Position numbers and translations under genes: made by a program
Origin: Verrucomicrobiota bacterium
GTDB lineage: Bacteria; Verrucomicrobiota; Verrucomicrobiia; JADLBR01
DNA: 64,000 bases
Assembly (NCBI GenBank): GCA_029560585.1
Contig: JAKQKQ010000051.1
Coordinates: 1-64,000, forward strand
Reading direction: 5' to 3'
Shown here: in pieces, positions 1 to 64,000 of the stretch
How the letters are laid out: the number at the start of each line of letters is the position of its first letter
Position numbering within the stretch: position 1 is the stretch's first letter
The notes under the pieces: model-generated
Database searches by the model: none
Seen by the model: only the letters and a program-made list of their open reading frames with translations
What the model was told of the DNA's origin: nothing

Positions 1-2
1 CG

Positions 3-197
3 GCCCTTGGATGGCACCCATCAAAGGGCCGCATGTTCTCGGTTCGCATCGCGGGCGAGGACGGCTCGGCGCCACTCCCCGTGCTGGTGCCGGCGGCGCT
101 CAATCACATCAATATCCAGCAGGGTCAGCAGTTCAGCTTCCAGATCGAGATCGCGTCCGGAGGGGTTGTCGTCGTACAGGATATGAGGAAGAACTAG
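3..197 (+). CDS. 3' end of an unidentified gene (5' end outside window)
   Basis: An open frame runs in from the left edge and stops at 195-197. The visible tail of about 64 residues reads like a real protein: alternating hydrophobic strands (FSVRIAGEDG, LPVLVPAALNHINIQ, FSFQIEIASGGVVVVQDM) suggest a beta-rich C-terminal domain. It lies 80 bases upstream of, and on the same strand as, the secreted protein that starts at 278, so the two may share a transcript. I do not recognise the family. The alternative, that the first gene starts upstream and covers this stretch in another frame, is less likely because that reading is arginine- and glycine-rich low-complexity sequence. Confidence 0.55.
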   Translation, partial: ALGWHPSKGRMFSVRIAGEDGSAPLPVLVPAALNHINIQQGQQFSFQIEIASGGVVVVQDMRKN

Positions 198-277
198 CCG
201 CGCCTCGGCGTCCGGGCGAAAGACTTCCGCGCCACTGGAAAACGTCCCCTTCGATGCGAGGTTTTGTAAGAGTACAA

Positions 278-2149
278 ATGAGCAACTTGAGCCTGCATTG
301 CATCGTATTCCTCGCCATGGCGGTCGCCGCGCGCGCGCAGGCCCCGAACCTCGTCCCCGCGCCCGCGGCCGAGCCACCCGCCCAGACGGCGCCGGCACCG
401 TCCGGGCAAAAACCGCCCGAGGATCCCACCCAGGGCAAATCCAAATTCCTCGGCAAGGACCTGCCGGGGCTCGACATCGGCAGCGAGGTCGTCAGCTGGG
501 ACGGCAAACTTTGGAAGATAACCGACAATCGCATCTTCCGGTCGCGCTTCGAAAAGTTCCTCAATGCCGCCGAACAGACCACCGAAGAGGAGAAGGAATA
601 CCAGGCCCTGCTCAAACGCATCATGGACCTCCTGGCCCCCGAAAACGTGGACGCCACCAAGGTCAACGATGCCTGGAGCCTCCTGCCCAAGGCCTCGAAA
701 TACCGCATCGACGCCAATCTCTGCGACTCCCTCGCCAATGCCGTCTACACCGTCTGGCTCTCAAAACGCGAAATCAGCCGCGTCCAGCTCGCACAGAAGG
801 TCCTCACCGAAGAAAAACGTTCGCTGGAGTGGAATGCCCGCATGCGCGCCGAGAACAACCGCCTGGGCGATACCCCGCCCAAGAACCCCGCACTCGCACA
901 GCAGTGGGCCAAAGAGCAGGACCTCAAACGCGATCTCGGTCTCCAGCCCTACCTCACCCGGCTCGTCGAGGTGAACGCGATGATGCAGGCCAACAAACTC
1001 AAGACCCAGGCCTCCGAGCTGCAGGCCAAGGTCGAATTCCAGGCGCTGGTCATGCAGTTCTTCCTGCAGCGCCGATTCCAGCACGTCGTCATCGCCAGCC
1101 GCTTCTATCGGTCGGTCTTCAACGACGGCGACACCAAGCTCTCTGTCGGCAAGGAGACCGAGAAACTGCTCACCGATGCATCGGGCCTCCCGCCCACTCT
1201 CGGGGTCCTGGATTCCCTCGCCAGCGAGGCGATGCGCGATGTCTCCGAGGGCGTCGAGGCCTTCCGATTCCTCCTGGGCAAGAACGAACTCGCCAGCGCC
1301 ACCGAGCGCCTCTCCGAGACCTTCGTCCTCGGCGAGTACATGCCCGAGGTCCGCTCCCTCAAGCGCGACGAGAAACGGGTCGCCCTGAAGTTCGCCCAGC
1401 TCAGCAACCAGCTGCTCTCCGCCCTCGAGGTCAAGGACTACGAGCGCGCGGAACAGGTCTGCAAGGAACTCCAAACCATCGCGGCCGATTTCGACACCTC
1501 CAAGCCCATGGCCGCCATCGAGACCGCGCGCACCGTCAGCGCCATGCACCTCGCCAAGGCCCGCACCGCCGCCGTCTCCGGCGACCGCGCGACCCTCGAG
1601 GAACAGCTCCGCCTCGCGACCGAAATCTGGCCCCGCAACCCCGAACTCGCCAAGGTGTCCGCCGCGATCTTCAGCCAGACCGATGTCCAGCAGCAGGCCC
1701 TCGTCGATCTCGAGCGCCTCATCCAGCAAAAGAATTTTCGCAGGATCTACGACGACAAGGTCCGCTTCATCGCCGCCACCGCCCTCTACCCCGACAAGCA
1801 GGAGACACTCCGCAAGGTCCTCGACGACATGCAGATCATCGAGGGCGCCGTCATCCGTGCCCAGGAGATCGCCCGGCGCAACGATCACGCCGGCGCGTGG
1901 GAGAGCATCGAGAAGGTCTTCAAGGACTTCCCCGACGACAACAAGCTCAACCAGCTCCGCGCCGACTTCACCACGCAGGCCGCCGACTTTGTCCGCAGCC
2001 TCAGGACCGCCCAGGACCTCGAGAAGAAAGATCAGACCGGGTCTAGCCTCGCCTGGTATCTCAAGGCCCAGAGCCTCTACCCGCCCAGCGAGTACGCCCG
2101 CGACGGCATCGAGCGCCTCGTCCAAAAGATCATCCCCTCGGATGGATGA
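278..2149 (+). CDS. Secreted helical-repeat protein of unknown function
   Basis: The product is 623 residues. The start at 278 was chosen because it opens a good signal peptide (MSNLSLHCIVFLAMAVAARAQA, cleavage near residue 22), while upstream in-frame codons give arginine-rich nonsense; an ATG at 254 is the alternative. A proline- and alanine-rich linker (about 23-55) precedes a short conserved-looking block with SWDGKLWKITDNRIFRSRFEKF. The rest is almost entirely alpha-helical, with regularly spaced Leu/Ala and charged residues resembling TPR-type solenoids and coiled coil. There are no catalytic motifs, cysteine pairs or C-terminal anchor, so a periplasmic scaffold or assembly role is possible but unproven. 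From memory, similar proteins occur as conserved hypotheticals in Verrucomicrobiota. Codons favour C in the third position. Confidence 0.8.
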   Translation: MSNLSLHCIVFLAMAVAARAQAPNLVPAPAAEPPAQTAPAPSGQKPPEDPTQGKSKFLGKDLPGLDIGSEVVSWDGKLWKITDNRIFRSRFEKFLNAAEQTTEEEKEYQALLKRIMDLLAPENVDATKVNDAWSLLPKASKYRIDANLCDSLANAVYTVWLSKREISRVQLAQKVLTEEKRSLEWNARMRAENNRLGDTPPKNPALAQQWAKEQDLKRDLGLQPYLTRLVEVNAMMQANKLKTQASELQAKVEFQALVMQFFLQRRFQHVVIASRFYRSVFNDGDTKLSVGKETEKLLTDASGLPPTLGVLDSLASEAMRDVSEGVEAFRFLLGKNELASATERLSETFVLGEYMPEVRSLKRDEKRVALKFAQLSNQLLSALEVKDYERAEQVCKELQTIAADFDTSKPMAAIETARTVSAMHLAKARTAAVSGDRATLEEQLRLATEIWPRNPELAKVSAAIFSQTDVQQQALVDLERLIQQKNFRRIYDDKVRFIAATALYPDKQETLRKVLDDMQIIEGAVIRAQEIARRNDHAGAWESIEKVFKDFPDDNKLNQLRADFTTQAADFVRSLRTAQDLEKKDQTGSSLAWYLKAQSLYPPSEYARDGIERLVQKIIPSDG

Positions 2150-2174
2150 GACCCGACGGCAGAATCCGTGACCG
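2148..2174 (+). repeat. Short post-stop repeat, copy 1 (family H)
   Basis: GAGACCCGACGGCAGAATC followed by CGTGACCG overlaps the stop codon of the upstream gene. A related stretch lies just after the apt stop at 2791-2816. The two align over most of 26 bases with a one-base gap. Too short to classify further. Confidence 0.4.
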
Positions 2175-2250
2175 GAAGGATCGGCGTCCATGCGCCGCGC
2201 ACCGCAATCACATTTGACTTCCCACATCCGTTGGCAGAACCTCGCACTCC

Positions 2251-2787
2251 GTGAGCGACCCCGACGCCATCCGAATACTCCGTGCGGCACTGCGCACCGT
2301 GCCAGATTTCCCAAAACCCGGCATCCAATTCATCGACATCACCCCGATCCTGCGAGACCCAAGACTCTTTGGCCTCGCCATTGATCTTTTCTGCAAACGC
2401 TACGAGAATCTTGGCCTCGAAGCCGTTGTCGCGGTCGACGCGCGCGGCTTCATCTTCGGTGGCGCCATCGCACGCCAGCTCGGCATTGGATTCATCCCGG
2501 TTCGCAAGAAAGGAAAACTCCCCTATCGGACCCGAGAGCAATCCTACGACCTCGAATACGGCAGCGCCACGATCGCCGTGCACGAGGACGCCCTTCGCCC
2601 GGGCCAACGTGCCGCCCTAGTCGACGATGTCCTCGCCACGGGTGGCACCGCCGCCGCGGCCGCCGAACTGATCCGCGCCCTCGGTGCCGACCTCGTCGAG
2701 GCGACATTCTTCGTCGAGCTCGGTTTCCTCAACGGCCGCGCCAAACTCGCCGGCCTCCCCATGGCGTCCATCATCCGGATCGATTGA
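2251..2787 (+). CDS. apt: Adenine phosphoribosyltransferase
   Basis: Converts adenine and PRPP to AMP in purine salvage; cytoplasmic. The 178 residues match the family length. The N-terminus RTVPDFPKPGIQFIDITPIL is the family signature. VVAVDARGFIFGGAIARQLG forms the base-binding and flavin-like loop, and AALVDDVLATGGTAAAAAEL (about residues 124-143) is the PRPP-binding motif with the acidic pair DD. The start is a GTG at 2251; no in-frame ATG exists near the conserved N-terminus. It stands alone between a secreted protein and the convergent mscL. Confidence 0.96.
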   Translation: MSDPDAIRILRAALRTVPDFPKPGIQFIDITPILRDPRLFGLAIDLFCKRYENLGLEAVVAVDARGFIFGGAIARQLGIGFIPVRKKGKLPYRTREQSYDLEYGSATIAVHEDALRPGQRAALVDDVLATGGTAAAAAELIRALGADLVEATFFVELGFLNGRAKLAGLPMASIIRID

Positions 2788-2790
2788 CAC

Positions 2791-2816
2791 GAGACCCGTG
2801 GCCGAATCTGTGAACG
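2791..2816 (+). repeat. Short post-stop repeat, copy 2 (family H)
   Basis: GAGACCCGTGGCCGAATC followed by TGTGAACG begins three bases after the apt stop and resembles 2148-2174, including the position immediately behind a stop codon. Confidence 0.4.
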
Positions 2817-2864
2817 CCAGGCATCGCCCCCGAGGCGACGCGGCCAGGGGCATGATCGGCAAGC

Positions 2865-3284
2865 CTATCGCTTCAACAGGTCGCGGATCTCGCTCAGCAA
2901 CTTCACCTCGGCCGGGGGTTCCGCGGGCGCCGCCGGCGCAGCCTCCTCCTTGCGCTTGAGCTGATTGATCGCCTTGATGATCATGAACAGGCAGAATGCC
3001 ACGATCACGAAATCGATCACCGAGTTGATGAATAGCCCGTAGGGGATCACGGCCGCGCCCGCCGCCTTCGCCGCATCCAGAGATGGATAGCTCTTCCCGT
3101 CCAGGGCCACGAAGAGATTGGCGAAGCTGATCTTCCCCATCACCAGGCCGATCACGGGCATCAGGATCTCATTCACCATCGATGTCACGATCTTGCCAAA
3201 CGCCCCGCCGATGATGATGCCCACGGCCAGGTCGATGACGTTGCCCTTCACCGCGAATTCCTTGAACTCCTGCAGCATTTTCAT
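2865..3284 (-). CDS. mscL: Large-conductance mechanosensitive channel
   Basis: Inner-membrane pore that opens under membrane tension during osmotic downshock. The 139-residue product fits the usual 130-150. [20 protein letters not shown] is the canonical amphipathic N-terminus and start of TM1, with the pore-lining [12 protein letters not shown] next. A periplasmic loop (about 47-75) precedes TM2 ([20 protein letters not shown]) and a charged C-terminal helix ending EIRDLLKR. The start at 3284 was preferred over longer in-frame options because the protein family begins exactly there. Convergent with apt. Confidence 0.97.
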
Positions 3285-3383
3285 GCGATCAGAGTAGCCC
3301 CACCCCGGAGGCGTAAAGCAAGGAAAAGTGACCGGCGTGCCACCGCGCAGCATCTTGCGGCAGCAGGGAGCTGCCACAAAAAG

Positions 3384-4547
<1,164 letters not shown>

Positions 4548-4700
4548 CGAACGCAACGATGGACTCTTTCCGCAGATAGCCAAGCCCAGCCCGACGCCCG
4601 ATCGGCGGGCGGATCGACCGTCCACTTCGCCGCGCCGCCGATGCGGTCTCCAGAGGTGGTAGTCCCGCTACCGTTGGCGAAATGAGTGGGCGGGGCAGCC

Positions 4701-6011
4701 TCACCGGTTGGGCAGAATCGCAAACAGCCCTGTCGTGGCCGCGATCGCGTCCTTGAACTTCATTCGCTTCAGCTCGTGGCCTCGGCCCCACGTATCGCTA
4801 AAGAGCACCTCGTCGGAGGTCAGGTTGTATCCGATCACCAGTCGCATGTGACCGCCCCGGCCCTGCAGGCGCTCGCTCCCCTGCTCCGGAAATATCCCCA
4901 GCTCCAACGCCCAGAGCATTGGGATCCCCCCATCGACGCTCTCCCGCACCTCCTTGCGAAAATGATCCACATCGCTGCCCCCGGCAAACGCCTCCTTCAG
5001 CAGGGACGGGTCGGCCGAGGCGTAGAGTTCGCCCACGTCGATCATGTTGCCGACGCGCATCTCCCGGCCCTTCGCCTTCTTCGCGGCCTTGTTGTAGTCC
5101 TTGATCCAGTTCAGCCAGCCCTCCATGTCGCGCTCCATGTAAACCTTGAGCCGCGACTTGAACTTTCGGGCGATGGTCTTGAGGGCCTCCACCATCTCCA
5201 TTTCGGATGTTCCCCTCCCGGCCTCCGTGTCCGCCATCTGCGCGACCTCGTGCTGTGTGAGCGGGATCCCGTAGTAGTTGAAAACCCGGGATGCGGCCGC
5301 ATTGACGCAGTAACCCTTCTGGCCCTGATCGACCATGGGGATGCCGTCGATGAACACGTCGCCATCCTTCCGGACCACGTTCTTCGGCAGGTCCGCCTTC
5401 GCCGTCGGCCTGACCACCTTGTCCTCCGTGGCCTGCGCGATCAGTGACTTGTGTTCAGCGGGCGCAACCGTCAGGCGGACGAATTCGCTGCGAAAATCGT
5501 TCACGCCACCCGTCGCGCTGTGCTCCAAGATGTACTCCACGCCCCCGCGGGTCCAGACAGTCCCCTGGGCCCGCACCACGCTGCGGGCGTCGCGGCCCCG
5601 CTCTTCCCCCTTCGCCCCCGTGAGTGAAGAGAGGAGCCCTCCCCACTCGGCCAACAGTTTGTTGAACGTCTCCTTGTCCGTGATGGCACCGTCATCACCC
5701 CGGTTGTGCAACGAAACGCGGATCGCCTTCGGCTTCCCATCGCCAAATTCCACGATGGTCTCGCCCACCCGCTGGCCGCAGAGCGACAGGCCCTTGACCA
5801 CCGACCGCGACGACGTCTTCGCCGCGCTGGTCCACCGGAATCCCAGACCCTTCCACTTCTCCGAAAAATCGTCCGCCCCGCTCGCCCAAAACCCATCATC
5901 CAGCAACATCGCGTCCAGCGCGCTCCCCGCCGTCGGTTGCGCGCATAATCCGCCCGAAAGCGACAGCGCCACGATGCCCATTGCAACGCCAAGAGCGAAT
6001 CGGCTACTCAT
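4701..6011 (-). CDS. Secreted C39-like papain-fold cysteine protease
   Basis: The product is 436 residues with a signal peptide (MSSRFALGVAMGIVALSLSGGLCA). The N-terminal 200 residues form an unidentified alpha/beta domain. The C-terminal half matches the peptidase C39-like fold: IPMVDQGQKGYCVNAAASRV supplies the candidate nucleophile Cys235, GRGGHMRLVIGYN the candidate His388, and LFSDTWG the candidate Asp406 in the usual order and spacing. C39 domains are best known from bacteriocin-exporting ABC transporters, but stand-alone secreted versions exist and are often of unknown target. No ABC transporter or peptide precursor is nearby, so the substrate cannot be assigned. Confidence 0.82.
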   Translation of the reverse strand: MSSRFALGVAMGIVALSLSGGLCAQPTAGSALDAMLLDDGFWASGADDFSEKWKGLGFRWTSAAKTSSRSVVKGLSLCGQRVGETIVEFGDGKPKAIRVSLHNRGDDGAITDKETFNKLLAEWGGLLSSLTGAKGEERGRDARSVVRAQGTVWTRGGVEYILEHSATGGVNDFRSEFVRLTVAPAEHKSLIAQATEDKVVRPTAKADLPKNVVRKDGDVFIDGIPMVDQGQKGYCVNAAASRVFNYYGIPLTQHEVAQMADTEAGRGTSEMEMVEALKTIARKFKSRLKVYMERDMEGWLNWIKDYNKAAKKAKGREMRVGNMIDVGELYASADPSLLKEAFAGGSDVDHFRKEVRESVDGGIPMLWALELGIFPEQGSERLQGRGGHMRLVIGYNLTSDEVLFSDTWGRGHELKRMKFKDAIAATTGLFAILPNR

Positions 6012-6200
6012 GCCATCCCTCTAGCACCCCGGCTGACTTTGAAAAGGGCGACGGGCCACCGGCACCTGAAGCCAGGATCACCGCCGCCGCCTTGCACCGC
6101 ATGAGGATCAGGCATTTTCACCCCCGGAGGTGACCGCCGCGCGCCGGGGGCGGCGCGCTCTGGGCAACGGTCAGCCCCGCCGGGCGCCGAGGGCGGGGCA

Positions 6201-6250
6201 GTAGCCCGGCCAGTTCACACGGCAGTCAGGCTGTGAAATACACAGGCTAG
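6201..6250. repeat. Palindromic repeat family E, copy 1
   Basis: TAGCCCGG at the left and CAGGCTAG at the right bracket an inverted pair around TTCACA and TGTGAAAT. Related copies lie at 14358, 41067, 41253 and 52443. The right edge supplies the TAG stop (6247-6249, minus strand) of the downstream DHOD-like gene. Confidence 0.7.
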
Positions 6251-7245
6251 GCCTGCCAGCCCTGGAGGACGCGCATGTAATTGGCGCGCTCGAAGACCGA
6301 GGGGTCCGGGCATTTCTGTAAACTCATGCAGCCGCGGAGCTGTTTGATGTCGGTGTATTCGTGCTCCTGCATCCAACGGCTCAGGCCCTCAAGCAGCACC
6401 TGGACCTGCTTGGCGCCGTGACGAAGGAGCAGCGAAACAATCTGGACGGTGTCGGCCCCCGCCATGAGAGTCTTGATCAGGTCCTCGGGCGTGTGGACGC
6501 CGCCAGAGGAACTCAGGGCGATGCGGCTCTGCCCGTGCAAGATCGCGAGCCATCGCAGGCGAAGAAGCAACTCGCTGGAATGAGAGAGGTTGATCCTTGG
6601 GCTGGCCTCCAGCGCCTCGATATCGATGTCCGGCTGATAGAAGCGGTTGAAGATGACCACGCCTTGCGCCCCCAGGCTAGCGATCTGCCGGACCAGGCTC
6701 GGGAGCGAACTGTAGAAGGGCGACAGTTTTACCGACAGGGGGATCTTGATCTGGCCCCGGACGGCCGTGATCACCTCCGCCAGCCGGTCCTCGACCTGTT
6801 GCCCGGACTCGGCGGGATCGGTCGGCAGAAAGTAGAAATTCAGTTCCAGCGCATCGGCCCCGCACTCCTCCATCCGCTTCGCATACTCGGTCCATCCCCC
6901 GACAGTGACTCCGTTGAGGGAGGCGATGACCGGGATCTCGAGCTTCTTCTTCAGTTGCTCAAGCTGCCGCAGGTACTCCTCCGGCCCCATCACGTACTCG
7001 GCGACCGCCGGGAAGTAGCTCGTGGCCTCCGCAAAGGACTCGCCGTGTGATTCGATGAACGCCTCCCCCGCGCGCCGCTCGATATCGATCTGCTCCTCGA
7101 AGAGCGAGCGCATCACGATGGCGCCGGCTCCGCGCTCCTGAAGCTCGAGGGCCACCTCCACGCTATCGGCCAGCGGACTGGCGCCCACGAGCAACGGGTT
7201 GCGAAGTTTCAGACCGAGGAATTGGGTTTCCAGGCGCGGGTTCAT
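6247..7245 (-). CDS. Dihydroorotate-dehydrogenase-like flavoprotein
   Basis: The product is 332 residues with an FMN-binding TIM barrel of the class 1 dihydroorotate dehydrogenase superfamily: TQFLGLKLRNPLLVGASPLA at the N-terminus, IPLSVKLSPFY mid-barrel, and SSSGGVHTPEDLIKTLMAGADTVQ for phosphate binding. It differs from true PyrD: the segment that should hold the catalytic cysteine and NxSxPN reads ELNFYFLPTD, so the base is missing. Genes of this type are commonly found next to nifJ. Here the start overlaps the nifJ stop (ATGA, 7242-7245), so both are translated together. A role as an electron-transfer or accessory subunit for PFOR is plausible but unproven. Confidence 0.85.
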   Translation of the reverse strand: MNPRLETQFLGLKLRNPLLVGASPLADSVEVALELQERGAGAIVMRSLFEEQIDIERRAGEAFIESHGESFAEATSYFPAVAEYVMGPEEYLRQLEQLKKKLEIPVIASLNGVTVGGWTEYAKRMEECGADALELNFYFLPTDPAESGQQVEDRLAEVITAVRGQIKIPLSVKLSPFYSSLPSLVRQIASLGAQGVVIFNRFYQPDIDIEALEASPRINLSHSSELLLRLRWLAILHGQSRIALSSSGGVHTPEDLIKTLMAGADTVQIVSLLLRHGAKQVQVLLEGLSRWMQEHEYTDIKQLRGCMSLQKCPDPSVFERANYMRVLQGWQA

Positions 7246-10200
7246 GCGTTTGATCCTCCATTGCTTGTGGCCGCCCCCTCTCCCCGATATGTCTCGGCGA
7301 GCTGCTGGAGCAACTTGAAGTGTTCGCGGACGCCCTTCTGCGCGCGCTCCGCGAGCATCACGGCGCGCTGCGGATGCGTCTGATGCAACGCCCGGAACCG
7401 CGCCTCGTTGTCGATGAACTTATTCAGCGGCACCTTCGGCGGCGCAGAGTCGATGACCAGCGGCGACTCCCCGGTTCCCCGCCGGGTGGGATCGAACCGG
7501 AACAGCGGCCAGTACCCGGTCTCGACGGCCAGTTTCTGTTGCTCCAACCCCTGGATGAGGGAGTAGCCGTGCGCAATGCAGTGGCTGTACGCGATGATCA
7601 GCGACGTGCCCGGGTACGCCTCGGCCTCTGCAAACGCCCGGGTCGTCTGGGAATCCTTCGCCCCGAAGGCCACCGACGCGACGTAGACATCCCCGTAGGT
7701 CATCGCCAGGAAACCAAGATCCTTCTTGTCCCGGTCCTTGCCGGCCGCGGCAAACTTGGCCACGGCGCCCATCGCCGTCGCCTTGGATGCCTGGCCGCCG
7801 GTGTTCGAGTAGACCTGCGTGTCGAGGACGAGGATGTTGACATCCTTGCCCTGGGACAGGACGTGGTCCAAGCCGCCAAAGCCGATATCGTAGGCCCAGC
7901 CGTCGCCGCCGAATATCCATACGCTCTTGCGGGCGAGGTAGTCGGCGAGGGCATCGAGCCGCATCGCGTCCTTGGGCGGCAGCTTCTTCAAGAACCCGCG
8001 AAGCGCCTTGATGCGCTCCCTCTGCACCTTGATGTCCGCCTCGGTCTTCTGCGGGTTGGACAACAGCTCATCGACCAGTTTGTCGCCGAGGATTGCGGCG
8101 TTGCGCCTGATGAGATCCGCGGCCTGCTCGCGCTTCTGGTCGATCGCAAACCGGATGCCAACGCCAAACTCGGCATTGTCCTCAAACAACGAGTTCGACC
8201 AGGCGGGCCCCCGGCCATCGGCATTCACGGTGTATGGCGTGGTTGGCAGGTTGCCGCCATAGATCGAGGAGCAGCCGGTGGCGTTCGTGATGACCGCGCG
8301 GTCGCCAAAGAGCTGGCTGACGAGCTTGACGTACGGTGTCTCGCCGCAGCCCGCGCACGCGCCAGAGTACTCGAATAGCGGCTCCATGAATTGGGACGTC
8401 TTGACATCCGCCGGCGCCAACTGCGTGCGGTCCGGATTCGGCAATTTGTCCAGGAAGAACGCGTAGTTCTTCCGCTCCTGCGCGACAAGCTGCATGTGCG
8501 GGTGAGGATCGAGCGCCTTGTGCTTGGGATTCGTCTTGTCCTTCGCGGGGCACACGACGATGCACAGCTCGCAGCCCGTGCAGTCCTCCGGCGCAACCTG
8601 AATGGTGAACCGGTTGCCCGGATGGTCCTTCGACCGGAAGGCGACGGACTTGAACGACTCGGGCGCGCCCTTGAGCAATTCCTCCGGGTAGAACTTGGCC
8701 CGGATGGCGGCGTGGGGGCAGACCATCACGCACTTGTTGCACTGGATGCAGATGGTCGGATCCCAGACGGGAATCTCCTGGGCCAGATTCCGCTTCTCCC
8801 AGCGGCTGGTGCTCGTCGGCCACGTGCCGTCCACCGGGAAGGCGCTGACCGGCAGAAGGTCGCCCTTGCCCTGCAGCATGACGGCGGTGACGCGCTGCAC
8901 GAAATCGGGCGCGGCGGCCGCGACAGGCGGCGGACGATGTTGCGCCGCGGACACCTTGGTGGGCACCTTGACCTCGTGGAGGTTGGCGAGCGTGCCATCG
9001 ACCGCCTTGAAGTTCTGCTCCACGACGTGTTTGCCCTTGCGGCTGTAGGTCTTCTCGATGGTGTACTTGATCCTCTCGATGGCCTGGTCGCGGGGCAGCA
9101 CGCCGGAAATCGCAAAGAAGCAGGTCTGCATGATCGTGTTGATGCGCCCGCCCATGCCCGTCTCCCGGGCCACGGCGTAGGCGTCGATCACGTACAGCTT
9201 CAGTTTCTTCTCAACGATCTGTCCCTGGACTTCCTTCGACAGTTTGTCCCAAACCTCGCTGGGACCGTGGGGGCTGTTAAGCAGAAAGACGGCGCCAGGC
9301 GCCGCACACTCCAGCACGTCGAGCTGGTCCAGCAGGTACCACTGGTGGCAGGCCACGAAATTCGCCGTGCGCACCAGGTAGGGCGCCCGGATGGGTTTGG
9401 GGCTGAATCGCAGGTGCGAGATCGTGACGGCGCCAGATTTCTTCGAGTCGTAAACGAAGTAGCCCTGCGCGAAGAGGTCCGTGTCGGTGCCGATGATCTT
9501 GATGGAGTTCTTGTTGGCGCCGACCGTCCCATCGGCCCCGATGCCAAAGAAGATCGAGCGAGAGACCTCGGGGGACTCGAGATCGAATTCCGCATCCCAG
9601 GGGAGCGACATGTGGGTGACGTCGTCGGTGATACCGACGGTGAAATGACGCTTGGGTTGGCCGGTGGCCAACTCCCCGTAGATCGCCTTCACCATGGCCG
9701 GCGTAAATTCCTTGGAGGACAGCCCGTAGCGGCCGCCGACGACCTCGGGCAGTTTGCCATCGCGCCAGCATCCGGCGCCGCGCTCGGCGAGGGCCGTGAT
9801 GACGTCCTGATAGAGGGGCTCGCCCAGGGCACCGGGCTCCTTGGTGCGATCCATCACCGCGATCCGGCGCGTCGTCTGCGGCAGCGCCCCCACGAAGGCC
9901 TCGGCGTCAAATGGCCGATAGAGCCGCACGAGCACGACGCCGACCTTGTCCCCCCGGGAGGTCAGCCAATTCACCATCTCGGAGACGGTCTCGCCACCGG
10001 ACCCCATGATGACGATGACGTTCTCGGCGTCCGGGTGACCGACGTAATCAAAGAGTCGATAATTGCGGCCGATGAGCTTGCCGAGCCGGTCCATCTCCCC
10101 CTGGACGATCGCGGGAAGGCGGTCGTAGTACGAGTTGATGGCCTCGCGGGCCTGGAAGAATGCGTCGGGGTTCTGGGCGGTGCCGCGAAGCACGGGGTGG

Positions 10201-10889
10201 TCCGGATTCAGCGCGCGCCGATAGTGCGCGTCGATCGCCTCCATATCGACCATGGCCTCCAGGACCTCGTTCGCTATGAACTCGATGCGCTGCACCTCGT
10301 GGGACGTGCGGAAACCGTCAAAGAAGTGGAGGAATGGCACGCGCGACTTGAGCGTCGCCGCATGGGCCACGAGCGCGAGATCGTGCGCCTCCTGCACGCT
10401 GTTGGACACCAGATGGGCAAACCCCGTCTGCCGGACCGACATGACATCCGAGTGATCGCCGAAGATCGAGAGCGCGTGCGTGGCCAGCGTGCGGGCCGTG
10501 ACGTGCAGCACGAAAGGCGTCAATTCACCGGCGATCTTGTACATGTCCGGGATCATGAGAAGCAGGCCCTGCGAGGCGGTGAAGGTCGTCGCGAGCGCGC
10601 CCGCCTGCACCATGCCATGGATGGCGCCGGCGACCCCGGCCTCGGACTGCATCTCGGTGATCTGCGGGACGTTGCCCCAGAGGTTCGGTTTGCCCTGGGC
10701 GGCCCATTCGTCGGCCAGTTCCCCCATGGGGCTGGATGGCGTGATCGGGTAGATCGCACAGAGTTCACTCAGCCGGTAGGCGATGGAGGCCGCGGCCTCG
10801 TTGCCATCGATGGTCATCGTGCTCCGGTGCTTGGCTGGGGCGCCGTTGCCATTTGTCTTGGGGTCGGGTTTCGCTGCGGTCTTGGGCAT
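7242..10889 (-). CDS. nifJ: Pyruvate:ferredoxin (flavodoxin) oxidoreductase
   Basis: Cytoplasmic homodimeric PFOR that oxidises pyruvate plus CoA to acetyl-CoA, CO2 and reduced ferredoxin. The single chain of 1215 residues has the full domain order: pyruvate-binding domain I (SELCAIYPITPSSPMGELAD), domains II and III, the EKR stretch, two 4Fe-4S clusters (CIQCNKCVMVCP near 720 and CTGCELCIVVCP near 772), a third cluster pair starting CAGCGETPY near 845, and the thiamine diphosphate motif GDGWAYDIGFGG to YSNTGGQASK. The ATG at 10889 has GGAG seven bases upstream, so it is preferred over the ATG at 10895. Oxygen sensitivity of PFOR implies anaerobic or facultative growth. Coupled downstream to the DHOD-like gene. 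Confidence 0.97.
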   Translation of the reverse strand: MPKTAAKPDPKTNGNGAPAKHRSTMTIDGNEAAASIAYRLSELCAIYPITPSSPMGELADEWAAQGKPNLWGNVPQITEMQSEAGVAGAIHGMVQAGALATTFTASQGLLLMIPDMYKIAGELTPFVLHVTARTLATHALSIFGDHSDVMSVRQTGFAHLVSNSVQEAHDLALVAHAATLKSRVPFLHFFDGFRTSHEVQRIEFIANEVLEAMVDMEAIDAHYRRALNPDHPVLRGTAQNPDAFFQAREAINSYYDRLPAIVQGEMDRLGKLIGRNYRLFDYVGHPDAENVIVIMGSGGETVSEMVNWLTSRGDKVGVVLVRLYRPFDAEAFVGALPQTTRRIAVMDRTKEPGALGEPLYQDVITALAERGAGCWRDGKLPEVVGGRYGLSSKEFTPAMVKAIYGELATGQPKRHFTVGITDDVTHMSLPWDAEFDLESPEVSRSIFFGIGADGTVGANKNSIKIIGTDTDLFAQGYFVYDSKKSGAVTISHLRFSPKPIRAPYLVRTANFVACHQWYLLDQLDVLECAAPGAVFLLNSPHGPSEVWDKLSKEVQGQIVEKKLKLYVIDAYAVARETGMGGRINTIMQTCFFAISGVLPRDQAIERIKYTIEKTYSRKGKHVVEQNFKAVDGTLANLHEVKVPTKVSAAQHRPPPVAAAAPDFVQRVTAVMLQGKGDLLPVSAFPVDGTWPTSTSRWEKRNLAQEIPVWDPTICIQCNKCVMVCPHAAIRAKFYPEELLKGAPESFKSVAFRSKDHPGNRFTIQVAPEDCTGCELCIVVCPAKDKTNPKHKALDPHPHMQLVAQERKNYAFFLDKLPNPDRTQLAPADVKTSQFMEPLFEYSGACAGCGETPYVKLVSQLFGDRAVITNATGCSSIYGGNLPTTPYTVNADGRGPAWSNSLFEDNAEFGVGIRFAIDQKREQAADLIRRNAAILGDKLVDELLSNPQKTEADIKVQRERIKALRGFLKKLPPKDAMRLDALADYLARKSVWIFGGDGWAYDIGFGGLDHVLSQGKDVNILVLDTQVYSNTGGQASKATAMGAVAKFAAAGKDRDKKDLGFLAMTYGDVYVASVAFGAKDSQTTRAFAEAEAYPGTSLIIAYSHCIAHGYSLIQGLEQQKLAVETGYWPLFRFDPTRRGTGESPLVIDSAPPKVPLNKFIDNEARFRALHQTHPQRAVMLAERAQKGVREHFKLLQQLAETYRGEGAATSNGGSNA

Positions 10890-10953
10890 TGTCATCTCCG
10901 TTGGTGAGGGAAAAGGTTGGCTAATGGTGGGTTGAAGAGCAAGTTAGAAAACT

Positions 10954-13590
10954 TCATTTTTTTGGCTCGGGTCGCTCGACGGCGTACCAGAGGCTGCGGT
11001 TTCCGGGGCCGACATCAAAGCTCCAGCGGTCGATGGCTCGTTTCACCGAGACAATTCCGGCCCTTTCGCCCCTCGGGTCGAGCGCGGTCACCGTCGGCCT
11101 GGCATCCCCCGGCAGGAGGATGGAGGCTGGGACCCCTTGCGCGATGACGGGGGCGTGGCCCCAGTTCTTGCCGACGGTGGTGCGATCGGCATTCCAGACC
11201 ATGCCGCTGTTCTCGGCCCTCGTGGCGATCGCGAGGAGCATCCTTGAGGATTCGGCGATGGGCCTGCCGTCGAGGGACGCGATGGCCGCGCACGCCCACG
11301 TTTTCGGAGGCAGATGAATCTCAAGGGTCAGGTCGCCGAGTTCGATGCGCCGCCCACCGAGGGCGCCAATCGCGGCCCGGGCATTGGGCCCCCGAACGAG
11401 GAACTCCGGGTGCTCGCCATTGGTTTTCCAATACAGTTCTGGGGCATCGATGAGTATCCCATCGGGGGGCGCCCCCGCGGCGGGCTCAAAGACGGGGCGA
11501 CCTCCGCCCTCGGTGACCCTCGAGCATGTGCGTCGCGACAGCGCCATGCCGGGGCTGAGGCCGGAAGCCGTGATCCACTTGTCCGCGGTAATCCAGTCGG
11601 CCTCCAACTGCTCCCGCATGCCCCCCACCGGGAATTCGACCGACAGCGTCTCCGGAAGTGGGCCCACGCCATCGGCACGAAACATGAGGGCGGCGATCGG
11701 GGCAAACGCGAGTTGGGCCGAATGATGCGCGAGTTCGAAGTAGCCATTGATCTTGCCGTTGCCGACATCGCCCGAGTTGAGGTAGCTGAATTGATAGACC
11801 GCATCCCAGTCCTGTGCCGCGGCAAAGGCGCCCAGCAACGGGAACAACTCGGCGGCATGGTCGTTCGGTGCGGGGTGGTTGTACTCGCTGACGGAATAGG
11901 GTTTGCCCGCGCCGCGATACAGGGACAGTCGGCCGAATGTGCCGCCCTGTGGATCGGTGGCCATAGACGTGTTGGGGATATTCCAGTTGTTGGAATCCCA
12001 TGGCTTGCCGGGAAAGTGGGGATGCTGCCAGTAGGCGTGCATGTCGATGTAATCGCTCACGGCCAATTCGCGGCGAAGGCCCCAGCAGCCGCCATAGCTG
12101 GCCTGCGTGTCGCAAAGCAGCGCCTTGAGCCCTATCTTTTGCCGAATATGCCGCGCGATGCGCTCCACCGTCTCGCGCTCAATGTCGACCAGCGCCTCGC
12201 GAAAATCGGCGATGGCCCGCGGCGGCCAATGCGCCTCCACCAGCCCCACGGCGTCAAGGCTGTCGGGAATTGCGAGGGCGGGACGACCCGGACGCAATGA
12301 GACCGCCGCAAAACTCACTTCGCCGGTGGCCTCGCCCAGTCCGAGGCTGAGCCGCACGGGATGTGCCGGATCGAGGCCCCGCACCTTGAAAACGGCCACC
12401 TGCTCCCGCCAGTCACGATCCAATTTGACCCGGTGCCTCTCGGCCACTGCGGTCCACGGGCCATCGGCGAATGACAGATATGCGCTCACCTCGCGCGGCG
12501 GATCGGCGCGGCCCTGGAACCGCAGTGTGTAGGTGCGGCTCTCTTCAAGCTTGATGCCGATCTGGTGGAACTGGTTGCCATAGGACACCTGCGGGGCCTT
12601 GAGCACGCGGAAGACCGCCGCCCGCGAATCCTGCGGCCCATCGCCCAAGGCGAGTGTGCACACGTCCTTTTTCGGCCCCTGGGCGCTCCATCCCTCCAAC
12701 CCAGTGTCAAATCCCGGGTTGCGCAGGAGCTCTCGTCCGGGTGCCTCCGCACCCGCATCCCAGGCCTTCGCCAGGGCCGGCATATCCCCGTATCGCTTCT
12801 TGAGCCACTGCCGCCACTTCGCCTCGAGCGCCGCACGGTATGGCCCCGATAGGCCCGTGATCGCCTCCCCGCGCATCGCGAGCAGCGTATTCTCGTTATT
12901 CATCTCCACGAAGGCCACCGCCGGATCATCGGCCACGCGCAGTTTGGTGTAGGGGTTGACGCGATCCAGCAGCGCCGTCGCATATTCCTCCTGCATTCGG
13001 ACAAACGGCTCGTAGAACCTGTCCACCATCTTGCCGTACCGGTACCCGTACGGGAGATTCGCCCCCTTGAGGCCGGGATAGGTCCGCGACACGTGAAGGT
13101 TCAGGTTCGCATAGATCCCGTTATCCTTCAGCTGACGGATAAACCAGTCGAGCCTATCCAGCTTCTCAGGGTCCAGGGCCTTCTGATCCGGCAACCAGAT
13201 ATCCCGCGCGTCCATGTGGTGGAATCGCACGACATTGAAACCGAGCTGCGCCAATCGTCTGGCGACACGGGCCGCCTGCTCCTTTTCTAGAAAACACCCG
13301 GAGAAGGTGATGTTCACCCCCATGAATCGCACCCGTTTGCCCGAATCATCGACGAAATGGTCGCCCTTGACCGAGATCCGGCGAGAGGCTGGCCCACCGT
13401 TTAGAAAGGACACGTCGATGGGGCTAGCCGAGGGATTATCCAGCGGCGACATGACAAACGGAAACCATCCCTCCGGCAGCGGCTCGGCACCCACCGCCGC
13501 ACCGACGACACCCCAGGCACCAAGAAGACCAGAAAGAAACCATCGCGTTAATGGACTCCAAGACAAACCCGAAACCAGTCGCGCGCGCAT
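10954..13590 (-). CDS. Secreted GH-A clan (GH5-like) glycoside hydrolase with carbohydrate-binding domain
   Basis: The product is 878 residues with a signal peptide ending near VVGAAVGA. After a beta domain, the TIM barrel begins with DSGKRVRFMGVNITFSGCF and LAQLGFNVVRFHHMDA. VEMNNENTLL near residue 232 is the candidate acid/base and KPYSVSEYNHP near 568 the candidate nucleophile, the pattern of clan GH-A. Between them (about 290-430) sits an inserted jelly-roll carbohydrate-binding module starting ELLRNPGFDTGLEGWSAQ. The C-terminus is all-beta. Substrate cannot be read from sequence; cellulase-like or mannan-type activity would be typical. It lies 64 bases upstream of nifJ on the same strand, but no functional link is apparent. 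Confidence 0.85.
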   Translation of the reverse strand: MRARLVSGLSWSPLTRWFLSGLLGAWGVVGAAVGAEPLPEGWFPFVMSPLDNPSASPIDVSFLNGGPASRRISVKGDHFVDDSGKRVRFMGVNITFSGCFLEKEQAARVARRLAQLGFNVVRFHHMDARDIWLPDQKALDPEKLDRLDWFIRQLKDNGIYANLNLHVSRTYPGLKGANLPYGYRYGKMVDRFYEPFVRMQEEYATALLDRVNPYTKLRVADDPAVAFVEMNNENTLLAMRGEAITGLSGPYRAALEAKWRQWLKKRYGDMPALAKAWDAGAEAPGRELLRNPGFDTGLEGWSAQGPKKDVCTLALGDGPQDSRAAVFRVLKAPQVSYGNQFHQIGIKLEESRTYTLRFQGRADPPREVSAYLSFADGPWTAVAERHRVKLDRDWREQVAVFKVRGLDPAHPVRLSLGLGEATGEVSFAAVSLRPGRPALAIPDSLDAVGLVEAHWPPRAIADFREALVDIERETVERIARHIRQKIGLKALLCDTQASYGGCWGLRRELAVSDYIDMHAYWQHPHFPGKPWDSNNWNIPNTSMATDPQGGTFGRLSLYRGAGKPYSVSEYNHPAPNDHAAELFPLLGAFAAAQDWDAVYQFSYLNSGDVGNGKINGYFELAHHSAQLAFAPIAALMFRADGVGPLPETLSVEFPVGGMREQLEADWITADKWITASGLSPGMALSRRTCSRVTEGGGRPVFEPAAGAPPDGILIDAPELYWKTNGEHPEFLVRGPNARAAIGALGGRRIELGDLTLEIHLPPKTWACAAIASLDGRPIAESSRMLLAIATRAENSGMVWNADRTTVGKNWGHAPVIAQGVPASILLPGDARPTVTALDPRGERAGIVSVKRAIDRWSFDVGPGNRSLWYAVERPEPKK

Positions 13591-13710
13591 GGCCCCAAAC
13601 GATGCGGGTGCCCCGTGGACTTGTGAAATGAAAAATCAACTCCGCGAGACCGCCGCGCCGCAGACGCCGGATCCCGAATCACGAACGGGCGCTCGCATCA
13701 CAGTACCGAC

Positions 13711-13770
13711 GTCATGCCCCGGCCGCCCGCCCGACGGCGGGCATTCGGGGCACCACCGGGGGTGATTATG
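13711..13770. repeat. Palindromic repeat family B, copy 1
   Basis: A GC-rich hairpin (GCCCGCCCGACGGCGGGC) followed by CACCACCGGGG. Other copies lie at 16030, 40008, 40212 and 49053. It sits directly next to a family A repeat. Confidence 0.65.
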
Positions 13771-13773
13771 AGA

Positions 13774-13850
13774 AGTGGGAGCGCGCTTGCGCGCGATTCC
13801 AATCGCCTGCAAGCAGGCTCCTGCGATTCGGTGTCTGAATCTTCGAGCTA
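13774..13850. repeat. REP-like inverted pair (family A), copy 1
   Basis: Two REP-like hairpins in opposite orientation: GTGGGAGCGCGCTTGCGC on one side and GCCTGCAAGCAGGCTCCT on the other, then CGATTCGGTGTCTGAATCTT. The right edge contains the TAG stop (13848-13850, minus strand) of the lipoprotein gene. Confidence 0.8.
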
Positions 13851-14225
13851 GGGCACCCGGAATGGCTCGCCGGTGTTGGGATCGTAGATCACGCTGCCGC
13901 GCTCGTATCCAGGATCGTTGATGACCGCATTGGAATGGGGCGAGTAAAGCTTGGATCCCCGGGGTCCCCCGCGGGACGCATACGGTAATTTGTTCTTTTC
14001 GTTCTCCGCATACGCAGCACCCGCGGCGGTGCCCAGCGCCGCACCGGACAACGCCCCAATCCACCACCCGTCGCGCCCACCCGCTGCGCTGCCGACGGCC
14101 GCGCCCAAGGCCGCGCCCGTCACGCCGCCAACGCCCGCCGCCGTCGGGCCGCCCGTGCCCTCCTCAGTCGCCGCACAACCGATCAGCAGGACCGGCGCCA
14201 ATGCCGAAACCCAGGTTTTCTTCAT
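13848..14225 (-). CDS. Glycine-zipper lipoprotein
   Basis: The product is 125 residues. MKKTWVSALAPVLLIGCAA is a lipoprotein signal with lipobox LIGC, so Cys17 would be lipidated and the protein anchored in the outer membrane. Residues 31-70 carry glycine-zipper repeats (AAGVGGVTGAALGAAVGSAAGG, broken into Gly/Ala every fourth residue) typical of membrane-inserting or oligomeric lipoproteins such as the SlyB/OmpA-associated type. The tail is hydrophilic and ends DPNTGEPFRVP. A GAGGT ribosome site lies seven bases before the start. Confidence 0.85.
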   Translation of the reverse strand: MKKTWVSALAPVLLIGCAATEEGTGGPTAAGVGGVTGAALGAAVGSAAGGRDGWWIGALSGAALGTAAGAAYAENEKNKLPYASRGGPRGSKLYSPHSNAVINDPGYERGSVIYDPNTGEPFRVP

Positions 14226-14357
14226 TGCAATACCTCATCCGTCTGCCCCTTGTGACGCATGCCGGGGCCGCGCGATTCAAACTTCTGAAGAAGCTTGGAG
14301 GAGGGCAACCGGAATTGCAACTGCGGCCACGGCGCTGTTGACCTTTGCGCTTTATCC

Positions 14358-14403
14358 CGGCCTGCCTATTTCACGTTTCCGCGTGAAACATGCAGGCAAT
14401 CAC
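14358..14403. repeat. Palindromic repeat family E, copy 2
   Basis: GCCTGCCTATTTCACG and CGTGAAACATGCAGGC form an inverted pair. The right side abuts the TGA stop (14400-14402, minus strand) of fabI. Confidence 0.7.
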
Positions 14404-15176
14404 ATCCCCATGACAGAGTAGCCGCTGTCGACGTAGATCGTCTGGCCGGTGATTCCCGCGCTGCCATCGGAGGCCAGGAACAGCCCGGTCTGGCCGACCT
14501 CGTCAAGCGTGACGTTCCGCCTCAGGGGGGCATGGGCCTCGTAGTGTTTGAACATGTCCGTGAAACCCGCGATGCCCCTGGCCGCCAGCGTGTTCACCGG
14601 CCCCGCGCTGATGGCGTTGACGCGAATCCGCTGCGGCCCGAGGTCATGGGCCAGATAGCGTACGGACGCCTCGAGGGCAGCCTTGGCGACGCCCATCACG
14701 TTGTAGTGTGGCACCACTTTCTCGGCGCCATAGTAGCTGAGCGTCACGATGCTGCCCCCATCGGTCATCAGCGGTGCCGCGGCACGCGAGATCGCGACCA
14801 GCGAATAGGCGCTGATATCGTGGGCCGTGGCAAACGCCTGCCTCGATGTGTCGATGAATCGGCCATCCAGCGCCTCGCGGGGCGCGAACGCCACGCTGTG
14901 GAGCAAGAGATCCACGCGCCCCGCCTTCGAGCGGACCATGTCAAAGAAGCCCTCGATCTCGTCATCGCGGCTCACGTCGCATTGGCCAACCGGAGTGTCC
15001 GGCCCGCAGGCCATCGCCAGTTCCTCGACATTCGCCCTGACGCGCTCGCCCTGATAATTGAAGACGAGTCGCGCGCCCGCCGCAGCCCACGCCTGCGCGA
15101 TCGCCCACGCTATGCTCCGCTTGTTCGCCACTCCAAATACCACGCCAACACGGCCCGAGAGAATTCCCTCGCTCAT
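14400..15176 (-). CDS. fabI: Enoyl-ACP reductase (NADH-dependent)
   Basis: Catalyses the last reduction of each fatty acid elongation cycle; cytoplasmic short-chain dehydrogenase. The 258 residues match FabI. GVVFGVANKRSIAWAIAQ is the family-specific nucleotide-binding loop, LLHSVAFAP precedes the active site, and the Y-x6-K catalytic pair is in HYNVMGVAKA (about Tyr157 and Lys164). RVNAISAGPVNTLAARGI is the substrate-binding loop. The start at 15176 (MSEGILSGRVG) fits the family better than the longer in-frame option. Divergent from pyrF across about 107 bases that must hold both promoters. Confidence 0.95.
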   Translation of the reverse strand: MSEGILSGRVGVVFGVANKRSIAWAIAQAWAAAGARLVFNYQGERVRANVEELAMACGPDTPVGQCDVSRDDEIEGFFDMVRSKAGRVDLLLHSVAFAPREALDGRFIDTSRQAFATAHDISAYSLVAISRAAAPLMTDGGSIVTLSYYGAEKVVPHYNVMGVAKAALEASVRYLAHDLGPQRIRVNAISAGPVNTLAARGIAGFTDMFKHYEAHAPLRRNVTLDEVGQTGLFLASDGSAGITGQTIYVDSGYSVMGM

Positions 15177-15283
15177 AGGGCCGGCAAAGTGGCGCCGTTG
15201 CGCCAACTTTCAAGTGTCGAGTTCTCAAGTCGTGACCCGTTTGCCCTTGTGGCCCCCTGGATCGACCGATACGCTCCGGCGTC

Positions 15284-16024
15284 ATGGCCGATCCCTGCCT
15301 CCTCTCGGATAAACCCATACCCCCTCGGGAACGCCTCATATTTGCCCTCGACGTTCCCGGCCCCGATGCCGCCCGGGCCATGGTTGGACGGCTCGGCGAT
15401 GCCGTGTCCTTCTACAAGATCGGCCTCCAGCTGTTTATGTCCGGTGGCTATTTTGAACTCATCCACAGCCTGACGGCCCAGGGCAAGAGAGTCTTCGTGG
15501 ACCTGAAGTTCTTCGATGTCCCAGAAACCGTGCGGCTCGCGGTGCGGGCTTTGCGCGATCGCGGTGGAGCGGATTTCTGCACTGTCCATGGGAACGACGG
15601 TATCCTCAAAGCCGCGGCGGCGGAGAAGGGCGACATGAAAATCCTCGCGGTCACCGCCCTCACGAGCCTCGATCGCGGCGACCTGAACGACCTCGGCTTC
15701 TCCTGCGACGTGGGGGCACTCGTCCTCTCGCGCGCCCGGAGGGCCCTGGAGCACGGCTGCGACGGTGTCATCTCCTCCGGCCTCGAGGCCCGAATGCTGA
15801 GAACCGAACTGGGCTCCCGCCTGCTGGTCGTAACCCCCGGAATCCGCCCCGTGGACAACACCACAAGACCGGCCGACGACCAGAAACGAACCATGGACGT
15901 CGACGAGGCGTTCCGCGCGGGCGCCGATCATATCGTTGTCGGTCGTCCTATCCGGGATGCGCTCGACCCGCGGGCGGCGGCCCTCGCGATGCAAGCCCAG
16001 ATACGGGCCATCTTCGGCGCGTAA
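15284..16024 (+). CDS. pyrF: Orotidine 5'-phosphate decarboxylase
   Basis: Last step of UMP biosynthesis; cytoplasmic TIM barrel. The 246 residues fit the bacterial form. RLIFALDVPGPDAA opens the barrel, FVDLKFFDVPETV (about 69-81) carries the catalytic Asp-x-Lys-x2-Asp signature, and VTPGIRPVDNTTRPADDQKR plus VVGRPIRDALDP form the phosphate-binding gate. It ends in TAA at 16022-16024, where a tract of repeats begins. No other pyr genes are in the window. Confidence 0.96.
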   Translation: MADPCLLSDKPIPPRERLIFALDVPGPDAARAMVGRLGDAVSFYKIGLQLFMSGGYFELIHSLTAQGKRVFVDLKFFDVPETVRLAVRALRDRGGADFCTVHGNDGILKAAAAEKGDMKILAVTALTSLDRGDLNDLGFSCDVGALVLSRARRALEHGCDGVISSGLEARMLRTELGSRLLVVTPGIRPVDNTTRPADDQKRTMDVDEAFRAGADHIVVGRPIRDALDPRAAALAMQAQIRAIFGA

Positions 16025-16029
16025 GCCCA

Positions 16030-16080
16030 GATCCCATGGCCCGTCGGCTCGCCTGCCGGCGGGCACCACCGGGGATGAGG
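16030..16080. repeat. Palindromic repeat family B, copy 2
   Basis: CCATGGCCCGTCGGC then GCCTGCCGGCGGGCACCACC. It begins directly behind the pyrF stop and is followed at once by a family A repeat, the same order as at 13711-13850. Confidence 0.6.
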
Positions 16081-16084
16081 ATAA

Positions 16085-16170
16085 GACGTAGGAGCGCGCT
16101 TGCTCGCGATTCGCGCATGGAATCGCCTGCAAGCAGGCTCCCGCGATTCGGTGTCTGGGTTTTCCAGTCA
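16085..16170. repeat. REP-like inverted pair (family A), copy 2
   Basis: GTAGGAGCGCGCTTGCTCGC faces GCCTGCAAGCAGGCTCCC, separated by a short spacer, then CGATTCGGTGTCTGG. The right edge at 16157-16170 reads, on the minus strand, TGACTGGAAAACCC, the edge motif found elsewhere at gene stops. Confidence 0.8.
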
Positions 16171-16180
16171 GCCCCGCCCC

Positions 16181-16442
16181 CGGCGCGCCGGATTATTCAT
16201 GGTGAAACTTCTGGGGGCGGGGCCGTTATGGACTGCGGTGGCAGAGCGAAGCGGCGGCACCGCTTTTGCCCCCGGCGGAGCCGAAGCCGATGGTCCCGGC
16301 TCGCGCTTCGCGCGCAGCCAAAGCGATGGCGCCGTCCGGCGGTTGCCGGACTCTGCCACCGCAGTCCAAACCCCTCCGGGCCCGGATCCTGGGTCGGGGC
16401 ACGAGCCGCGCCCGCGAACAGCGCCCGAAGTTTCTGGCTAGC
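16181..16442 (+). repeat. Family C composite repeat, copy 1
   Basis: Bounded by GTGAAACTTCTGG and the near-inverted CCGAAGTTTCTGG. The interior has long inverted arms starting GGACTGCGGTGGCAGAG and ending CTCTGCCACCGCAGTCC, with an extra AAGCGG-rich stretch between. A shorter copy of the same unit lies inverted at 48769-48945. Confidence 0.85.
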
Positions 16443-16489
16443 CCCGCCGCCGGCGCGCGGCGGGGCCGACCGGATCGAGAGCGCGCCGC

Positions 16490-16622
16490 ATCATTCATGT
16501 GGAAACTTCCGCCACGTGGTGCGGGCAATCTTGTCTGCAATCACAAGACGTTGCTACATCGTGGGTTGGCGGACAGGATTGTCCGCCCCACGGTCTTCGG
16601 CGCGGCGTGAAGTTTCAGGTCA
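16490..16622. repeat. Family C-type unit with a different interior
   Basis: Bounded by CATTCATGTGGAAACTTCCG and GTGAAGTTTCAGGTCA like other family C units, but the interior carries GCGGACAGGATTGTCCGC hairpins instead. The last three bases are the NIPSNAP gene's TGA on the minus strand. Confidence 0.65.
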
Positions 16623-17447
16623 GATCTGGGAATAGGGGGCAGGGCGGAGGAAGACGTTGGAGATGTTGGAGACGATCTCGGGGTCGGTGTAGCCGGGCAT
16701 GGAGCTGAGCTTCTTCCATTCGGGGTCGGAGGCGAAGGTGGCCCAGTTGGCGTCGTGGGCGGCCATGTTCTCGAAGGTGAGCATGTAGGTGAGGTTTGGG
16801 AGGCGTTGGCCGACGAGGGTTTCGCCGAAGAAGACTGGGGCGAGGCCGGTGCGGCGGAAGAGCGCGATCTCCCAGTTATTGAACATCTCGATTTTCTTGA
16901 TATTGGCGCGGCGGCCATGGCTCTCGTAGGTGCGAAGTTCGAAGATGCGGGGCTTGTTGCCTTCGGTTGCGGCGGGGATCTCGAGTTTGGGCATGCCCTC
17001 GAAGGCGATCATGAAGGAACTTTCTGCGCGGACGAAGCCGGGGCTGTCCGGCGAGGCCGCGAGGAATTCGTTTCCGGCGGTCTGGAAATCTGGGTCGGCG
17101 AGGATGCGGTGTTGGGCGGCGAGGATGCCGTCGGGGGATTTGAGTGGCAGGAGGACGTAGGCGGTCGGGTTATCCGGGCCGGTCATGACGTTGAAGACGC
17201 CGACGGGGCCGATGCCGGCGCGGTTGAGGGCGGGGATGGCGGCCTGTCGCATGAACGCGTCGAAGATTTTTTGTTTTGGGCCGCGGCGGAGGTGGTAGAG
17301 CGTGAGCTCGTAGTATTCGCGTGCGGGTGGCAAGGCGGCCTCGGTGGTCTCATCGGCGGCGCGGAGGATGCCGGATGCGCCGGAGGCGCCCGCGGCGGCG
17401 AGGGAGGACGCTAGGAAACTGCGGCGGCTGAGCGTGTTTCTTTTCAT
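16620..17447 (-). CDS. Tat-exported NIPSNAP-family protein
   Basis: The product is 275 residues. MKRNTLSRRSFLASSLAAAGA is a twin-arginine signal (SRRSFLA), which fixes the start at 17447. Two ferredoxin-like alpha/beta NIPSNAP repeats follow: YYELTLYHLRRGPKQKIFDA in the first (about 45-150) and IFELRTYESHGRRANIKKIE in the second (about 165-270). NIPSNAP proteins are dimeric alpha-beta barrel relatives with poorly known function. The gene is 29 bases downstream of the HEAT lipoprotein and probably co-transcribed. Confidence 0.88.
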   Translation of the reverse strand: MKRNTLSRRSFLASSLAAAGASGASGILRAADETTEAALPPAREYYELTLYHLRRGPKQKIFDAFMRQAAIPALNRAGIGPVGVFNVMTGPDNPTAYVLLPLKSPDGILAAQHRILADPDFQTAGNEFLAASPDSPGFVRAESSFMIAFEGMPKLEIPAATEGNKPRIFELRTYESHGRRANIKKIEMFNNWEIALFRRTGLAPVFFGETLVGQRLPNLTYMLTFENMAAHDANWATFASDPEWKKLSSMPGYTDPEIVSNISNVFLRPAPYSQI

Positions 17448-17476
17448 GTGCGTGGGGTCGAGGGGCTGGGCCGATG

Positions 17477-18538
17477 TCACCGTTTCTGTTTTGACGCCCA
17501 AAGTTCGATGGCGTTGGCGACCTTGTTGGCGTGGTCGCGCAGGGAGGCCGGGGCGTTGGTGTCGGCGGCGATTTGGCGGAGGATGGGGATGGAGGAGGCA
17601 TCGGGCACGAAGCGCATCGAATCGACGGCCTTGAATCGGACGGTGGGGTTGGGATCGGCGAGCATCGCTTTGAGGGCGGCGAAGTCCTCGGGGTTTTGCA
17701 TGCGCGCGAGGGCCTCGATGCAGCGGCTGCGCTGCTGGGGATCCTCTGCGGTTTTCATCGAGGCGTAGATGAGGGGCACGCCTTCGCGGTCGCCGATGCG
17801 CGCGAGCGCAAGGGCGGCCGTGAGCCGGGCCATCGGGTTCGGGTCCTGGAGCCGGGCTGTGTAGCTGGCCTTGGCGGGTTCCTTGGCGAGATCGACCAGT
17901 GCGGAGGCGGCGGTGGAGCGGACGTAGCCGTCGGCGTCGGCGAGCACTCCGAAGAGCGGATCGATGGCGGTGGAGTCGCCGATGAGCCCGAGGGCGGCGG
18001 CGGCGTCCCCGCGGACCTCCCACGCTTCGTCGGCGAGGCGTTTGACGAGGTGGGGGACGGCCTCGGTGTTTCGGAGTCGGCCGAGGGCGACGACGACGGC
18101 GCGACGGACCTCGGCGTCGCCATCGGTGGTGGCCTGGCAGAGTGGCTTAAGGGCGGAGGCTTCGCGGAGGTCGGCGAGGGTCTTGGCGGCGGCGGCCCGG
18201 ACGACGGGGTTGCTGTCGGTGAGCGATTTGACGAGGATGGGGTCGTCCTTAGAGAGTTTCTTTTTCAGGAGTTGGTAGGCCTGTTCTGCGGCCTGGGCGT
18301 TGTCCGCCATGAGCAGGATGTGGAGGCGTTCCCTGTGGAGGTCCGGCACATCGGGGTGGGCCTGGATGGCGTCGTTGAGGACCTCGACCGCCTTTCTGAA
18401 CTCGCTGTGTTTTGCGAGGGTACGCGCCTCGTCGAGGGCGTCCTTGTAGGGGGGTTTGGCGCAGCCCCAGAAGGCGGCGGCCAGCGCCAGGGTCAGCATT
18501 GGGATGGCGGCTGCGCGGGGGTGCGGGAAGCGGATCAT
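17477..18538 (-). CDS. HEAT-repeat lipoprotein with TPR-like N-terminus
   Basis: The product is 353 residues. The signal peptide ends AAAFWGCAK, where Cys26 is a lipobox cysteine. Residues 30-95 look like one or two TPR helices pairs (EARTLAKHSEFRKAVEVLND). From about 100 to 340 there are HEAT/PBS-lyase-type repeats of about 31 residues (DSNPVVRAAAAKTLADLRE, DGDAEVRRAVVVALGRLRN, DEAWEVRGDAAAALGLIGD). These form a protein-binding solenoid, likely periplasmic. No enzymatic motif. Operon with the NIPSNAP gene; divergent from tkt. Confidence 0.88.
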   Translation of the reverse strand: MIRFPHPRAAAIPMLTLALAAAFWGCAKPPYKDALDEARTLAKHSEFRKAVEVLNDAIQAHPDVPDLHRERLHILLMADNAQAAEQAYQLLKKKLSKDDPILVKSLTDSNPVVRAAAAKTLADLREASALKPLCQATTDGDAEVRRAVVVALGRLRNTEAVPHLVKRLADEAWEVRGDAAAALGLIGDSTAIDPLFGVLADADGYVRSTAASALVDLAKEPAKASYTARLQDPNPMARLTAALALARIGDREGVPLIYASMKTAEDPQQRSRCIEALARMQNPEDFAALKAMLADPNPTVRFKAVDSMRFVPDASSIPILRQIAADTNAPASLRDHANKVANAIELWASKQKR

Positions 18539-18604
18539 GGCTCCAATATGTTAACCGGCTGCGGCGGTTGGCAAGGGCAAAGGCGGGAGGGATGCACGGG
18601 TGGT

Positions 18605-18633
18605 TTGACTTGGGGGTTCCTTGCCGCTATCGC
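18605..18633 (+). promoter_or_regulatory. Possible sigma-70-type promoter of tkt
   Basis: TTGACT (18605-18610), a 17-base spacer, then TATCGC (18628-18633). Transcription would begin close to the ATG at 18641, giving a very short or leaderless message. The -10 match is only moderate. Confidence 0.3.
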
Positions 18634-18640
18634 GGGGCGC

Positions 18641-20635
18641 ATGGATAGAGTCTCCGAATTGGCGGTCAACGCGATCCGCACGCTGACGGTCGACGCGGTG
18701 GAAAAGGCGCGCAGTGGGCACCCGGGCCTCCCGATGGGCTGTGCGGATTTCGCGTTCGTGCTGTGGACGAAGTTTCTGAAGATCAACCCGGCGGACCCGC
18801 GCTGGCCGGACCGCGATCGGTTCGTGCTATCCGCGGGGCACGGTTCGATGCTGTTGTACTCGCTGTTCCATCTGGCGGGTTTCGAGCAGATGACGATGGA
18901 TCAGGTGCGCGCGTTCCGCCAGTGGGGCAGCGCGACACCGGGGCATCCGGAATTCGGGATGACCGACGGCGTCGAGTGCACCACGGGGCCGCTGGGCCAA
19001 GGGACGGGAAATTCGGTGGGGATGGCCATCGCGCAAAAGTTCAAGGCGGCGCGATTCAACGAGGAGGGGTTTCCGGTCTGCGACCATCGGGTCTACGCGA
19101 TCGTGTCGGACGGCGATCTTGAGGAGGGCGTGTCGCACGAGGTGGCGGCGCTGGCGGGGCACCTCGGCCTAGACAATCTGACATGGTTCTTTGACGACAA
19201 TCGCGTGTCGATCGAGGGCATGATCGATCTGGCCTGCAGCGATGACGTGGGTGGCAGATTTGCGGCCTATGGCTGGCACGTGATCCGCATCGACGGGCAC
19301 GACCACGGGCAGATCGAGGCGGCGCTGCGCGAGGCCATCGCGCACAAGGGCGCGCCGACGATCATCATTGGGAAGACGATCATCGGCAAGGGGTCCCCGG
19401 CGAGGCAGGGGCAACCGAAGGCGCACTCCGATCCGTTTGGGCCGGAAGAGGTGGCGGCGACCAAGCGGAACCTTGGCTGTCCCGAGGACAGGCAGTTCGA
19501 CGTGCCGGCGGAGGTGCGAGAACTCTTCGCGGGGCTGCGGACCCAATGGGCGGCGCGCGGGGCGGCGTGGCAGAAGATGTTCGGGGCGTACGGCGCCAAG
19601 TATCCAGAGAAGGCCGCGGTGTGGCGGGATGCGCTGGAGAAGCGGTTGCCGGCGGGGCTCGAGGGGCGCCTGCCGTCGTTTGCGCCCGGCAAGGCGGTGG
19701 CGACCCGATCGGCGGGCGGCGAAGTGCTGAAGGTGCTGATGTCCGAGATCCCGTGGTTGGTCGGGGGATCTGCGGATCTGGCGCCATCGACGAAGACCTA
19801 CGTGAAGGCCTGCGGGTCTTTTCAGAAAGGGAGCCCCGGGGGGCAGAACCTGCATTTCGGGATCCGCGAGCATGGGATGGGGGCGATCATCGCGGGCCTG
19901 GCATATCACGGCGGGCTGATCCCCTTCGGGTCCACGTTCTTTGTCTTCACGGACTACATGCGGCCGCCAATCCGGCTGGCGGCGCTATCGCACATCCAGG
20001 CGATTTTCGTAATGACGCACGACTCGATATTCGTGGGTGAGGATGGTCCGACGCACCAGCCCGTCGAGACACTGGCGACGGTCCGGGCGATACCGAACGC
20101 CTCGATGATCCGGCCGGCCGACGCCAACGAGGCGGCGCAGGCCTGGCTGGCGGCGCTGGACAACCGCACGCGGCCCACGGTGCTTGTTCTCTCGCGGCAG
20201 GATCTGCCGGTGATCGATCGGTCCGAGTGCGCGCCCGCCAGCGGGGTGCGCCGGGGCGCGTACGTGCTCTGGGAGTCTGCCGCGGGCTCCGTTCCGGAGA
20301 TCATCCTGATTGGGACGGGATCCGAGGTGCACCTGTGCCTGGAGGCGGGGCGGCAGCTTGGCGCGCGCGGGCGGAAGGTCCGCGTGGTGTCGATGCCGTC
20401 GTGGGATCTGTTCGAGGCACAGCCGCAGGCCTACCGTGATGGGGTGCTGCCCCCCGCGGTGCACAGGCGGGTCGTCGTCGAGGCGGGCGTGAGGATGGGG
20501 TGGGAACGGTACATCGGCGATGGCGGGCGCGCCATCACGGTGGATCGATTCGGCGCGAGTGCCCCCTATCAGGTGTTGGCCAAGGAGTACGGATTGACGG
20601 TGGAGAGCGTGATGGACGTTGCCGGATCGTTGTGA
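18641..20635 (+). CDS. tkt: Transketolase
   Basis: Thiamine-diphosphate enzyme of the pentose phosphate pathway; cytoplasmic dimer of 664 residues, the usual length. MDRVSELAVNAIRTLTVDAV and KARSGHPGLPMGCADFAFVL open the PP domain, GPLGQGTGNSVGMAIAQK is a cofactor loop, and SDGDLEEGVSHEVAALAG through WFFDDNRVSIEG binds the diphosphate and metal. The Pyr domain carries GIREHGMGAIIAGLAYHGG and FTDYMRPPIRLAALSHI, and GEDGPTHQPVETLA is the active-site segment. The C-terminal domain ends VESVMDVAGSL. The start at 18641 matches the family; longer open sequence upstream is antisense to the HEAT gene. Confidence 0.97.
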   Translation: MDRVSELAVNAIRTLTVDAVEKARSGHPGLPMGCADFAFVLWTKFLKINPADPRWPDRDRFVLSAGHGSMLLYSLFHLAGFEQMTMDQVRAFRQWGSATPGHPEFGMTDGVECTTGPLGQGTGNSVGMAIAQKFKAARFNEEGFPVCDHRVYAIVSDGDLEEGVSHEVAALAGHLGLDNLTWFFDDNRVSIEGMIDLACSDDVGGRFAAYGWHVIRIDGHDHGQIEAALREAIAHKGAPTIIIGKTIIGKGSPARQGQPKAHSDPFGPEEVAATKRNLGCPEDRQFDVPAEVRELFAGLRTQWAARGAAWQKMFGAYGAKYPEKAAVWRDALEKRLPAGLEGRLPSFAPGKAVATRSAGGEVLKVLMSEIPWLVGGSADLAPSTKTYVKACGSFQKGSPGGQNLHFGIREHGMGAIIAGLAYHGGLIPFGSTFFVFTDYMRPPIRLAALSHIQAIFVMTHDSIFVGEDGPTHQPVETLATVRAIPNASMIRPADANEAAQAWLAALDNRTRPTVLVLSRQDLPVIDRSECAPASGVRRGAYVLWESAAGSVPEIILIGTGSEVHLCLEAGRQLGARGRKVRVVSMPSWDLFEAQPQAYRDGVLPPAVHRRVVVEAGVRMGWERYIGDGGRAITVDRFGASAPYQVLAKEYGLTVESVMDVAGSL

Positions 20636-20677
20636 GGCCCTTGACGGTCTCCCGGGACGACACTAACAAGGCGGTAG

Positions 20678-21547
20678 ATGCGCCGCCCGAGAAGAAGGAA
20701 GGTCGGGGGAGCCGTGCCGCTGGCCGCATGGTTATGGGCCGCGGGTCTGGTGGCATGGGCCGGTCACTGCCGGGCCGGGGAGCGGCTGGTGATCAAGGGC
20801 TCCGATACGATTGGCGCGGAATTGATGCCCCCGATGAGGGAGGCCTACATCGGCCAGGGGAACGATGCGTCCTTTGAGATCGCCGCCGAGGGATCGGCGA
20901 CCGGCCTCATGGCCCTGATGGAAGGGGGGAAGGACTCCTGTCAGATTGCGATGTCGAGCCGCGAGCTGTCGGCGACCGAGAGACTGCGGGTGAAGATGGA
21001 GGGTTTGGATTTTCTGGAGATCCCCATCGCCCGCGACGGCATCGCGGTCGTGGTGAATGCGAGGAATCCCGTGGCCTGCCTGACGCGCCAGCAGGTGGAA
21101 GAGATTTTTGCCGGGGACATCGCCGACTGGAGCGCGGTGGGCGGGCGGGCCGGCCCGATCGCGGTCTACGCGCGCGGCGCTTCCTCGGGAACGCGTTCGA
21201 CCTTTCAGAAGATGGCGATGAGGGGACGGGACTACGCGTCGGGCGCGAGGAAGATGGCGGGCAACCAGCAGGTGGCGGCCGAAGTGGCGAGCAACCCGAA
21301 CGGCATCGGGTACGTGGGTCTGCCCTACGCGAGGGGACGGGATCTGCGGGTGATGCGGATCGACGGGCGCGCGCCGAGCGCGGAGAGCATCCGGGATGGA
21401 TCGTATCCCTACAGCCGACCGCTGTACTTTTTCGTACGCGGCCAACCGAAGGGACAGGCGGCGAGATTTGTCGAGTTCGTATTGGGACCCGACGGGCAGC
21501 GGGTCGTCCGGGAGCACGGTTTCGTACCGCTGGATGGGGCGAGGTGA
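20678..21547 (+). CDS. pstS: Periplasmic phosphate-binding protein PstS
   Basis: Delivers phosphate to the PstCAB importer. The product is 289 residues: an arginine-rich start, a signal peptide ending around HCRAGE, then the type II periplasmic fold with LVIKGSDTIGAELMPPM, EGSATGLMALMEGGKDSCQIAMSS (phosphate-contacting loops), IAVYARGASSGTRSTFQKMA and YSRPLYFFVRG. It is shorter than E. coli PstS (346) and resembles the compact PstS/SphX group. First gene of pst operon; no convincing PHO box is visible in the 42 bases upstream. Confidence 0.93.
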   Translation: MRRPRRRKVGGAVPLAAWLWAAGLVAWAGHCRAGERLVIKGSDTIGAELMPPMREAYIGQGNDASFEIAAEGSATGLMALMEGGKDSCQIAMSSRELSATERLRVKMEGLDFLEIPIARDGIAVVVNARNPVACLTRQQVEEIFAGDIADWSAVGGRAGPIAVYARGASSGTRSTFQKMAMRGRDYASGARKMAGNQQVAAEVASNPNGIGYVGLPYARGRDLRVMRIDGRAPSAESIRDGSYPYSRPLYFFVRGQPKGQAARFVEFVLGPDGQRVVREHGFVPLDGAR

Positions 21548-21554
21548 CGGGCGC

Positions 21555-23141
21555 ATGAACGAGGACGAGTCAGCGCCGGCGAGGGGCAGTCAGGTGGGCG
21601 GGCATCAGGGAGAGGTCCAGGCCGGGGGAGAGGGAGGGCTGGCTGCGGCCCTGAGGGGTTCTCGGCGCGGGCGCGCTTTTCTTCTGGTGATCGATTCGTG
21701 GGCCCGGACTCTATTTGGTGGCGGCGCGATGGTCGCGATCCTGATCCTGGTGCTGATCATGGTGTTTCTCGTGTGGGAGGGGGCGGGATTCATCCCCGAG
21801 CACCATCGCAGTCTCGTGCTGTATCGCAGGACGGGTCAGGAGTTCGTGGACGCGATCCGGGGTCCGCTGGTGGAGCACCAGGCGTTGAATCGGTACCTGA
21901 GTCGCGTCCGTGCCACGGATGTCGACGAAATGAGGAAGCGCGGGGTGGGCGAGGCCGAGGCAGGGGAATGGCTAGCGGCGTTTGACACGTTTGCGGCGAA
22001 CTTTCGGGCGGCCGGGGCGCCGCTGAGGAGTTTTGTTGACGGGGCCGCGGCTGTCGCGCTCGACATCAAAGGCAGGAGCCAGGGTTGGCAAGGGTCGGAT
22101 GCCGCGAGGGAGGCAAACCGATTGCGGGAACTTTTGCCGGGGGCGACGGCCGCGCTCGGAGAATTTGAGTCGGCGCTGAGGGCGTCGATGGCCTCGGTGC
22201 CGGCGTCGGCAGGGCGCGGCTCCGAACATGCCTGGGCCAGGTTCCGAGACATGTCGGGGCGACTCGCCGCCTCCATCCCGGGGGCCGTGGCGCGCGCGAC
22301 GGCATGGGACCCGGATCGGCCCGTGCCCATGGGCGAGTCGTTGTCCGCGTTTTTCTTGGGTCGAAGGTGGGCGGCCGACAGCGAGTGGCACGAGCGATAC
22401 GGGTTGCTGCCTTTGCTGATCGGCTCTCTCTGCATATCGGCCGTGGCGATTCTGGTGGCGGTGCCCTTCAGCGTGGCGGCGGCGATCTACGTGAGCCAGT
22501 TCGCGACTTCCGCCGAGCGGGGTCTGATCAAGCCGACGATCGAGCTCATCGCGGCGATCCCTTCGATCGTGCTGGGTTTTTTTGGGATCACGGTGCTGGG
22601 GAGCGGGATCCAGTGGTTGAGCGGGCAACCTTGGATGTCGTGGGTGCCCTTTTTCCCTGTGACCGAGCGGCTCAACATCTTTACCGCGGGGCTGATGCTG
22701 GCGCTGATGGCCTCGCCGACCATATTCACCCTGGCGGAGGACGCGCTGCGCGGGGTGCCGGTGCAGTTTGAGGAGGGGTCCCTGGCGCTCGGCGCAACCC
22801 GGTTCCAGACGGCGGTGAGGATGGTTGTGCCGGCGGCGCTCTCTGGGATCATCGCGGCGGTGCTGCTGGGTTTTGGGCGCATCGTCGGCGAGACGATGGT
22901 GGTCCTGCTGGTCGCGGGCAATCGGCTGGAGATTCCGGATTTCACGCAGGGGTTTGGGGCTTTGTTCCAGCCTGCGCACACGATGACGGGCATCATCGCG
23001 CAGGAACTGGGCGAGGCGCCCGGGGGGAGCCTCCACTATCGGGCGCTTTTCATGGTGGGCCTAACGCTCTTCGTGATGGTCCTGATGATAAACTGCGCCA
23101 CGGAGATGGTCCTGCGGCGATTCCACAGGATGCGGGGCTGA
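21555..23141 (+). CDS. pstC: Phosphate ABC transporter permease PstC with large periplasmic insert
   Basis: The product is 528 residues, far above the usual roughly 300. TM1 is near residues 55-78 ([18 protein letters not shown]). A hydrophilic, mostly helical segment follows (about 80-285) before TM2 ([20 protein letters not shown]). The rest has the normal permease core with five more helices and the coupling motif [24 protein letters not shown] near 415-440. Extended N-terminal loops occur in some PstC proteins; this one may form a periplasmic dock for PstS. An ATG upstream, inside pstS, is an alternative start. Confidence 0.92.
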
Positions 23142-23150
23142 GGGCCTGGT

Positions 23151-24200
23151 ATGCGAGGCAGCGTGACCACACGATCTTTTGCGAAGGGGCGGCGATCTTT
23201 CCGGCTGGGCGAGGCGGCGGTGATTTCGGGGCTGCGCTGTGCGACGTATGTGATCCTGCTGGCGGCGGGGTGCATATTTGTGGACATCGTGCGAAAGGGG
23301 GCGCCGGTGGTGCTGATGGCAAAGCCGCCCTTCGTGCACATGGAGTTTCTGACGCAGGCACCGCAGACGCTGCACGTGTTTCGGGACGAGGCGGGCGTCG
23401 AGCGCAGGATGGGCGAACTCGATTTTCGCGAATATCGGTCCCGCGTGGGCCGGGACGTCGCGTCGGCTCGCTCGTACCCTTATGCGGGGGGCGGGATCCT
23501 GCCCTGCATCGTGGGAACGGTGCTGTTGACGGCGGGCTCCATCGCCATGGCGATGGCCCTGGGCATGCTGTGCGCAATTTACCTGAGCGAATACGGGGGC
23601 AGCGGCGCATTCATCCGGGCAGTCAGGCTGGCGATCCTGAATCTGGCGGGTGTGCCATCGATCGTGTTCGGGCTTTTTGGCTTTGCGCTATTCGTGCTTT
23701 TCTTCGGGTGGGACGTGTCTCTCCTGGCCGGCTGGTGCACGCTGGCGGCCATGGTGCTGCCGGTGATCATCACGGCGTGCGAGGAGTCGTTGCGCGCGGT
23801 GCCGAAAACGTTCCGGGAGGGGGCGCTGGCGCTGGGTGCCACGAGGTGGCAGGCGATCTGGACGAACGTGCTGCCCCACGCATTGCCCGGGATGCTCACC
23901 TCTTCGATCCTGGGGATCGCGCGCGTGGCCGGGGAGACGGCCCCCATCATGTTCACGGCGGCGTTCGTGATGCGGGACAATCTACCATGGCAGGGATTGC
24001 GGCATGCCGGAGACTTCTTTTTTCAAGGCGTGATGGCCCTACCGTATCACATCTACTATCTCAGCTCGAAGGTGCCGGCCAACGAATACACGCGCGATGC
24101 CCGGTACGGGACGGTGTTAGTGTTTCTGGTGCTGGTCCTTGCGATGGCGCTGGGCTCGATCCTGCTGAGGGCGCGAATACGGCGGTCGCATCGATGGTGA
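23151..24200 (+). CDS. pstA: Phosphate ABC transporter permease PstA
   Basis: The product is 349 residues. TM1 lies near 28-47 ([18 protein letters not shown]), then about 70 periplasmic residues, then the permease core from [19 protein letters not shown] onward. [25 protein letters not shown] is the EAA coupling loop that contacts PstB, and [18 protein letters not shown] is the conserved PstA helix. It begins nine bases after pstC and its stop overlaps a possible upstream start of pstB. Confidence 0.95.
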
Positions 24201-24217
24201 AAGGCGGAGTCAGGGCG

Positions 24218-25027
24218 ATGGAGAAGGACGCGACAGGAGTGCAGGGGCCGGGCGGGGGTGATGCCGGTGGCGATCCGATCATTTCGGTGCGGGGGCTGGA
24301 TTTCTTCTACGGGCCGTTGCAGGTGCTCTCCGACATCTCTCTGGAAATCCCGCGCAATCTGGTGACGGCCCTCATCGGCCCTTCGGGCTGCGGAAAATCG
24401 ACGCTCCTGCGGTGCTTCAATCGGATGAATGACTTTAATGGGGACGCCCGCCTGGCGCGCGGCTCGATCCGGGTCGGGGGCGTCGATATCAACGGCCCGG
24501 ATGTCGATCCGATAGAGTTGCGCAGGAGGGTGGGGATGGTGTTCCAGAAATCCAACCCGTTCCCAAAATCGATATACGAGAACGTGGCCTACGGGCTGAG
24601 GATCGGGGGCGTCAGGCGCAAGTCGGCGCTGGATGAGGCGGTCGAGCGGAGCTTGCGGAATGCGGCGCTCTGGGACGAGGTGAAGGACAGGCTGGGCGAT
24701 AGCGCGCTGGCGCTGTCGGGCGGCCAGCAGCAGCGGATGTGCATCGCGCGGGCGATCGCGGTGGAGCCCGACATCATCCTGATGGATGAACCGTGCTCGG
24801 GGCTGGACCCGCAGGCGACCATGCGGATCGAGGAGCTGATCCAGGAACTGAAGGAGCAGTTCACTATCGTGATCGTGACGCACAACATGCAACAGGCGAG
24901 CCGCTGCTCGGACCTCACGGCTTTTCTCCATCTGGGGCGGCTGGTGGAGTTTGCGGAGACCATGCGGATCTTCACCAACCCCTCGGAGAAGAGGACCGAG
25001 GACTACATCACCGGGCGATTCGGTTGA
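24218..25027 (+). CDS. pstB: Phosphate ABC transporter ATPase PstB
   Basis: The product is 269 residues. Walker A is [20 protein letters not shown], the Q-loop is [21 protein letters not shown] (specific to PstB), the signature is [18 protein letters not shown], and Walker B is [13 protein letters not shown] with the switch histidine in [12 protein letters not shown]. The ATG at 24218 has GGCGGAG about eight bases upstream; an ATG at 24194 overlapping the pstA stop is the alternative. The N-terminal 20 residues are Gly-rich and not conserved. Confidence 0.95.
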
Positions 25028-25093
25028 GGGGCGCGCGCGATGGGGCTTGCGGGCGGGTCAATGATCGTGAGAGATTGAGCGGGCACGCTTGCC

Positions 25094-25801
25094 ATGAGAT
25101 TGCACCTCGAGGAGGAGATCCGGCGCATCAAGGAGAATCTCCTGATGATGGCCTCGCTGACCGACCGGAGCCTGTCGCAGGCGATCCGGGCGCTGGTTGG
25201 GCGCGACGATCAACTGGCCGCACAGGTCGAGGCGGACGACACCCAGCTGGATTCCCTGCAGGTGGCGATCGACGAGGGCGTGGTCATGTTCATCGCAAAG
25301 CAGCGCCCGGTGGCCACGGACCTGAGGCTCGTGATGGTGGCGCTGAAGATCGCGGGGGATCTCGAGCGGGTCGGGGATCAGGCGGTGAGCATCGCGCGTG
25401 CGGCGATCCAGCTGAACAGGGAGGTGCCCCTGGAGATGCCCGCGGACATGTCGCGGCTGGCGACGATCAGCGTGGAGATGGTGCGCGAGGCCATAGCGTG
25501 TTTCGTCGAAGGGACTCCGGAGCGGGTGCCGGCGCTGGTGCAGCGAGACAAGGAGGCCGACGCCATCAACCGAAAGCTCTTTTCGGAATTGATCGCGCGG
25601 ATGGAGGCGGACCCGTCGATCATCCGGCGGGCGGTGCACCTTTTGCTGGTGGTGCGCCGATTGGAGCGGGTGGCCGATCATGCCAAGAGCATCGCCGAGG
25701 AGGTCTATTACCTTGGGAAGGCCGTGGACATCCGCCACGCGCACCCAAAGCCGACGCTGCCCCGCGGCGATGTCTCGGCGGAAACGCCGCCCGCTGGATG
25801 A
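25094..25801 (+). CDS. phoU: Phosphate transport regulator PhoU
   Basis: Negative regulator linking the Pst transporter to the PhoR kinase. The 235 residues form two three-helix PhoU bundles. The metal-binding motifs are DLRLVMVALKIAGDLERVGDQ in the first half and RRLERVADHAKSIAEEVYYL in the second, both E/DxxxD type. The proline-rich tail (HPKPTLPRGDVSAE) is extra. Last gene of the pst operon, 66 bases after pstB. Confidence 0.95.
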   Translation: MRLHLEEEIRRIKENLLMMASLTDRSLSQAIRALVGRDDQLAAQVEADDTQLDSLQVAIDEGVVMFIAKQRPVATDLRLVMVALKIAGDLERVGDQAVSIARAAIQLNREVPLEMPADMSRLATISVEMVREAIACFVEGTPERVPALVQRDKEADAINRKLFSELIARMEADPSIIRRAVHLLLVVRRLERVADHAKSIAEEVYYLGKAVDIRHAHPKPTLPRGDVSAETPPAG

Positions 25802-25879
25802 GTTGTGACTCCAACCGCGGACAGCGTTCATCGGTGGTTTTCTGCTCGGTTGGGCGCGAGATGGCCATAGCATGGGGCG

Positions 25880-27949
25880 ATGCGCTCGTTTGCGGCCGCG
25901 ATCGTCTTTATCGGGGTGGTTCAACTGGGGTGGGCCTGGAGTGCCGTGCCGGTCGATGTCCGCGCCGCGGGGGCGAAGGGGGACGGGGTAGCGATGGACA
26001 CCGCTGCGATTCAGGGTGCCATCGATCGCGTGGCCGCGGGTGGTGGCGGCGAGGTGCGCGTGCCGGCGGGGCGATATCGGATCGGCTCGTTGCAGATTCG
26101 GGATGCCGTGCGGCTGCACCTGGAGGCCGGGGCGATCCTGATGGGGAGCGCCGACCTGAAGGACTACACCCTGGGGCGGCTGATATACGCGGAGGGCGCG
26201 AAAGGGATCGTGATCGAGGGGGAGGGAGAGATCGACGGCAGTGGCGGGGCATTCTGGGAACGGGGCAAGCCTTACGCGGGACCGCCGTGGCGGGGAACGG
26301 CCCAGTTCGAGTACAAGGCGCTGAAACGGCCGAGGTGCCTCCATTTTGTGCGCTGCGAGGGACTGGTGCTTCGCGGGATCACGATTCGGAATTCCCCTTC
26401 TTGGACCGTGCATCTGGAGCGATGCGCGGGCGTCACCGTGGAGGGGTTGAAGATCCGGAATCCGCTGCACGGGCCGAACACTGATGGGATCGACGTCAAC
26501 TCCTGCCGCGATGTGTCGATCAAGGGCTGCGACATTGTGACGGGGGACGATGGCGTTGTGCTCAAGAGCACAGAGCCCGGCAGGGATCATCCTTCGCGGA
26601 ACATCACGGTCGAGGGTTGCCGGATCTGGAGCGCGTGCAACGCGTTGAAGATCGGGACCGAGACGCACTCGGATTTTGAGGGCGTCACCTTTCGCGATTG
26701 CGAGCTGTACTGTGGTTCCACGAACCATCTGGAGCGGGCGCTCTCGGGCGTGGCCATAGAATCGGTGGACGGATCGAACCTGCGCCATATCCGGGTGGAG
26801 AGCATCCGGATGTCGAATCTCCGTGCGCCGATCTTTGTGCGGCTTGGGCACCGCGGGGGAAATAGTGCGAGGACGCGGCAGGTGGAGCCGCGGGTGCCGG
26901 GCACGATCCGGGATGTGGTGATAAGGAACGTACGGGCGGAGGGGATGCTTTTTGAGTCATCGATCACGGGCATACCCGATCATCCGGTCGAGGGTGTGGC
27001 GCTGGAGGATATCCGGGTGACCTACGAGGGTGGGGGCCCCGTGGCCTGGGTGCGGGCGGAGGTGCCCGACAAAGAAGTGATCGCGCGATATCCAGAGGCG
27101 CAGATGTTCGGCCGGTTGCCGGCATACGGGTTGTACGTGCGGCACGCGCGGGACGTGGTGTTAGATGGCGTGACCTTTTTCCTGGCGGCGGCGGACGCGC
27201 GGCCGGCGGTGGTGTTCGACGATGTCGCGGGGTGTCGGCTGACCGGGCTGCGCTGCATGGCACCGACGGGTGGTGAGCCCGTCCTGTGGTTCACGGGCGT
27301 GCGCGGGGCCGTGGTGCGAGACTGCGTGGCACCGGCTGGCTCAGCCCTGTTCTTGCGGGTGATGGGTGAGGCCACCGAGCGCGGGGAGGTGCGAATGGAG
27401 GGCAATGATCTTTCAGGGGCCGCGAAGGAAATGGAGTTTGTGACCCCGGGGGATCTGGTGGCCCAGCTGCCACTGTTTTCGGAGACCGCCCCTGGCGTGA
27501 TCCTGATCGAGGCCGAGAGACTGGCGCTGGTGCCGCCGATGGAGACGGTGCCCGAGAGCGCCGCCGGTGGCGGGGCGGTGATCGGGGTGCCGGCGGGCTA
27601 TGGGCGGGACGTTGGCAAGGCGCGCGGTCGGTTTGCGGTGCGCGAGGCCGGGAGATACATCGCGAAGGTGCGGACGTTCGCGCCCACGCCCGATGGGGAC
27701 TCGTTCTACTTTTCAATCGATGGGGGCAGGGAGCGCCTCAGTGACGTGACGACGCGAGGGTCTTGGTCGTGGGATTCTGTGCGTGATCGCGGCGACGGAG
27801 CCGCCGTGGGGCACGCGCGCGTGGAATTTGAGCTTTCGGCGGGCGAGCATGTGCTGACTTTGCGCAACAGGGAATCGGGGTTGAGGATCGACGCGCTGGC
27901 CATCGTGCGGAAAGATCGGCTCGAAGAGTTCGAGCGGGGGCGGCGCTGA
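25880..27949 (+). CDS. Secreted GH28-like right-handed beta-helix glycosidase
   Basis: The product is 689 residues with a signal peptide (MRSFAAAIVFIGVVQLGWAWS). VDVRAAGAKGDGVAMDTAAI is the pectate-lyase/polygalacturonase superfamily N-terminus. GPNTDGIDVNSCRDV (about 198) and IVTGDDGVVLKS (about 222) give the three candidate catalytic aspartates of GH28. The family's GHG motif is replaced by LKIGTETHSDFEG, common in divergent GH28 groups. After the helix (to about 520) a jelly-roll domain (IEAERLALVPPME onward) resembles a CBM35/CBM6 carbohydrate-binding module. Pectin or another uronic-acid glycan is a likely substrate. Its stop codon opens a repeat tract. Confidence 0.88.
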   Translation: MRSFAAAIVFIGVVQLGWAWSAVPVDVRAAGAKGDGVAMDTAAIQGAIDRVAAGGGGEVRVPAGRYRIGSLQIRDAVRLHLEAGAILMGSADLKDYTLGRLIYAEGAKGIVIEGEGEIDGSGGAFWERGKPYAGPPWRGTAQFEYKALKRPRCLHFVRCEGLVLRGITIRNSPSWTVHLERCAGVTVEGLKIRNPLHGPNTDGIDVNSCRDVSIKGCDIVTGDDGVVLKSTEPGRDHPSRNITVEGCRIWSACNALKIGTETHSDFEGVTFRDCELYCGSTNHLERALSGVAIESVDGSNLRHIRVESIRMSNLRAPIFVRLGHRGGNSARTRQVEPRVPGTIRDVVIRNVRAEGMLFESSITGIPDHPVEGVALEDIRVTYEGGGPVAWVRAEVPDKEVIARYPEAQMFGRLPAYGLYVRHARDVVLDGVTFFLAAADARPAVVFDDVAGCRLTGLRCMAPTGGEPVLWFTGVRGAVVRDCVAPAGSALFLRVMGEATERGEVRMEGNDLSGAAKEMEFVTPGDLVAQLPLFSETAPGVILIEAERLALVPPMETVPESAAGGGAVIGVPAGYGRDVGKARGRFAVREAGRYIAKVRTFAPTPDGDSFYFSIDGGRERLSDVTTRGSWSWDSVRDRGDGAAVGHARVEFELSAGEHVLTLRNRESGLRIDALAIVRKDRLEEFERGRR

Positions 27950-28033
27950 CTCGAGAATCCAGACACCGAATCGTAGGAGCCTGCTTGCGGGCGATTCGAA
28001 TCGCGCGCGAGCGCGCTCCTACGTCCCATTTTC
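27947..28033. repeat. REP-like inverted pair (family A), copy 3
   Basis: Inverse orientation to copies 1 and 2: AGACACCGAATCGTAGGAGC, GCCTGCTTGCGGGC, then CGCGCGCGAGCGCGCTCCT. It starts at the GH28 gene stop itself with TGACTCGAGAATCC. Confidence 0.8.
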
Positions 28034-28069
28034 CGCCCCGCCAACGGCGCCCGGGGGCTCCTCGTCATT

Positions 28070-28170
28070 CATGGGGAAACTCGACGCCCGTTGCCGCCTG
28101 ACACAGGCGGCACAACGAGATTTGTGGGGCGTCTCTGCGAGACGCCAAACGCGCCCGAAGTTTCAGGTCA
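28070..28170. repeat. Family C edge enclosing a family D double hairpin
   Basis: CATTCATGGGGAAACTC opens and CCGAAGTTTCAGGTCA closes the unit. The interior is GCCGCCTGACACAGGCGGC followed by GGGGCGTCTCTGCGAGACGCC, two hairpins also seen, inverted, inside the composite repeats at 33.5 and 52.2 kb. The last three bases are the spmB stop. Confidence 0.75.
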
Positions 28171-28713
28171 GGCGAACACCGCGCGGCACACCCAGATGGC
28201 TGTCAGGAAACCCGCGACTTCCGCGATGAGCCCGACGAACACCGCGTGGCGCGTTCGGGTGATGGCGACGGAACCGAAATAGACCGCGAGCACGTAGAAG
28301 GTCGTCTCGCTGCAGCCAACCATGGTGGCGGCCTGCCGCCCGAGGAGCGAGTCGGGGCCGAACGTCTTGGCGATTTCGGCGAGGAGGCCCTGGGCGCCGC
28401 TGCCCGACAGTGGGCGCATGATGGCCATGGGGAGAAGGTCGGGAGGGAAACCGATCGCGCCGAGGAGGGGTGCGGCGGCGGCCTTGAGGACATCGATGGC
28501 GCCGCTGGCGCGGAACATGCCCATGGCCACGAGCATGGCGACGAGGAAGGGAATGATGCGGAGGCCAACCTGGAAGCCATCCTTGGCCCCCTCGACGAAC
28601 TCCTCATACACGGGCAGGCGCCTGAGCACGGCGGCGACGAGGATGGTGCCAATCATCACGGGCACGGCCCATGCGGAAACCGTCGTCGCAACGCCCTGAA
28701 GGAGCTCTCTCAT
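28168..28713 (-). CDS. spmB: Spore maturation protein B-like membrane protein
   Basis: The product is 181 residues with four or five hydrophobic segments. It belongs to the nucleoside-recognition (Gate) domain family: VMIGTILVAAVLRRLPVYEEFVEGAKDGF is the family N-terminus and MAIMRPLSGSGAQGLLAEI plus MVGCSETTFYVLAVYFGSV are the conserved motifs. In Bacillus SpmA and SpmB act in spore core dehydration, but the pair is widespread in non-sporulating bacteria, where its transport role is unknown. Its ATG overlaps the spmA stop (28710-28713), so translation is coupled. Confidence 0.9.
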   Translation of the reverse strand: MRELLQGVATTVSAWAVPVMIGTILVAAVLRRLPVYEEFVEGAKDGFQVGLRIIPFLVAMLVAMGMFRASGAIDVLKAAAAPLLGAIGFPPDLLPMAIMRPLSGSGAQGLLAEIAKTFGPDSLLGRQAATMVGCSETTFYVLAVYFGSVAITRTRHAVFVGLIAEVAGFLTAIWVCRAVFA

Positions 28714-29414
28714 GGGGAGCCGTCCTTTCCGGCGTCGGGCCCGCCGTCCGGCGGCGGACCCTCGCCATCGCGCGGCACGCGGAAGATGGGGAGGCGTTCC
28801 AAGATCTTTGCGGCGATGATGGCGGTTATGGTCGCGACACCGGACGCGATAAGGGTGGTGGAGATGATCGCGTACGGGGCTTTGGAGCCGGCGGCGGCCA
28901 AGATGCCGAGGACCGTCGCGGGGATGAGGGTCAATCCGGCGGTGTTGATCGCGAGGAAGGTGCACATCGCGTTTGTGGCGGTGCCCTTCCGCGGATTGAG
29001 TTTGTCCAATTCCTCCATGGCCTTGAGGCCGAGGGGGGTGGCGGCGTTGCCCAGGCCGAGCATGTTCGCGGCGATGTTCATGACCATCGCGCCGAGGGCG
29101 GGGTGTCCATCGGGCACGTCGGGGAAGAGGCGTCTCAGGACGGGCTTCAGGACGCGGGCGAGCAATTGGACAAGTCCGGCCTTGTCCGCGAGCCGCATGA
29201 GGCCCAGCCACATGGCCATGATGCCGATCAGGCCGATGACGATGTTGACCGCCGTCTTGGCGGAATCGAATGCGGCCTCGGTGACGGCTGCCATGCGCGA
29301 GCCCTTCTCGGCGACATGTCCCGCGGCCTCGGGCAAATGGATGAGGCCTAGGTCCTGCGCGCCCGCCGACATGAGCGCGATCAGAATGAGTCCGATCCAG
29401 ATCCAGTTGAGCAT
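28710..29414 (-). CDS. spmA: Spore maturation protein A-like membrane protein
   Basis: The product is 234 residues with about five membrane segments. MLNWIWIGLILIALMSA is the usual N-terminus and sets the start at 29414. Family motifs include MRLADKAGLVQLLARVLKPVLRRLFP, MNIAANMLGLGNAATPLGLKAM and NAMCTFLAINTAGLTLIPAT. The C-terminus is a proline- and glycine-rich tail (GEGPPPDGGPDAGKDGSP). It forms a two-gene unit with spmB. Confidence 0.92.
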   Translation of the reverse strand: MLNWIWIGLILIALMSAGAQDLGLIHLPEAAGHVAEKGSRMAAVTEAAFDSAKTAVNIVIGLIGIMAMWLGLMRLADKAGLVQLLARVLKPVLRRLFPDVPDGHPALGAMVMNIAANMLGLGNAATPLGLKAMEELDKLNPRKGTATNAMCTFLAINTAGLTLIPATVLGILAAAGSKAPYAIISTTLIASGVATITAIIAAKILERLPIFRVPRDGEGPPPDGGPDAGKDGSP

Positions 29415-29454
29415 AGTGCAGTGCAAAACGTATCTCTAAAATGTGAGGCGCGCC

Positions 29455-29552
29455 AGCTTTTGGAGTGCGGCGCGCGATCGCGCCGCTTTCGGGCGGGACG
29501 ACAAAGCGGTGCCCGCCCCGCGCCCGCGAACGCCGCCGGACGTTTCAGCTCA
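29455..29552. repeat. Partial family C unit
   Basis: Contains GGAGTGCGGCGCGCGATCGC, AAAGCGGTG and the closing edge GACGTTTCAGCTCA, a degenerate form of the family C end. The final bases include the TGA of the nitroreductase gene. Confidence 0.6.
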
Positions 29553-30605
29553 GATCCGGCCTTCGGCGAGGTCGATCAATTCGGCGAAGCTTGCGATCTC
29601 GGTGCGGGTGGGATCGATCTCGTCGAGCAGGACCCGGAAGCGCTGTCGGCGCTTTTCGTCGGTGGGGCCGATCGCGAGGATCCGGCGATTGAAGGCGTCC
29701 TTGTCCTCATCGGCGAGGCGTTTTGCGTTGGCCTCCAGCCAGCGGATGACGGCGTCGTCGTCGGGCGCGGCCAGGACGGCGGCCTCGAAGGCCGCGGGTT
29801 TGACATCGAGGAGATCGAGCAGGTGTTTGTCGAAACCGGTCGTCAGGTAGTTGTACCCGGGCAGTTCGCCGCGTGAGGCGAGGCGGACCTTGTCGATGAG
29901 CCTTGGGAGGTGGACGAGGCCCATGGCCTTATCCCGTGGGCTGCGGAGGTGTTTTGGCGTGAAGCGATACGGATTTTCGAGGGTATCGACAAAGAAGAGT
30001 TTCTTGCGGGCCAAGCGGCCGGGGTGGAGGGCGGTCTCGGCCGCGTAGCCGACGGGCAGCAAGAGGGCGATGGCGATGTTGGGGTCGTTCTCGGCACCGA
30101 TGACTCGCTTGACGTCATCTTCGATCCAACCGTTCATGAAGCAGGATGCGAGGCCGAGGCTCTCCGCCGCGAGTGCGAGGTGGGTCGCGGCGATCATGGA
30201 GTCTTTGACCGTGTATTCGCGGAGGCGGTCGCCGAGGTCCTTGTGGAAGCCCGGCGCAACGCCCTGGACGACGGAGACCATTTTTGTCCCCCATGCGCCA
30301 ACGGCGCGGGCCGTGTCGATGACTTGGCGCATTTGCGCTTTCCAACTTTCGAGCGATGCGGCGAAGACGAAGGTGACGGGGGCCTCGATGATCTGCGCCT
30401 GATTCCACGCGGCGGCGGCGAGGGCCCGTTTCTTTTCCTCGGATTGTACGATGACGATGCGCCAGGGCTGGAGATTATAGCTGCTGGGGGCCTCGGCGGC
30501 GGCATCGACGAGGGCGTTGAGGACGGTGTCGGCGATGGGGTCCGGCCTGAAGTGTTTGGTGGACCGGCGCTTCTCGATGGCGGCGAGGACGCTGAGTTCG
30601 TTCAT
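29550..30605 (-). CDS. Nitroreductase fused to a DUF5069 domain
   Basis: The product is 351 residues. Residues 1-205 form an FMN-dependent nitroreductase: AIEKRRSTKHFRPDPIADTV, EAPSSYNLQPWRIVIVQ and LALAAESLGLASCFMNGW are family landmarks. After a linker, residues 225-351 match DUF5069: DKAMGLVHLPRLIDKVRLAS, GELPGYNYLTTGFDKHLLDLL and DPTRTEIASFAELIDLAEGR. DUF5069 is usually a stand-alone small protein in Verrucomicrobiota and relatives, of unknown function; fusion to a nitroreductase suggests the two act on one substrate or redox state. Operon with the upstream secreted protein (12-base gap). Confidence 0.88.
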   Translation of the reverse strand: MNELSVLAAIEKRRSTKHFRPDPIADTVLNALVDAAAEAPSSYNLQPWRIVIVQSEEKKRALAAAAWNQAQIIEAPVTFVFAASLESWKAQMRQVIDTARAVGAWGTKMVSVVQGVAPGFHKDLGDRLREYTVKDSMIAATHLALAAESLGLASCFMNGWIEDDVKRVIGAENDPNIAIALLLPVGYAAETALHPGRLARKKLFFVDTLENPYRFTPKHLRSPRDKAMGLVHLPRLIDKVRLASRGELPGYNYLTTGFDKHLLDLLDVKPAAFEAAVLAAPDDDAVIRWLEANAKRLADEDKDAFNRRILAIGPTDEKRRQRFRVLLDEIDPTRTEIASFAELIDLAEGRI

Positions 30606-30617
30606 GGGGGTGTCTCC

Positions 30618-31145
30618 TTATCTGTCGGGCTTGGAATTTGCGAGCGCCGCAGTGATCTCCGTGATGATCCATTGGGCGATTTTCTGGGCGGCATCATCGA
30701 TGGGGAGCACTCGGAGGGATTTTGCGATGGCGAGGCGTTGCGCGGGCGCGGGGAATTCCGCGAGCGCGAGCGCCACGCCATCGCCTCGCGAAAGGTCGGT
30801 GAGGCTGGCATGGGCCGCGATGCCCGGGACGTCCTGGCCGAAGGCGCCCCGAAGTTCGGAGGGGCTGATCCATTCCAGGATATCGACACGGGCGCGCCAG
30901 GGCCCTGGACCCGTTCCGGCGAGCGCCCCGGCACCACAGACGAGGTTCGAGAGGTTCGCCTTCAATGCGCTTTGGAGCATGGCCTCGGTGGCCCGGAGTT
31001 CGGCCCTGGGCGAGGTCGTCGGATCCATCAGGGCCTCGCTGGCGAATGTGACGGTCACTGTCACGGGCGGTGGCGAGTCGGGGCGGACGGCAAGCGCCAG
31101 TGCGGGGGCGGCGAGGAGCGCGATGGCCTGGGGACGAAAATCCAT
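30618..31145 (-). CDS. Secreted protein of unknown function
   Basis: The product is 175 residues beginning MDFRPQAIALLAAPALALAV, a short signal peptide that supports the start at 31145. The mature part has a strand-rich half (PVTVTVTFASEAL) and helices with FPAPAQRLAIAKSLRVLPID near the end. The pattern of an N-terminal cleavable signal plus LRATEAMLQSALKANLSNLV could suit a LptE-like or small periplasmic binding fold, but I do not recognise the family. First gene of the nitroreductase unit. Confidence 0.65.
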   Translation of the reverse strand: MDFRPQAIALLAAPALALAVRPDSPPPVTVTVTFASEALMDPTTSPRAELRATEAMLQSALKANLSNLVCGAGALAGTGPGPWRARVDILEWISPSELRGAFGQDVPGIAAHASLTDLSRGDGVALALAEFPAPAQRLAIAKSLRVLPIDDAAQKIAQWIITEITAALANSKPDR

Positions 31146-31229
31146 GGGCCGTGAGCTACCACAGTGACGCGTCGCGTCAATCGCGTGTGGGGCCTTGCGG
31201 CCGGTCGGCCGGTGCGGCAACCTACGCGG

Positions 31230-32177
31230 GTGACGAGCCTTTTTGACGTTCAGATCAATGGGTTTGCCGGGGTGGATTTTCAGGATCCTGGGGTGTCCTC
31301 GGATGAGGTGGCCCGGGCCGTGAGGGCGCTGGCGGGGCACCAGACGCTGCGTTTTTTCGTGACCTTCATCACCGATGGTCGCGAGAGGCTCTTGGAGAAG
31401 GTGAGGCATTTCGAGGGGATCCGGGCCGGGGACGGGGCCGTGGCGGAGTCGGTCTGCGGGTATCACATTGAGGGGCCGTGGTTGAGTCCCGAGGCGGGGT
31501 ACTGCGGCGCACACGACCCGAAAAAGATGCGGGACCCGGACCCGCGGGAACTGGAGGCCCTGCAGGATGCGGCGAACGGCAACATCCGGCTGGTGACGCT
31601 GGCCCCCGAGCGGGGGGGCAGCGCGGCGTTTATCCGGGCCGCGAGGGAGATGGGAATCCGCATTTCACTGGGGCACACGGATGCCAGCGGGGCAAAGATC
31701 GACGAGGCGGTTGCCGCCGGGGCGGAGTTCTGCACGCACCTGGGCAACGGCGTGCCGCTGCAGATGGCGAGGCACGACAACGTGGTGCAGCGGTTGCTGG
31801 CGCGCGATGAGCTCACCGCCTTTCTGATACCCGATGGCATCCACCTGCCGCCCTTCGCCCTTCAGAATCTCTTTCGCGCGAAGCCGCCCGGTCGGGCGCT
31901 ATTCACGACGGACGCCGTGGCCGCGGCGGGCGCGCCACCGGGAAGGCACCGGAGCGGAGAGCACGAAGTGGATGTCGGGGACGACGGGGCCGTGCGGTTG
32001 CCATCCGGGCAACTGGCGGGATCGGCCTTGACGCCGGACCGCGGATTGGAAAACGTGATGCTATGGCTCGGCATCGATGTCGCGATGGCGCGGCGGCTCT
32101 GGTCGGTCGAGGCCGCGGCCCGCTTCGGGATCGAGCTGCCGGAATTGCCGGGCGCATTGGGCCACAACGAACCTTGA
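31230..32177 (+). CDS. nagA: N-acetylglucosamine-6-phosphate deacetylase-like enzyme
   Basis: Removes acetyl from GlcNAc-6-P in amino-sugar catabolism; cytoplasmic metal-dependent amidohydrolase. FDVQINGFAGVDFQ is the first barrel strand, GYHIEGPWLSPEAGYCGAH carries the metal-binding Glu, LGHTDAS and CTHLGNGVP the histidines, LIPDGIHLPP the substrate His and FTTDAVAAAG the catalytic Asp. The product is only about 315 residues because it starts at the barrel and lacks most of the N-terminal beta-sandwich of NagA. The start is a GTG; 31230 gives the cleanest N-terminus, with 31164 as alternative. Possible operon with the next gene (13-base gap). Confidence 0.82.
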   Translation: MTSLFDVQINGFAGVDFQDPGVSSDEVARAVRALAGHQTLRFFVTFITDGRERLLEKVRHFEGIRAGDGAVAESVCGYHIEGPWLSPEAGYCGAHDPKKMRDPDPRELEALQDAANGNIRLVTLAPERGGSAAFIRAAREMGIRISLGHTDASGAKIDEAVAAGAEFCTHLGNGVPLQMARHDNVVQRLLARDELTAFLIPDGIHLPPFALQNLFRAKPPGRALFTTDAVAAAGAPPGRHRSGEHEVDVGDDGAVRLPSGQLAGSALTPDRGLENVMLWLGIDVAMARRLWSVEAAARFGIELPELPGALGHNEP

Positions 32178-32190
32178 GGGAGATATTCGC

Positions 32191-33186
32191 ATGAGCATGT
32201 CACTGCACGTCGCATTCGCCGGTTTTCGTCATGGGCACATATTCGATCTGCTGGAGCGCTGCCGCACCCACGCGGGTGTAGAAGTGGTGGCGATGGGCGA
32301 AGAGAATTATGACGCGTCCCTGATGCCCTCCAAGAACCTCGAGGCGACGCACAGCGACATCGCTGCGATGATCGCGCGCTCTGGCTGCAACGCGGTGGCG
32401 ATCGGCGACTGCTACGGCAGGCGGGCGGCGATTGCGATCGCGGCGTTGCGCGCGGGCAAGCACGTGATCTCGGACAAGCCACTGTGCATTTCGCTCAAAG
32501 AGTTAGAGACGATTCGGGGCCTGGCGGCCAATGGTGGGCCGCGGGTGGGCGTGATGTTTGACCTGCGCGATTCGGCCGCCATGCGCACGCTCCGGGAGGT
32601 GGTGCGCGCGGGCCGGATCGGGGAACCCCAGACGGTGTGCTTCGCCGGCCAGCATCCGCTTCTGCTGGGCACCCGGCCCTCGTGGTATTTCGAGCCCGGG
32701 ATGCACGGCGGGACGATCAACGACATTGGCGTCCACGCCATCGATCTGATCCCGTGGCTTACCGGGAAGGCGATCGAGGGCGTCGTCGGGGCCCGCGCGT
32801 GGAATGCGAAGGCGAAGGCGTTTCCGCACTTCCGCGATTGCGCGCAGTTTCAGCTCCGGCTCGCCGGTGGCGGTGGGGTGATCGGCGACGTGTCATACCT
32901 GGGGCCCGATGGATGCGGGTTCAAATTGCCTAACTATTGGCGCGTGACGGTGCACGGGACGGCGGGCTTCGCCGAGACGAGCTATGGGGCGGATGCTGTG
33001 CGAGTCGCGGGGGATGACGCGAAAGAGCCGGAGAGCGTGCTACTGTCCGCGGGTCGGCCCGGGGGGTACCTCGAGGACTTCTTGGCCGATATCGCGGGTT
33101 CGCCCGCGCCGGATGGCCTGACGACCACGTCGGTATTCGAGGCGACGCGGTGGGCGCTCGAGACCCAACGGCTGGCGGACGGCTGA
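32191..33186 (+). CDS. Gfo/Idh/MocA family oxidoreductase
   Basis: The product is 331 residues, NAD(P)-dependent, probably cytoplasmic. The N-terminal Rossmann domain begins LHVAFAGFRHGHIFDLLER; GKHVISDKPLCISLKELETI contains the conserved DKP. The C-terminal alpha/beta domain has GMHGGTINDIGVHAIDLIPW, including the Asp-x3-His catalytic pair. A strong GAGGGAG precedes the ATG by nine bases. It sits behind nagA, suggesting action on a sugar or amino-sugar derivative; the exact substrate is unknown. Confidence 0.9.
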   Translation: MSMSLHVAFAGFRHGHIFDLLERCRTHAGVEVVAMGEENYDASLMPSKNLEATHSDIAAMIARSGCNAVAIGDCYGRRAAIAIAALRAGKHVISDKPLCISLKELETIRGLAANGGPRVGVMFDLRDSAAMRTLREVVRAGRIGEPQTVCFAGQHPLLLGTRPSWYFEPGMHGGTINDIGVHAIDLIPWLTGKAIEGVVGARAWNAKAKAFPHFRDCAQFQLRLAGGGGVIGDVSYLGPDGCGFKLPNYWRVTVHGTAGFAETSYGADAVRVAGDDAKEPESVLLSAGRPGGYLEDFLADIAGSPAPDGLTTTSVFEATRWALETQRLADG

Positions 33187-33251
33187 GGGCGGAGTCCTCG
33201 CGGCCGCTCATAGCAGCCCATTTAGAAACCCTCACCCTTAGCGGAGCAGCT

Positions 33252-33374
33252 GAACCACGAATGGACGCCAATACACACTAATAGGGGAGGACTTGTAGTT
33301 AACGGTGGCTCCACCAAACAGGTGAAAGCATCAATGGGATGCAGGTCTTTGCTATTCGCGTTCATTCGTGGTTC
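33252..33374. repeat. Inverted-end element (family G)
   Basis: GAACCACGAATGGACGC at the left is matched by the inverted GCGTTCATTCGTGGTTC at the right. The AT-richer interior (ACACACTAATAGGGG and TTAACGG) differs from local composition. From memory, very similar GAACCACGAATGG ends are widespread in Verrucomicrobiota-type genomes. Only one copy is in this window. Confidence 0.65.
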
Positions 33375-33418
33375 CATCTGCTCTTTCTAGACTCACACCA
33401 TTTGCGTTGGGCACGGGA

Positions 33419-33760
33419 GGGACGCCGGCCCGGCGTCCGCGATTCACCAGCCGCGCGGCACCTGGGCCGACCCGGCCCGCGAGGCGAGGCTGTCTCAAAA
33501 CTCAAACTCCCAACACGGAACATCCAACAATCAATGCCCATCTGATGGTAGAGGGGACGTCCAATGGCGTGCGGCGCGCGACAATGCACGGCATCTCACA
33601 GAGATGCCCTACAAAATTTGTAGGCCGCCTGTGCCAGGCGGCTCGGCTCAGAGGTCTTGAGACACGCTCAGGCCGCGGGCCCTCCCGACGGAATCGGGCC
33701 ACGTGCGCCATTAGGGAGAACCGATGACGTTTTTCGACGGGGTACTGACGCCCTGGCCGC
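33419..33760 (+). repeat. Composite repeat F, copy 1 (flank A - core - flank B)
   Basis: The core (33491-33664, 174 bases) is bounded by TGTCTCAAAACTC and the imperfect inverse GAGGTCTTGAGACA. It includes AACACGGAACATCCAAC and the family D hairpins. Flank A (33419-33490) holds CGGCGTCCGCGATTCACC; flank B (33665-33760) holds GGGCCCTCCCGACGGAATCG. Copy 2 at 52060-52408 has the same core orientation but both flanks inverted. Confidence 0.85.
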
Positions 33761-33854
33761 CAAATGCTCACGCGTTCGGCTACGGTGATCCTCGAACTGG
33801 CCACACCCGAGGAGGAAGATTGACCGTCGGTCGTCGGAGGCGACAGGATGGGGC

Positions 33855-35072
33855 ATGCGAATTCTGTGCGTGTGTCTGGTGGGTTCGTGGGTCTCGGCGG
33901 GATTGGCGGCGGAGACGGCGCCCGCGAAGATCGTCGAAGTGAAAGGGGAAAAGGCCCGTCTTTCGGCGGAGGCACCCCGAGTGTGGGCGGCGGGCACGAA
34001 GCTGAAGCAGATCCAAACCTTGGGCCCGGGGAGCGGGACACCGGCGCCGGGCGCGGTGGTGTCGTCGAGCGTGGTTGTGCGGCTCGGGGACCGCGTCTTG
34101 GAGAAGGGGAAGGACTATCTCTTGGATCCGGTGTGGGGTTCCGTGGGGATCGCGCCGGGGTCGGCGCTGACGCCGAAGGACGAGGTGTCGATCGACTACT
34201 CGTATTCGCTGAGGCGGCTTGATTCGCGGGTGCGGACGGCGGACGGGAGGGAGATCGTGAGGCGCGGGGAAGATCAATTGACGGTGCCACAACCGCCGGC
34301 GCTGGAGGCGGGCGAGACCCGAGTGGCGAATATCTTTGTGGATTATCATTCCGATGGACGGGCCGCCGAAGAGTATCCGATGCAGGAGACGGCGGCGCAG
34401 GCCAAGACGGCTTCCACTCCGGGGCGCATCCCGCGGACATTGGCCAAGCTTCGGGCGGGCGAGCCTGTGAAGATCGTGTGCTGGGGGGACAGCGTGACGG
34501 TGGGCGGGGACGCCAGTTCGGCGGAGGCGCGGTATCCGGCCGTATTCGAGAGGCGATTGCGCGAGAAGTTACCCGGCGCCAAGCTCGCGGTGAAAACGGT
34601 GGCGGTGGGCGGCTCGCATTCGAGGCAGTGGCTGTGGCCCGACAAATTCCCGCAGCCGAAACCGGGCGAGTGCGACTGGGCGAAGGTCGCCGCGGAGAAG
34701 CCCGACCTGGTGACGCTGGAATTCGTCAACGACGCGGGCCTGAAGTCACCCGAGATGGAGCAGGTGTACGGGGAGATACTGTCGCGGGTGCGGGCGCTCG
34801 GTGCCGAGCTGATCTTGATCACGCCGCATTTCACGATGCCCTCGATGATGGGATTCTCCTCCCTTCGGGAGGCGGAGAAGCGGCCCTATGTGCTGGCGCT
34901 TCGGGGATTCGCCGCGAAGCGGGACCTGGCGCTCGCCGATGCCTCGGCGCGCTGGGAGCACCTCTGGAAGGAGGGTCTGCCCTATGTGACCCTGCTTCGC
35001 AACGGGATCAACCACCCCGACGATCGCGGGCACGCGCTGTTCGCCGACGAACTGATGCGGTGCTTCGAGTGA
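33855..35072 (+). CDS. Secreted SGNH/GDSL-type hydrolase
   Basis: The product is 405 residues with a signal peptide (MRILCVCLVGSWVSAGLAAE). Residues 20-160 form a beta domain of unknown function. The hydrolase domain starts near 190: VKIVCWGDSVTVGG (about 205-218) is block I with the nucleophilic Ser, LVTLEFVNDAGL (about 285-296) is block III, and NGINHPDDRGHALFADEL near 382 is block V with the Asp-x2-His pair. Such enzymes often remove acetyl groups from polysaccharides, fitting the nearby lyases. It ends one base before the convergent DUF1080-like gene. Confidence 0.88.
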   Translation: MRILCVCLVGSWVSAGLAAETAPAKIVEVKGEKARLSAEAPRVWAAGTKLKQIQTLGPGSGTPAPGAVVSSSVVVRLGDRVLEKGKDYLLDPVWGSVGIAPGSALTPKDEVSIDYSYSLRRLDSRVRTADGREIVRRGEDQLTVPQPPALEAGETRVANIFVDYHSDGRAAEEYPMQETAAQAKTASTPGRIPRTLAKLRAGEPVKIVCWGDSVTVGGDASSAEARYPAVFERRLREKLPGAKLAVKTVAVGGSHSRQWLWPDKFPQPKPGECDWAKVAAEKPDLVTLEFVNDAGLKSPEMEQVYGEILSRVRALGAELILITPHFTMPSMMGFSSLREAEKRPYVLALRGFAAKRDLALADASARWEHLWKEGLPYVTLLRNGINHPDDRGHALFADELMRCFE

Positions 35073-35073
35073 G

Positions 35074-35766
35074 CTATTTCTTTTTCTGAAGCTTTGCCTT
35101 GTTCTGCGACCAGGAGAGGTTGGGCTTGGCTTCCCAGATGCGGAGGTTGCGGAATGACGCACCGTCCCCGGCGACGGTGAACCCAAAATTCGCCTTGTCT
35201 TTGGCGATGAACGGATCGCTGCCGCCAACGGCCTTCTTGTCGATCTGGGTCACCATCTCTTCGCCAAGAATCTCGATGATGACCGTCTTCCACTGACCGG
35301 GTTTGATGGGCAGATCCACGCGGCCGAAATCGACCGCCTTATCTGGCCCGTCATGGTCGTTGTCGTCCTTGCGGCAACCGAAGCCCTTGGGGTCGACGCT
35401 GGCGCGGCAGACGTGATCCTTGGCGTCATTGACGGAGAACGACGTGCCCTTGCAGCCGTCAAGCCGGACTTCGTATTGGATGACGGCGTCCTTGAAGGCG
35501 AACGGGAACCGGGCGACGGCACCGTGCTTATCTTCGGCGAGTTCGGTGCCCTTCATCGCGCCATCGACGAATTCCCATTTGCCGGGTCTCAGGCGCCAGC
35601 CGGTGGCCGGTTTGCCCGGTGCCGCCTTGCCGGGTGGGGCGGCCTCGACGGGCTTGGCGAAATTCTCGCTGAGGAGGAGTTTCCCGCACGAGGTCATCAG
35701 AGTGGGTGGGGAGAGTTGGGCGCAGAGGATCGCGGGGGTGAGCAGGAGGGGGAGTATCGATCTCAT
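35074..35766 (-). CDS. Secreted DUF1080 / 3-keto-disaccharide hydrolase-like protein
   Basis: The product is 230 residues with a signal peptide (MRSILPLLLTPAILCAQ). The body is a concanavalin-like beta sandwich: LLLSENFAKPV, GWRLRPGKWEFVDGAMKG, FKDAVIQYEVRLDGCKG and QWKTVIIEILGEEMV are typical of DUF1080 proteins, common in PVC bacteria and shown in some cases to act on 3-keto sugars or bind glycans. GCRKDDNDHDGPDKAVDFG is an acidic, possibly calcium-binding loop. Stop codons of this gene and the SGNH gene face each other with one base between. Confidence 0.8.
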   Translation of the reverse strand: MRSILPLLLTPAILCAQLSPPTLMTSCGKLLLSENFAKPVEAAPPGKAAPGKPATGWRLRPGKWEFVDGAMKGTELAEDKHGAVARFPFAFKDAVIQYEVRLDGCKGTSFSVNDAKDHVCRASVDPKGFGCRKDDNDHDGPDKAVDFGRVDLPIKPGQWKTVIIEILGEEMVTQIDKKAVGGSDPFIAKDKANFGFTVAGDGASFRNLRIWEAKPNLSWSQNKAKLQKKK

Positions 35767-35826
35767 GGCCAAAAGGGTAAAGATGGATGGTCTCGATGGA
35801 AACGTGTTTTTGGCGGGGGCGGCGCG

Positions 35827-35853
35827 TCCTTCGACAGGCTCAGGACGAACGGG
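35827..35853. repeat. Dispersed sequence encoding a VRPEPVEG-like peptide
   Basis: CCTTCGACAGGCTCAGGACG followed by AACGG. From memory, this short sequence recurs in very many unrelated bacterial genomes and is often mis-translated as HPVRPEPVEG tails. Here it lies between genes, upstream of the DUF1080-like start. Confidence 0.6.
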
Positions 35854-35913
35854 ATGAGTGGCTTGGGGCCCGGGGCAAGCCGTCACCGGCTTGGCTACGA
35901 GATCTATTCGGGC

Positions 35914-36303
35914 TCAGGAAGCATGCGGGAGGCGTTTGGCGAAGGCGTCGGCGTTGACGACGGCGCGGTGGTGGAGGCCGCGGGCGACGGGGGCGCGATC
36001 GTCGCGGGCCTCGACTTGGAAGAGGACGCGCGCGCCCTCGGCGCGGACGATGCGGGCGGTGCAGGTGACGGTGGCGCCGATGGGGGTTGGGGCGAGGTGC
36101 TGGATGTCGATGGCGGTGCCGAGGGAGATCTCGCCGGGGGCGAGGAAGGGCTTGAGGGCATCGATGGCCGCGTGCTCGATGTGCCAGACGAGCGACGGGG
36201 TGCTCAGCACGGCGGGGACGGGCGGGCCGAAATCGATCGCGTGACGCGTCTCCACCACGAAGTCAGTGGAGGCGGAGGCACCGGCGCGGGGTTTCTCTTT
36301 CAT
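35914..36303 (-). CDS. Hotdog-fold thioesterase (FlK-like)
   Basis: The product is 129 residues, a single hotdog domain. VPAVLSTPSLVWHIEHAAIDAL and LGTAIDIQHLAPTPIGATVTCTARI match the fluoroacetyl-CoA thioesterase-like family, which hydrolyses small acyl-CoAs. ARDDRAPVARGLHHRAVVNADAF closes the domain. Cytoplasmic. It begins four bases downstream of the heparinase-like gene's stop, so the two share a transcript, although the products act in different compartments. Confidence 0.85.
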   Translation of the reverse strand: MKEKPRAGASASTDFVVETRHAIDFGPPVPAVLSTPSLVWHIEHAAIDALKPFLAPGEISLGTAIDIQHLAPTPIGATVTCTARIVRAEGARVLFQVEARDDRAPVARGLHHRAVVNADAFAKRLPHAS

Positions 36304-36307
36304 GGTG

Positions 36308-38185
36308 TCACTTCCAGTTGGACAGCGGCGTCAGGGTGGGCGGCTTCGTTGGCGCGGTGTCTCCCGCGGGCGCGAGCCACACGGCGATGCGCGTGTCGGA
36401 GGCCGCCTTCAGTTGGATGGCGAGTTTGCGGATTCCCTTGTTGTCCGCCTGTCTGGCAGGTTTCGGCGAGGTGGGCAGGGGGGCGGCGTCCATGAGGATG
36501 AACTGCGCGCTGGCGGGCGAGAGCAAATGGGCCTCAAGCTCCTCGCCTTTGAGAGTGAGACGCGCGCCGTGGCCATCTTTGGCCAGTTCAACCGACGCGG
36601 GCGTATGCATGAACCACCAGATTTCGGTGCCGGGGGTCGCGCCTTGGATCTCATCTTGGACCAGGACGGTGCGGCGATCCAGCAGCGCGATGCCGCGCCT
36701 GACATCCTTGGCGCGTTTGGGGTAGGCGGGCGAGAGATCCATGACGCCGAAGGCCCGCTCGGGTTTCGATTGGAACGAGACGATCTTGGTCTCGGCTTTC
36801 GGGTCCTGGTCGGGGGCGGTGTCTGGTTTTATGACGAGGGTGTTGTGGCCCTCGGCGCGCATGCGGTAATAGTTCCAGCGCTGGCCGCCAAAATAGCCGG
36901 GGAGGTTATAGTTGTCGGCGCCGAGATCGACGGCCCATCGTTGGCCGAGCGCCTCAAGCACAAAGACACCGAGGTCGAGATTGCTGTGGTTGGCCTTGTT
37001 GTCGCCCGCCTTGAAAGTGACCCAGGTGGCTTTCTCGTCGCCCCACGCCCCCCGGAGCGAGGCGACCTCGACGGCCCGGAAGTATCGGTCGAGGGGGGCA
37101 TTCGCCGCGCCCGACTCGGAGCCGGGCTGGTAGTAGGCGAGGTCGAAGGCATCGGGTCTGGCGTTTGCGATCTGAAAGGCGGCGTACTCGGGGCGCTTGA
37201 AGCGTGTGGCCATCCAGAAAAGCTGTGGGGCTCGGATGGTGCCCTCGTGCGAGTCGGCGTAGCTGAAGGAACGACCGCTCGGTCCGGACATGTGGATGGG
37301 GAATGTGCCGGCCTCGGAGAAGCCGGGCATGGCGGCCAGTCCGAAGTCGGAGCCCAGGGCCGTCTCCAGGGCGCGGAGGAAGGCGACGTTGTACATGGTG
37401 GCGTAGCCCCAGTAGCCGGGGCCCTCGTTCCATGCTCCGTCGGGGGCGAAGTGGGCCATGGGGAGCTGGATGGACTGGAGGCCTGCGGCGAGGATGTCGG
37501 CCGCGATCTTGGGCTGCTCGTCGGCGATGGCGAGGGCGCCGATGCCGATTCCGCCATTGCAGACCTGGTTCCAGTTGTGCTCGGCCTTGGCCCACCAGCC
37601 GGAGCGCGTCTTGCCGCCATAGACGTCCAGCGCCGGCGTGAGCCCGAACCGGATGATCGCGTCGCGGATGGTGGCACGGCGATCGGGGGTCCAGTAGGCG
37701 TAGAGCCAATCGTAGCCGAGCGCGAACGCGTGGGTCATCTCGGCGACGTCGAGAAAATGCTTCGGGTTCCAGTCTTTGAATTTCGCGGCGGCGTCCAATT
37801 CCCGCCACGCGCGCTCGGCGAATTTCCGGTCGCCATCGATGTGATAGACGAGGCCGAGGGTCGAGACGCGGTCCAGGACGCGGCGGCTGGTGGCGAGCAG
37901 GCGCAGGCCGTCGGGGATCTCGTACTTGGAGGGGCCTTCGCCGATCATCTTTTCGGCGGAACGCTGCAGGTCGGCATGCCATTCCTTGAGATGGGGATCG
38001 ACGGCGACATCGCGTTTGAGGCGGGCGAAATCCGCATCGGTCAGCAGGAGGCGCGGGTGCGTGCGGCGGAGGGTGGAGAGCACGGCTGAGGCGGGCGGTG
38101 TCTTTACGGAGGGCCTGGTCTCGGCGGCGCCCGTGGCGAGTGTGGCGAGCGACAGGAGCAGGGGGACGATGGCGAGGCGTTTCAT
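36308..38185 (-). CDS. Secreted heparinase II/III-family polysaccharide lyase
   Basis: The product is 625 residues with a signal peptide (MKRLAIVPLLLSLATLATGA). Residues 40-330 form an alpha/alpha toroid: HPRLLLTDADFARLKRDV, FALGYDWLYAYWTPDRRATI and GGIGIGALAIADEQPKIAAD are landmarks of the alginate/heparin lyase superfamily. The C-terminal half is antiparallel beta: ASLRGAWGDEKATWVTFKAG, DNKANHSNLDLGVFVLEALG with a candidate catalytic His, and MRAEGHNTLVIKPD. Likely cleaves a uronic-acid polymer in the periplasm. Upstream partner of the thioesterase gene. Confidence 0.9.
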   Translation of the reverse strand: MKRLAIVPLLLSLATLATGAAETRPSVKTPPASAVLSTLRRTHPRLLLTDADFARLKRDVAVDPHLKEWHADLQRSAEKMIGEGPSKYEIPDGLRLLATSRRVLDRVSTLGLVYHIDGDRKFAERAWRELDAAAKFKDWNPKHFLDVAEMTHAFALGYDWLYAYWTPDRRATIRDAIIRFGLTPALDVYGGKTRSGWWAKAEHNWNQVCNGGIGIGALAIADEQPKIAADILAAGLQSIQLPMAHFAPDGAWNEGPGYWGYATMYNVAFLRALETALGSDFGLAAMPGFSEAGTFPIHMSGPSGRSFSYADSHEGTIRAPQLFWMATRFKRPEYAAFQIANARPDAFDLAYYQPGSESGAANAPLDRYFRAVEVASLRGAWGDEKATWVTFKAGDNKANHSNLDLGVFVLEALGQRWAVDLGADNYNLPGYFGGQRWNYYRMRAEGHNTLVIKPDTAPDQDPKAETKIVSFQSKPERAFGVMDLSPAYPKRAKDVRRGIALLDRRTVLVQDEIQGATPGTEIWWFMHTPASVELAKDGHGARLTLKGEELEAHLLSPASAQFILMDAAPLPTSPKPARQADNKGIRKLAIQLKAASDTRIAVWLAPAGDTAPTKPPTLTPLSNWK

Positions 38186-38456
38186 GCGCAGGGCGAGGAT
38201 AGGGCGGAGCGCGTGTTGGGTACAAGGGCTAGAAAGTCTGGCAGATCGCATCCGGTGGCTGCCGGACCACCGGGGCGGAAAATCGGGTTGTGGGGCGTCT
38301 GTGTCAGACGCCACCCTATCCGCCGCTGCCGTCTCACAGAGACGGCCTACAAGATTCGCAATTTTCGAGTTAGCCGCGGTGCAGTGCGTGAACGTCTGAT
38401 GGATTTGCCTTGAGCGCACGGCGCGTGGCGAGCACTGTGAGCGGCGGATAGGGCGG
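38186..38456. other. Divergent intergenic region with family B and D repeat fragments
   Basis: Separates the heparinase-like gene from radC. It holds a family B fragment (GGACCACCGGGGCGG), family D hairpins (GGCGTCTGTGTCAGACGCC and GCCGTCTCACAGAGACGGC) and, at 38359-38372 on the minus strand, the edge motif TAACTCGAAAATTG. The remaining bases must hold both promoters; no clear -35/-10 pair was found. Confidence 0.6.
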
Positions 38457-39152
38457 ATGGGCGGACTCATTCAGGAGATCCCGGAGGGCGAACGGCCGCG
38501 CGAGCGATTGCGCGACCGGGGGGGTGGTGCGCTGCGCGACGCGGAACTGGTGGCGATCCTCTTGCGGGTTGGGGTCAAGGGTGCCTCGGCCGTCGAGGTG
38601 GGGGAGCAGTTGCTCCAGCGATTCGGGGGATTGGATGGGTTGGCGCGCGCGTCGGTGGCGGATCTGACTGGGGTTACTGGCGTGGGCGAGGCGAAGGCGG
38701 TGCAACTCAAGGCGGCGGTCGAGATCGGCGTGCGGTTGGCACGGCGGCGCGCGGCGGCGGTGAAGCTCGACGACGCGTCGCGGATCGCGGGGCTCGTGGG
38801 GCCGGAGTTGAGGCTGCTCCGGCAGGAGAGCGCGCGGGTGGTGCTGCTCAATGCGAAGCTTCACCTGATTGGCGTCGAGGAGGTGTCGCAGGGTCTATTG
38901 GATCAGGCGCTGGTTCACGCGAGGGAGGTGTTCTCGCCGGCGATCGCGCGGAGGGCCTATGCGGTGGTCCTGGCGCACAATCATCCCTCCGGCGACCCGA
39001 CGCCATCGGAGGCGGACATCCGGATCACGCGGGCGCTGCGGGAGTCGTCGAAGGTGCTGGACGTGCCCCTGCTGGATCACGTTATCATAGGCGCGCCCTC
39101 GGTGGCATATCCCGAGGGATGGTTTAGTTTCAAGGCCGCCGGATACCTCTGA
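38457..39152 (+). CDS. radC: RadC-family protein (JAB/MPN domain)
   Basis: The product is 231 residues. A helix-hairpin-helix N-terminal domain (residues 1-95, with RASVADLTGVTGVGEAKAVQLKAA) is followed by a JAMM metalloprotease-like domain: EEVSQGLLDQALVHAREVF and the zinc motif VVLAHNHPSGDPTPSEADI (about 172-190) with His-x-His-x7-Asp. Despite the name, a direct DNA repair role is not established for RadC. The stop and the lpxA start overlap by one base. Confidence 0.94.
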   Translation: MGGLIQEIPEGERPRERLRDRGGGALRDAELVAILLRVGVKGASAVEVGEQLLQRFGGLDGLARASVADLTGVTGVGEAKAVQLKAAVEIGVRLARRRAAAVKLDDASRIAGLVGPELRLLRQESARVVLLNAKLHLIGVEEVSQGLLDQALVHAREVFSPAIARRAYAVVLAHNHPSGDPTPSEADIRITRALRESSKVLDVPLLDHVIIGAPSVAYPEGWFSFKAAGYL

Positions 39153-39961
39153 TGATGGACGAACCTCAGATTCATCCCGCAGCGTTCGTGCATGCGGGCG
39201 CGCGGCTCGGGGCGCGCACGCGCGTGGGCCCGGGCGCGATCATTGACGAGCACGTGGTGATCGGCGCGGATTGCGAGATACGGGCGCACGCCGTGATCAC
39301 GGGCCACACGACCCTGGGCGATGGCAACCAGGTCGGCTACGGGGCGGTGATCGGGGCGGAACCGCAGGATCTGGCCTTTGATCCCAAGGCTGTCTCGCGG
39401 GTGGTGATCGGGGATCGGAACGTCATCCGCGAGCACGCCACGATCCATCGTGGGACCAAGGATGGGACCGAGACGCGGCTGGGCAGCGGGTGTTTCCTGA
39501 TGGCGGAGGCGCACGTGGGGCACAACTGTCGGATCGGGGATCGCGTGATCCTGGCGAGCAACGGGCTGTGCGCCGGCTATGTCGATGTTGGGGATGGCGC
39601 GTTCGTTTCGGGCAATGCGGTGATCCACCAATTCTGTCGGATGGGGCGGCTTGCGATGCTGCGCGGCGGGGGCCGGATCAGCAAAGACATCCCGCCATTC
39701 ATGATCGGCGATGCGACCAACCGCGTGCGCGGACTCAACGTCGTCGGCCTGCGGCGCGCGGGGATCGGGGCGGCGGCGCGGGCGGCGCTGAAGCGCGCGT
39801 TTCACGCGTTATTCCTGTCGGGCAGGCCGATGCCCGAGGTGCTGAAAGAATTGGATGGTGATGGCGCGACGGCCGAAGTGCGGGAGGTGGTCGCTTTCAT
39901 CCGGGCGTCGAAGCGCGGGATCGTGGCGTATCGGGGCGGCGGGGAAGACGATGGCGACTAG
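39152..39961 (+). CDS. lpxA: Acyl-ACP:UDP-N-acetylglucosamine O-acyltransferase
   Basis: First step of lipid A synthesis, adding a 3-hydroxyacyl chain to UDP-GlcNAc; cytoplasmic trimer. The 269 residues show a left-handed parallel beta-helix made of hexapeptide repeats (IHPAAFVHAGARLGARTRVG). The catalytic His is in AEAHVGHNCRIGD (about 116-128), and the C-terminal helical part has NVVGLRRAGI and the FHALFLSG stretch. Evidence for a Gram-negative outer membrane. It starts at the last base of radC (TGATG). Confidence 0.95.
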   Translation: MMDEPQIHPAAFVHAGARLGARTRVGPGAIIDEHVVIGADCEIRAHAVITGHTTLGDGNQVGYGAVIGAEPQDLAFDPKAVSRVVIGDRNVIREHATIHRGTKDGTETRLGSGCFLMAEAHVGHNCRIGDRVILASNGLCAGYVDVGDGAFVSGNAVIHQFCRMGRLAMLRGGGRISKDIPPFMIGDATNRVRGLNVVGLRRAGIGAAARAALKRAFHALFLSGRPMPEVLKELDGDGATAEVREVVAFIRASKRGIVAYRGGGEDDGD

Positions 39962-40007
39962 CCAAAAACCTCGCGCGCGTTTGGGGTCTCGCAGAGACGC
40001 CCCACAA

Positions 40008-40070
40008 CCCGATTTTCCGCCCCGGTGGTGCCCCGCCCGGCGGGGCATGAAATCCAGCTCGAAAATAGGG
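40008..40070. repeat. Palindromic repeat family B, copy 3
   Basis: TTTTCCGCCCCGGTGGTG then GCCCCGCCCGGCGGGGC and ATGAAATCCAGCTCGAAAAT. Preceded by a family D hairpin at 39983-40005. Confidence 0.65.
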
Positions 40071-40211
40071 CGTAACGACCGAGTGGCGAAGGGCTTGAGC
40101 CTTTCGGCGTGGGACATGGGCAAGATGTCCATTCCACGGTTCCGTGGCACGGGCGTCCCGCCCGTGGCGCTGGCTGAGCGAACGCTGAAACCGGAAGCAG
40201 CTGATACGCTA

Positions 40212-40270
40212 CGATTTTCCGCCCCGGTGGTGCCGCCCTCGGGCGGCATGGAATCTGGCTCGAAGATTCA
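40212..40270. repeat. Palindromic repeat family B, copy 4
   Basis: TTTTCCGCCCCGGTGGTG, GCCGCCCTCGGGCGGC, then ATGGAATCTGG running directly into the edge of a family A repeat (CTCGAAGATTC). Confidence 0.7.
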
Positions 40271-40341
40271 GATGCCGGGCAGTGGGAGCCGACTTGCGGG
40301 CGACCCGGATCGCGCCCAGGCGCGCTCCTGCGCCGCATTCC
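40265..40341. repeat. REP-like inverted pair (family A), copy 4
   Basis: Degenerate copy in the same orientation as copies 3 and 5: GTGGGAGCCGACTTGCGGGC then CGCCCAGGCGCGCTCCTGC. Confidence 0.65.
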
Positions 40342-40390
40342 CATCTGCGCCGGTGTCGGTGGCGGCGGGTGCGGGTCCTGGTGCGAGGCG

Positions 40391-41008
40391 ATGATGCGGC
40401 TGGGATTATTCGGCGGGACATTTGATCCGGTGCATCGCGGGCACGTGGAGGTGGCGAGGCGCGCGCTCGCGTGGGGGTTGGATGGCGTCGTGGTTGTCCC
40501 ATGTCGGCAGTCGCCGCACAAACCCGTCGCGGCGGGTGCACCCGTGCCGGCGGATGGCCGGCATCGCTGGGAGATGCTGCGGTTGGCTTTTCGGGGGGAG
40601 GGTGGTGTATCGCTATCCCGATGTGAGCTGGATCGTCAGGGACCGTCGTACACGCGAGATACCCTCGCGGAATTGCGGTCGCAACACCCGGGGGCGGATT
40701 GGGTCCTGGTCTTGGGCGCCGACCAGTTGCCGGCGCTGCCCCGGTGGGTGGGTTTCTGCGATTGGGCGAACGGGGTGGGTTTTCTGGTATTTGGTCGACC
40801 GGGTTGTGCCATTGAGATCGGGGCGGCGGAGTTGCGCGGACTGCCGATAGACGTGATCCAGGATTTTGAGATTCCGGTATCGGCCACGGAGATTCGGGGT
40901 CGATTCGGGCGGGGTGAATCGGTCGCGGGTATGCTGCCGGATGGGGTCGAGGCCTACATTCTTCGGCACGGTCTCTACGGGGCGCAGCGGGGTCGGCGGG
41001 AATCGTAG
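40391..41008 (+). CDS. nadD: Nicotinate-nucleotide adenylyltransferase
   Basis: Makes deamido-NAD from nicotinate mononucleotide and ATP. The 205 residues match the family. MRLGLFGGTFDPVHRGHVEV is the nucleotidyltransferase N-terminus with the HxGH motif, PHKP follows near 43, LVLGADQLPALPRWVGF is mid-domain, and IPVSATEIRGRF carries the ISxTxIR-type motif near 162. The two adjacent ATG codons at 40391 and 40394 are both possible starts. Stands alone within repeats. Confidence 0.95.
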   Translation: MMRLGLFGGTFDPVHRGHVEVARRALAWGLDGVVVVPCRQSPHKPVAAGAPVPADGRHRWEMLRLAFRGEGGVSLSRCELDRQGPSYTRDTLAELRSQHPGADWVLVLGADQLPALPRWVGFCDWANGVGFLVFGRPGCAIEIGAAELRGLPIDVIQDFEIPVSATEIRGRFGRGESVAGMLPDGVEAYILRHGLYGAQRGRRES

Positions 41009-41066
41009 CCGGACGCACGCGCGTTTGACGCGGCCCCGCGCCGCATCGTTCGGCCGCTGGCGCGAC

Positions 41067-41297
41067 CTAGCCCAGATATTTCACGGCCGTCAGGCCGTGA
41101 AATTCCGGGCTCTGGGAAAACCGCGCCATGAAAGCCATTTATTGGGAAAGGTCAGGCAAAGACTGGGACTTTTCGCGGTTGCAGAGTGTGTTTCGCGGAT
41201 CGATGGCCCGAGACACTCCAAGATCGCGTTTTTCGGAGCGCGGTTTTCCTTTGAGCCTGCATGTTTCACGCGGAAGCGTGAAATATGCAGGCTAGGG
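41067..41297. repeat. 231-base MITE-like element flanked by family E palindromes
   Basis: Left arm: CTAGCCCAGATATTTCACGG to GGGAAAACCGCG. Right arm, inverted: CGCGGTTTTCC to CGTGAAATATGCAGGCTAG. The arms are inverted copies of each other over about 55 bases, and each arm is itself a palindrome. The roughly 115-base interior has no coding potential that I can support. The left arm is also matched, inverted, at 52428-52488. It occupies nearly the whole gap between nadD and the next gene. Confidence 0.75.
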
Positions 41298-41303
41298 CCC
41301 GAG

Positions 41304-41738
41304 TCAGGCGGCGGGCATGGCCCTGAGGATGCGGAATTGCTCGGCGCCGCCATACGTGATGCGCACGCAGAGGCCGGAGGCGCCGGTGGGATAATCGGTT
41401 TCAATGACGAGTTCGCAGGTCCCATCGCGCTGGGCCTTCTGGGGCGGTGTCCGCCAGGCCATGGTGGAATTCTGGAGGGGGAGGAAAGTGAGGCGGCCGT
41501 CGGAGGCGTCGGCGTAGGCGGCGGCCTCGATCGCGAGCCGGTCGGGGTCGAGCGCTCCGGCGCGCGTGATGTGCAGCGGCACGACTGCGCGCGCGCGCGC
41601 ATTGTCGGTGGAGAGTTCCACGGGGCCGACACCGAATCGGGGCTCCCCGTAGGGGTCCGGGGCCAACCGGGTCACGGTCCCCGAGGAACCGATCGTCACA
41701 GTCACCAGCCGCGTGAAGGACTCCATTCTGCCAAGCAT
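41304..41738 (-). CDS. Small protein of unknown function
   Basis: The product is 144 residues if it starts at 41738, or 140 from the ATG at 41726. It is beta-rich (LVTVTIGSSGTVTRLAP, TCELVIETDYPTGASGLCVRITYGG) with no signal peptide, membrane helix or recognisable motif. Position-specific codon use is like its neighbours, and it is transcribed toward nadD, away from the divergent acyltransferase gene. I do not recognise the family. Confidence 0.6.
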   Translation of the reverse strand: MLGRMESFTRLVTVTIGSSGTVTRLAPDPYGEPRFGVGPVELSTDNARARAVVPLHITRAGALDPDRLAIEAAAYADASDGRLTFLPLQNSTMAWRTPPQKAQRDGTCELVIETDYPTGASGLCVRITYGGAEQFRILRAMPAA

Positions 41739-41818
41739 TTCGCCGGCGGGGTTCGGGGTCAACGCGAATTGACGTGACTGGGTTGGACAATGGGGCGCGG
41801 GCGCGGTTGAGTTAGGGT

Positions 41819-42463
41819 GTGGCACAGAGGCCCAAGGAATCCGAGAGGCGCATCGCGCGGCGCAGGCGCGATGGCAGGCTGATCGCGGCGCTGCTCAAGG
41901 CGATAGGCCGGACGCTCAGGTTCGAGCGATGGGATCCGCACCGCGTATTTGATTCGTTGCCCCACCCGCACATCTACGCGCTTTGGCACAATCGTCTCGC
42001 GTGCTCGCCGATCTGGTATCGCCGACTGGTGTCGCCGCCGCAGCGGCACATGGGGCTTATCAGCGCGAGCGGCGATGGGGAGGTCCTCGCCACGGTCATG
42101 GCCGCCTTTGGCATCGATGCGGCGAGGGGGTCCTCCTCCCGCGGTGGGACCGAGGCCACCGTGAAATTGCTGCGCGCCCTGGCCGAGGGCAGCGACGTGA
42201 CGGTGACCCCCGATGGCCCGAGGGGGCCCTGCTATCGCGTGCAGGCGGGCGTGGTTCATCTGGCGAGACTGTCTGGGCGACCGATCATCCCGGCGCGCAT
42301 CGAGCTGGGGTGGAAGATCGAGCTGGGGACATGGGACCGTTTCCAAGTGCCGCTGCCTTTTTCGCGGTGCGTGCTCCGGGTCGGCCAACCGATCGATGTG
42401 TTGCCCGATGCCGACGAGGCGGCGATCATCCGGCAGTTGGAAGAGGCGATGAGCACGTGCTGA
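41819..42463 (+). CDS. DUF374 lysophospholipid acyltransferase-family protein
   Basis: The product is 214 residues starting at GTG. Membrane-associated acyltransferase of the LPLAT superfamily: IYALWHNRLACSPIWYRR holds the catalytic HNR-type histidine (about residue 55), ARGSSSRGGTEATVKLLRAL is block II, and VTPDGPRGPCYRVQAGVVHLA is the DUF374 signature. Proteins of this type are linked to lipid A or Kdo-lipid acylation, which agrees with lpxA upstream. Its stop codon opens a family A repeat. Confidence 0.85.
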   Translation: MAQRPKESERRIARRRRDGRLIAALLKAIGRTLRFERWDPHRVFDSLPHPHIYALWHNRLACSPIWYRRLVSPPQRHMGLISASGDGEVLATVMAAFGIDAARGSSSRGGTEATVKLLRALAEGSDVTVTPDGPRGPCYRVQAGVVHLARLSGRPIIPARIELGWKIELGTWDRFQVPLPFSRCVLRVGQPIDVLPDADEAAIIRQLEEAMSTC

Positions 42464-42547
42464 GTCGAGGATTCCGACGACGGGCGCAGGCGCCTGCTCG
42501 CAGGCGATTCAAATCGCGCGCAAGCGCGCTCCTATGTTCCATTTTCG
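42461..42547. repeat. REP-like inverted pair (family A), copy 5
   Basis: Starts at the acyltransferase stop with TGAGTCGAGGATTC, then GCGCCTGCTCGCAGGC and CGCGCGCAAGCGCGCTCCT, ending CATTTTCGCCC as in copy 3. Confidence 0.78.
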
Positions 42548-42637
42548 CCCTGCGTGGCACCCCAGCTTTAGACGGGCAGGCTGAAGCTGCCACGGGCTGA
42601 ATTGACGTTGGGTGCGGGCGGCGAGTACGCTGATGCG

Positions 42638-43630
42638 ATGAACGGTTACGAGCGGTATTGTGCGACGGTGCGGGGAGGCGGGGTGGACATTCCCCCGAGG
42701 ACGCCGATCCTGATGCAATTCGCCGCGGAGTATATCGGATCGAACTACGGGGCGTTCGCGTCGGACCACCGGGTGCTGGTCGAGGCGAACCTGAAGTGTG
42801 CCGAGCGATTCGGGATGGACCAGGTCAGCGCCATTTCGGACCCGTATCGGGAGACGGAGGGTTTTGGCGGGGTGACGACATACGTCCAGGATGGCGTGCC
42901 GCGGTGCACGCATCCCCTGGAGGAATCGGCGGACCTGTCGTTGCTCAAGAGGCCGGATGCGGCGGTGAGCGTGCGGATGTGCGACCGGGTGGAGGCCGTC
43001 CGTCTATTCAAGGCGCGGGCCGGGGGCCGCTACTCGATATTGGGCTGGATCGAGGGGCCCGCCGCGGAAGCGGCGGATGTGCGTGGGGTGCAGAACTTTC
43101 TGATGGATCTGATGGAGGAGCCGGAATTCGCGTGCGCGCTGATGGACCGGTGCGTGGAGGCGGGCATCGAGTTTGCGCGCGCACAGTTCGAGGCCGGCGC
43201 GGATACGATCGGCATCGGCGATGCGATCGCGAGCCAGGTGTCGCCAGCCGTATATTCGGGTTTGATCCAGCCGCGGGAGAAGCGCCTGGTCAAGGCGATC
43301 CAGGCGATGGGGGCGTGGGTCAAGCTGCACATCTGTGGCAACATCACGCACCTGCTGCCGGGGATCGCGGATCTCGGCGTGGAGGTGCTCGATGTGGACC
43401 ACATGGTGGATCTGCGGGCGGTGCGTGCGGCGGTGGGGCCGAAGGTGGCCCTGACGGGCAACATCGATCCTGCGGCCGGGGTATTGCGCGGCGAGCCCGC
43501 GGCGATCCGTGCGAAGATGAAGCAGTGCCTCGCGGAGGCGGGGGCCCCGTACATGGCGAACGCGGGATGCGAGATCCCGGCGGGCACCCCGGAGGCGAAC
43601 CTGCTGGCGGTGTGCGAGCCGCTCCGGTGA
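42638..43630 (+). CDS. Uroporphyrinogen decarboxylase (URO-D) family methyltransferase
   Basis: The product is 330 residues. It has the URO-D TIM barrel: TPILMQFAAEYIGSNYG, QVSAISDPYRETEGFGG, VKLHICGNITHLLPGIADLG and NAGCEIPAGTPEANLLAVCE. The His-x-Cys and the final Cys match the zinc-binding residues of MtaA/MtbA-type corrinoid methyltransferases rather than heme-pathway HemE. Likely transfers a methyl group to or from a corrinoid protein or thiol, but no corrinoid protein is adjacent. The start at 42638 gives the conserved N-terminus. Confidence 0.88.
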   Translation: MNGYERYCATVRGGGVDIPPRTPILMQFAAEYIGSNYGAFASDHRVLVEANLKCAERFGMDQVSAISDPYRETEGFGGVTTYVQDGVPRCTHPLEESADLSLLKRPDAAVSVRMCDRVEAVRLFKARAGGRYSILGWIEGPAAEAADVRGVQNFLMDLMEEPEFACALMDRCVEAGIEFARAQFEAGADTIGIGDAIASQVSPAVYSGLIQPREKRLVKAIQAMGAWVKLHICGNITHLLPGIADLGVEVLDVDHMVDLRAVRAAVGPKVALTGNIDPAAGVLRGEPAAIRAKMKQCLAEAGAPYMANAGCEIPAGTPEANLLAVCEPLR

Positions 43631-43694
43631 GGCGGGGGCGCGGCCGACGGGGGCCACGGGCCAGAAGATTCCCGGAGAAATCACTTCCGGTTTT

Positions 43695-43711
43695 ATTGTG
43701 CTCGGCACAAT
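43695..43711. promoter_or_regulatory. 17-base perfect palindrome, possible operator
   Basis: ATTGTGCTCGGCACAAT: seven-base arms around TCG. It lies in the AT-rich patch where a promoter is expected (TATTAG follows). Half-site spacing is not that of CRP; the binding protein is unknown. Confidence 0.55.
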
Positions 43712-43825
43712 ATTAGATTTGATGAAGGTGGCGTCGGACGCGGTGGCGCGGATTTCGGTGTGCGGGGGCGTGCGCGTGGCGCGTGCCCTCGGGCATCGAG
43801 CGCGCCCGATTTTTCGGCCGTTGTC

Positions 43826-43839
43826 TTGATCGAGATCAA
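43826..43839. promoter_or_regulatory. Perfect FNR/DNR-type binding site
   Basis: TTGATCGAGATCAA matches the FNR-family consensus TTGATnnnnATCAA exactly. It is centred about 44 bases before the start of the tetraheme cytochrome gene. FNR and DNR proteins switch on anaerobic or nitrogen-oxide respiration genes, which fits the operon. A class II arrangement would put the transcript start almost at the ATG. Confidence 0.65.
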
Positions 43840-43876
43840 GGCGGCCTTGGCGGTCCGGCGCCATGGTGAGGTTGCG

Positions 43877-44533
43877 ATGCGGAATGATCGCCGCACAACG
43901 GACGCCACTGGTCGATCGGGTCTTGTATTCCTGGCCCTGATCGCATCGGTGCTGCCCCTGCCCGGCGGGGAATCCGCCGCCACGGCGACCCCCGCGCTGC
44001 CCGTCGTGACGAAACCCACTCCGACCCAGCCCGCGGTCGGCCTGCCGACGGACAGGCACCTCGACAAGGAGCCGCCCAGGGCGACCCATGGGCTCGACCT
44101 CGTCAAGATGGGTTGGACGTACAACTGCATGGATTGCCACCGCCTGCTCGAGGCCAAATGGCACCGCGACGCACCGATGGTGGAGCACCAGAACATCAGG
44201 CTGATCCATGGCGAAAACCGTTTCTGCCTGAATTGCCATCACCCGACCAATCGCAACGCCTTTGTCGATTACGACGGATCGGAGATCGCCGAGTCGGATG
44301 TCGTCCGCCTGTGCGCGAAGTGCCATGGGACGACTTTTCGCGACTGGCAGGCCGGGGTGCACGGGCGCCGCAATGGTTACTGGGACACGGCCAGCGGATC
44401 CCGTTCCCAGCTGCGCTGCATCCAGTGCCATGACCCCCATGCGCCAAAGTTCCCCGTCATGAAACCGCTGGCTCCGCCCACCTACCCGGCCCGTGCGGCG
44501 CATCCGCCAACCGAGGGGAGGGCACAGCATTGA
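43877..44533 (+). CDS. Secreted tetraheme cytochrome c
   Basis: The product is 218 residues. The signal or anchor helix is SGLVFLALIASVLPLPGGES (about 14-33). A proline-rich linker precedes four CxxCH heme sites: CMDCH (84-88), CLNCH (117-121), CAKCH (146-150) and CIQCH (181-185). HGRRNGYWD and QCHDPHAPKFP are distinctive. Probably passes electrons between the membrane NrfD-type module and the octaheme cytochrome. The start at 43877 follows a GGTGAGG site. Its TGA overlaps the next start (TTGA). Confidence 0.9.
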   Translation: MRNDRRTTDATGRSGLVFLALIASVLPLPGGESAATATPALPVVTKPTPTQPAVGLPTDRHLDKEPPRATHGLDLVKMGWTYNCMDCHRLLEAKWHRDAPMVEHQNIRLIHGENRFCLNCHHPTNRNAFVDYDGSEIAESDVVRLCAKCHGTTFRDWQAGVHGRRNGYWDTASGSRSQLRCIQCHDPHAPKFPVMKPLAPPTYPARAAHPPTEGRAQH

Positions 44534-45504
44534 ACCCCGTGGAGCCAGCCGACGGAGACAGCCGCACGGTCGAGCAGGCCTGCAGCCCGTTGACGCGCAG
44601 GACCTTTCTCAAGGGGTCCGCCGCATCGGCCGTTGGCCTCGCGGCGATGGCCGCCGCCCTCAGACCACTGCTGGCACTCGAGAAAGAGAACCTGACCCTG
44701 GACGCCCTCCTCCAGCGGCACTACCGGGAACTCACCCCCGACCAGCTGGGGCGCATCCTCGATAGGCTCGAGGGCGAGTGCGAGCGAACCTACGGCGTCC
44801 ATCCCGAGATCCGCGATATCCGACCCCGCGATGGGACGGAATTCGCCTATGCGCTCAATCTCGGGCGCTGCATCGGCTGCAGGAAGTGCGCCCACGCCTG
44901 CCTCCGTGAGAACAATCAGTCCCGCGACTCGGATGAGGATATCAACATGTCCTACATCCGCGTCCTGGAACTGGAGAAGGGCGGCATCGATCTCGAGACG
45001 TCCGACCATTACTACGATCCCGGGACGGTGCCCCGCCCCGGAAAGTACTACATGCCGGTCCAGTGCCAGCAGTGCCGCGAGGCGCCCTGCACGAAGGTGT
45101 GTCCCGTCCGCGCCACATGGAAGGAGCCCGACGGGGTCGTCGTCGTGGACTACAACTGGTGCATCGGCTGCCGCTACTGCATGGCGGCATGCCCCTACGA
45201 CGCGCGGCGATTCAATTACTCCAAGCCCAAATTGGCGGCGAAGCACATCAACCCGGATCAGGGATACCTGAGCAATCGCATCCGGCCCAAGGGCGTCGTG
45301 GAGAAATGCACCTTCTGCCTGCACCGCACGCGCGAGGGCAAGTACCCCGCATGCCTCGAGGTGTGCCCCACCGGCGCCCGCGTCTTCGGGAACATCCGGG
45401 ACCCCGACAGCGAGATCAATTACATCCTCCAGAACAAGCGCGTCTACGTCCTCAAGGAGGACGTCGGGACCCGGCCCCGGTTCTACTACTTCTTCGACAA
45501 ATGA
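44530..45504 (+). CDS. Tat-exported four-cluster ferredoxin-like electron-transfer subunit
   Basis: The product is 324 residues. A twin-arginine signal (LTRRTFLKGSAASAVGLAAM, about 21-40) exports the folded protein. Cysteine groups for four 4Fe-4S clusters follow: CIGCRKCAHAC, CQQCREAPCTKVCP, CIGCRYCMAACP and CTFCLHR with CLEVCP. The layout is that of NrfC, HybA and DsrO, partners of NrfD-type quinol subunits. The start is TTG at 44530 overlapping the previous stop, or GTG at 44539. ATGA overlap with the next gene. Confidence 0.92.
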   Translation: MNPVEPADGDSRTVEQACSPLTRRTFLKGSAASAVGLAAMAAALRPLLALEKENLTLDALLQRHYRELTPDQLGRILDRLEGECERTYGVHPEIRDIRPRDGTEFAYALNLGRCIGCRKCAHACLRENNQSRDSDEDINMSYIRVLELEKGGIDLETSDHYYDPGTVPRPGKYYMPVQCQQCREAPCTKVCPVRATWKEPDGVVVVDYNWCIGCRYCMAACPYDARRFNYSKPKLAAKHINPDQGYLSNRIRPKGVVEKCTFCLHRTREGKYPACLEVCPTGARVFGNIRDPDSEINYILQNKRVYVLKEDVGTRPRFYYFFDK

Positions 45505-46739
45505 GGCACTATCTCACATTCCTCTGGCGCATCGCCCGCCTCTCCTTTCAGGGGGGATGGAGGTTCTACGCGTGGATGACGCTGCTGACCGCGATCGCGC
45601 TCGTCGGCCTCAACGCGTACGCCACGCAGCTCGTCGATGGCCTGTCCACGACCGGCATGACCAACCAGGTGAGCTGGGGCGCGTACATCGCCAACTTCAC
45701 TTTCCTGGTCGGCGTCGCCGCCGCGGCCGTCATGCTCGTGATACCGGCCTACGTATACAAGAAGGGATTCATGCACGAGGTCGTCATCTTTGGCGAGCTG
45801 ATGGCCATCGCCGTCATCATCATGTGCCTGCTCTTCGTGACCGTGGATCTCGGGCATCCGGAGCGCTTCCACCACATGATCCCGCCATTTGGCATGTTCA
45901 ATTGGCCGGGGTCGATCCTCTCCTGGGACGTCATTGTCCTGAACGGCTACCTCTTGCTCAACATGCACATCTGCGGCTACCTCCTTTACAAGAAGTACCT
46001 GGGGCGCCCGCCGACGAAGGCTTTCTACATACCTTTCGTTTTCATCGCCATCGCCTGGGCCATCAGCATCCACACCGTCACCGCATTCCTCTACGTCGGC
46101 CTCGCGGGACGATCTTACTGGCACAATCCCATCGTCGCGCCCCGTTTTCTGGCATCCGCTTTCGCGGCCGGCCCGGCGCTGCTGATCCTGACGTTCCAGG
46201 TCATCCGGAAGTTCACGCGCTATTGGATCGGTGACGAGCCGATCTTCATGCTGCGGATGATCATGACGGTGGCGATGCTCATCAACGTTTTCCTGCTCGG
46301 CTGCGAGGTCTTCACGGAGTTCTATGCGCCCACGGCGCACTCCGCGGCCGCCCGGTATCTCTATTTCGGGCTCCACGGCCACGGCGGACTCATGCCGTGG
46401 ATATGGACGGCCGTCGCGCTGGACTTCGTGGGCCTCGGCCTGCTGATCACGCCATTGAGCCGCAGGATCTCCTGGCTCAACGTCGCTTGCGCCACCTGCT
46501 TTCTCGGCATCTGGATCGAGAAGGGCATGGGCCTCATCATCCCGGGATTCGTCCCCTCGCCGCTCGGGCAGGTGGTGGAATACCTCCCGTCGCCCAACGA
46601 GTCGCTCGTCTGCCTCGGGATCTGGGCATTCGGCGCCCTGCTGTACTCTTGGATGCTCCACGTCGCGATCCCGATCATGCGGGGCCAGCTCCGGGCGAAT
46701 CCCGGCGATACCGCTCCCGGGCCGCGAGCGGCGATTTGA
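45501..46739 (+). CDS. NrfD/PsrC-family quinone-interacting membrane subunit
   Basis: The product is 412 residues with about ten transmembrane helices, as in the longer NrfD/DsrP/HybB group. Landmarks are SWGAYIANFTFLVGVAAAAV, LGHPERFHHMIPPFGMFNWP, SILSWDVIVLNGYLLLNMHI and GHGGLMPWIWTAVALDFVGL. It should exchange electrons between the quinone pool and the ferredoxin-like subunit on the outer face. No heme ligand motif is evident. Starts on the last codon of the preceding gene (ATGA at 45501). Confidence 0.93.
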   Translation: MRHYLTFLWRIARLSFQGGWRFYAWMTLLTAIALVGLNAYATQLVDGLSTTGMTNQVSWGAYIANFTFLVGVAAAAVMLVIPAYVYKKGFMHEVVIFGELMAIAVIIMCLLFVTVDLGHPERFHHMIPPFGMFNWPGSILSWDVIVLNGYLLLNMHICGYLLYKKYLGRPPTKAFYIPFVFIAIAWAISIHTVTAFLYVGLAGRSYWHNPIVAPRFLASAFAAGPALLILTFQVIRKFTRYWIGDEPIFMLRMIMTVAMLINVFLLGCEVFTEFYAPTAHSAAARYLYFGLHGHGGLMPWIWTAVALDFVGLGLLITPLSRRISWLNVACATCFLGIWIEKGMGLIIPGFVPSPLGQVVEYLPSPNESLVCLGIWAFGALLYSWMLHVAIPIMRGQLRANPGDTAPGPRAAI

Positions 46740-46779
46740 AGACCAACCCGAACGACAACCCGATACGACAGAGAACCCC

Positions 46780-48225
46780 ATGAAAAACGCCAAACGCATC
46801 GCACCCTGGTTCGCCCTCGTCGCCGCGTGGGCACAGCCCACCGCCGAGGCCGGATTCACGATGAAGGAACTCTCGAAGGAAAGCAGGGACTGCGTCGCCT
46901 GCCACAAGGTCGAGAGCGCCTCCATCTACGCCCAGTGGGGATCGAGCAAACATTTCCGCGGCAACATCGGCTGCTTCGAGTGCCACATGGCGAACGAGAA
47001 GGACCCCGACGCGGTCCGCCATCACGACCAGTGGATATCGGTCATCGTGTCGCCCAAGGACTGCGCGCGGTGCCACGAGCAAGAGGTGGCGGAGTTCAAT
47101 GGCTCGCACCACGCCAAGGGCGCCCGGATCCTCGGCTCGCTCGACAACGTCCTCGCCGAGGTCGTCGAGGGCAACCGGGGATTCAAGACTGCGTCATTTC
47201 CTCACGGCGTCTCCGCGGCCGCCGTCAACGGCTGTTGGCAGTGCCATGGCACCGAGGTCAAGATCCTCGCCGACGGCAAACTCGATCCCGCGACCTGGCC
47301 CAACACCGGCATCGGCCGCCTGAACCCGGACGGGAGCGAGGGCTCTTGCACCGCCTGCCACGGGCGCCACGAGTTCTCGGCCGCGCAGGCGCGCACCCCG
47401 GCCACCTGTGGCAAGTGCCACATGGGGCCGGATCACCCGCAGATCGAGATCTTCAACGAGTCCAAACACGGCATCGCCTATTACGCCAACGTCGAGCACA
47501 TGAGACTCGACAACGAGAAGTGGATCGTCGGCGAGGATTACACCGCGGCCCCGACCTGCGCGACCTGCCACATGAGCGCGACGAAAACCAAACCCGTCAC
47601 CCACGATGTCGGGATGCGGATCTCCTGGAACAACCGCCCCGAGATCTCTATCCGCCCCGAGCTTTCCGATGCCAAGATGGGCCTGCCCGGCAAGGACATC
47701 CCCTGGACGACGCGCCGGGCCAACATGGTCGATGTCTGCACCAGTTGCCATAACAAGAATTTCGTGGACGCCTTTTACGCGCAATACGACGGGCTCATCG
47801 AACTGTACCACGAGAAATTTGCGAAGCCCGGCATGGCGCTCTACGAGGCCGCGGGGCCGCTGCTGCACAAGCCAAAGTTCAGCAACAAGATCGACTTCAC
47901 GTGGTTCGAGATCTGGCATCACGAGGGCCGCCGCGCGCGCCACGGCGTGTCCATGATGGGCCCCGACTACACGCACTGGCACGGGACCTACGAGGTGGCC
48001 CGGAACTTCTATTCGGAGTACATCCCGGAACTCCGGGAACTCGCCGAACACCACATGCGCGATCAGGATCCCGCGAAGAAGACCGCCGCGGAGAACCTGT
48101 CAAAGCTGCTGGATGAGACTCTCGGGAGCGACAACCACAAGTGGTTTCTGAACAGGATGGATCCCGCGGAGCAGGCCCTGCGGGAGAAGAGCCGGCAGGA
48201 ATTCATGCGGCGGTACGGCAAGTAG
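46780..48225 (+). CDS. Octaheme cytochrome c of the hydroxylamine oxidoreductase family
   Basis: The product is 481 residues with a signal peptide ending near AEA-GF. There are eight CxxCH sites at 38, 65, 95, 152, 190, 210, 260 and 320. THDVGMRISWNNRP and HGVSMMGPDYTHWHGTYEV are typical of the HAO family. Oxidative HAO has a tyrosine cross-linked to the active heme, missing in reductive Hao (nitrite or hydroxylamine reduction). Tyr397 and Tyr404 are candidates that only an alignment can judge. Genetic linkage to an NrfD-type quinol module favours a reductive, quinol-fed role. No CxxCK of NrfA is present. Confidence 0.88.
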   Translation: MKNAKRIAPWFALVAAWAQPTAEAGFTMKELSKESRDCVACHKVESASIYAQWGSSKHFRGNIGCFECHMANEKDPDAVRHHDQWISVIVSPKDCARCHEQEVAEFNGSHHAKGARILGSLDNVLAEVVEGNRGFKTASFPHGVSAAAVNGCWQCHGTEVKILADGKLDPATWPNTGIGRLNPDGSEGSCTACHGRHEFSAAQARTPATCGKCHMGPDHPQIEIFNESKHGIAYYANVEHMRLDNEKWIVGEDYTAAPTCATCHMSATKTKPVTHDVGMRISWNNRPEISIRPELSDAKMGLPGKDIPWTTRRANMVDVCTSCHNKNFVDAFYAQYDGLIELYHEKFAKPGMALYEAAGPLLHKPKFSNKIDFTWFEIWHHEGRRARHGVSMMGPDYTHWHGTYEVARNFYSEYIPELRELAEHHMRDQDPAKKTAAENLSKLLDETLGSDNHKWFLNRMDPAEQALREKSRQEFMRRYGK

Positions 48226-48243
48226 GGGGCAACGATCGGCACG

Positions 48244-48771
48244 ATGCCCGACCACCCGAAAGCGCCAGCCAGCGTTGACCCCGCCAACGGGATTGGCAGG
48301 GGCCAACCGTGCCGCTGGGGCACGGAGGATTTCCTCTCCATGGGCGAAGAGGGGCTCCGGTCACACCTCCTGGATCGCGCGCTCTGGGCGCACGGGAAAT
48401 ACCCGGATCTGGACTGCGCGCGAATCGGTGAGTTCCTCATCGACCCGGGGTGCCTTCGCTATCCCGCGCGGCTCGTCTTCGATTTTGGCGACATGGCGCC
48501 GCACCAGTTTGTCCAACCGGGGCCCACGCCCGAAGACCCCGCGTCCGGCGAGATGGAGATTTTTGTTCACCCCGCCCTCCGCCTGCACGAGGGTTTCATT
48601 CCGGCCGCCGTCGCCTACGCCGTGCCGCAGATCAACTACGGTGATGCGGCGACCGACGAGCACTGCCTGCTCTACGGTGCCACCCTCTTGGGGGTGACGG
48701 CCGATGAATATTACGCGCGACTTTGCACCGTGGCGGATGCCGTCGGCGCTGCGGCGAGATACCGCACCTGA
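48244..48771 (+). CDS. Unknown protein at the end of the octaheme cytochrome operon
   Basis: The product is 175 residues, starting 18 bases after the cytochrome stop. No signal peptide or membrane helix, so cytoplasmic. The sequence is mixed alpha/beta, with PCRWGTEDFLSMGEEGLRSH, FLIDPGCLRYPARLVFDFG and FVHPALRLHEGFIPAAVAYA as distinctive stretches, and no metal, nucleotide or heme motif I recognise. The position suggests an assembly or regulatory partner for the cytochrome system. Confidence 0.7.
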   Translation: MPDHPKAPASVDPANGIGRGQPCRWGTEDFLSMGEEGLRSHLLDRALWAHGKYPDLDCARIGEFLIDPGCLRYPARLVFDFGDMAPHQFVQPGPTPEDPASGEMEIFVHPALRLHEGFIPAAVAYAVPQINYGDAATDEHCLLYGATLLGVTADEYYARLCTVADAVGAAARYRT

Positions 48772-48945
48772 CCGGAAACTTCACGCTGTTCGGGGGCGCG
48801 GCTCATGCCCCGCCCCAGGATCCGGGCTTGGAGGGCTTTGGACTGCGGTGGCAGAGTCCGGCGGTTGCCGGACTCTGCCACCGCAGTGCAGAACGGCCCT
48901 GCCCCCAGAAGTTTCATCATGACTAATCCGGCGCGTGGACGATTC
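48769..48945 (-). repeat. Family C composite repeat, copy 2
   Basis: Inverted relative to 16181-16442. Edges are CCGGAAACTTCACG, at the stop of the upstream gene, and CCAGAAGTTTCATC. The centre at 48842-48887 is a perfect 21-base-pair hairpin with loop GGTT, arms ACTGCGGTGGCAGAG and on to GGC. The AAGCGG-rich middle of copy 1 is absent. Confidence 0.85.
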
Positions 48946-49052
48946 TGGCGGCGCCGCCCCGGCGCGCCGGGGGCGGCGCTACCTCGAAAATAGGATCCTC
49001 CCGCAGAGACGCAGGGACGCGGGGAGGTTCTTGCCGGTTGGAGGAGGCATTT

Positions 49053-49107
49053 TCGTATCTGGTGGTGCCCCGCCGCGCGGGGCATGGAATCTAGCTGGAG
49101 AATTCCT
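49053..49107. repeat. Palindromic repeat family B, copy 5
   Basis: CTGGTGGTGCCCCGC, GCGGGGCATGGAATC, then the edge motif TAGCTGGAGAATTC at 49092-49105. Confidence 0.65.
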
Positions 49108-49176
49108 GTAGCCGTGAGGTAGGCAATCCTGCCTGCCGCTCGAGACCGGGTGCCTTGGCCGACGTCGACCCAGCCC
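49107..49176 (-). repeat. Inverted dispersed repeat with GGCAGGATTG, copy 1
   Basis: Read on the minus strand: GTCGGCCAAGGCAC, GGCAGGCAGGATTGCC and CTCACGGC. Matched on the plus strand at 55118-55175 between phoB and phoR. Confidence 0.6.
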
Positions 49177-49182
49177 CTTGGC

Positions 49183-49665
49183 TCACTCCCAGCCCGAGAT
49201 ATTCAGCAGGGCGGTCTGCGTTTCGACGAGACGCTCGTTGACGTCGCGCAGGCGGCGGCTGAGCTGCGTGGCGATCCCGACCACGAGGTTGCCTCCCGCG
49301 ACGGGGCTGGTCTCGAGGAAGGACTCGAGATTCTCGCGGCTGATGCGCCAGACCTGGGTGAACTCGCGGGCGATGACCGTCGCGCTCGCGCTGGACGGGT
49401 CGAAGATGTTGACTTCGCCGAACGAGGCCCCCGGCTGGATGCGACCGAGCAAAAACTCCCGGTTGTGGGCAACTCGGCTTGCGTGCAGCAGACCGCCGAT
49501 CACGAGATAGAGGCAATCCTGGGGATCGCCCTGCTTGATGACCTCTTGGCCCGATTGGAACGACAGGAACTCACCATACGAACTGAGCAGTAGCCGATCA
49601 TCTTCCGACAGGTCGGCCACTATGCCGATGGCAGGCAATTCGGGTGTCTCTAGAGAGGTTGTCAT
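49183..49665 (-). CDS. Cyclic-nucleotide-binding domain protein
   Basis: The product is 160 residues: a single CRP-type cNMP-binding domain (about 18-130) with FLSFQSGQEVIKQGDPQDCL, LLGRIQPGASFGEVNIFDPS and SASATVIAREFTQVWRISRE. The phosphate-binding cassette is recognisable but its arginine position holds SAS. The C-terminal helix (RRLRDVNERLVETQTALLN) is not a helix-turn-helix, so this is not a CRP/FNR transcription factor by itself. It may be a sensor that binds another protein. It faces the octaheme operon convergently. Confidence 0.85.
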   Translation of the reverse strand: MTTSLETPELPAIGIVADLSEDDRLLLSSYGEFLSFQSGQEVIKQGDPQDCLYLVIGGLLHASRVAHNREFLLGRIQPGASFGEVNIFDPSSASATVIAREFTQVWRISRENLESFLETSPVAGGNLVVGIATQLSRRLRDVNERLVETQTALLNISGWE

Positions 49666-49763
49666 ACTTGCAATTTATGCCCAATTCCGGGGGCAGGGCA
49701 ATCCTTTTGGTTGCCTGTAATTCGGGCTAGCGGAGCGCGGTGGTGTCTCTATATCGGTGGGGC

Positions 49764-50834
49764 ATGGGTCACGTTAAACTGTTCATCCCGGGTCCGGTCG
49801 AGGTTTCGCAGAAAACGTTCGAGGCATTTTGCCGTCCAATGATTGGGCATCGGAGCAAGGACTTTCAGGAGCTCTATGCCTTGATCCAGCCGCGTTTGAG
49901 GCAGGCGTTTTGGACGACGCGGCCGGTGTACCTGAGCACGTCTTCGGCGTGGGGTGTGATGGAGGCGGCGATCCGGAACCTGGTGCGGGGGAAGGTGCTG
50001 AACTGCATGAGCGGCGCATTTTCCGACAAGTGGTACGACGTGTCGGTGCGCTGCGGTCGCGAGGCGGTGAAGTGCCAGGTCGAGTGGGGCAAGCCGATCA
50101 CGGGGGATTTGGTCGCGAAACATCTGTCGGCGGGTGGCTTTGACGCCGTGACGCTGATCCACAACGAGACGTCGACCGGGACGATGAATCCCGTGGCCGA
50201 GGTGGCGGAGGCCGTGCGGCGGTATCCGGACGTGATGCTGATCGTGGACACGGTCTCTTCCTTCAGCGTGCTCCCGATCGAGCCCGAGAAACTCGGCATC
50301 GACGTGATGCTCACCGGTTCGCAAAAGGCGCTGGCGCTGCCGCCCGGGATGGCGCTGTTCACGCTCTCGCAGCGGGCGCTGGACCGCGCGGCGCAGATGC
50401 CGGGGCGAGGCTATTATTTCGACTTCGCGGAATTCCACGCGAACGCCGAAAAGAACATGACGATCTCGACGCCGAGCATCGGGCACGTCTACGCGCTGAA
50501 GAGCAAGCTGGACGACATTTTCGAAGAGGGGCTGGAGAAGCGGTACGCGCGGCACCGGCGCAACAATGCGATGGTCAGGGGATGGGCGAAGGACCGCGGT
50601 TTCGAACTGTTCCCCGAACCGGGTTACGAGTCCCTGTCGCTCACGTGCGTCCGCAATAACCGCAACATCGATCTGCCCGCGGCGATCAAGGCCCTCAAAG
50701 AGAAGCATGGTTTCCAGATCGACGGGGGCTACGGGAAACTCAAGGGTCAGACCTTCCGCATCAGCAACATGGGCGACGAGACCGAGGAAACGATGGGCGC
50801 GTTGCTCAAGGCGCTGGACGACGTGATCGGATAG
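49764..50834 (+). CDS. Class V aminotransferase (alanine/serine-glyoxylate type)
   Basis: The product is 356 residues, PLP-dependent, cytoplasmic. HVKLFIPGPVEVSQKTFEAF and MIGHRSKDFQELYA are the family N-terminus. LIVDTVSSFSVLPIEPEKLG binds the pyridine ring, and VMLTGSQKALALPPGMALF holds the PLP lysine (Lys188). Candidates are serine:pyruvate, alanine:glyoxylate or serine biosynthesis aminotransferases; the sequence alone does not decide. The ATG at 49764 was chosen because the family starts GHVKLFIPGP; a GTG at 49740 is possible. Confidence 0.9.
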   Translation: MGHVKLFIPGPVEVSQKTFEAFCRPMIGHRSKDFQELYALIQPRLRQAFWTTRPVYLSTSSAWGVMEAAIRNLVRGKVLNCMSGAFSDKWYDVSVRCGREAVKCQVEWGKPITGDLVAKHLSAGGFDAVTLIHNETSTGTMNPVAEVAEAVRRYPDVMLIVDTVSSFSVLPIEPEKLGIDVMLTGSQKALALPPGMALFTLSQRALDRAAQMPGRGYYFDFAEFHANAEKNMTISTPSIGHVYALKSKLDDIFEEGLEKRYARHRRNNAMVRGWAKDRGFELFPEPGYESLSLTCVRNNRNIDLPAAIKALKEKHGFQIDGGYGKLKGQTFRISNMGDETEETMGALLKALDDVIG

Positions 50835-50929
50835 GCCGCCGCCGTCTCTTGACGCCCGCGCGGGCCCATCACAGCATGGGCCGCATTGCGCTGGCGCTCT
50901 GCCGATGCATCGGAATCGGAGGTTTTCGT

Positions 50930-52003
50930 ATGAAACGGATGCGAACATGGGCCGTGGTCGGGATCATCGGGTTTTCGGGATTGTCGTTTCCGGCGCGCGC
51001 GGCGGATGAGCAGCGAAAGGCCGACGAGTGGATGCAGCAACTGTTGAAGCGGTATCCGGAGGCCGACGCGAACAAGGACGGCGTGCTCGGCCGCGACGAG
51101 CTGGACGCGGTTCGGAAGAAGGTGGCGGCCGCATCGAAGGCGCCGAAGCCAACATTCGCCGATGTGAAGTACGGCCCGCACGAGCGCAACGTGCTGGATT
51201 TCTGGAAGGCCGAGTCCGCGACGCCGACGCCGCTGGTGGTGTATATCCATGGCGGGGGTTTTGTCGCCGGGGACAAGAGCAGCATCGGCGGACCACTGGT
51301 CAACCGGGCCATGGAACTTGGCATGTCCGTGGCGGCGATCCACTATCGGTTTGTCGATGGGAAGGAAGTCATCTTTCCGGCGCCGCAGCGGGACGGGGCG
51401 CGCGCCATCCAGTTCCTGCGGTCGAAGGCGGCGGACTGGAACATCGATCCGCGGAAGGTGGCGGCGTTCGGGGGTTCGGCCGGGGCGGGGATGTCGATGT
51501 GGCTTGGCTATCATGATGATCTGGCGGATCCCTCCAGCCCGGATCCCGTCGCGCGGCAGTCCACGCGCATCTGTGCCATCGGTTCCATGGGCGGGCAGAT
51601 CAGCTACGATCCGGTCTGGATCAAGGAGCACGTCGGGGGTCGCGCGTGGGAGCATCCGTCGATCCTGAAGGTGTATGGCCTGCGGACGACCGACGAGGCC
51701 CTGAAGCCCACGCCGGAGATGCAGAAGCTCTACGACGAGGCGAGCGCCGTGACGCACCTGACCAAAGATGACCCGCCCATATTCATGATCTTCAGCGAGC
51801 CCGACATCGAACCCCCGCCGGATTCGAAGCCCGGCCAATTCATCCACCACCCGCGGTTCGCGAAGGCCCTGATGCCGAAACTCGACGCGCTGGGCATCGA
51901 ATACGTCTATCGCCATACCGCCGATCCCACGGGCCGGGGCGACTTGCAGGCCGAAATGCTGGAGTTCTTCAAGAAACAGTTCGACAAGGTTGGGCGCGAC
52001 TGA
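50930..52003 (+). CDS. Secreted alpha/beta-hydrolase esterase with an EF-hand
   Basis: The product is 357 residues with a signal peptide (MKRMRTWAVVGIIGFSGLSFPARA). A single EF-hand loop DANKDGVLGRDEL (about 45-57) follows. The hydrolase part has the oxyanion motif VVYIHGGGFVAGDKSS (about 103-118) and the nucleophile elbow AAFGGSAGAGMSMWLG (Ser near 183), as in hormone-sensitive-lipase-like carboxylesterases. The candidate His lies near the C-terminus (YRHTAD). Probably a polysaccharide or xenobiotic ester hydrolase. GGAGG sits eight bases before the ATG. Confidence 0.88.
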   Translation: MKRMRTWAVVGIIGFSGLSFPARAADEQRKADEWMQQLLKRYPEADANKDGVLGRDELDAVRKKVAAASKAPKPTFADVKYGPHERNVLDFWKAESATPTPLVVYIHGGGFVAGDKSSIGGPLVNRAMELGMSVAAIHYRFVDGKEVIFPAPQRDGARAIQFLRSKAADWNIDPRKVAAFGGSAGAGMSMWLGYHDDLADPSSPDPVARQSTRICAIGSMGGQISYDPVWIKEHVGGRAWEHPSILKVYGLRTTDEALKPTPEMQKLYDEASAVTHLTKDDPPIFMIFSEPDIEPPPDSKPGQFIHHPRFAKALMPKLDALGIEYVYRHTADPTGRGDLQAEMLEFFKKQFDKVGRD

Positions 52004-52059
52004 CGCGTGGCGACCGCGCGCAAGTTCTCCGCGAAGGGCACGAGAAGTCGGCTCAAGAA

Positions 52060-52408
52060 TGGCCGAGCGACCCTGTCAGCCCGTTGAGAAACGCAATCGA
52101 TCGCCCATGAGGGGCGCGTGGCGCGATTCCGCCGGGAGGGCCCGAGGTCTGCGGCTGTCGCAAAACTCAAACGCCGAACACGGAACATCCAACCATCAAT
52201 GCCCATCTGATGATAGAGGGGACGTCCAATTGCGTGCGGCGCGCGACAAAGGACGGCGCCTCACAGAGACGCCCTACAGATTTGTAGCAGGCCGCCTGTG
52301 TCAGGCGGCGCGTTTCCAAGGGTTTTGAGACAGCCTCGCCTTGCGGGCCGGGTTGGCCCAGGTGTCGCGCGGTCGGTGAATAGCGGACGCCGGGACCGGC
52401 GTCGCTCC
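52060..52408 (+). repeat. Composite repeat F, copy 2 (flank B' - core - flank A')
   Basis: The core (52156-52332, 177 bases) runs TGTCGCAAAACTC to GGGTTTTGAGACA in the same orientation as at 33491-33664. But the left flank is the inverse of the other copy's right flank (CGGGAGGGCCC) and the right flank is the inverse of the other copy's left flank (GGTGAATAGCGGACGCC). The core has therefore flipped relative to its flanks in one copy. Confidence 0.85.
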
Positions 52409-52442
52409 GATACCCAACTCGACCGCTGTGTGGTTTTCCCAG

Positions 52443-52487
52443 AGCCCGGAATTTCACAGCCGGCAGGCTGTGAAATATCCGGGCTAA
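52443..52487. repeat. Palindromic repeat family E, copy 5
   Basis: AGCCCGGAATTTCACAGCC and GGCTGTGAAATATCCGGGCT form a near-perfect hairpin. Together with GGTTTTCCCAGAG on its left it matches the left arm of the element at 41067, inverted. Confidence 0.8.
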
Positions 52488-52535
52488 GCCAAACGTGCGC
52501 TTGCTGCGGTGCGGGGAGCGGGTAATCAGGAGGTG

Positions 52536-53351
52536 ATGGCGACAAATCGGATAGACGGGCGTTTCGCGGAATTGCGGGCCGGCGGGGCGCGGGCCTTCGT
52601 GGCGTATCTGACGGCGGGGGACCCGAGCCCCGCCGCGACGCCCGGGCTGGTGCTGGCGCTTGAGCGCGCGGGATGTGACATCATCGAGCTTGGCGTTCCT
52701 TTCTCGGATCCGATCGCGGACGGGCCCACGATCCAGCAGGCGTTCCAGAGGGCGCTAGGGGCGGGGGCTCACCTCGGGCGGGTACTGGAGATCATCGCGG
52801 AGGTGCGGCGCTCCTCGCAGGTGCCGATAGTCGTCTTCTCATACTACAATCCCGTGATGCGGTATGGGGATGCGGCGTTCGTGGCGGATGCGGTGGCGGC
52901 GGGCGCCGATGGCCTACTGCTTTTGGACATGCCCCCCGAAGAGGCCGGCGGCCTGATCGGGCGGTGCGACGCGGAAGGATTGCGGTGGGTGACCCTGGTG
53001 GCGCCGACGACGCCGCTGGAGCGCCTGTCGGAATTGGTGGGGCGCAGTTCGGGATTCGTGTACCTCGTTTCGCGCGAGGGGGTGACCGGCGCGCGGGAAT
53101 CGTTGTCGGGCGGGATTGCCGATGGGGTGGCGCGGATACGGAAGCAGACGTCCGTTCCGGTATGCGTGGGATTTGGGATCTCGACCGAACGGCAGGTGCG
53201 AGAGGTCGCCGCCCACGCGGACGGCGTGGTGGTGGGAAGCGCGATCGTGAAGGTGGTGGCCGAGTGCGGCAACTCTTCCGATCTCTGCCAGCGGGTGGAG
53301 GCATTTGCGCGGCCGCTGGCGGATGCGGCGCATGGGAAGGGGGGGCTATGA
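52536..53351 (+). CDS. trpA: Tryptophan synthase alpha subunit
   Basis: Cleaves indole-3-glycerol phosphate and hands indole to TrpB. The 271 residues fit the family. FVAYLTAGDPSPAATPGLVL opens the barrel, CDIIELGVPFSDPIADGPTI contains catalytic Glu and Asp (about 51 and 62), and VCVGFGISTERQVREVAAHA with GVVVGSAIVKVV binds phosphate. trpB and other trp genes are not in the window, so trpA is separated from its partner. The ruvX ATG overlaps its stop. Confidence 0.96.
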   Translation: MATNRIDGRFAELRAGGARAFVAYLTAGDPSPAATPGLVLALERAGCDIIELGVPFSDPIADGPTIQQAFQRALGAGAHLGRVLEIIAEVRRSSQVPIVVFSYYNPVMRYGDAAFVADAVAAGADGLLLLDMPPEEAGGLIGRCDAEGLRWVTLVAPTTPLERLSELVGRSSGFVYLVSREGVTGARESLSGGIADGVARIRKQTSVPVCVGFGISTERQVREVAAHADGVVVGSAIVKVVAECGNSSDLCQRVEAFARPLADAAHGKGGL

Positions 53352-53779
53352 AAGTGGCGGCGGTCGATTACGGCCAGCGGCGCATCGGGATCGCGATCAG
53401 CGACGATCTTGGGATGTTCGCCCATCCGGCCGGGGCCGTGGAGGCGGGCGGGCTGGAGAAGCAGGCGGCCCTGGTGGCGGCGCGGCTGAAGGAGCTTGGG
53501 GCGGGGCGCGTGCTCGTGGGATTGCCGAAGAACATGGACGGCACCGAGGGGCCATCGGCCAAGGACGCGAGGGCCTTCGCGGAGAAACTGCGCGTGGCAT
53601 GCGGTGGCGAGGTGCGGCTTGTTGACGAGCGGCTCTCCACCGTCGAGGCCTCGCGACGGATGCGGGAGGGGGGCGTCAGCGCGAAGAAACAGAGAGAGAA
53701 GGGAAGGATCGACGCCGGGGCGGCGGTCGTCATCCTGCAGGGCCATCTGGATGTGGCGTCGCCGCCCGGCGAAGCGTGA
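53348..53779 (+). CDS. ruvX: RuvX/YqgF-family putative Holliday junction resolvase
   Basis: The product is 143 residues with an RNase H-like fold: VAAVDYGQRRIGIAISDDLG provides the first catalytic Asp (about 7), VGLPKNMDGTEGPSAKDARA the central motif, LVDERLSTVEASRRM the Glu, and KGRIDAGAAVVILQ the last Asp. Proposed roles include junction resolution and 16S rRNA processing. Translationally coupled to trpA (ATGA). Its last 50 bases overlap the 3' end of the convergent phoR-like gene. Confidence 0.94.
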   Translation: MKVAAVDYGQRRIGIAISDDLGMFAHPAGAVEAGGLEKQAALVAARLKELGAGRVLVGLPKNMDGTEGPSAKDARAFAEKLRVACGGEVRLVDERLSTVEASRRMREGGVSAKKQREKGRIDAGAAVVILQGHLDVASPPGEA

Positions 53780-55028
53780 AGCGGATTGCGGTGCCCTTGC
53801 CGAGTTCGCTTTCCGCGCTGATCGTGCCGCCGTGGGCCGCAACGAGGTGCTTGGCGATGCTCAGGCCAAGGCCGGTGCCGCCGCCCGTCCTGCTGCGGGC
53901 CTTCTCGACGCGATAGAATCGTTCGAAGATGCGCGGCAGGTCGGACGCGGGGATGCCGCTGCCCTCGTCGATGACGGCGCACTCGACGAAGGGTTCGGCC
54001 TTCGCCACGCGCGCCCGCACGGTGATGGGGGTGGGTGTTTTCGAATAGCGCGCCGCGTTATCTAGGAGGTTATAGAGGATCTGTTCGACGCGCGCAGGGT
54101 CGGCCTCGACCCGCGGAAGGACACCCTCGAATTCCGTGCGGAACACCCGGTCGGCGGCCTGCGGGGTCATCCTGATATCGGCGATGGCGCGGGTGATCAA
54201 TTCGGCCAGGTCAATGGGCCTGGCGCTGAGGCGCAGGGTGCCGGATTCGAGATTGGAGAGGGTGAGGAGGTCCTCGACGAGTTCGGTCAGGCGGTTCGAA
54301 TGGCGCTGCAGCGTCAGCAGGATCGGGCGCGCCTCGCTGGATGTGGAATCCGGGTTCTCGATGAGCGTCTCGAGATAACCGTTGAAGATGGCCAGGGGCG
54401 TGCGCAGCTCGTGCGAGGTGTTGGACACGAACTCCTTCCGGGATTCCTCCATCCACTTGATGCGCGAGATGTCGTGCAGGACGACGACCGCGCCCCGGAC
54501 GTTGCCCGCGCCGTCCTCGAGCGGAGACGCATGGAGCGTCAGCGAGCGCGCCGGGGCGGAGGGGGCGGCATCGCGGAGCAATGTGATTTCGCGTTCGATG
54601 TCCGCGCCATGCAGGATCGTCTCGCGCGCGGCCAGCTGTATCTCATGGTTGCGGAGCGCCTCGAGGATCGTGCGACCGACCGGGCTGGAGGGCAGGTCGA
54701 ACATCTGCTCCAGGGCCCGGTTGGTGAGCTGGATCTGGAAGTGGCGGTCGATGACCATGATGCCCTCATCCATTCCGGTGAGTATGGTGCGGAGATTGAA
54801 CGTGGTGGCGTCCAGTTTCTCCGCGCGGTCGCGAAATTGGTGGGCCACGGTCTCCAGATCGCGGATCGCGCGGCGGATCGGCGGCGCGCCGCGCGCGACG
54901 AAGGACGGTAGCCGCGTTCCGCTGGCGAGCGCGCGGCAGATCTCGGCGAGCTTGGCGGACGGCGCGACGTAGCGCGCGATCAGCCAGGCGCAGGTTGCCC
55001 CGAGGGCGCATGCGAGAAGCCATCCCAT
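53730..55028 (-). CDS. phoR: PhoR-like sensor histidine kinase
   Basis: The product is 432 residues. One N-terminal membrane helix (GWLLACALGATCAWLIARYV) is followed by a linker and a PAS domain (about 85-200, with MDEGIMVIDRHFQIQLTNRA). HisKA has FVSNTSHELRTPLAIFNGYL (phospho-His near 205). The ATPase domain has ILYNLLDNAARYS, CAVIDEGSGIP and GGGTGLGLSIAKHLVAAHGG. Layout and motifs match the PhoR group. The start at 55028 begins directly at the membrane helix. PhoU and Pst genes of this system are about 28 kb upstream in the window. Confidence 0.88.
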   Translation of the reverse strand: MGWLLACALGATCAWLIARYVAPSAKLAEICRALASGTRLPSFVARGAPPIRRAIRDLETVAHQFRDRAEKLDATTFNLRTILTGMDEGIMVIDRHFQIQLTNRALEQMFDLPSSPVGRTILEALRNHEIQLAARETILHGADIEREITLLRDAAPSAPARSLTLHASPLEDGAGNVRGAVVVLHDISRIKWMEESRKEFVSNTSHELRTPLAIFNGYLETLIENPDSTSSEARPILLTLQRHSNRLTELVEDLLTLSNLESGTLRLSARPIDLAELITRAIADIRMTPQAADRVFRTEFEGVLPRVEADPARVEQILYNLLDNAARYSKTPTPITVRARVAKAEPFVECAVIDEGSGIPASDLPRIFERFYRVEKARSRTGGGTGLGLSIAKHLVAAHGGTISAESELGKGTAIRFTLRRAATPHPDGPAG

Positions 55029-55248
55029 CGATGCGCAGTCATAGCCGGAAATCGATTCGGTGGAAGAGGGGAATCGGGTCGACTCAGACGCGGCGCGGGC
55101 AATCCTGCCCGCGGCGTCGGCCAAGGCACGGGGCGGCGGGCAGGATTGACTGCCTCACGGCCACGGAAATCATCGAGCTGGGCACTTCAGGTCCGACCCA
55201 AGCGGCGCCAGTTTTCAGGGACACGGCCGGGCGCGGGGCCGCCGGTAT
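55029..55248. other. Repeat-bearing gap between phoB- and phoR-like genes
   Basis: Contains GCGGGCAATCCTGCCCGC and, at 55118-55175, the second copy of the GGCAGGATTG repeat (also at 49107). Two-component partners are usually adjacent or overlapping, so this gap looks like a later insertion. No gene is seen. Confidence 0.6.
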
Positions 55249-55938
55249 TCACGCGCCGGGGTCGTTCAGGCGGTAGCCGACGCCGCGGACAGTCTCGACG
55301 AATTCGGCGGCATCGCCGAGTTTCTCGCGGAGCCGCCGGACGTGCGTGTCCACGGTGCGGGTATCCATGGAGGCCTCGTAATCCCAGACGTCCGTCAGCA
55401 GGCGGTCGCGGGTCTGAACGCGGCCCCGGCGTTCGATGAGGAGGCCGAGCAATTTGAATTCGGTGGGGGTGAGGATGATCTCGTTGCCGCGAAAGGTGAC
55501 CTGGTGCCTGGAGCGATCGACGACGAGTTGGCCGACGGCGAGGCGATCGGACTGTTCGGGTGGCCCCTCGGTGCGCCGCAAGAGTTTCTTGATTCGCAAG
55601 ACCAGTTCCCGGGGGCTGAAGGGCTTGGTGACGTAGTCGTCGGCGCCCAATTCGAGGCCGAGGATTTTGTCGACCTCTTCGCTCTTGGCCGAAACGATGA
55701 TGACCGGGGTATTGGCGGTGGCGGGGTCGGCCCGGAGCCGGCGGCAGATCTCGGTCCCGGACATCTCTGGGAGCATGAGGTCGAGGAGGATGAGATCCGG
55801 ATGCTCGCTCGCGGCCTTGCGGAGGGCGCCCGTGCCGGTTTCGGCGGTCAGTGTCTGGTATCCGGCGTTGCGGAGCGTGAGGACCAGCAGGTCCCTGACG
55901 TCTTGCTCGTCCTCGACAACGAGTATCTTTGCCGACAT
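55249..55938 (-). CDS. phoB: PhoB-like response regulator (OmpR family)
   Basis: The product is 229 residues. The receiver domain has ILVVEDEQDVRDLLVLTLRN, phospho-acceptor Asp53 in LILLDLMLPEMSG, and the switch lysine in DDYVTKPFSPREL. The winged-helix output domain has LTPTEFKLLGLLIERRGRV and TVDTHVRRLREKLGDAAEFVETVRGVGYR. It is transcribed toward the kinase gene. Assignment to phosphate control rests on the PhoR-like partner and the pst-phoU operon in the same region. Confidence 0.88.
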   Translation of the reverse strand: MSAKILVVEDEQDVRDLLVLTLRNAGYQTLTAETGTGALRKAASEHPDLILLDLMLPEMSGTEICRRLRADPATANTPVIIVSAKSEEVDKILGLELGADDYVTKPFSPRELVLRIKKLLRRTEGPPEQSDRLAVGQLVVDRSRHQVTFRGNEIILTPTEFKLLGLLIERRGRVQTRDRLLTDVWDYEASMDTRTVDTHVRRLREKLGDAAEFVETVRGVGYRLNDPGA

Positions 55939-56035
55939 GCAACCATTATTCTGGCGACGCCCCTCCGGCTGGCAAGCCTCGGCTGTGGCGCCGCTTGCCG
56001 CTTTACGTGAACGCTGGGGCGCGCAAAACTAGCAG

Positions 56036-58372
56036 ATGCGTCTCCGGATACTGCTGGCGTTTTTGCTGATGGGCCAAGTGGCATGGGCCGCACCCTCCGG
56101 CCCCCGCGTCTCCAATCGGAAACCCGCCCCGGATGAGGTTGGCTATCGTCCCGCGGACGGATCGACCAACACATTCAATCCTCCCTCGTTCATATGGTTG
56201 CACGAGAAGGAGGCCAAGAAGTACACGGTCCAATGGGGGAGGGATCGAGAATTGCGCTCTGGTGCCGCACAGGCCGAGACGCCATGGAACACGTACACGC
56301 ATGATGCGACGCTGGCCCCCGGCACGTACTACTGGCGGTACCGTTTCACCGATGGGAAGGGCGCGGTTTCGGACTGGAGTGCCACCCGATCGGTGATGGT
56401 GCCGCAGGGGGCGATCGCATTCCCGATGCCCGGCCGGGCGGAACAGCGGCGGCGTGTTCCGATGGGCCACCCGAGGCTATTCCTGCGCCCGGAGGATCTC
56501 CCGAAGATCCGGGAATTGTGCCGTGGGTCGCAGGCGGACGAGTTCAAGAAACTGGTCGCCGCGGCCGACAAATATATCGGCGCGGGACCCACGCCGGAAC
56601 CGGAGAAGATGGGTTCGGCGCGCGACAAGAAAAACAAGGACGCCGTCAGCAACTGGTGGCCGAACCGCGAGCGCGCGGAAAAGGCCAGCGGGGAGGCCAT
56701 GACCATCGCGTTCGTCTACATGATCACGGGGGATGCCAAGTACAAGGAGGCCGCGCGGAAGTGGGTGCTTCATCTGGCATCCTGGAGCCCCGACGGGCCG
56801 ACGAATTTCGGGATCAACTGCGAGGCGGGAAAGGTCATGCTCTATCGGCCGTGGCGCGCCTACGATTGGGCGTGGGACGCATTTTCGCCCGCAGAGCGCG
56901 CATCGATAGACAAGGTGGTGGCGCGCCGCGGGACCGACGCGTGGAAGAGCGGGGAGATCGGTGGCGGCACGGGGCACTTGAATAAGCCGTACAACAGCCA
57001 TGGCAATCGGGTCTGGCACAAGCTGGCGGAGGCCGCCATCGCATTCCTGGGTGAGATACCGGAGGCGGACACGTGGCTCGACTATGCGGTCAACAAATTC
57101 TACGCGGCGTATCCGGTCTGGTGCGACGACGACGGCGGTTGGCACGAGGGCCTGAGCTATTGGGCGGGCTACATGGGCAAGGTGACCTCGTGGCTCCAGG
57201 TGTCACAGGTCGCCCTCGGGATCGATGGTTATCGCAAGCCGTTCTTCTCGCATGTGGGCGATTACGCGATGTACGTGGCGCCACCGGGCTCGCCGAATCA
57301 GGGCTTCGGGGACCTGTCGTACCGGCCGCCGTCGTCTGCGGTGGGGGTCATGATGGATTGGTTCATCCGGGGGAAGGGCGCACAGCCGGATGGTGCCAAC
57401 GCGGCCTACTGGCGGTGGTGGGTGGAGGCGAGCAAGATGTCTAGACCCTCGGGCATCGAGGGCATCCTGGCCGCGGCGCGGCTCCCGGAGCCCCCGGCCG
57501 CGAAGGCGCCGGATGATCTGCCGCCATCGAGAGTCTTTCGCGGGATCGGCGTGGCGAGCCTTCACGACACGCTAAAGGACGCGCGGGAGGATGTGCATTT
57601 CCTCATGAAGTCCAGCCCCTTCGGCTCGCAGAGCCACGGGCACAACCCGCAGAACAGTTACCTCCTCAACGCGTACGGCGAGGAACTGCTGATGACGTGC
57701 GTGTACCGAGACCTGCACGGCAGCGACTTTCACTATAAGTGGGCGCACAGCACCCGCGCGCACAATGCCGTGCTGGTCGATGGCGAGGGCCAGGTCCCTC
57801 ACTCCGCCGGGGTCGGCGGCAGGATTTTGGAATTTGTGTCCACGAATGGCTTCGATTACGTCGTGGGCGATGCGGCCGAGGCCTACGGCGGGCGCCTGAA
57901 CCGCTTCCTGCGGCGCGTGGCATTCGTGAAGCCAGACATCATCGTGATCTGCGACGACCTCGCCGCGAAAAAACCCGCGACGTTCCAGTTCATGTTGCAC
58001 GGGCTGAAGGATTTTTCCGTGGACGAGAAGGCGGCGACGGTGTCACTGGAGCGGCCCAGGGCGGGAGTGGCCGTGGCCTACCTCTCGCCCGTGCCGATCA
58101 AGTTTCGGCAGTGGGACGGGTACGAACCGCCGCCCGACAAACCGTTTCCCAACCAGTGGCATGTCGAAGCCGGGACGGTGAAGCCGTTGGCCGAGCTCGA
58201 GATGCTCTCGGTGATCGTGCCCCATCGGGCGGGCCAGACTGAGAGTTGGGCGGCGCAGCGCGTCGAGACCGCGCGAGAGATCGGGGTCAAATTCCGACGG
58301 GCCGAAAAAACCATCACCGTCATGTTTCCCCGCCGGGGCGCGACGGGGCCGCCGAAAGTCACGGGACTTTAG
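56036..58372 (+). CDS. Secreted DUF4962/heparinase II/III-family lyase
   Basis: The product is 778 residues with a signal peptide (MRLRILLAFLLMGQVAWAAP). An Ig-like or fibronectin-like domain (about 25-125, with YTVQWGRDRELRSG and GTYYWRYRFTDGKG) precedes the toroid domain (HPRLFLRPEDLPKIRELC, FVYMITGDAKYKEAARKWV, PYNSHGNRVWHKLAEAAIAF). The C-terminal beta part holds FGSQSHGHNPQNSYLLNAYG with candidate catalytic histidines. Likely degrades a uronic-acid polysaccharide such as alginate or a glycosaminoglycan. A second lyase of this superfamily is at 36308. Confidence 0.9.
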   Translation: MRLRILLAFLLMGQVAWAAPSGPRVSNRKPAPDEVGYRPADGSTNTFNPPSFIWLHEKEAKKYTVQWGRDRELRSGAAQAETPWNTYTHDATLAPGTYYWRYRFTDGKGAVSDWSATRSVMVPQGAIAFPMPGRAEQRRRVPMGHPRLFLRPEDLPKIRELCRGSQADEFKKLVAAADKYIGAGPTPEPEKMGSARDKKNKDAVSNWWPNRERAEKASGEAMTIAFVYMITGDAKYKEAARKWVLHLASWSPDGPTNFGINCEAGKVMLYRPWRAYDWAWDAFSPAERASIDKVVARRGTDAWKSGEIGGGTGHLNKPYNSHGNRVWHKLAEAAIAFLGEIPEADTWLDYAVNKFYAAYPVWCDDDGGWHEGLSYWAGYMGKVTSWLQVSQVALGIDGYRKPFFSHVGDYAMYVAPPGSPNQGFGDLSYRPPSSAVGVMMDWFIRGKGAQPDGANAAYWRWWVEASKMSRPSGIEGILAAARLPEPPAAKAPDDLPPSRVFRGIGVASLHDTLKDAREDVHFLMKSSPFGSQSHGHNPQNSYLLNAYGEELLMTCVYRDLHGSDFHYKWAHSTRAHNAVLVDGEGQVPHSAGVGGRILEFVSTNGFDYVVGDAAEAYGGRLNRFLRRVAFVKPDIIVICDDLAAKKPATFQFMLHGLKDFSVDEKAATVSLERPRAGVAVAYLSPVPIKFRQWDGYEPPPDKPFPNQWHVEAGTVKPLAELEMLSVIVPHRAGQTESWAAQRVETAREIGVKFRRAEKTITVMFPRRGATGPPKVTGL

Positions 58373-58395
58373 CCGATCGCAGGCCGCCGCCTGGG

Positions 58396-58490
58396 AATGG
58401 GGAGGGCCCGCGGCCTCGCGGGCCGCATTGGCCACGGAACCGAGATCAATGGGTGCTGGTGAATCGCGGACGCCGGCGTTCCTCGCGCGC
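58396..58490 (+). repeat. Composite repeat F flanks without the core
   Basis: GGAGGGCCCGCGG (flank B'-like) runs straight into CCTCGCGGGCCGCATTGGCC and GGTGAATCGCGGACGCC (flank A'-like). The core and its TGTCTCAAAAC ends are missing, so this may be an empty site or a degenerate copy. Confidence 0.5.
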
Positions 58491-58508
58491 TCATCGGGAT
58501 GGTCTGGT

Positions 58509-58529
58509 GGCCGGTTTTTTTCACCGGCC
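58509..58529. other. Hairpin behind the PQQ-propeller gene
   Basis: GGCCGGT, seven-base loop TTTTTTC, ACCGGCC. It lies between two convergent genes. There is no T tract after the stem on either strand, so it is not a standard intrinsic terminator. Confidence 0.4.
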
Positions 58530-58531
58530 GG

Positions 58532-59752
58532 CTACCCGCCGGCGCCGAGGCAGACGAGTTTGCCGGCCTCGTTGCTCCGGCAAAAGATACGGCCGTTGGC
58601 GAGGACGGGGTAGGTCCAGCACTTGCCCTCGAGCACCTTCGTCCGGGACAGTTCCTTGAAGCCGCCGGGATCGGCGGCGGCGATGACGAGTTCGCCGCCG
58701 TCGAGCATCGCGATGATCTTGCCGTCGGCGATCATGAGGGAGCCGATCTTCATCCCGGGGTTTTCCCATTTCACGTCGCCGGACTCGAACTCGATGCACT
58801 TGAGCGCGCCGGGGGATCCCTGTTGGCCATCGAAACCATAGAGGTGCCCCTTGTACAGCACCGAGCTGTTGCAATGGTTCCTCATCGTCTTGTTCTCGTA
58901 GACATTCTTCAGCTTGCCGTTCTCCAGCCGCAGCAGTGCGCAGCCCCGGTTGTAGCCGGAAGAGATGAAGATCTTGTTTCCGGACGGGATGGGCGTGGCG
59001 GAGTTGACCAGGTATTCGGTCTTCCACTCGTATTCGTCGATCTTCTTGCCGCCGTTGGCGTCCGCGATCAGGAGGCCGTCGGCATTGAATCCGAGGACGT
59101 ACTCTCTGGTGCCGTCCTTCATGAGGCGGGGTGAGGAGAAGCCGGCGTCCGAGCTGCCCGTGCTCCAGATCTTCTTTCCGGTTTTCTTGTCCAGTGCGGC
59201 CAGGGGGCCGACATCCAGAATCAGGCTGTTGCCGCGGACCAGTGGCGAGCAGGCAAAACCCCAATTGTAGCGGGTCTGCTTCGCCTTGAGTTCCTTCGTG
59301 ATGTCGGTCTTCCAGACGACCTTGCCGTCGGTTGCGCCGAGGCAGAAGAGATCCCCGTCTCGGCCGAGCGTGTACACGCGGTCACCATCGACCGTGGGTG
59401 TGACCCGGGGTCCCTTGTGGCTCCCGGCCGGGCACGGGTACTTGTGCGACCAGATCACTTTGCCCGTCTTCTCGTCCAGGCACCACACGATGTCCTCATT
59501 GGCGATGTTGCCCATCGTGTAGGCCCTGCCGGATGCCACCGATACCGCGGAGAATCCAACCCCCACGTCGGCGCGCCACACCTCCTTGGGGCTCTCCGTC
59601 TTCCAGCCCGTCTCCACAGAGACCGCATCGCGGTTCGGGCCATGCCACTCGCGCCAATCCGACGCGCCCGCGCGCATGCCGATGGCCGTCCCCACGATGG
59701 GGATGAGCGCACGGGCCAGCCAACGCATCCTGTTCGCCTGATCGATCTTCAT
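58532..59752 (-). CDS. Secreted PQQ-like beta-propeller protein
   Basis: The product is 406 residues. The start at 59752 follows a strong AGGGAGGAG site. A signal sequence (MRWLARALIPIVGTAIGMRAGA) is followed by repeated PQQ-type blades: VWCLDEKTGKVIWSHKYP, FCLGATDGKVVWKTDI and AALDKKTGKKIWSTGSS. DWREWHGPNRDAVSVETGWK near the N-terminus is typical of the large propeller family in Planctomycetes and Verrucomicrobia. No PQQ-dehydrogenase active-site disulfide or metal ligands are visible, so it is probably not a dehydrogenase. Function unknown. Confidence 0.85.
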   Translation of the reverse strand: MKIDQANRMRWLARALIPIVGTAIGMRAGASDWREWHGPNRDAVSVETGWKTESPKEVWRADVGVGFSAVSVASGRAYTMGNIANEDIVWCLDEKTGKVIWSHKYPCPAGSHKGPRVTPTVDGDRVYTLGRDGDLFCLGATDGKVVWKTDITKELKAKQTRYNWGFACSPLVRGNSLILDVGPLAALDKKTGKKIWSTGSSDAGFSSPRLMKDGTREYVLGFNADGLLIADANGGKKIDEYEWKTEYLVNSATPIPSGNKIFISSGYNRGCALLRLENGKLKNVYENKTMRNHCNSSVLYKGHLYGFDGQQGSPGALKCIEFESGDVKWENPGMKIGSLMIADGKIIAMLDGGELVIAAADPGGFKELSRTKVLEGKCWTYPVLANGRIFCRSNEAGKLVCLGAGG

Positions 59753-59899
59753 GGATTTCTCCTCCCTGAGGGTAGTTGCCAACGAAGCTTGCCAGCCCGG
59801 CTCCCGAGGGTCAACGCCGGGGCACCGCGGCACCCGGGCCACCGGGCATGGTGATAGAATGCCCTTGTCGGCCTGCGGCCCCGTCGCCACAGTTCCCAT

Positions 59900-61099
59900 A
59901 TGATCGACATCCGTCTTATTTTCTGTTGTCTCATCGGGGTGGTGGGCGCGCGCGCGGCCGATGACTATCAGGTGGGGGCGTACTATTTTCCGAACTATCA
60001 CGTGGATGCGCGGAACGAGAAGGATCACGGTCCGGGGTGGATGGAGTGGGAGCTGGTGAAGGCGGCGACGCCGCGATTTCCGGGCCACGACCAGCCGAAG
60101 GTGCCGCTGTGGGGGTACACGGACGAGGCGGATCCAAAGCAGATGGCGCAGAAGATCGATGCGGCGGCGGACCACGGCATCGATTATTTCATATTCGATT
60201 GGTATTATTATGATGATGGGCCCTTTCTACAGCGGGGGTTGGATGAGGGCTACCTGAGGGCGGCGAACAACGGGCGCGTGAAATTCTGCCTGATGTGGGC
60301 GAATCACGACTGGCATGACATTCACCCCGCGAAGCGATCGATGATCCGGGACCACGTGCACCACACCCTGTATCCGGGCGCGGTGAAGCGGGAGACCTTC
60401 GACAAGATCTGCGATCTGGTGATCGAGCGATACTTCAAACATCCCTCGCACTTCAAGGTCAATGGAGCGCCGTATTTTTCCATCTATGACATTGGCGCGT
60501 TCATCCGGAGCATGGGCGGGCTGGATGGCGCGGCGAAGGCGTTCGCGGACTTTCGGGCGAAGACCAAGGCGGCCGGTTTTCCGGACCTGCACCTCAACGG
60601 GGTTTTCTGGGGTCGGGTGATTCTGCCTGGGGAGACGGCGGTGCAGAACCCGAAAGAGGTTGCCGCGAAGCTGGGATTCGATACGGCCACCTCGTACGTG
60701 TGGATCCACCACGTGGCGATGAAGAACTTTCCAGAGACGGATTACGGGACGGTGATGGAGGGGGCGATCAAGTATTGGAATGAGGCCGAGACCAAGATCG
60801 GCATACCCTATTTCCCGAACGTCTCGATGGGGTGGGACGCGAGCCCCCGGACCGTGCAGACCGACCGTTTTCTGAACATCGGCTATCCGTACACGCCGGT
60901 GCTGAAGAACAATACGCCCGAGAATTTCAAGAAGGCGCTGATCGAGGTGAAGAAATTTCTGGACGCCCGGGGCCGCGACAAGATCCTGAACATCAACTCG
61001 TGGAACGAGTGGACCGAAGGGAGTTACCTCGAGCCCGACACGAAGCGCGGCATGGGGTATCTCGAGGTGGTCCGCGATGTGTTCGGGGCGAACCCGTAG
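59900..61099 (+). CDS. Secreted GH99-like / WbsX-type (beta/alpha)8 protein
   Basis: The product is 399 residues with a signal peptide (MIDIRLIFCCLIGVVGARA). QVGAYYFPNYHVDARNEKDH and HGIDYFIFDWYYYDDGPFL are the landmarks of the glycosyltransferase WbsX/GH99-like domain; INSWNEWTEGSYLEPDTKRG near the end is the highly conserved NEWxE motif. Members include endo-mannosidases and O-antigen-linked proteins; a secreted version next to lyases suggests glycan hydrolysis. It is divergent from the PQQ-propeller gene. Confidence 0.88.
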   Translation: MIDIRLIFCCLIGVVGARAADDYQVGAYYFPNYHVDARNEKDHGPGWMEWELVKAATPRFPGHDQPKVPLWGYTDEADPKQMAQKIDAAADHGIDYFIFDWYYYDDGPFLQRGLDEGYLRAANNGRVKFCLMWANHDWHDIHPAKRSMIRDHVHHTLYPGAVKRETFDKICDLVIERYFKHPSHFKVNGAPYFSIYDIGAFIRSMGGLDGAAKAFADFRAKTKAAGFPDLHLNGVFWGRVILPGETAVQNPKEVAAKLGFDTATSYVWIHHVAMKNFPETDYGTVMEGAIKYWNEAETKIGIPYFPNVSMGWDASPRTVQTDRFLNIGYPYTPVLKNNTPENFKKALIEVKKFLDARGRDKILNINSWNEWTEGSYLEPDTKRGMGYLEVVRDVFGANP

Positions 61100-61195
61100 C
61101 GGGCCGTCCGTTCTGGCGGAGGGATAGCGCCGCGGGGCAGGCAACCGAGTGTGCCCACGACACGTTGCGGAGTTTCTCCCGCGACGATCCGTGGA

Positions 61196-63115
61196 TCACT
61201 TCTTCAGTTTCTTCAGTGCGGCGGTGGCGTCTTGGCCGACCTCCGGGTCCTCGGAGAGTTGCTCCAGGAACTTGCGCGCCTCGCCGGCCTTTATGTTGGC
61301 GACCGCGGCGATGATGATCTTCTTTTCGTCGGGACGCTTTGCGGCGGCGATGGACTCCCTGGCGAGGGCGACGCGTTCCTTGCCGGGGGCGGCCTCGATG
61401 CCGAGGATCTTGGCGATGCCGCGCATGGCGAGCACGTACTGTTTCGCGTCGGCGGGGGAATCTTTCGCGATCTGGAGCAGCGCGTGTCCAGCCGAGAACT
61501 CGGGCCAGCCGGCGAGGGTGCGGATGGCCGCGTCGCGGACGGCCTGATCGTTGTCGCCAAACGCCTTGAGTACCTCCTCGAGGGAATCCTTGCCGGGGGC
61601 GGCTGCGAGCATGTTGACCAGCTCGGCCCTATTCGCGGGCGAGGCTGCGCGCCCCATCGCGCCGCGAATCGCGTCGAGCACCGCGGCACGGTCCGCGGCG
61701 CGGGAGGCGATTGCTCCGGCGGCGGACTGCGCCTTGGAGCGCGCTTTGGCGTCGGCTGAAGTTGCCAACATTTCCAGCAGCGGTTTGAGTTCCGTGATGG
61801 AACCGATGGACTTGAGGCCATCGAGGGCGGCGTCGCGGATTGTGGCATCCGTGGCCTTGACCAGATCGGCGAAAACGGTCGCGCCCCCGGCGGGGTTGCG
61901 GGCAGCAGTCGCGCGGATGGAGGCGAGCGCGAGGGGTCCGGAAGCCAACTTGGCCGACTGGATAAGCCGGGCGTCCAGGGCGGGGTCGCGGATGACGGCG
62001 AAGGCGCGCTCCGCGGCGGCCTGCTCTTCCTGGTCCCCGTTTGCGAGGCGATCCAGCAGGGGATCGAGACAGTCGGCCCCGCCGACCTTGCCGAGGGCCG
62101 TGATTGCGGCGACCCGTGTTGGCGCATCCGGAGATTCCAGCAAGTGCCTGAGGGCCGGGGCCGCCTCGATCGCTCCGGCCTCGCCTAGCGCGGTGGCGGC
62201 GACCGCCTGGATGCCGGGCGCCAGGCCCGGGATCGCATCGATGGCGGACTTTCTCATCGAGGCGCTTTTTGAATCGATGGCGAGGCGCAGTGCGGCCGAG
62301 GCGACGACGGGGTCCTTGTCCTTGATGGCGGCGGAGACTTTGGATGTCGCGGCCGCGGGATCGGCCTGCAGGAGTCGGGCCAGTGCCCCGGATCGGACGG
62401 TGGGATCGGTACCGGCATCGGCCAGCGGGCCCAGGGCTTTGGCGTCTGCAGATGGGGCATCGAGGAGGGCGCGATCGATGTCGTGCCTGAGGGCATCGGA
62501 GGCGCGGGTCCTGCAGGCGACGAGCGCCGCGACGGCCTTGGGGTCGCCGATTTTGCCGAGGGCGAGGGCCGCGGCCGAGGACACGGCGACATCCGCATCG
62601 GTCAATCGTTTGGCGATCGCATCGACCGAGCCGGTGTCGCGACGGTTGGCGAGGCCGTCCATGAGCGCCCGGATTGCCAGCGGGTCCTTGGCCGATGCCA
62701 GTGCGGCGCGCAGCGCATCTGCGGCCTTGGGCGAAGGATTAGCCTGGAGGGCGCGGCGCGCGGCATCGCGGAGTTCGACATCCGAATCGCCCAACAGCCC
62801 CGCCAGCGCGGAGACCGACTCCTCGCCGCCGAAAAGGCCGAGCATCCGCGTGAGCCAGACGCGCGAGGGCTGCGGGTTGGAGGGGGCGAGGAAGTTCAGG
62901 GCGGCCTTCGCGTAGGCGACGCGCTCGGCCTCGGCGCCGGGCCGGGAGGCCTGGGCGCCGGCGGCTTGGATGGCATCGCGTGCGGCGAGCCGTTCATCGA
63001 TGGTCTGGGAGGCGAGGTTCTTCGCGTTGGCCGTGACGATCTCGGCGGGCGTTTCGGCCCGGGCGGTGGCGAGGGTGGCCGCGAGCACCGCGACGAGGAT
63101 GGGTGACGTTTTCAT
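61196..63115 (-). CDS. Secreted HEAT-repeat solenoid protein
   Basis: The product is 639 residues with a signal peptide (MKTSPILVAVLAATLATARA). From about 85 to the end it is built of HEAT/armadillo-type helix pairs, for example DSDVELRDAARRALQANPS, DADVAVSSAAALALGKIGD, SPDAPTRVAAITALGKVGG and DNDQAVRDAAIRTLAGWPE. A protein-protein interaction scaffold, function unknown. It follows the Gfo/Idh/MocA gene by 29 bases on the same strand. Confidence 0.88.
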   Translation of the reverse strand: MKTSPILVAVLAATLATARAETPAEIVTANAKNLASQTIDERLAARDAIQAAGAQASRPGAEAERVAYAKAALNFLAPSNPQPSRVWLTRMLGLFGGEESVSALAGLLGDSDVELRDAARRALQANPSPKAADALRAALASAKDPLAIRALMDGLANRRDTGSVDAIAKRLTDADVAVSSAAALALGKIGDPKAVAALVACRTRASDALRHDIDRALLDAPSADAKALGPLADAGTDPTVRSGALARLLQADPAAATSKVSAAIKDKDPVVASAALRLAIDSKSASMRKSAIDAIPGLAPGIQAVAATALGEAGAIEAAPALRHLLESPDAPTRVAAITALGKVGGADCLDPLLDRLANGDQEEQAAAERAFAVIRDPALDARLIQSAKLASGPLALASIRATAARNPAGGATVFADLVKATDATIRDAALDGLKSIGSITELKPLLEMLATSADAKARSKAQSAAGAIASRAADRAAVLDAIRGAMGRAASPANRAELVNMLAAAPGKDSLEEVLKAFGDNDQAVRDAAIRTLAGWPEFSAGHALLQIAKDSPADAKQYVLAMRGIAKILGIEAAPGKERVALARESIAAAKRPDEKKIIIAAVANIKAGEARKFLEQLSEDPEVGQDATAALKKLKK

Positions 63116-63144
63116 TGGTGCATTCTCATGGGTTGAATTTCATG

Positions 63145-63999
63145 TCAGGCGGGCAGGGCGTAGGGTGCCCGGCGCGGCCTATCCATCCATTTTGCGGCTT
63201 CGGGGTCGCCGACGATCTGTTCTTTGGCGGGATCCCATTGGACGGGCCGATTGATGCGCTCGACGATGCCCGAGAGCAGGCAGATCTCACACGTCCGGTG
63301 ACCGATGGCGACATCGGCAATCGGGCGACCGCGCGTGCGGATGCAGTCCAGCCAGTTGTTGTGGTGACTGTCCGAGGCGTAGAGGCGAGTGTCGGATGAG
63401 GAGAGTGGCCTTTTCGCGAGATCCCCGGGCTCGGTGTCGAGCTTGTTTCCGCGGCTGACGAGGACCTCGCCCCTCTCGCCGATGAAGCGGATCATGTGGC
63501 CCTTCATGTCGGCATGATTGCGGACGACCTTCGTGCCGGTGGCGTACCGGTGATATTGGTATGGCTCGCCATTGTGACCCTTGGGCACGAACTCGACGGG
63601 GCCGGAGTCGTCCATGCCAAGGGCCCACTGGACGATGTCGTAGTGGTGGGCGCCCCAGTCGCCGTGTTTTCGCGAGCCGTAGTCCCATGACCGGCGCCAG
63701 CCGCCACTGTAGCTGCCGGAGACGCGCTCGGGATTGTACGGCTCGAATGGCGCCGCGCCGAGCCAGCGATCGTAGTCGAAACCCTCGGGGACGGGCTCCG
63801 CGTCGAAGAGGGCCGGTGGCGGGAAGTCGCCGATGCTCGTGTAGGCCTCCTTGATCTTTCCAATCCAGCCGTTGCGGACCATTTCGGCGGCCTTGCGGAA
63901 GGCGGGATCCGAGCGCTGCTGGGACCCGACCTGGAGGACGCGGCCGGTGCGGCGCGCGACCTCGAGCACCTTTTTGCTCTCGGCGATGGTGAGGCACAT
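63145..63999 (-). CDS. Gfo/Idh/MocA family oxidoreductase (5' end outside window)
   Basis: The visible part is 284 residues of the C-terminal domain and the end of the Rossmann fold. [20 protein letters not shown] with [20 protein letters not shown] follows the missing dinucleotide motif and the [23 protein letters not shown] supplies the Asp-x3-His-type catalytic pair, and the tail binds substrate. This is the subgroup common in PVC bacteria, often Tat-exported, with [19 protein letters not shown]. The true start lies beyond base 64000. Operon with the HEAT gene. Confidence 0.9.
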
Positions 64000-64000
64000 C

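Follow-up and report, generated by a model that had tools for sequence, protein, structure and literature searches.

In NrfABCD of the E. coli type, a quinol subunit (NrfD), a 4x[4Fe-4S] protein (NrfC) and a multiheme shuttle (NrfB) serve a terminal multiheme nitrite reductase, the pentaheme NrfA. In the MccACD/SirA sulfite reductase, an octaheme c-type reductase from a different family, with an atypical heme site, is coupled to FeS and NrfD-type subunits, and the DsrJOP portion of DsrMKJOP combines a triheme cytochrome c, a Tat-exported FeS protein and DsrP, in that order. The octaheme cytochrome IhOCC of Ignicoccus hospitalis (PDB 4qo5), which is archaeal and membrane-associated, reportedly reduces nitrite and hydroxylamine and lacks the Tyr crosslink; it is not known to have an NrfD module. 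The epsilonproteobacterial eHao enzymes (HaoCA, reverse-HURM pathway) are octaheme proteins that work with Hcp and are fed by the NapC-type tetraheme protein HaoC, and their signature is a Trp at the heme-crosslinking position preceded eight residues earlier by a Met (PMC8940962). Finally, a four-gene locus of Thermosulfurimonas dismutans (TDIS_0606-0609) and Dissulfuribacter (DBT_2326-2329), encoding a HaoA-like multiheme cytochrome together with NrfD, FeS and cytochrome c proteins beside nap, was proposed in 2017 to function in nitrite reduction in organisms without NrfA (PMC5276818).

The operon analysed here clusters the same four protein types as the Thermosulfurimonas locus, a likeness of composition drawn from the text of that paper; however, that locus adjoins nap and no counterpart of gene 5 is mentioned for it, whereas the present operon has no nap. 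It lies in a window of 64,000 nucleotides (the whole stretch of DNA analysed; contig JAKQKQ010000051.1 of assembly GCA_029560585.1, from a Verrucomicrobiota bacterium), and comprises the following features:

43825..43840, no strand assigned: predicted FNR/DNR-type operator CTTGATCGAGATCAAG, a perfect 16-bp palindrome 36 bp 5' of the first start codon
43877..44533, + strand: gene 1, predicted exported or membrane-anchored tetraheme c-type cytochrome, electron relay (4 CXXCH; Pfam Cytochrome_C7)
44530..45504, + strand: gene 2, predicted ferredoxin-like 4x[4Fe-4S] subunit with Tat export, most similar to DsrO (NCBIfam)
45501..46739, + strand: gene 3, predicted NrfD-superfamily quinol-interacting membrane protein, DsrP-type (Pfam NrfD, NCBIfam DsrP)
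46780..48225, + strand: gene 4, HAO-superfamily octaheme cytochrome c with the reductive Trp400/Met392 signature, predicted to reduce nitrite/hydroxylamine (8 CXXCH, Pfam, PDB profile, AF2)
48244..48771, + strand: gene 5, conserved 15-20 kDa protein of no known family or fold, candidate assembly or regulatory factor (homolog alignment)
48842..48887, no strand assigned: perfect 21-bp inverted repeat with a 4-nt loop (RNA fold -54.3 kcal/mol, z -9.7)

The composition and coordinates given in the initial annotation (a 4-heme cytochrome, a Tat-exported 4x[4Fe-4S] subunit, an NrfD/DsrP-like membrane protein, an 8-heme HAO-family protein and an unknown protein, overlapping or closely spaced between 43877 and 48771) were confirmed, with all five ORFs on the + strand. 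Genes 1 and 2 and genes 2 and 3 overlap by 4 bp, and gaps of 40 bp and 18 bp follow genes 3 and 4, respectively. The gene order does recur elsewhere, as that annotation had proposed to check: it is the same in another species of this genus (hereafter the sister genome; protein identity 58-92%), and 13 further sampled loci carry all five genes in this order, so that the arrangement is far beyond chance. Most of the module is present in several phyla. Many gammaproteobacterial and Nitrospirota octaheme orthologs, however, have no DsrOP-like module within 6 kb, and the octaheme enzyme is thus not strictly tied to it; NapC-type partners accompany the orthologs in loci L104-L108.

Gene 4 carries exactly eight CXXCH motifs, scores 86.2 bits against Pfam Multi-haem_cyto (PF13447; cutoff 21.9) and matches 4qo5 both in a PDB profile search (E 1.3e-70) and, as an AF2 model, by fold (E 6e-19, the residues aligned by fold being about 26% identical); the model also matches 6h5l and HAO. 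Eight heme sites together with similarity in sequence and modelled fold identify its predicted product as an HAO-superfamily octaheme cytochrome, the closest solved relative of which, by both measures, is IhOCC. The two proteins share a PN.G.GR.NPDGS..G.C loop between hemes 4 and 5. An NrfA identity is rejected for gene 4 (PF02335, Cytochrom_C552, 20.9 bits against a cutoff of 24.1), and matches to MccA/OTR/ONR-type octaheme proteins are weak or absent in PDB sequence-profile and AF2 fold searches. Residues D218/H219 of gene 4 align with D267/H268 of NeHAO. An alignment of the active site bears on the direction of catalysis: the position of the heme-crosslinking Tyr is occupied by Trp400, with Met392 eight residues earlier, as in eHao. 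Both residues are invariant in 48 sequences. The initial annotation had asked whether Tyr397 or Tyr404 aligns with the crosslinking residue, and the active-site alignment rules out both. On the strength of this signature, gene 4 is assigned to the reductive type, and an oxidative HAO/HDH identity is disfavoured.

The membrane module encoded by genes 1-3 resembles DsrJOP in its order of cytochrome c, Tat-exported FeS protein and DsrP, but its cytochrome is tetraheme rather than triheme and a terminal octaheme reductase follows. Gene 3 scores 129.3 bits against Pfam NrfD and 412.8 bits against NCBIfam DsrP (cutoff 350), DsrP and QrcD being its only NCBIfam matches; its alignment has 17 members. 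Gene 2, which begins with TTG and encodes a twin-arginine motif (RRTFLK) and four 4-Cys groups, narrowly misses the DsrO cutoff (187.6 bits vs 200) and falls far below that of NrfC (110.6 vs 377.6). By these scores genes 2 and 3 are not NrfC/NrfD proper, and the predicted module is DsrOP-like rather than NrfCD-like. Genuine DsrMKJOP is ruled out, no dsrM or dsrK ORF being present between 41000 and 52000. Gene 1 exceeds the Pfam Cytochrome_C7 cutoff at 30.1 bits and is kept across 20 aligned homologs; its NapC/NirT score (16.5 bits, cutoff 24.1) sets it apart from a HaoC-type partner. Thus, while gene 4 shares its active-site signature with eHao, it would be fed by a DsrOP-like module and a non-NapC tetraheme cytochrome, and while the arrangement follows the logic of NrfABCD, an HAO-family octaheme protein takes the place of NrfA. 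The proposal that a quinol module, and neither c554/cM552 nor a NapC-type protein, feeds a reductive HAO-family enzyme gains support from the strongly conserved order and from Trp400.

What such an enzyme reduces cannot be read from sequence, because the octaheme family is catalytically promiscuous. In Verrucomicrobiota relatives, napA (NCBIfam NapA 930.9 bits, cutoff 904) adjoins the octaheme genes, and in locus L189 the order is napA-napB-g1-g2-g3-OCC-g5. The host and sister genomes lack napA, the NapA search having returned distant matches only, so that for the host the link to nitrate is indirect. A search with NarG likewise gave distant matches only, one of which led to a full-length NxrA/NxrB homolog and overturned the idea of a host without any nitrate or nitrite enzyme. 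The host genome also encodes Hcp (hydroxylamine reductase; 643.7 bits, cutoff 367), and in a search for NrfA nothing rose above background, the best other match being a 46-position fragment at 24.3 bits.

The predicted operator upstream of gene 1 fits the DNR consensus CTTGATnnnnATCAAG (PMC1274295) and is the single exact occurrence of TTGATNNNNATCAA in the window. The 7.06-Mb host genome holds 13 TTGAYNNNNRTCAA sites, one of them just upstream of the octaheme operon; other palindromes lie upstream of hcp, upstream of an operon of DUF6448 and nitric oxide reductase, and between feoA and hemH. In the sister genome, the predicted operators at the octaheme operon and hcp are kept. FNR/DNR boxes were found 5' of 11 of 56 relatives' genes, against about 1.2 expected (p about 3e-8), although a recognisable operator accompanies only about a fifth of relatives. 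The TTGAT-N4-ATCAA predicted operator common to the octaheme operon and nitrogen-oxide genes is what a DNR/FNR-type regulon would display. The only Crp/Fnr-type regulator above cutoff in the host has a single Cys and hence would not be a [4Fe-4S] FNR, but more DNR-like; the adjacent single-domain cNMP-binding protein (49183-49665) has no HTH and was rejected as the regulator. Together, the nap linkage and the operator common to hcp and nitric oxide reductase point to nitrogen oxides.

We consider it probable, from these genomic features, that the operon encodes a periplasmic enzyme which draws on quinol to reduce nitrite/hydroxylamine, whether for ammonification or for detoxification, and which is induced by NO or anoxia. 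We infer the electron path, substrate, product, regulator identity and energy coupling of this system. The DsrP/NrfD-type protein would oxidise (mena)quinol, and the DsrO-like subunit, by way of its four [4Fe-4S] clusters, and the tetraheme cytochrome would relay the electrons to the octaheme protein, whose heme 4, lacking a Tyr crosslink, would for that reason work reductively. Nitrite might be converted to ammonium directly, or by way of hydroxylamine with the last step completed by cytoplasmic Hcp. At low oxygen and in the presence of NO or nitrite, a DNR/FNR-type regulator would activate the operon, hcp and nitric oxide reductase together. The host would have to draw nitrite from outside or from its NXR-type enzyme, and relatives with napA/napB in the operon could take nitrate to ammonium from one transcription unit.

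Several other functions were weighed. Quinol electrons might instead be spent on clearing NO, hydroxylamine or nitrite from the periplasm under nitrosative stress, without growth support. The operator shared with hcp and the quinol nitric oxide reductase, the lack of Nap in the host and its DNR-like single-Cys regulator would all suit such a role, which we regard as possible but somewhat doubtful: the module is built into the nap operons of relatives, implying respiratory use of nitrate or nitrite, and the host NXR-type enzyme could supply nitrite. Production of NO from nitrite, with the quinol nitric oxide reductase completing a truncated denitrification, appears unlikely. It has a precedent in the anammox HAOr, an enzyme that has no Tyr crosslink and forms NO from nitrite (PMC12758564), and nitric oxide reductase does share the predicted operator. 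However, the closest structural relative of gene 4 is IhOCC rather than HAOr-type proteins, co-regulation with Hcp suits hydroxylamine or ammonium chemistry equally well, and Scalindua HAO-type paralogs lie far from gene 4 in a tree that was built from loci other than the named HaoA of Campylobacter/Nautilia. The class of a record labelled Epsilonproteobacteria (G058) was among those sampled, but it appears to differ from Campylobacteria proper and did not serve as an eHao reference.

The initial annotation had allowed electrons to flow from the quinone pool to a reductase or in reverse; the reductive direction is favoured. Oxidation of hydroxylamine (or NO) with electrons entering the quinone pool through a reversed module would accord with the HAO-superfamily membership of gene 4 and with the fact that NrfD-type modules of other complexes can work in both directions (PMC8076601). 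Yet it is very improbable, because Trp holds the crosslink position in gene 4 and every close relative aligned, whereas HOX/HDH-type paralogs in the same alignment have Tyr; moreover, c554/cM552 and amo are absent nearby and the predicted operator is of an anaerobic/NO type. Reduction of sulfite, tetrathionate or polysulfide, as by MccACD or as part of DsrMKJOP, is likewise very improbable: despite the DsrO/DsrP-like genes 2-3, the MccACD precedent for joining octaheme, FeS and NrfD proteins and the alternative of tetrathionate or polysulfide offered for a similar locus (PMC5276818), gene 4 has no C-x15-CH heme site, MccA is absent from its PDB sequence matches, neither MccA nor OTR is among its structural ones, the operon lacks dsrMK, and the genome associates it with nap, hcp and nitric oxide reductase rather than with dsr genes.

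The system is not wholly new; it most likely represents a broadly distributed alternative, described so far only in part, to the Nrf nitrite reductase of textbooks. A claim of novelty for the pairing as such finds no support, a locus of like composition having been described in Thermosulfurimonas (PMC5276818) and octaheme/NrfD-type complexes existing in MccACD; nor is the system unexpected in a polysaccharide degrader, given that octaheme "Onr" (Onr-like) proteins have been reported in polysaccharide-degrading Phycisphaerae (PMC11266412). Poriferisphaera corsica, too, reportedly encodes the octaheme protein. The DsrOP-type coupling does add a terminal enzyme missing from a published catalogue of NrfD-containing complexes, the text of which contains neither 'octaheme' nor 'hydroxylamine' (PMC8076601). 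Next to NrfABCD and NrfHA, the operon may, more tentatively, exemplify a third widespread complex for quinol:nitrite ammonification, in which a DsrJOP-derived, possibly ion-translocating module is dedicated to a Trp-type octaheme reductase and induced by NO with hcp. In this reading gene 5 would serve solely as an assembly factor and have a new fold, and the same octaheme enzyme would have changed partners during evolution, taking up NapC-type, 9-heme/cytochrome-b and DsrOP-type donors. Conversion of nitrite to ammonium decides whether an ecosystem retains nitrogen, and nrfA is the marker usually used to score it. Groups that have the operon and no nrfA, Verrucomicrobiota and Planctomycetota among them, would be overlooked in this way, and they could also be miscalled nitrifiers, because annotation labels the octaheme protein 'hydroxylamine oxidoreductase'. 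The conserved operon, the reductive active-site signature and the predicted NO-type operator together offer a concrete, testable marker.

Gene 5 has no family match in Pfam, PDB sequence or PDB fold searches and no evident export signal, and its AF2 model has a pLDDT of 89.7. All 20 homologs aligned come from octaheme (OCC) loci, and the protein is a candidate for an assembly or regulatory role. The perfect 21-bp inverted repeat lies 70 bp 3' of gene 5; an Rfam search of the window gave no match, and the repeat is possibly a terminator or REP-like element and a putative member of the operon. A related copy lies at 16328-16357.

All five genes of the operon at 43877-48771, as proposed in the initial annotation, were confirmed as real:

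43877-44533, plus strand: gene 1, tetraheme cytochrome with a hydrophobic anchor at its N-terminus
44530-45504, plus strand: gene 2, FeS protein with a twin-arginine motif and four 4-Cys groups
45501-46739, plus strand: gene 3, membrane protein of the NrfD superfamily
46780-48225, plus strand: gene 4, octaheme cytochrome (OCC) with a signal sequence and eight CXXCH motifs
48244-48771, plus strand: gene 5, without a family match in family-profile searches

The gene 1/2 and gene 2/3 junctions each overlap by 4 bp, as is typical of genes predicted to be translationally coupled, and a perfect palindrome, CTTGATCGAGATCAAG, lies immediately 5' of gene 1. Electrons would pass from quinol through the products of genes 3, 2 and 1 to that of gene 4, whose acceptor would be nitrite or hydroxylamine, with ammonium, hydroxylamine or NO as candidate products and either respiration or detoxification as the possible purpose. 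Rival readings overlap in probability with this best explanation, because respiration and detoxification draw on the same enzyme chemistry.

The proposed NrfD-type identity of the module holds at the level of the superfamily, but its membrane and FeS subunits are not true NrfD and NrfC: with 412.8 bits, gene 3 passes the NCBIfam cutoff for DsrP (350). Gene 2 is nearest to DsrO (187.6 vs a cutoff of 200) and scores far lower against NrfC. The module shares its order of cytochrome, FeS protein and membrane protein with DsrJ-O-P; DsrMK was not found among the ORFs of the region around the operon. Functional analogues are NrfABCD and MccACD, in which a multiheme reductase likewise works on an NrfD-type module.

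By sequence, the gene 4 protein belongs to the HAO superfamily. Its closest solved structure is Ignicoccus IhOCC, both by profile (E 1.3e-70) and for its AlphaFold model (E 6e-19, TM 0.67/0.62), and the two share a long heme 4-5 loop (PNTGIGRLNPDGSEGSC). Asp218/His219 align to Asp267/His268 of Nitrosomonas HAO. When the protein was aligned with HOX- and HDH-type paralogs of one Scalindua genome and the 4n4j chain, the position held by Tyr in the oxidative enzymes was occupied by Trp400, and not by Tyr397 or Tyr404, the residues first suggested for the heme crosslink; Tyr397 varies in relatives (W, F, I, H) and Tyr404 lies beyond the aligned position. Trp400 and Met392, eight residues N-terminal to it, are invariant (n=48 sequences), the same signature as that reported for epsilonproteobacterial Hao (PMC8940962, after Haase). 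Proteins lacking the Tyr have been treated as reductive (PMC12758564).

The five-gene order, for which the initial annotation proposed a search, recurs elsewhere. The sister species retains genes 1-5 in order (72, 84, 92, 75 and 58% identity, respectively). Conservation was scored over 81 loci, the 80 best of named genomes and that of the sister, a sample whose counts do not measure prevalence; an NrfD-type gene lies within reach in 37 (one of them, L073, a match of only 23%). All five genes occur in the window's order in 14 loci, in three more napA and a NapB-like tetraheme gene interrupt the run ahead of gene 5, four have the order 4-1-2-3, and nine of the module-bearing loci lack gene 5. 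Module-bearing loci come from Verrucomicrobiota, Planctomycetota including Scalindua, Myxococcota/Bdellovibrionota, Cloacimonadota and others. Within 6 kb of the sampled Gammaproteobacteria and Nitrospirota orthologs the module was not found; in its place, the octaheme gene is followed by a NapC-type tetraheme gene in Vibrionaceae and relatives, and by a nine-heme/cytochrome-b gene in methanotrophs. At three methanotroph or gammaproteobacterial loci (L099, L100, L101), the nine-heme protein encoded 3' of the OCC ortholog includes a fused membrane domain of the cytochrome-b561 type and would be a third type of donor to the OCC enzyme. On a 66-sequence tree the gene 4 protein groups with Verrucomicrobiota and loci with the same module label cluster together (8 label changes vs 16 when shuffled). 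Close octaheme orthologs occurred in only a handful of genomes in an even sample of 388 from the host's phylum.

The genomic context points to nitrogen oxides. In close relatives napA lies immediately 3' (NCBIfam NapA 930.9 bits, cutoff 904); 18 of the 81 loci have it no more than 6 kb away, and L189 carries napA-napB-gene1-2-3-OCC-gene5 in one run. Searches of the host and sister genomes found neither napA nor a real NrfA; both encode Hcp (hydroxylamine reductase; 643.7 bits, cutoff 367). A weak NarG match led to an NXR-type locus in the host (contig C200, locus L209:1919-8587, minus strand):

1919-3205, minus strand: NxrB-like, 592 bits
3457-6996, minus strand: NxrA-like, Tat-exported, full-length match to Kuenenia NxrA (7b04), 1675 bits
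6929-8587, minus strand: heme c/heme b subunit, partner of the NxrA/NxrB homologs

The sister genome has a similar NarG-family match (contig C517). Judged by these homologies, the enzyme could supply nitrite from nitrate, and a periplasmic NXR of the anammox/Nitrospira type is notable in an apparent verrucomicrobial heterotroph.

An operator links the operon to other genes of this chemistry. TTGAYNNNNRTCAA occurs 13 times in the 7.06-Mb host genome (control pattern, 5), three occurrences being copies of a contig-end repeat. Its sites include:

upstream of the five-gene operon
63 bp upstream of hcp
46 bp upstream of the DUF6448 and nitric oxide reductase operon (PF22085, COX1 domains)
between feoA and hemH

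Sites at both hcp and norB would arise by chance with a probability of about 1e-7 to 1e-8, which rises to a few per million once post hoc choice of the gene pair is allowed for. The sister genome keeps the OCC operon and hcp sites, and a near-perfect box occurs in 11/56 upstream regions of relatives (about 1.2 expected). Only one host Crp/Fnr-family protein exceeds the Pfam HTH cutoff; it has a single Cys and is thus DNR-like rather than a [4Fe-4S] FNR, and we infer that it binds the TTGAYNNNNRTCAA sites. The published DNR motif is CTTGATnnnnATCAAG, and hcp, nor and nir genes are targets of DNR, HcpR and NsrR regulators (PMC1274295). The DUF6448 gene under its FNR/DNR-type box is directly 5' of the nitric oxide reductase gene (L178:5090-8001, contig C302), and at L024 a second homolog adjoins a box of this type in the vicinity of an orphan octaheme gene; a possible role for DUF6448 is as an accessory protein of NO reductase. 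FNR/DNR-type boxes also lie close 5' of the orphan octaheme orthologs at L022, L024 and L025 (families f4 and f6, same class), which are about 45% identical and lack the NrfD module.

In Thermosulfurimonas and Dissulfuribacter, the protein types of genes 1-4 were described from a nap-adjacent locus, with nitrite reduction suggested and sulfur compounds as an alternative (PMC5276818); nap-Hao-Hcp ammonification was proposed for Deferribacter (PMC6896113), and octaheme Onr-like proteins of Phycisphaerae may replace NirK/NirS (PMC11266412). To this the present analysis adds that the module is of the DsrOP type, that the five-gene set is conserved across phyla, which residues make up the octaheme active-site signature, that napA can lie within the operon, that the OCC operon, hcp and norB have an operator in common, and that gene 5 encodes a conserved protein lacking any known family or fold. 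The gene 5 family (20 homologs) yields a confident AF2 model (pLDDT 89.7) with no match in Pfam, PDB sequence or PDB fold searches, making it a candidate new fold.

Adjoining the operon, 49183-49665 (minus strand) encodes a stand-alone cyclic-nucleotide-binding domain protein without a DNA-binding domain. The operon is followed at 48842-48887 by a perfect inverted repeat (21 bp, 4-nt loop; RNA fold -54 kcal/mol, z -9.7). A related copy 32 kb off, at 16328-16357, suggests a REP-like dispersed element.
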